A stretch of 13,055 nt of DNA from an uncultured Granulosicoccaceae bacterium (lineage in GTDB: Bacteria; Pseudomonadota; Gammaproteobacteria; CALCKW01): assembly GCA_937941555.1 (NCBI GenBank), contig CALDHJ010000376.1, positions 1 through 13,055 of the forward strand, in the 5' to 3' direction. The position numbers and the translations under genes were made by a program. This document shows, piece by piece, positions 1 through 13,055 of the stretch (its first letter is position 1; each line of letters starts with the position of its first letter). Below the pieces are notes generated by a model. The model saw only the letters and a program-made list of their open reading frames with translations, made no database searches and had not been told where the DNA came from.

Positions 1-1
1 C

Positions 2-640
2 CCGGCGAAAGTCCGCGCGTGGGAACTGTCTGAAGAACTCAAAGACATCCTGCGCCCGCTGTTCCAGAAGCACCAGGACGACATCATGTCCGGTCACTTC
101 TCAAGCACCATGATGGCCGACTGGGCCAACGACGACGCGAATCTCCTCGGTTGGCGCGCCGCCACCGCCGAGACCGACTTCGAAAAGCAGCCGATCACCG
201 ACGACGAAATCACCGAGCAAGAATATTTCGACAAGGGCATCCTCATGGTCGCCATGGTGCGGGCCGGTGTCGAGCTCGCCTACGAGACCATGGTGGACGC
301 GGGCATCATCGAAGAGAGTGCCTACTACGAGTCGTTGCACGAGACGCCGCTGATTGCCAACACCATCGCACGCCGCAAGCTCTACGAAATGAATGTGGTG
401 ATCTCAGACACAGCTGAATACGGCTGCTACCTGTTCGATCACGCCGCACGGCCGCTTCTGGCCGAGCAGTTCATGCCGAAGATCAAGAGCGATGTCATCG
501 GCAAAGGCCTCGATGTCGCCGATACCGGCGTTGACAACAAGACCCTGGTCGACATCAACGCAGCACTGCGCGATCACTCCGTTGAAGTGGTTGGCAGCAA
601 GTTGCGTGGCTACATGACGGGCATGAAGGCTATCGTGTAA
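2..640 (+). CDS. ilvC: Ketol-acid reductoisomerase, class II (C-terminal part)
   Basis: The gene is open from the first base, in the frame starting at base 2, so only the last 212 residues and the TAA stop are present. The enzyme performs the NADPH- and Mg-dependent isomeroreduction of acetolactate or acetohydroxybutyrate, the second common step of valine, isoleucine and leucine synthesis, in the cytoplasm. The fragment covers most of the duplicated knotted helical domains typical of the long class II form. [45 protein letters not shown] and [10 protein letters not shown] match the E. coli protein almost word for word. By eye, the two glutamates of ESLHE and the serine of ISDTAEYG correspond to the E. 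coli metal and substrate residues E389, E393 and S414, so the active site looks intact. The N-terminal Rossmann domain lies outside the window. The next gene converges on it 43 bp downstream. Confidence 0.97.
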
Positions 641-683
641 CGCCTGTCCGAACAGGATCGACGCGGTTGGGTGCCCGGCGCAC

Positions 684-2414
684 TCAACTGCGTTCGCGGA
701 ACCAGTCACCCGGCTCGGCCATGCGGGGCAAAATGCCCTCGCAGGTCTTGCCGCGGTGCCGAAGCGCATTGAATACTCCAAGCGCGACCCCACTGGCGCC
801 CCCCGTCAAAGCGCCAGCCCAGACCTCCGCCGCCAGGGATACCGACCCGACCGCGTCGATATTGGGTCGCAAACCGGTCAGGTTCCCAGCAAGCTTGATC
901 GACTTGAAATATTTGTTGAGATTCAACCCGACACCACCACGCGCACGCGGTAACACGTTGAACTCGATTTTCTCCCGGTGCAGATCGATCGCACTGTTGA
1001 AGAAGAGGTCAACGTGCGGGGACTGAATCAGCACCTTGCGATCGGCGTCGACCATGCCCTCTTCGAACACCAGATTCACCGAACCACACTGGACTTCGGT
1101 GATCTGACTCTCCTCGTCCTGCCCAGCACTGACAAAGCGGTACAAGAGCAACACCAGGTCGCCACCCAGCGCATCAAGCGCCTGACCGTCGAGCTGTGAT
1201 TCCCCCATCAGGATCTGCAGCTTACCGTCGGTTGTCGACAGCATTTCGGCCGTTGAACGGCCAAAGCCTTCGAGATCGACCAACACTTCACTCGGCGCCA
1301 CCGAATCGATACCCAGGGCCGCGACAGTTGGCCACCTTGACCAATACATGTCCTCGGCATGCAAGCCAAGGTTCCAACGCGCACGCGTACCCGAACTGAA
1401 ATCAACCTTCAACGCCGCCGTCGCCCGACCACCAAAAAGTTCACTGCGCAGCGGTCCGACAAACAGCACCCCGTCGTCGAGCGAGACGTCCAGGGTCGTG
1501 TTCGACACGGTGAGATCCTCGTACACCCACTGGTCGAGTGTCGCCCGGCCTACCACATCCCACTCTCGCATCCACTGCAAGTTCAGGCGTTCATCACTGC
1601 CTACCCGCGCGTCGGAAGACCAATCGTCTTGCGACTCGACGGGCAGAGCCCATTCAAAGCGATCTCCGCGCAGGTCAAACTCCAAACGGTGTGGCACGAC
1701 GCCGAGGTCGGCAACGGCTTCACCGACAAAGCGGTTACCCGCAATCGACAGCGACTCGAGCGCGAGCTCGACACTGTTGCCTGCCGGGCTGAGAGCGGCT
1801 TCGACCGCGAGCGGTACCGCATCGTGCACACCGCTCGCGGACAGTCGGTACCCGCCGCCGGTGGGGGTCAGATCGAGTGTCGAGACGGTGGACCGGATGA
1901 CCTGGCCAACTTCGTCGCCCGGCAAGAGCAAGGTCACCTCGCGCAAGCTGATCGGACCGATCTCCGGTACGTCCAGCGCTATCGGCTCCGCCGGTTCAGA
2001 AGCGTGAGCGGCCTCAGATTCAGCCCCGGATTCGCCATCAGGCTCTGCCAACGCCCGGTTGACGGCATCGGCATTGATCAGCACGTCACCCGCATCCAGC
2101 GATGACAAGGTCCAACCCGCTTCGCCCTCGGTTGCACTGGCACTGAGATCAGCTGCAGAGAAAACGAATTGTTTGTCTTCGCGCTGTGGATCCGTGACGA
2201 GCACACCTGTGGCCGAGACGGCCGGGGTTGGGTACCAATCGATGTTGAGCGAGTCGTAGTCGAGTTTCAGGCCAGTCGCCAACTGAAAACCGATACGCGG
2301 TGCGAACAACCGCACAAAAAGGCAAAAAAGTCCGATCAGCAGCACCGAAATAATTACAATTCGCAGGAAGCGGTTCTGCCACGCAGATTTCAATCGAATA
2401 CTGAGAACTGTCAT
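684..2414 (-). CDS. AsmA-like envelope protein
   Basis: This is a 576-residue protein with a short basic N-terminus and one membrane segment at about residues 19-37 (IVIISVLLIGLFCLFVRLF), followed by a long periplasmic region rich in beta-strand patterns. The layout is that of AsmA/YhdP-type proteins, which form extended beta-groove structures thought to move or organise phospholipids between the membranes. Residues of about 355-480 resemble the AsmA C-terminal region (a segment like GKLQILMGESQLDG, then SVNLVFEEGMVDAD and FNVLPRARGG). An acidic, alanine-rich stretch lies near residues 124-144. The tail is a glycine/alanine-rich hydrophobic segment of about 30 residues and then a basic end with one Cys. 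The start is ATG at 2414; a GTG directly before it at 2417 is an alternative, and neither has a strong ribosome site. It diverges from the LytM lipoprotein gene. The family call is by overall pattern, not by a single motif. Confidence 0.75.
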   Translation of the reverse strand: MTVLSIRLKSAWQNRFLRIVIISVLLIGLFCLFVRLFAPRIGFQLATGLKLDYDSLNIDWYPTPAVSATGVLVTDPQREDKQFVFSAADLSASATEGEAGWTLSSLDAGDVLINADAVNRALAEPDGESGAESEAAHASEPAEPIALDVPEIGPISLREVTLLLPGDEVGQVIRSTVSTLDLTPTGGGYRLSASGVHDAVPLAVEAALSPAGNSVELALESLSIAGNRFVGEAVADLGVVPHRLEFDLRGDRFEWALPVESQDDWSSDARVGSDERLNLQWMREWDVVGRATLDQWVYEDLTVSNTTLDVSLDDGVLFVGPLRSELFGGRATAALKVDFSSGTRARWNLGLHAEDMYWSRWPTVAALGIDSVAPSEVLVDLEGFGRSTAEMLSTTDGKLQILMGESQLDGQALDALGGDLVLLLYRFVSAGQDEESQITEVQCGSVNLVFEEGMVDADRKVLIQSPHVDLFFNSAIDLHREKIEFNVLPRARGGVGLNLNKYFKSIKLAGNLTGLRPNIDAVGSVSLAAEVWAGALTGGASGVALGVFNALRHRGKTCEGILPRMAEPGDWFRERS

Positions 2415-2516
2415 CACACCGTCTGTCTAGTCCAAATGGGCTGCTCGCCGCGGCAACATACCGCAGCGCCGCACCAACACATCACGTCAAACACGCATTC
2501 AAGGAAGGTCTTCAAC
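2415..2516. promoter_or_regulatory. Divergent intergenic region (AsmA-like / LytM)
   Basis: About 100 bp separate two genes transcribed away from each other, so promoters for both must lie here or within the gene starts. I could not pick out convincing -35/-10 pairs on either strand. The sequence is less GC-rich than the flanking genes. Confidence 0.35.
2501..2508 (+). promoter_or_regulatory. Ribosome binding site of the LytM lipoprotein gene
   Basis: AAGGAAGG lies 8 bases before the ATG at 2517. This is the strongest Shine-Dalgarno sequence seen in the window. It fixes the start here although the reading frame is open for more than 340 bases further upstream, where it only overlaps the divergent AsmA-like gene. 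Confidence 0.75.
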
Positions 2517-3107
2517 ATGATCAGCGTTGTCCGAACGATCAACACTACACCGTCTCTGATCGCGATAAAACGCACGGTCGCCATTCTATGCGTGATGTTG
2601 TTGCCCGCCTGCCAGACGGTGAACACCTTGAAGGAGAAGCTGCCAGATCTGCCGAAGCTCCCGCAGGCCGGGCCGAAATACGCACAATTCAAATCGACGG
2701 AAGCGCCGCACACCTTGATGACCAAACCCGTCGCCACCGGCACGCTGACATCGGGCTACGGGTTTCGTCTGAGCCCGACCGGGATTCGCCTGCCGAAGAA
2801 ACACAAAGGCATCGACTACAAAGCCCCAGTGGGCACACCCATCTACGCCGCGGGCGATGGCGTGGTGATCGCCAAGCGCGTGAGCACCTCCTACGGCAAC
2901 TACGTCAAGATCAGCCACGACAACGGCTTTTCAAGCGCCTACGCCCACCTCGACGGCTTCGCACCCTCCCTCGAGCGAGGCACTGAGGTCAAACGGGGTC
3001 AGGTCATTGGCTACGTTGGCAACACCGGGCGCTCCACCGCAGCCCACTTGCACTACGAGCTGCTCTACCGTGGCAAGCGGGTCGACCCGTTGTTTGCCAC
3101 CCGGTAG
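2517..3107 (+). CDS. LytM/M23-domain lipoprotein
   Basis: The product is 196 residues. The N-terminus has a basic/hydrophobic signal ending in LLPAC, so Cys32 is the probable lipidated residue (Pro at -2 is acceptable but not ideal). A Lys/Pro-rich linker covers residues 36-60 and a compact LytM (peptidase M23) domain covers about 75-196. The zinc and catalytic residues of the family are all present: His96 and Asp100 (HKGID), His144 (YAHL), and His177 and His179 (AAHLH). Unlike EnvC- or NlpD-type LytM factors, whose own zinc ligands are lost, it may therefore be an active peptidoglycan endopeptidase cutting cross-link peptides. There is no LysM or coiled-coil region, so this is a minimal version of the family. 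It is expected to be anchored to a membrane and act in the periplasm. It has its own ribosome site and stands alone between a divergent and a convergent gene. Confidence 0.92.
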   Translation: MISVVRTINTTPSLIAIKRTVAILCVMLLPACQTVNTLKEKLPDLPKLPQAGPKYAQFKSTEAPHTLMTKPVATGTLTSGYGFRLSPTGIRLPKKHKGIDYKAPVGTPIYAAGDGVVIAKRVSTSYGNYVKISHDNGFSSAYAHLDGFAPSLERGTEVKRGQVIGYVGNTGRSTAAHLHYELLYRGKRVDPLFATR

Positions 3108-3115
3108 GCTTGCGG

Positions 3116-3142
3116 CGCCGTGACGCAGCGGGCGTCACGGCG
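3116..3142. terminator. Perfect GC-rich hairpin between convergent genes
   Basis: CGCCGTGACGC (3116-3126) and GCGTCACGGCG (3132-3142) are exact reverse complements around a 5-base loop. The hairpin starts 9 bases after the stop of the LytM gene and ends 9 bases before the stop of the convergent beta-barrel gene, the right place for a two-way terminator. No T-run follows on either strand, so it is not a classical intrinsic terminator. It may instead stop or protect the 3' ends of both messages. Confidence 0.55.
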
Positions 3143-3151
3143 GCGTCAGCG

Positions 3152-3658
3152 CTACTCGCCGAAGCGGTAGTGGAAACCCAACCCAAGCGTCAGCAGGTCG
3201 AAACCGCTGTAATCGCCCCAGGCAACGTACCCGATCCCGGCTTCGATACTGATCGTCAGCGGAATGAACTCCGGCACCGCTTCCAGAAGATCGTAATCCA
3301 GCCCCACACCAACCCCGATACCCACGCCACTGTCGCTTTCGAACGACTGGCTGCCGATGATGAATCGGTTGGTGTAACGCCAGTACCCGAGCTGGCCATA
3401 GTAGTAATAGTCCAGCGCCTCGGTATCCTGAAAATACAACATGCCGCGAACCACTGCGCTGGTTGTTGACCCCAGTGCGCCGACCACACCACCGATGGTG
3501 ACGTCTTCGCTGATGGGATACCGAATGCTGGGCCCGGCCGAGCGCATCGTCGATTGGTAACCGAGCGACAGATCTCGCTGCGCATGGGCAAGGGGGGCCA
3601 TCAACACCGTTGACAACACCGCCCATCCCATTATTCCGAACACCCGCATTCCCTTCAT
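3152..3658 (-). CDS. Small predicted outer-membrane beta-barrel protein
   Basis: The product is 168 residues. It starts with a typical Sec signal peptide (MKGMRVFGIM, hydrophobic core, then APLAHA), with likely cleavage after Ala26. The mature part of about 140 residues consists of alternating polar/hydrophobic strands rich in Gly, Tyr and Phe, for example LDYYYYGQLGYWRY, GVGIGVGVGLDYDLL and LTLGLGFHYRF. This is the pattern of an 8-stranded OmpA/OmpW-like barrel. I recognise no specific family and no substrate can be assigned. The start at 3658 is preceded on its own strand by a GGAG-type ribosome site about 9 bases upstream; Met4 is an alternative start. It is transcribed alone, convergent with the LytM gene. 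Confidence 0.7.
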   Translation of the reverse strand: MKGMRVFGIMGWAVLSTVLMAPLAHAQRDLSLGYQSTMRSAGPSIRYPISEDVTIGGVVGALGSTTSAVVRGMLYFQDTEALDYYYYGQLGYWRYTNRFIIGSQSFESDSGVGIGVGVGLDYDLLEAVPEFIPLTISIEAGIGYVAWGDYSGFDLLTLGLGFHYRFGE

Positions 3659-3910
3659 CTCGATTCACTCCATCGTGAGTTGTTTCTCTACCGCCAATAT
3701 ACACAACTATTTTCCGTGATCGCGCTTGAACGCGTCTGCGGGCAAAATGAACGTGTCGCGGTTGACCATTCGAGCCAGGTCCGCAGCCAATCGACTGGAC
3801 GACGGATGCAGAGCATCATGTCCGAAACTGTCGCACGATCGGCCGCCACTGACGCTCCACGGCGCTCAGACCGTGGCAGTCTGTCGTGGCACACAACTCA
3901 CGGAAGCCCC
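3659..3910. promoter_or_regulatory. Divergent intergenic region with an AT-rich patch
   Basis: These 252 bp separate the beta-barrel gene (-) from the cysteine hydrolase gene (+). An AT-rich patch at about 3695-3720 stands out from the GC-rich surroundings. On the minus strand it contains TATATT (3702-3697), about 38 bases before the beta-barrel start, a reasonable -10 element with no good -35. The rest, including the frame open upstream of the hydrolase, does not look coding. A promoter for the hydrolase-regulator pair should lie here, but I cannot point to it. Confidence 0.35.
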
Positions 3911-4648
3911 ATGTCACATACCGCCTTGTTGGTCATCGACGCACAGCGTGCCTTCGAGCACGATCCCGAATGGCACGAACCCGCGACGGCACACTGGCTC
4001 GACCAGCAGAACCGCCTGATCGACGGCGCGCTATCCCGCTGCTGGCCCATCGCCGCCGTGCTGCACCACAGCCGCTACCATTTCGATCCGGATGGCGAAG
4101 GTGTGGAACCAGTCAACGGCTTGAACCTGCCTGCAGACACGCCGCGCTTTATCAAACACGCGCATACCGCGTTCTCGGCCGCCGGCCTGCCCGACTGGTT
4201 GCAATCCCACCGCATTTCACACGTGATCGTCAGCGGCATACGCACCGAGCAATGCTGCGAGACCACCGCACGCGCAGCGCGCGACGCCGGCTACGATGTT
4301 GACTTCCCACTCGACGCAACCTTGACCTTCTCCATGCCATCGCACGCTGGCGACACCGTGTCGGCAGATGCCATCAAGGCCCAGACGGCAACGGCCCTGC
4401 ACCGGCGATTCGCCACCGTTTCCACGGTTGACGACCTGCTCGAGCGAAGCCCGCTTGCGACCCTCAACCAACACTGCCCACGCAGCGGTGCACGCGTTGA
4501 CCCGGATTCCGTCACAGACTATCGTGGCCACACAGTTGGTTTTTGCAACCCTGGGTGCCGAGACGGATTTCGAAGCGATCCAAACGCCTGTGTCGCGGAT
4601 CGCCGCCATTTCGACCGGCTCATCGCGCTGCAATCCGGGGCGTTGTGA
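3911..4648 (+). CDS. Isochorismatase-family cysteine hydrolase with C-terminal YHS-like metal site
   Basis: The product is 245 residues. Residues 1-180 are an isochorismatase/nicotinamidase-type hydrolase with the catalytic triad visible: Asp10 (LLVIDAQ), Lys83 (FIKHAHTAF) and Cys115 (SGIRTEQCCETTAR). Members cleave amide or vinyl-ether bonds of small molecules such as nicotinamide, N-carbamoyl compounds or isochorismate; the substrate here is unknown. Residues of about 188-225 add a second unit, CPRSGARVD, then FCNPGC and a following SDP. This is the arrangement of YHS/TRASH-like metal-binding domains (Cys189, Cys212, Cys216). ATG at 3911 is chosen because the family begins a few residues before the first Asp and GGAAG lies just upstream; the frame stays open back to about 3680 but that part looks non-coding. 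The stop overlaps the next gene's start (GTGA), so the two are translated together. The second domain may sense or hold a metal needed by the enzyme, which is inference. Confidence 0.88.
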   Translation: MSHTALLVIDAQRAFEHDPEWHEPATAHWLDQQNRLIDGALSRCWPIAAVLHHSRYHFDPDGEGVEPVNGLNLPADTPRFIKHAHTAFSAAGLPDWLQSHRISHVIVSGIRTEQCCETTARAARDAGYDVDFPLDATLTFSMPSHAGDTVSADAIKAQTATALHRRFATVSTVDDLLERSPLATLNQHCPRSGARVDPDSVTDYRGHTVGFCNPGCRDGFRSDPNACVADRRHFDRLIALQSGAL

Positions 4649-5637
4649 CGACTCGACTGCCGATCCCCGACGGGGTTGATCTGCTGGTGCTGCCGAAAAT
4701 GCACCTGCTCGATCTCTCGGGGCCGGCACAAGTCCTGGCGCACCGCGCCGTGCGTTGTCCGGTCCGCATGATCGGGCCGGCTCGCCACGTCACCACGGCA
4801 CAAGGGCTGCCACTGGGGCCGATCGAAGATCTGCCCGATCGCATCGCCCCCAACCGATGGCTGCTCGTCATCGGCTCAACCGAACTGCCAGACTGGCTCG
4901 ACAGTGCGACCGGGCGCGATACCGCCCGCTGGCTGCGCGAACGCGCCGGTCAGTGGACGCGTGTAGGTTCGGTGTGCGCCGGCGCGCTCATGCTCGCCGA
5001 TGCCGGCCTGCTCGACGGGCGTCGGGCCACCACTCACCACAGCCTGCTCGCCGAACTGCGCACCCGCGCACCGGAGGCTGAGGTAATCGACGACCGACTG
5101 TTTTGCGATGACGGCGAACGCTGCACGAGTGCCGGGCTCTCCAGCGCAATCGACCTCGCCCTGCACCTCGTCGCATGCCACTGGGGAGACGCCACGGCAA
5201 AAGACATCGCGCGCGATCTCGTGATCTACCCACGCGCTGTGCACGGCGGCCAGAACCTGCCCTTCGACAGTCTCTACCGGCAACACCCGGATCAGCGCAT
5301 TCAAAGCGCACAGGACCGGCTCGAACGAGATCTCGGTGCACCGGGTGGGGTCACTGCACTCGCCGACAGCGTGCACTTGAGTGAACGGCAATTCCGACGG
5401 CGCTTTCGGGCGGCAACGGGTTTACCGGTCAAGCGTTACCTGCAACTGGCCCGGCTGGCGCGCAGCGAATCGCTGCTGCACAACCCGGCACTGTCGATCG
5501 AACAGATCGCAGAACAGTCCGGTCTCGCCGACGCGCGCAGCCTGCAACGATTGTGGCAGCGCGAGCGAGGCTGCTCACCCAGCGCTGCACGCGAAGAAGT
5601 GCGCGCGCAAAGCTCGCCTACACCGCCGGCAGACTAA
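4645..5637 (+). CDS. GlxA-type transcriptional regulator (DJ-1/PfpI + AraC helix-turn-helix)
   Basis: The product is 330 residues from a GTG start at 4645 that overlaps the previous stop by four bases. The N-terminal half (about 10-190) is a class I glutamine-amidotransferase-like (DJ-1/PfpI) sensor domain, with the nucleophile-elbow Cys111 in GSVCAGALMLADAGLLDGRRATTHH, the signature of GlxA-family regulators. The C-terminal part (about 215-325) is an AraC-type DNA-binding unit with two helix-turn-helices: VTALADSVHLSERQFRRRF, and IEQIAEQSGLADARSLQRLW. Relatives control use of nitrogen compounds such as arginine, carnitine, glycine betaine or dimethylglycine. Tight coupling to the hydrolase suggests that it senses the hydrolase's substrate or product and controls this pair or the nearby genes. 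The 3' end overlaps the convergent cupin gene by 20 bp. Confidence 0.9.
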   Translation: MTTRLPIPDGVDLLVLPKMHLLDLSGPAQVLAHRAVRCPVRMIGPARHVTTAQGLPLGPIEDLPDRIAPNRWLLVIGSTELPDWLDSATGRDTARWLRERAGQWTRVGSVCAGALMLADAGLLDGRRATTHHSLLAELRTRAPEAEVIDDRLFCDDGERCTSAGLSSAIDLALHLVACHWGDATAKDIARDLVIYPRAVHGGQNLPFDSLYRQHPDQRIQSAQDRLERDLGAPGGVTALADSVHLSERQFRRRFRAATGLPVKRYLQLARLARSESLLHNPALSIEQIAEQSGLADARSLQRLWQRERGCSPSAAREEVRAQSSPTPPAD

Positions 5638-6700
5638 CCTCCAGCAGCTCGAGGTCATCACTGCACTGCGCGTAACGGGTCATCATGCCGCGCGGCAGCA
5701 CAAAGGCTTCACCGGCCCCGAGGGGCTGTTCGCCCTTGTTGCTTTGCAACACCATCGAGCCGCTGAGAATGAAGGTGAACAGAATGTCGACCCCGTGCGC
5801 GACCTCGGGCGTCTCGCCGCCGGTGTAGCGCGCGACCTGTACTCCGGCCACTCCGCCACTCGCCGCCGCCACACCCGTATCCCGGGATTCAAATCCAGCC
5901 ATGCGCCAGGCTTGCCATGTGGCGCTGTCGAGCTGGTGGTGGCAGAAGCGCTGACCGTCAAACTCACGCTCGCGGTTGATGACGCCGTTGGGCAACGACA
6001 TCTCGTGATCGATGGTGGTGACGTGCTCCGCGGGCACGCCGATCTCGATCACCTGCAATTCATCCGACGCTTCGAGCACACGGTGGCGGATTTGCGGCGG
6101 CTGGGTCACGCAGTCACCGGCGTTGAGGATGAACGGTTCGCCCTGGTCCTCGTAGACCAGCCGCACCCAGCCCTTGTAGCAATAGATCAGCTGAAAGCCG
6201 ACCGTGTGGTAGTGCACCATGTCCGGCACCGGGCCGCCGGTCGGGATGCGAATGTGCGACGCGATGATGCTGCCGCCCAGCCGACCGGGAATCAGATCGC
6301 GGTAGTGCATGCCGGCGCGGCCGATCACCCAGGGCGCGCGGTCGACCAGACGGCGCAAGATGTATTCCTGGGTCGGTGTTGGAGTGTCGTAGTCGGGGTC
6401 GATTGCAGCGATCTCGATCCGATTGCCCGCGGGCGAGGTCAACAGCGTCTCGCCCTTCGCAAACGTCGCCGGATCATCGGCCAGCACACACAGTGTCACC
6501 GGCGATTCGGGTGCATCCCGCTGCAGCCTCAGATAGGTCCCGTGGCCGGACAACAACGCCGTTCGCGGGTCATCAGCCGGGTAGATTTCATCCAAGCGAA
6601 ATCCGAGCGCAGTCTGGAAGAACGCCATCTCGGCGCCGAGATCAGAGCAGGGTACGCGCACTTCCGCGCGCGACGACGGTGCAGGAGAATAGCTCGACAT
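5618..6700 (-). CDS. Glyoxalase-like (VOC) plus double-cupin fusion protein
   Basis: The product is 360 residues with three regions. Residues of about 12-102 look like a vicinal-oxygen-chelate half-module (RVPCSDLGAEMAFFQTALGF ending in SPAGNRIEIA). Residues of about 140-225 are a cupin with His163, His165, Gln170 and His206 (HYHTVGFQ ... GDCVTQPPQIRH) as probable metal ligands. Residues of about 285-357 form a second cupin-like barrel (VDILFTFILSG ... GAGEAFVLPRG) that lacks the histidine set and is probably structural. Metal-dependent cupins are often dioxygenases, isomerases or lyases of small organic acids, so an enzymatic role on a small metabolite is likely but undefined. ATG at 6700 is preferred because the conserved part begins soon after; an upstream in-frame ATG at 6742 would add 14 residues. 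No clear ribosome site is seen. It diverges from the HAD gene and converges on the GlxA-type regulator. Confidence 0.78.
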   Translation of the reverse strand: MSSYSPAPSSRAEVRVPCSDLGAEMAFFQTALGFRLDEIYPADDPRTALLSGHGTYLRLQRDAPESPVTLCVLADDPATFAKGETLLTSPAGNRIEIAAIDPDYDTPTPTQEYILRRLVDRAPWVIGRAGMHYRDLIPGRLGGSIIASHIRIPTGGPVPDMVHYHTVGFQLIYCYKGWVRLVYEDQGEPFILNAGDCVTQPPQIRHRVLEASDELQVIEIGVPAEHVTTIDHEMSLPNGVINREREFDGQRFCHHQLDSATWQAWRMAGFESRDTGVAAASGGVAGVQVARYTGGETPEVAHGVDILFTFILSGSMVLQSNKGEQPLGAGEAFVLPRGMMTRYAQCSDDLELLEVSLPAV

Positions 6701-6765
6701 GGTCAGGTGGACTGCAGGAGACCGCGTTACTCTAGCACGCACTCATCGCCTCACCGGAGTCGGCC

Positions 6766-7380
6766 ATGACCGCCCGACCACTGCACATTGTTTTCGATAT
6801 CGGGCAAGTTCTGTTGCGCTGGAACCCCGAACTGCTCTACCGAATACTGATCCCCGACGACGGCGAGCGGGCGCGGTTTTTTGCCGAAGTCTGCACCCCG
6901 GCCTGGAACCTCGAACAAGACCGCGGACGATCCTGGGAGGAAGGCGAGGCACTCCTGATTGCCGACCACCCCGACCAGGCCGACAACATCCGCGCGTGGC
7001 GCGCGCGCTGGCACGAAACCGTCCCGCACGCACTGGACGACTCGGTTGCGATCATGCAGACCCTGATCGCGCAGGGTTGCGACGTCACGCTGCTCAGCAA
7101 CTTCAACCAACACACCTTCGCGGAGGTCCGATTGCGTTTCCCCTTTCTCGACGCACCGCGTGGCCGCACCATTTCGGCCCACGTCGGCCTGATCAAACCC
7201 GAGCCCGAAATCTACCGGCACCACATCCGCGCTTTCGATCTCGACCCGGCAAAAACGCTCTTTATCGACGACTCCGCAACCAATATTCACGCGGCCGAAG
7301 CCGCAGGCTGGCAGGGACACCTGTTTTCGACCGCCTCAGGCTTGTATCAGGATCTGCAGAACAGAGGGCTACCGGTGTAA
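6766..7380 (+). CDS. HAD-superfamily phosphatase, YihX-like
   Basis: The product is 204 residues, close to the length of E. coli YihX (a glucose-1-phosphate phosphatase). All four HAD motifs are seen: the nucleophile Asp11 in FDIGQVLLRW, Ser111 in LLSNFN, Lys144 in GLIKPEPEIY, and Asp168/Asp169 in FIDDSATNI. The Gly at the third place of the first motif (DIG rather than DID) is usual in the YihX branch, which has FDLGNV, so it does not argue against activity. The alpha-helical cap lies between motifs I and II (about 20-95). It should dephosphorylate a small sugar phosphate or similar compound in the cytoplasm. A GGAG ribosome site lies 6 bases before the ATG. The gene stands alone, divergent from the cupin fusion and convergent with the esterase. 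Confidence 0.88.
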   Translation: MTARPLHIVFDIGQVLLRWNPELLYRILIPDDGERARFFAEVCTPAWNLEQDRGRSWEEGEALLIADHPDQADNIRAWRARWHETVPHALDDSVAIMQTLIAQGCDVTLLSNFNQHTFAEVRLRFPFLDAPRGRTISAHVGLIKPEPEIYRHHIRAFDLDPAKTLFIDDSATNIHAAEAAGWQGHLFSTASGLYQDLQNRGLPV

Positions 7381-7438
7381 CGCGGTTACGCGTCCTGTTC
7401 TCCGAACACCCTGACCACATGCCGACGATGTCCGTTTC

Positions 7439-8416
7439 TCAGTCGGGCGCTGCAGCGTTGGGCGCCACCGCGTCGGCGGGCAGCTCATCCGGCGGCGCAA
7501 AGCCCTTGATGGCCTCGACGATGCGATCAAAGCTCGCGCGCGCGCGGTCGGCGCGGTGGCGCGCACGCAGGTAGCCGTGCACCAGACCGTCCTCGTTGAC
7601 GTACCGCGCCTCCCCACCCGCCGCCACCAGCCGCTCGCAATAGTGGCGCGCGTCGTCGCGCAGCGGATCGCAGTCTGCGCTGAAGGCGACCGTCGGTGGC
7701 AGGTTACTGAAATCGGCCGCCGACAGCGGCGCAAAGGTCGGGTCGAGGCTGAGGTCGCGGCCGGCGCTGTTCACCTGGTGGTAATAAAGCACATCATCGC
7801 GTGTCAGCATCGGTGCGTCACTGTGCTCGAGGTAGGAGCCAACCGAAGTGTCACCGCCAAGCCCCGGGTAGATCAACACCTGACCCAGCGGCCGCTGAGC
7901 GCCGCGCAGGACATTGGCGAGGGCCGCGCACAGATGGCCACCGGCGCTGTCACCCGCCAAAATCACCCGCCCATCGACGTGGTCCCAGATCCAGCGGTAG
8001 GCCGCGAGCACATCGGCGAAAGCCGCCGGGTGCGGGTGCTCGGGGCAGAGCCGGTAGTCCACCCCTACAACCGCAAGCCCGGTACGCTCGGCGAGTTCGC
8101 TGCACACATCGTCATGGCTCTCGAGATTCCCCACCACAAAGCCGCCGCCGTGCAGGTAGAGCACGGCCGCCGGTGCGAAGACCGTGCTGCGGTAGACCCG
8201 CACCGGCACACTGAGCCCGTCGCGCTCGGCGTTGACGTCGCTTGAGATCACCTCATCCGATCGCGGTTGCTTGAAGGCCGCGCACATCGCGTCGTAGACC
8301 CGGCGTTGGCCCGCCGCGTCGAGGTCGGTGGTGTCGGGTGGATAGTGGGATTCGGTCTCGCGGATGAACTGCCAGGTCTGGTCGTCGATCAGCGCGGTGT
8401 AGTCGGGTGTGTTCAT
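7439..8416 (-). CDS. Alpha/beta-hydrolase, HSL-type (family IV) esterase
   Basis: The product is 325 residues with the hormone-sensitive-lipase family marks. The oxyanion-hole motif HGGGF is at residues 89-93, the nucleophile elbow GDSAGG has Ser157, the acid residue is Asp250 in DCDPLRDD, and the base is His280 in GLVHGY. YRLCPEHPHPAA, usual after the oxyanion loop, is also present. The protein should hydrolyse short-chain acyl esters in the cytoplasm; no signal peptide is seen. ATG at 8416 (MNTPDYTALID) is chosen over an upstream in-frame ATG at 8524, whose extra 36 residues are basic, unlike the family, and would run over the divergent ogt start. The C-terminal 20 residues are an Ala/Pro/Asp-rich tail. 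It converges on the HAD gene with 58 bp between the stops. Confidence 0.93.
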   Translation of the reverse strand: MNTPDYTALIDDQTWQFIRETESHYPPDTTDLDAAGQRRVYDAMCAAFKQPRSDEVISSDVNAERDGLSVPVRVYRSTVFAPAAVLYLHGGGFVVGNLESHDDVCSELAERTGLAVVGVDYRLCPEHPHPAAFADVLAAYRWIWDHVDGRVILAGDSAGGHLCAALANVLRGAQRPLGQVLIYPGLGGDTSVGSYLEHSDAPMLTRDDVLYYHQVNSAGRDLSLDPTFAPLSAADFSNLPPTVAFSADCDPLRDDARHYCERLVAAGGEARYVNEDGLVHGYLRARHRADRARASFDRIVEAIKGFAPPDELPADAVAPNAAAPD

Positions 8417-8522
8417 GCCGAAATTGTCCCGCTTTGCACCCGCCGACACAACCGCGCCAGCCCTGCATCGAGTCGGCCCGCGTGCGATACACTGGCCCCA
8501 CTTCAGACGGCGTGTTCTGCTC
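8417..8522. promoter_or_regulatory. Divergent intergenic region (esterase / ogt)
   Basis: These 106 bp should hold promoters for both the esterase (-) and the ogt-led run (+). TACACT at 8488-8493, within GCGATACACTGG, is a possible -10 element for ogt, 29 bases before its ATG, but I see no good -35 partner. Nothing convincing was found on the minus strand. Confidence 0.3.
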
Positions 8523-9020
8523 ATGGCCTCTCCGCTTCGATTCAGCTACCACCACAGTCCGGTCGGGCCGCTCCTGGTGGCGGGCGATGCGCGTGCATTG
8601 CACTATCTGAACTTCCCCGGCGGCAGCCGGGCGATGGCGCCCCACGCCGACTGGCTGCGCGACGACGGCTTTTTCGGCGAAGTCCGCCGCCAGCTCGACG
8701 CTTATTTCGCCGGCGAGCTGACCCGCTTCACGCTCACCCTCGAACACACCGGCACAGCCTTCCAGAAGCAGGTCTGGCAGGCATTGCTCGAGATCCCTTA
8801 CGGGGAGACCACCAGTTACGGCGAGCTTGCCAAACGCATCGGCAAACCCACCGCGTCGCGTGCGGTCGGCGCCGCCAACGGTGCAAACCCACTGCCGATC
8901 ATCACGCCCTGCCACCGCGTGCTCGGCGCCGACAACTCACTCACCGGCTTCGGCGGCGGGGTCGAGACAAAGCGCTTCCTGCTCGCCCATGAGCAACGCG
9001 ACCTGCTCAGCGGCCTCTGA
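8523..9020 (+). CDS. ogt: Methylated-DNA--[protein]-cysteine S-methyltransferase
   Basis: The product is 165 residues, the size of Ogt-type proteins without an Ada regulatory domain. It removes methyl groups from O6-methylguanine and O4-methylthymine by moving them to its own cysteine, a one-time suicide repair reaction. The acceptor is Cys130 in PIITPCHRVLG, and the typical following segment TGFGGGVETKRFLLAHE is present. The helix-turn-helix that flips out the base is seen in IPYGETTSYGELAKRIGKPTASRAVGAANGANP, with the Arg finger. ATG at 8523 begins just before the family's N-terminal domain, whereas the frame open further upstream to 8409 overlaps the divergent esterase. It is the first gene of a same-strand run, with only 39 bp before the next start, so it is probably co-transcribed with the two amino-acid-enzyme-like genes that follow. 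Confidence 0.95.
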   Translation: MASPLRFSYHHSPVGPLLVAGDARALHYLNFPGGSRAMAPHADWLRDDGFFGEVRRQLDAYFAGELTRFTLTLEHTGTAFQKQVWQALLEIPYGETTSYGELAKRIGKPTASRAVGAANGANPLPIITPCHRVLGADNSLTGFGGGVETKRFLLAHEQRDLLSGL

Positions 9021-9059
9021 CGCCAGAATCCAACGCCGCCCTCACCCGGAGACACCGTG

Positions 9060-10073
9060 ATGTCAGAATCGTCCCCACCGGTCTACCTCGATTTCCTCAA
9101 TCGCTTCGACATCGAGTCGCTCGGCATCACCGATGACGAGATTCTGCAAGCGGTCGAAGGCGCCCTGATCTCACAGGGACGCGGTGAAACCGAGATCGAG
9201 CCACGTACCCACATTCGCCCGCGCACCGATGTCGAGGGCCACTTCAATGTACTGCGCGGCTGGATCGGCGGCGACATCGACTCTGCCGGGGTGAAGGTGG
9301 TTGGCGACTATGTGCCCAACTATCTGCAAGGGCGTCCCTCGGAATACGGCCTGCTGACGCTGTTCGATCCGCACATGGGTGCACCCAAGGCGATCATCGA
9401 TGCCACCGGCATCACCGAGATGCGCACTGGCGCCATTACCGCCCTCGGCGCCAAGCACCTCGGCCCGCGCAACCCGAAAGTGCTTGCCCACATCGGCGCG
9501 CGCGGCACCGCCTACTGGAACGTGCGCCTGCTTTGCCACCTGTTCGATTTCGATGAGGTGCGTGTGCATTCGCGGCGACCCGAGAGCCGGGACGCCTTCG
9601 CCGCCACGCTGCGGCGCGATCTCGGGCGCGAGATCATGGTCACGGACGACTGGCAGAACTGCCTCGAGGGTGCCGACATCCTGGTCGAGGCCTCGCGTTT
9701 ACCAAGCCCGCAGCCCTTGTTCAAAACCAGCTGGGTCAAACCCGGCGCACTGGTCGTACCTTACGGCACCATGTCGGCGGTCGAGCTGAGTTTGACCGAC
9801 ATCATGGACAAGGTGGTCATGGACGACTGGGGCCAGGCGCACGGTCTGTTCGGCTCGCTGCGCGCCCATGTCGACGCCGGCAAACTCAGCGCCGACACCC
9901 TGCACGCCGAACTCGGCCAGATCGCGGCCGGACTCAAGCCGGGCCGCGAGCGCGACGACGAAACCATCCTGTTCTGGCACCGCGGCCTCTCGCTCTCCGA
10001 CATCGCGCTCGGCCACGCCATGCTCGACAAGGCCAAGCGACTCGGCGTCGGCCAGCGCCTGCGCTTTTACTGA
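9060..10073 (+). CDS. Ornithine cyclodeaminase / mu-crystallin family protein (divergent active site)
   Basis: The product is 337 residues, the usual family length. Family members use NAD(P) to deaminate or reduce amino acids and imines: ornithine and lysine cyclodeaminases, alanine dehydrogenase, ketimine reductases. Family features seen are Lys79 (GVKVVGDY), Arg122 in ITEMRTGAITALGAKHL, the Rossmann strand HIGARGTA (145-151), and the end GRERDDETILFWHRGLSLSDIALG. Two things are unusual. The loop reads IGARGTA where the family usually has IGAG or IGTG followed by xQA. The segment after KPGA reads LVVPYGTMSAVEL, where ornithine cyclodeaminase has an Asp-containing VGGDxPGKxEL. By eye the catalytic Asp is therefore missing, so proline formation from ornithine is unlikely. 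ATG at 9060 has a GGAG site 8 bases upstream; an in-frame GTG directly before it is a weaker choice. The stop lies one base before the ATG of the lyase-like gene. Confidence 0.85.
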   Translation: MSESSPPVYLDFLNRFDIESLGITDDEILQAVEGALISQGRGETEIEPRTHIRPRTDVEGHFNVLRGWIGGDIDSAGVKVVGDYVPNYLQGRPSEYGLLTLFDPHMGAPKAIIDATGITEMRTGAITALGAKHLGPRNPKVLAHIGARGTAYWNVRLLCHLFDFDEVRVHSRRPESRDAFAATLRRDLGREIMVTDDWQNCLEGADILVEASRLPSPQPLFKTSWVKPGALVVPYGTMSAVELSLTDIMDKVVMDDWGQAHGLFGSLRAHVDAGKLSADTLHAELGQIAAGLKPGRERDDETILFWHRGLSLSDIALGHAMLDKAKRLGVGQRLRFY

Positions 10074-10074
10074 T

Positions 10075-11556
10075 ATGCATCTCGACGGCAGCCACATCGA
10101 TCTCGATGCCTTCTGCGACGCGGCGCGGACACCGCGGGCGCTCACCGTGGCAGACACCGTGCAGGCGCGGATCCGTGACACGCACGCGCGGGTCGCGACA
10201 CTTGCCGACGGCGCACCGGCCTACGGCTTGAACACCGGACTCGGCGCCAACCTCAATCACCGCCTCGACGCGGCTGAACGCAAAACCTACCAACGGCAAC
10301 TCCTGCGCGAACGCGCCGTCGCCTGTGGCGAACCGCTCGCGGAGAACCTCTGCCGCGGCGTGTTGCTCTCGCGCGTCATCACCGCCACCAGCGGCCACAG
10401 TGGCATCAGCCCCGCGCTGTTCGATTTTCTGTGTGAGGTGTACCGCCAGGGCCTCGCACCCGTGACCCCCGAATACGGCTCCATCGGCGCTGGCGACCTG
10501 ACCCAGAGCGCAACTGCTGGGCTTGCGCTTTGCGGCGAAGGCGAACTCTGGCTCGACAACACCCGGCACGACGCTGCAGCGCTCTTGTCGGCGCAAGGGC
10601 TGACCGCGCCTTCGTTACAAGCCCGGGACGGCATGGTGCTCGCGAGCCACTCGGGCGTGACCGTCAGCCTCACTGCGCACGCGCTAAACGGCGCGCGCAC
10701 CGCTCTCGACATGCTGCAACACGCCGCCCTGCTGGCCTACTTGGGTTTCGACGCCAACCGCACCATCTTCGCCGAAGCCACCAATGCCTTGCGACACGCA
10801 CCAGGCCAGGCCGAGACAGCCGCGTGGTTTCGCAGGGCACTCGACGGTGCGAGCCACCATCCGCGGCAAGTGCAAGAGGCGCTGTCGTTTCGCACGGTCG
10901 CGCCCGTGTTGGGCGCCGCGCGCGATGCGCTGGACCGCGCCACCGCGATCTGGACAGACGAACTCAACGCGTGTGCCGACAACCCGGTGCTACTCGACGA
11001 CGGGCAGATGTACTCCACACCCAACTTTCACAACGGCGCCCTCGCGCTGGCCCTGCAGACCCTGCGCATCGCGCTCACGGACGCCGCGACCGGGAGCGTG
11101 CAGCGCATGCAACGGATGATGGAGCCCGAGCGCTCGGGGTTGCCGCGCTACCTCGCCGATGACACCCAAGCCGGTGCAGGCCTGGTACCCACCCAGAAAA
11201 CCGCACTCGCCCTGCTCGCGGAAGTCAGGCAGCACGGAAGCGCAATCGAACACACAGCGCTCGCGGTCAGCGATGGGGTTGAGGACGTCGCGCCGCTGAC
11301 AGCCACGGCGGCCAGACAGCTGCAACGCCAACTCCACCCCCTGCGGCTCCTGGCCGGCCTCGAGTCGCGTGTGGCCTGCCGTGCGATAACGCTGCGCAAG
11401 CCTGAGACACTCGGCGCACTCGGGGCAGCACTTTTTCGGTCCTTGCCCGCCCCTCAGGCCGCCTTTGCTCGAGACATTCAGGCCGCCACCGACGGGCTGG
11501 ACCGGTTTTGCACTCACACCCGACAAGGCGACCGAGTCGCCACAACTTCGGATTAG
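10075..11556 (+). CDS. Aromatic amino acid ammonia-lyase family protein (HAL/PAL-like) without the MIO tripeptide
   Basis: The product is 493 residues, near the roughly 510 of HutH, with the whole fold recognisable. YGLNTGLGANLNHRL is at 50-64, the MIO region at 135-150, SFRTVAPVLGAARDALDRA at 271-289, CADNPVLL at 300-307, and NFHNGALALA at 317-326. Normal members form the MIO prosthetic group from Ala-Ser-Gly and remove ammonia from His, Phe or Tyr. Here residues 135-142 read GSIGAGDL: one residue is missing and no Ser is present, so MIO cannot form by the known route. By eye against P. putida HutH, Tyr53, Gln277, Arg283, Phe329 and Glu414 are kept (Tyr50, Gln267, Arg273, Phe318, Glu403). 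His83, Asn195 and Tyr280 are changed (to RER, SH and Leu270). A true ammonia-lyase is therefore doubtful. ATG at 10075 follows the previous stop by one base. It converges on the DUF2007 gene with six bases between the stops. Confidence 0.88.
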   Translation: MHLDGSHIDLDAFCDAARTPRALTVADTVQARIRDTHARVATLADGAPAYGLNTGLGANLNHRLDAAERKTYQRQLLRERAVACGEPLAENLCRGVLLSRVITATSGHSGISPALFDFLCEVYRQGLAPVTPEYGSIGAGDLTQSATAGLALCGEGELWLDNTRHDAAALLSAQGLTAPSLQARDGMVLASHSGVTVSLTAHALNGARTALDMLQHAALLAYLGFDANRTIFAEATNALRHAPGQAETAAWFRRALDGASHHPRQVQEALSFRTVAPVLGAARDALDRATAIWTDELNACADNPVLLDDGQMYSTPNFHNGALALALQTLRIALTDAATGSVQRMQRMMEPERSGLPRYLADDTQAGAGLVPTQKTALALLAEVRQHGSAIEHTALAVSDGVEDVAPLTATAARQLQRQLHPLRLLAGLESRVACRAITLRKPETLGALGAALFRSLPAPQAAFARDIQAATDGLDRFCTHTRQGDRVATTSD

Positions 11557-11562
11557 CAGCCT

Positions 11563-11907
11563 TCAAGACCAACTCACCACCGTGAGTGCCGCGAACGCCA
11601 CCGCCGCGAGGCACAACAGCAACAGACGCCAACCGGGCGCGCCGCCCGCCGGGGTGGGCTCACCGCTCTCATCGCCGGGGTCCCACTCGCTTGGGGTCGC
11701 GTTGTCATCGTAGCCCTCCACGATCACCCGTGCGCGCGTGGCATCCTCGGGCGCCACCCGTACCACGGCAAAATCGCTCGCTGGCAGTTCGCCGATCCCG
11801 CCTTGTAAAAAGCTCCCCGACGCCTGGGCATCGATGCCCTCGGCCTGCAACAGCCCGGCGACAATGTGGGCTTCCTGGGGATTGGCTGCTCGGTAGACAA
11901 TTTTCAT
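11563..11907 (-). CDS. DUF2007-domain protein with C-terminal membrane anchor
   Basis: The product is 114 residues. The first 65 match the DUF2007 pattern (MKIVYRAANPQEAHIVAGLLQAEGIDA ... ASDFAVVRVAPEDATRARVIVEGY), a small ferredoxin-like fold annotated as a putative signal-transducing or PII-like protein of unknown function. An acidic, Gly/Pro-rich linker (67-92) is followed by one membrane segment at about 94-112 (LLLLCLAAVAFAALTVVSW). The small domain probably faces the cytoplasm. The start lies 12 bases after the stop of the metallopeptidase gene, whose last codons supply a GGAG site about 15 bases upstream. The two are therefore probably co-transcribed and perhaps coupled in translation. 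Confidence 0.82.
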   Translation of the reverse strand: MKIVYRAANPQEAHIVAGLLQAEGIDAQASGSFLQGGIGELPASDFAVVRVAPEDATRARVIVEGYDDNATPSEWDPGDESGEPTPAGGAPGWRLLLLCLAAVAFAALTVVSWS

Positions 11908-11919
11908 CGCGGGCTGTTG

Positions 11920-12795
11920 TTACTCCGGGTGATCATCAATGGTGGCGCGGCGCACGGCAGTTTGCGCGCGGATGTGCGCTCGAACCGATCGCAGCGTCGG
12001 ATAGTCGTGAAAGAAATTGACCTTGTCTTCACGCTCGGTACGCGGTTCGGCAATGCGGTCCATGAACACGAAGTAGGCAAAGCTCTCGGCAAAATCCTCG
12101 ACCGGGTTGGTGGCCGCGTACTCGTTGACGAACGCATCCTCGTGATCGCGGTAGAACGCCTCGAGCGCCGCCGGGTTCGCCTCCGCGTCGCCGACCGTCT
12201 TACGGTGTTGCACAAACCGCTCGCCCGCCCAGAAGGTATCAAACCACCGCTGCAACCACGACGTCGATCGGGCACAGCCCTCATCGATTTCGAATTGCTT
12301 GCCACACTGTTCGGCAAAGGGGTCGACCTGGCTGTCGCCGAGGCCGATGATGTGGGCAAATTCATGCGTCAATGTGGTCACCCATTCACCGGCGTCGGCG
12401 TCCACGGCATCGACATAGTCCACCGCGAACAACCAACGCTTGCGGTCAGTGCCGAGCTGCGCGACGTAGGCAAGGAACTCATCCGCGCCATCGCTGAAGA
12501 CGTGAAACTCCGCCACCCGATCGTCGAGGATGTCGGGCGGCAGGAGCGCGCGCACGCGTCGCCAGGTCTCGCTGTCGACAGCCGTTTCGTCATCGCCTTC
12601 CACCAGGCTCAGCGTGTGGTCATCTGAATTGACGGCGTAGACCGAGATCGGGTCGAGCAGGTCGGGCGTCTCGGCGGTCGCACCCGTCGCGCAGGCCACC
12701 GACGAGGACGCCAGCCCCACGCCGATAACGACGCGAAACGCCCGGCACACATCCCTTGCGCAGAAACGCGTCCCTCTCTCACCTGCCCACGCCAT
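11920..12795 (-). CDS. Secreted or membrane-attached zinc metallopeptidase (HEFAH)
   Basis: The product is 291 residues. The N-terminus has a basic part, a hydrophobic stretch (VVIGVGLASSSVAC) and Cys35; SVAC is only a weak lipobox, so either a lipoprotein or an ordinary signal peptide is possible. The zinc motif HEFAH is at 144-148 within TLTHEFAHIIGLGD. A downstream segment NEYAATNPVEDFAESFAYFVF (225-244) should supply the third ligand, from Glu233 or Glu237. Between them EQCGKQFEIDEGCARSTSWL holds Cys164 and Cys174, probably a disulfide, which supports an extracytoplasmic location. I recognise the general gluzincin-like pattern but not a named family, so no substrate is given. ATG at 12795 has a GGA about 10 bases upstream. 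It lies between the sulfatase fragment (32 bp upstream) and the DUF2007 gene (12 bp downstream) on the same strand. Confidence 0.78.
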   Translation of the reverse strand: MAWAGERGTRFCARDVCRAFRVVIGVGLASSSVACATGATAETPDLLDPISVYAVNSDDHTLSLVEGDDETAVDSETWRRVRALLPPDILDDRVAEFHVFSDGADEFLAYVAQLGTDRKRWLFAVDYVDAVDADAGEWVTTLTHEFAHIIGLGDSQVDPFAEQCGKQFEIDEGCARSTSWLQRWFDTFWAGERFVQHRKTVGDAEANPAALEAFYRDHEDAFVNEYAATNPVEDFAESFAYFVFMDRIAEPRTEREDKVNFFHDYPTLRSVRAHIRAQTAVRRATIDDHPE

Positions 12796-12827
12796 CGTCT
12801 GTATTCCGCTCTGTCTCGGGTGTCAGT

Positions 12828-13055
12828 CTAACTGCCAACCGGTGTGTGATTGAACGGCGTCAAGGCGGCGAGCCCGGCCTCTCCTCCAAGCGACGCCAAC
12901 AGCGCGGCTTGCGAATCGAGCGCGAGGCGGTTGCATGCTTCGATGTCGACGATGCGGTTCAGCGCCGTCGAGAGCTCGGCGTGCTCGGGCACATCGAGCG
13001 TGGCGAGATCGCGCAGTTCATCGGGGTCGGTCTCAGTGTCAAAGAACTGATCCGG
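12828..13055 (-). CDS. Probable sulfatase, C-terminal fragment
   Basis: The minus strand is open from the window edge to a TAG at 12830-12828, giving 75 residues with no start in the window. The text begins PDQFFDTETDPDELRDLATL and ends with ALTPFNHTPVGS. The DPxE phrase after an (L/F)FD strand, then a helix like LNRIVDIEACNRLALDSQAALL, a GG turn and a short tail, is how many alkaline-phosphatase-fold sulfatases end. The catalytic formylglycine site (CxPxR) would lie about 400 residues upstream, outside the window, so activity and substrate cannot be judged. The gene is probably the first seen of a same-strand run with the metallopeptidase and DUF2007 genes. The call rests on the tail alone. 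Confidence 0.7.
   Translation of the reverse strand, partial: PDQFFDTETDPDELRDLATLDVPEHAELSTALNRIVDIEACNRLALDSQAALLASLGGEAGLAALTPFNHTPVGS

Follow-up and report, generated by a model that had tools for sequence, protein, structure and literature searches.

The lyase and its shortened loop

The window, by which we mean the whole stretch of 13,055 nucleotides analysed, carries a gene for a lyase-like protein of 493 residues and, next to it, a gene for an oxidoreductase of the OCD/mu-crystallin family (Table 1). The codons at 10477-10500 (GGC TCC ATC GGC GCT GGC GAC CTG) read G S I G A G D L, the same reading as in an earlier note on this DNA, which had described GSIGAGDL in place of GS(V/I)GASGDL, the in-frame loss of one codon and a gene otherwise intact over 493 residues. 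The frame is indeed intact and matched PF00221 over its full length, and the one-residue deficit was recovered by alignment with the canonical HutH of the host genome, which lies on another contig and carries GSVGASGDL. The window lyase is one residue shorter in the loop and lacks Ala-Ser-Gly, so that no MIO would be formed by the known route. Its score against the HutH equivalog TIGR01225 (NCBIfam) was 268 bits, below the cut-off of 539, and its structure model, with a pLDDT of 91.9, showed the fold of the aromatic amino acid lyases (PF00221).

Table 1. Features of the window. Homologs are the best 120 of the 344 proteins found, the window lyase included; ergothionase relatives are the 120 listed of the 2360 found. 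HutH numbers are those we take to apply to the P. putida enzyme, with positions placed by motif.
Feature	Position	Strand	Remarks
Isochorismatase-like hydrolase beside DJ-1/AraC regulator	3680..5637		both kept in same-genus genome; best NCBIfam matches of the regulator, FtrA and GbdR, below cut-off
374-aa protein with two cupin domains	5618..6742		77% conserved in same-genus matching stretch
OCD/mu-crystallin-family oxidoreductase, usual partner	9057..10073	+	PF02423; stop 1 nt before lyase ATG
Predicted MIO-free HAL/PAL-fold lyase, 493 aa	10075..11556	+	PF00221, E 9e-100, full-length family match; ATG at 10075, stop ends at 11556
Tyr50 (HutH Tyr53)	10222..10224	+	120/120 listed homologs and 120/120 listed ergothionase relatives
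Arg80 (place of HutH His83)	10312..10314	+	Arg in 120/120 listed homologs
Short loop GSIGAGDL, residues 135-142	10477..10500	+	one codon shorter than MIO loop GSVGASGDL
Ser191 (HutH Asn195)	10645..10647	+	minority state; Asn in 101/120, Ser in 17 listed homologs
Leu270 (HutH Tyr280)	10882..10884	+	Leu in 114/120 listed homologs, 118/120 listed ergothionase relatives
Arg273 (HutH Arg283)	10891..10893	+	120/120 listed homologs
Lys375	11197..11199	+	119/120 listed homologs, 114/120 listed ergothionase relatives
Glu403 (HutH Glu414)	11281..11283	+	119/120 listed homologs (one gap), 120 listed ergothionase relatives

The homolog search found 344 proteins, and the best 120, that is, the window lyase and its best 119 matches, were read. 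Ala-Ser-Gly was present in none of these 120, and the short loop was of identical length in all of them, reading GSIGAGDL in 77, GSIGASDL in 27, GSIGAADL in 8 and otherwise in 8. This conservation among the listed homologs agrees with the view of the earlier note that the change is not random decay; it had looked to a conserved clade sharing the short loop and had named, as what would speak against it, close homologs with ASG or a Ser elsewhere in the loop filling the MIO position. The clade is there, in 120/120 listed homologs, and homologs with ASG were looked for among them and found in 0/120. The objection of a Ser elsewhere falls away for the window lyase, which has no Ser in the lost loop place, but it keeps its force for the 30/120 listed homologs with Ser at residue 140 (ASD, DSD or VSD), in which a ring may be formed from Ala-Ser-Asp. 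In the GSIGASDL homologs, Ala-Ser is kept and followed by Asp.

A syntenic homolog, 53% identical to the window lyase and with the loop GSIGAADL, was found in a genome of the same genus, where one stretch also gave matches to 9 of the 12 further window genes tested; two other genomes of the genus gave no match to the lyase at E 1e-40. Among 369 genomes of the host's class, 18 matched at E 1e-40, with the MIO-free loop in the window genome and 2 others, the MIO loop in 14 (one as ACG) and an odd loop in 1 (L042), and in another class of the phylum 5 of 385 genomes matched at E 1e-55. The MIO-free loop is uncommon in genomes of the host's class. Plasmid records matching the lyase numbered 856, of which 14 were examined.

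With respect to the active site, the residues that the earlier note had listed as kept (Tyr53, Gln277, Arg283, Phe329 and Glu414 of HutH) are present as Y50, Q267, R273, F318 and E403. The three replacements it had listed are also found, His83 as Arg80, Asn195 as Ser191 and Tyr280 as Leu270, but the loss of Asn195 is not family-wide, because most of the listed sequences keep Asn. Position 80 is His in 120/120 listed ergothionase relatives, and among the locus rows read from the window's branch only L062 is without Arg80, showing His in a row that is missing its first part. The MIO-type rows read have V, I or Y in place of Lys375. Arg283 of HutH, the equivalent of Arg273, is presumably the carboxylate anchor. 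The window lyase thus resembles HutH in its fold and in the five kept residues, whereas it differs in lacking ASG, in the changes of His83 to Arg and Tyr280 to Leu and in reaching half the equivalog cut-off score.

Relation to ergothionase

The second-best sequence match in the PDB was the ergothionase of Treponema denticola (PDB 6s7j), which, according to the part of the published account available, lacks MIO and yields trimethylamine (PMC13405746). Because this enzyme and its relatives (120 listed of 2360 found) are missing the same loop residue, the absence of MIO in this fold was already known; the new subfamily suggested in the earlier note holds as a conserved branch of its own, but an MIO-free member with the same deletion had been described before. 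From general chemistry, we infer that trimethylamine, unlike ammonia, can leave without electrophilic help.

In a careful tree of 53 proteins, from which the loop columns had been removed, 32 MIO-free rows fell on one side of a branch with a support of 100/100, and the ergothionase branch (100/100) and the window's branch (95/93) were sister branches, with which a quick tree of 100 rows agreed. The window lyase has the marks of the whole MIO-free clade, namely the one-residue loop loss, Lys375, Leu270 and common ancestry, and it has in common with ergothionase (6s7j/6s7q) the fold and the equivalents of Y50, Q267, L270, R273, K375 and E403. In contrast, it is about 25% identical to ergothionase and lies on a separate branch, and R54, W58, K60, D61, H80, E139 and E319, which are found in 117 to 120 of the 120 listed ergothionase relatives, are T, A, L, N, R, A and H in the window lyase and mostly T, A or G, L, G, R, A and H in its branch. 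A loop Glu, placed where MIO would be, is present in 117/120 listed ergothionase relatives, and is Ala in 117/120 listed sequences of the window's branch. Given the tree and these residue differences, the window lyase is not an ergothionase by branch or signature. None of the PDB chains matched or the literature found describes a characterised member of the window's branch. The structure model matched ergothionase 6s7j best, with a slight preference that is not independent, since the model's alignment included ergothionase relatives.

The lyase with the odd loop (L042, G365:C1:1683989-1685269) is a PF00221 member that also lacks ASG and reads GSVGYLTHMAH, a larger and different change of the MIO loop. 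It was labelled MIO-free for the quick tree only because a text pattern failed to catch it and, treated apart in the careful tree, fell outside the MIO-free clade; it is possibly an independent loss of MIO. In the host genome, the thiourocanate hydratase model gave two matches below the cut-off, both partial, for which the cut-off was hardly reachable. Partial matches of the urocanate hydratase family lie at G000:C127:17-1120 and G000:C15:4870-5931, one of them beside hutH, and because they overlap in the part of the model covered (2-367 and 176-529), the host genome may have two genes of this family.

The oxidoreductase partner and the neighbouring genes

The OCD partner belongs to PF02423 (169.9 bits, cut-off 24), and the best of the 13 NCBIfam models matched was TIGR02371, with 169.6 of 409 bits. 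By equivalog score it is not an ornithine cyclodeaminase or alanine dehydrogenase proper, lying far below the cut-off of every NCBIfam model matched. Its PDB matches include alanine dehydrogenase (1omo), Delta1-pyrroline-2-carboxylate reductase (6t3e) and iminosuccinate reductase (6rqa); the equivalents of Lys79, Arg122 and Asp256 of 1omo are kept, and 106 positions are invariant in at least 164 of 165 aligned sequences.

We counted the partner in 38 MIO-free loci of the window's branch, chosen by their lyase and including the window, with gene neighbours re-scored by tblastn because of crude gene calling in GC-rich loci. An OCD more than 60% identical to that of the window was present in the stretch of 30/38 loci, and it lay directly upstream on the same strand in 26/38, five of these 26 being from one genus. 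It was absent from the stretch in L005, L016, L020, L058, L068, L069, L070 and L081, where some contigs are short; L016 ends in a 54% OCD fragment, and L081 (an Azospirillum plasmid, the same as L095) was entered among those without OCD even though it has a copy some 6 kb away from its lyase. Left out of the 38 were L091 and L093 (found by OCD), short duplicates of larger stretches, L023 and L024 (lyase present only as a short piece, close to or at the end of a contig) and L053 (a short stretch with OCD directly upstream). As a control, such an OCD was found in 0/11 loci fetched for MIO-type HutH, a set with four stretches below 6 kb and weak OCD-family matches (26-27%) in L056 and L072, and from which L089 (found by OCD) and the HutH genes in L014, L015, L017 and L018 were excluded. 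OCD was more conserved than the lyase in 496/496 locus pairs, with a median identity of 69% versus 39%, the pairs being drawn from 32 loci, two from the ergothionase branch and three chosen by OCD. This stronger conservation suggests that OCD handles one common compound, with the lyases differing in specificity.

Neighbours were counted in 40 branch loci (the 38 plus L091 and L093, several contigs being short), which had hutU in 5, MTTB in 5, a PF01613 flavin reductase in 5 and a glycine-betaine-type binding protein in 6; within these stretches, some on short contigs, no hutU was seen in 35/40 and no MTTB in 35/40. Two SAR116 loci carry, in this order, hutI, hutH, hutU, a flavin reductase, OCD, the MIO-free lyase, MTTB and a Rieske oxygenase, and a Rhodobacteraceae locus carries hutI, hutH, hutU, a flavin reductase, OCD and the lyase, beyond which there is a weak Rieske match. 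By score, hutU of L007, L014, L015 and L018 is an ordinary urocanate hydratase. On a Paraburkholderia plasmid (L094), OCD, a canonical hutU (967 bits, with the thiourocanate hydratase models not reaching their cut-off) and a lyase of the ergothionase branch stand in a row, with no second lyase of the family in the 19-kb stretch, and on a Comamonadaceae plasmid (L089) OCD lies inside a complete canonical hut operon with an MIO-type HutH; both loci were found via the OCD search and serve as examples, giving no rate. Another locus of the ergothionase branch, L028, which was found via its lyase, has an OCD nearby as well. Together with the six MTTB matches in the host genome, the neighbours point to N-methylated, partly histidine-derived compounds. 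In the window, OCD is the only gene present of those that hint at the substrate, and the other neighbours there (esterase, HAD, MGMT and cupin) give no pointer to betaines. The further neighbours in the branch loci vary and include TRAP and dipeptide transporters, an amidase, a D-glutamate cyclase, peptidases and a 2-oxoglutarate-dehydrogenase-like gene; NtaA/DmoA-family monooxygenases occur near some branch members, over the cut-off in L025.

A stand-alone gene resembling PhnD/SsuA-type binding proteins, of about 270 aa (PF12974 in L021), was seen in many soil and plasmid loci, just after OCD or the lyase in L019, L021, L027, L028, L029, L089, L090, L091, L092 and L093, and its product may be a pathway enzyme rather than part of a transporter. 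In L090, an OCD locus in which no lyase was seen, genes for a B12-binding protein, a DUF1638 protein and a 'virulence factor' lie just downstream (10458-14038), which we take to resemble a corrinoid methyl-transfer set.

Proposed function and its alternatives

We propose that the window gene encodes a working lyase of the HAL/PAL fold that needs no MIO and eliminates an N-alkylated amine, a reading to which, as a whole, we give slightly less than an even chance. Among its parts, an MIO-free enzyme rather than a pseudoenzyme is probable, an N-alkylated amine as the leaving group is evenly balanced, and a substrate derived from histidine is rather doubtful. An amino-acid derivative would lose from its alpha carbon an amine able to leave without electrophilic activation, such as trimethylamine in the case of ergothionase. 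In this scheme, the base would be Tyr50, the carboxylate would be held by Arg273, and Lys375 and Glu403 would assist in acid/base catalysis, while Arg80 would reach an acceptor or anionic group at the distal end of the side chain. An alpha,beta-unsaturated acid would result, resembling urocanate in those members whose genes neighbour urocanate hydratase, and OCD would act on a substrate or product that many of these lyases share. The charge added by Arg80 and the absence of the loop Glu make a cationic substrate less likely, and an action of OCD on trimethylamine is chemically unlikely.

The alternative that survives best, although unlikely, is that the substrates are N-substituted acidic amino acids (opine-, iminodisuccinate- or aminopolycarboxylate-like), with Arg80 binding the second carboxylate and the released amino acid being oxidised or reduced by OCD. 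The invariance of Arg80 in the listed homologs would fit this, as would the enzymes matched by OCD in the PDB, the NtaA/DmoA-family monooxygenase of L025, the PF01613 flavin reductases in 5/40 loci and a very conserved OCD beside diverging lyases, whereas N-methyl compounds are the better fit for the hutU, MTTB, Rieske and betaine-transport genes that a minority of loci each have as neighbours, and the sister branch holds a trimethylamine lyase. Less likely again is an ergothionase proper, releasing trimethylamine and (thio)urocanate from ergothioneine or from the sulfonate formed by its oxidation: the window lyase lies outside that branch and is without its seven characteristic residues, although it has the MIO loss, Lys375, Leu270 and Glu403 in common with it and matches it best in structure, and OCD is also found near the ergothionase-branch lyases of L028 and of L094, a locus selected through its OCD. 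A catalytically dead protein serving in binding or regulation is improbable to a slightly greater degree. Known PAL chemistry fails without MIO, and Ser-to-Ala mutants of two PALs are described, in the parts of the sources available, as having lost practically all activity (PMC3903478, PMC12535398); against this, Y50, Q267, R273, K375 and E403 are kept in 119 to 120 of the 120 listed homologs, an active MIO-free relative exists, and the gene's usual neighbour encodes an oxidoreductase whose catalytic positions are conserved. The amino acid binding offered as an option in the earlier note gained no support of its own. The possibility that a HutH gene has suffered a lone mutation, become a pseudogene or been misread, for which no supporting point was found, has practically no chance, decay or error being excluded by the loop length common to the 120 listed sequences and by the MIO-free clade in the tree, besides the syntenic same-genus homolog with GSIGAADL and the separate HutH with ASG in the same genome.

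Returning to the elimination of an N-alkylated amine, a broader and more speculative form of this proposal, which we consider rather unlikely as a whole, is that a conserved OCD and interchangeable MIO-free lyases constitute a two-enzyme module for the degradation of N-alkylated amino acids, in several lineages of a histidine betaine, for example hercynine to urocanate and trimethylamine. The lyases would have diversified (Arg80 versus His80 branch), with OCD handling one common compound. If this is true, the module would feed ordinary histidine catabolism without histidine ammonia-lyase.

Named genes of this kind are usually called histidine ammonia-lyase or aromatic amino acid lyase, and these names are very probably misleading, because none of the 120 listed sequences has the MIO-making Ala-Ser-Gly. 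Judged by sequence, the window's branch is an MIO-free one with its own active-site signature (Arg80) and a usual oxidoreductase partner, separate from the ergothionase branch. One known MIO-free enzyme thereby becomes a clade of two branches, with an active-site code open to testing and a partner that is highly conserved, and the finding gives a starting point for learning how histidine betaines and related quaternary amines may be degraded by bacteria.
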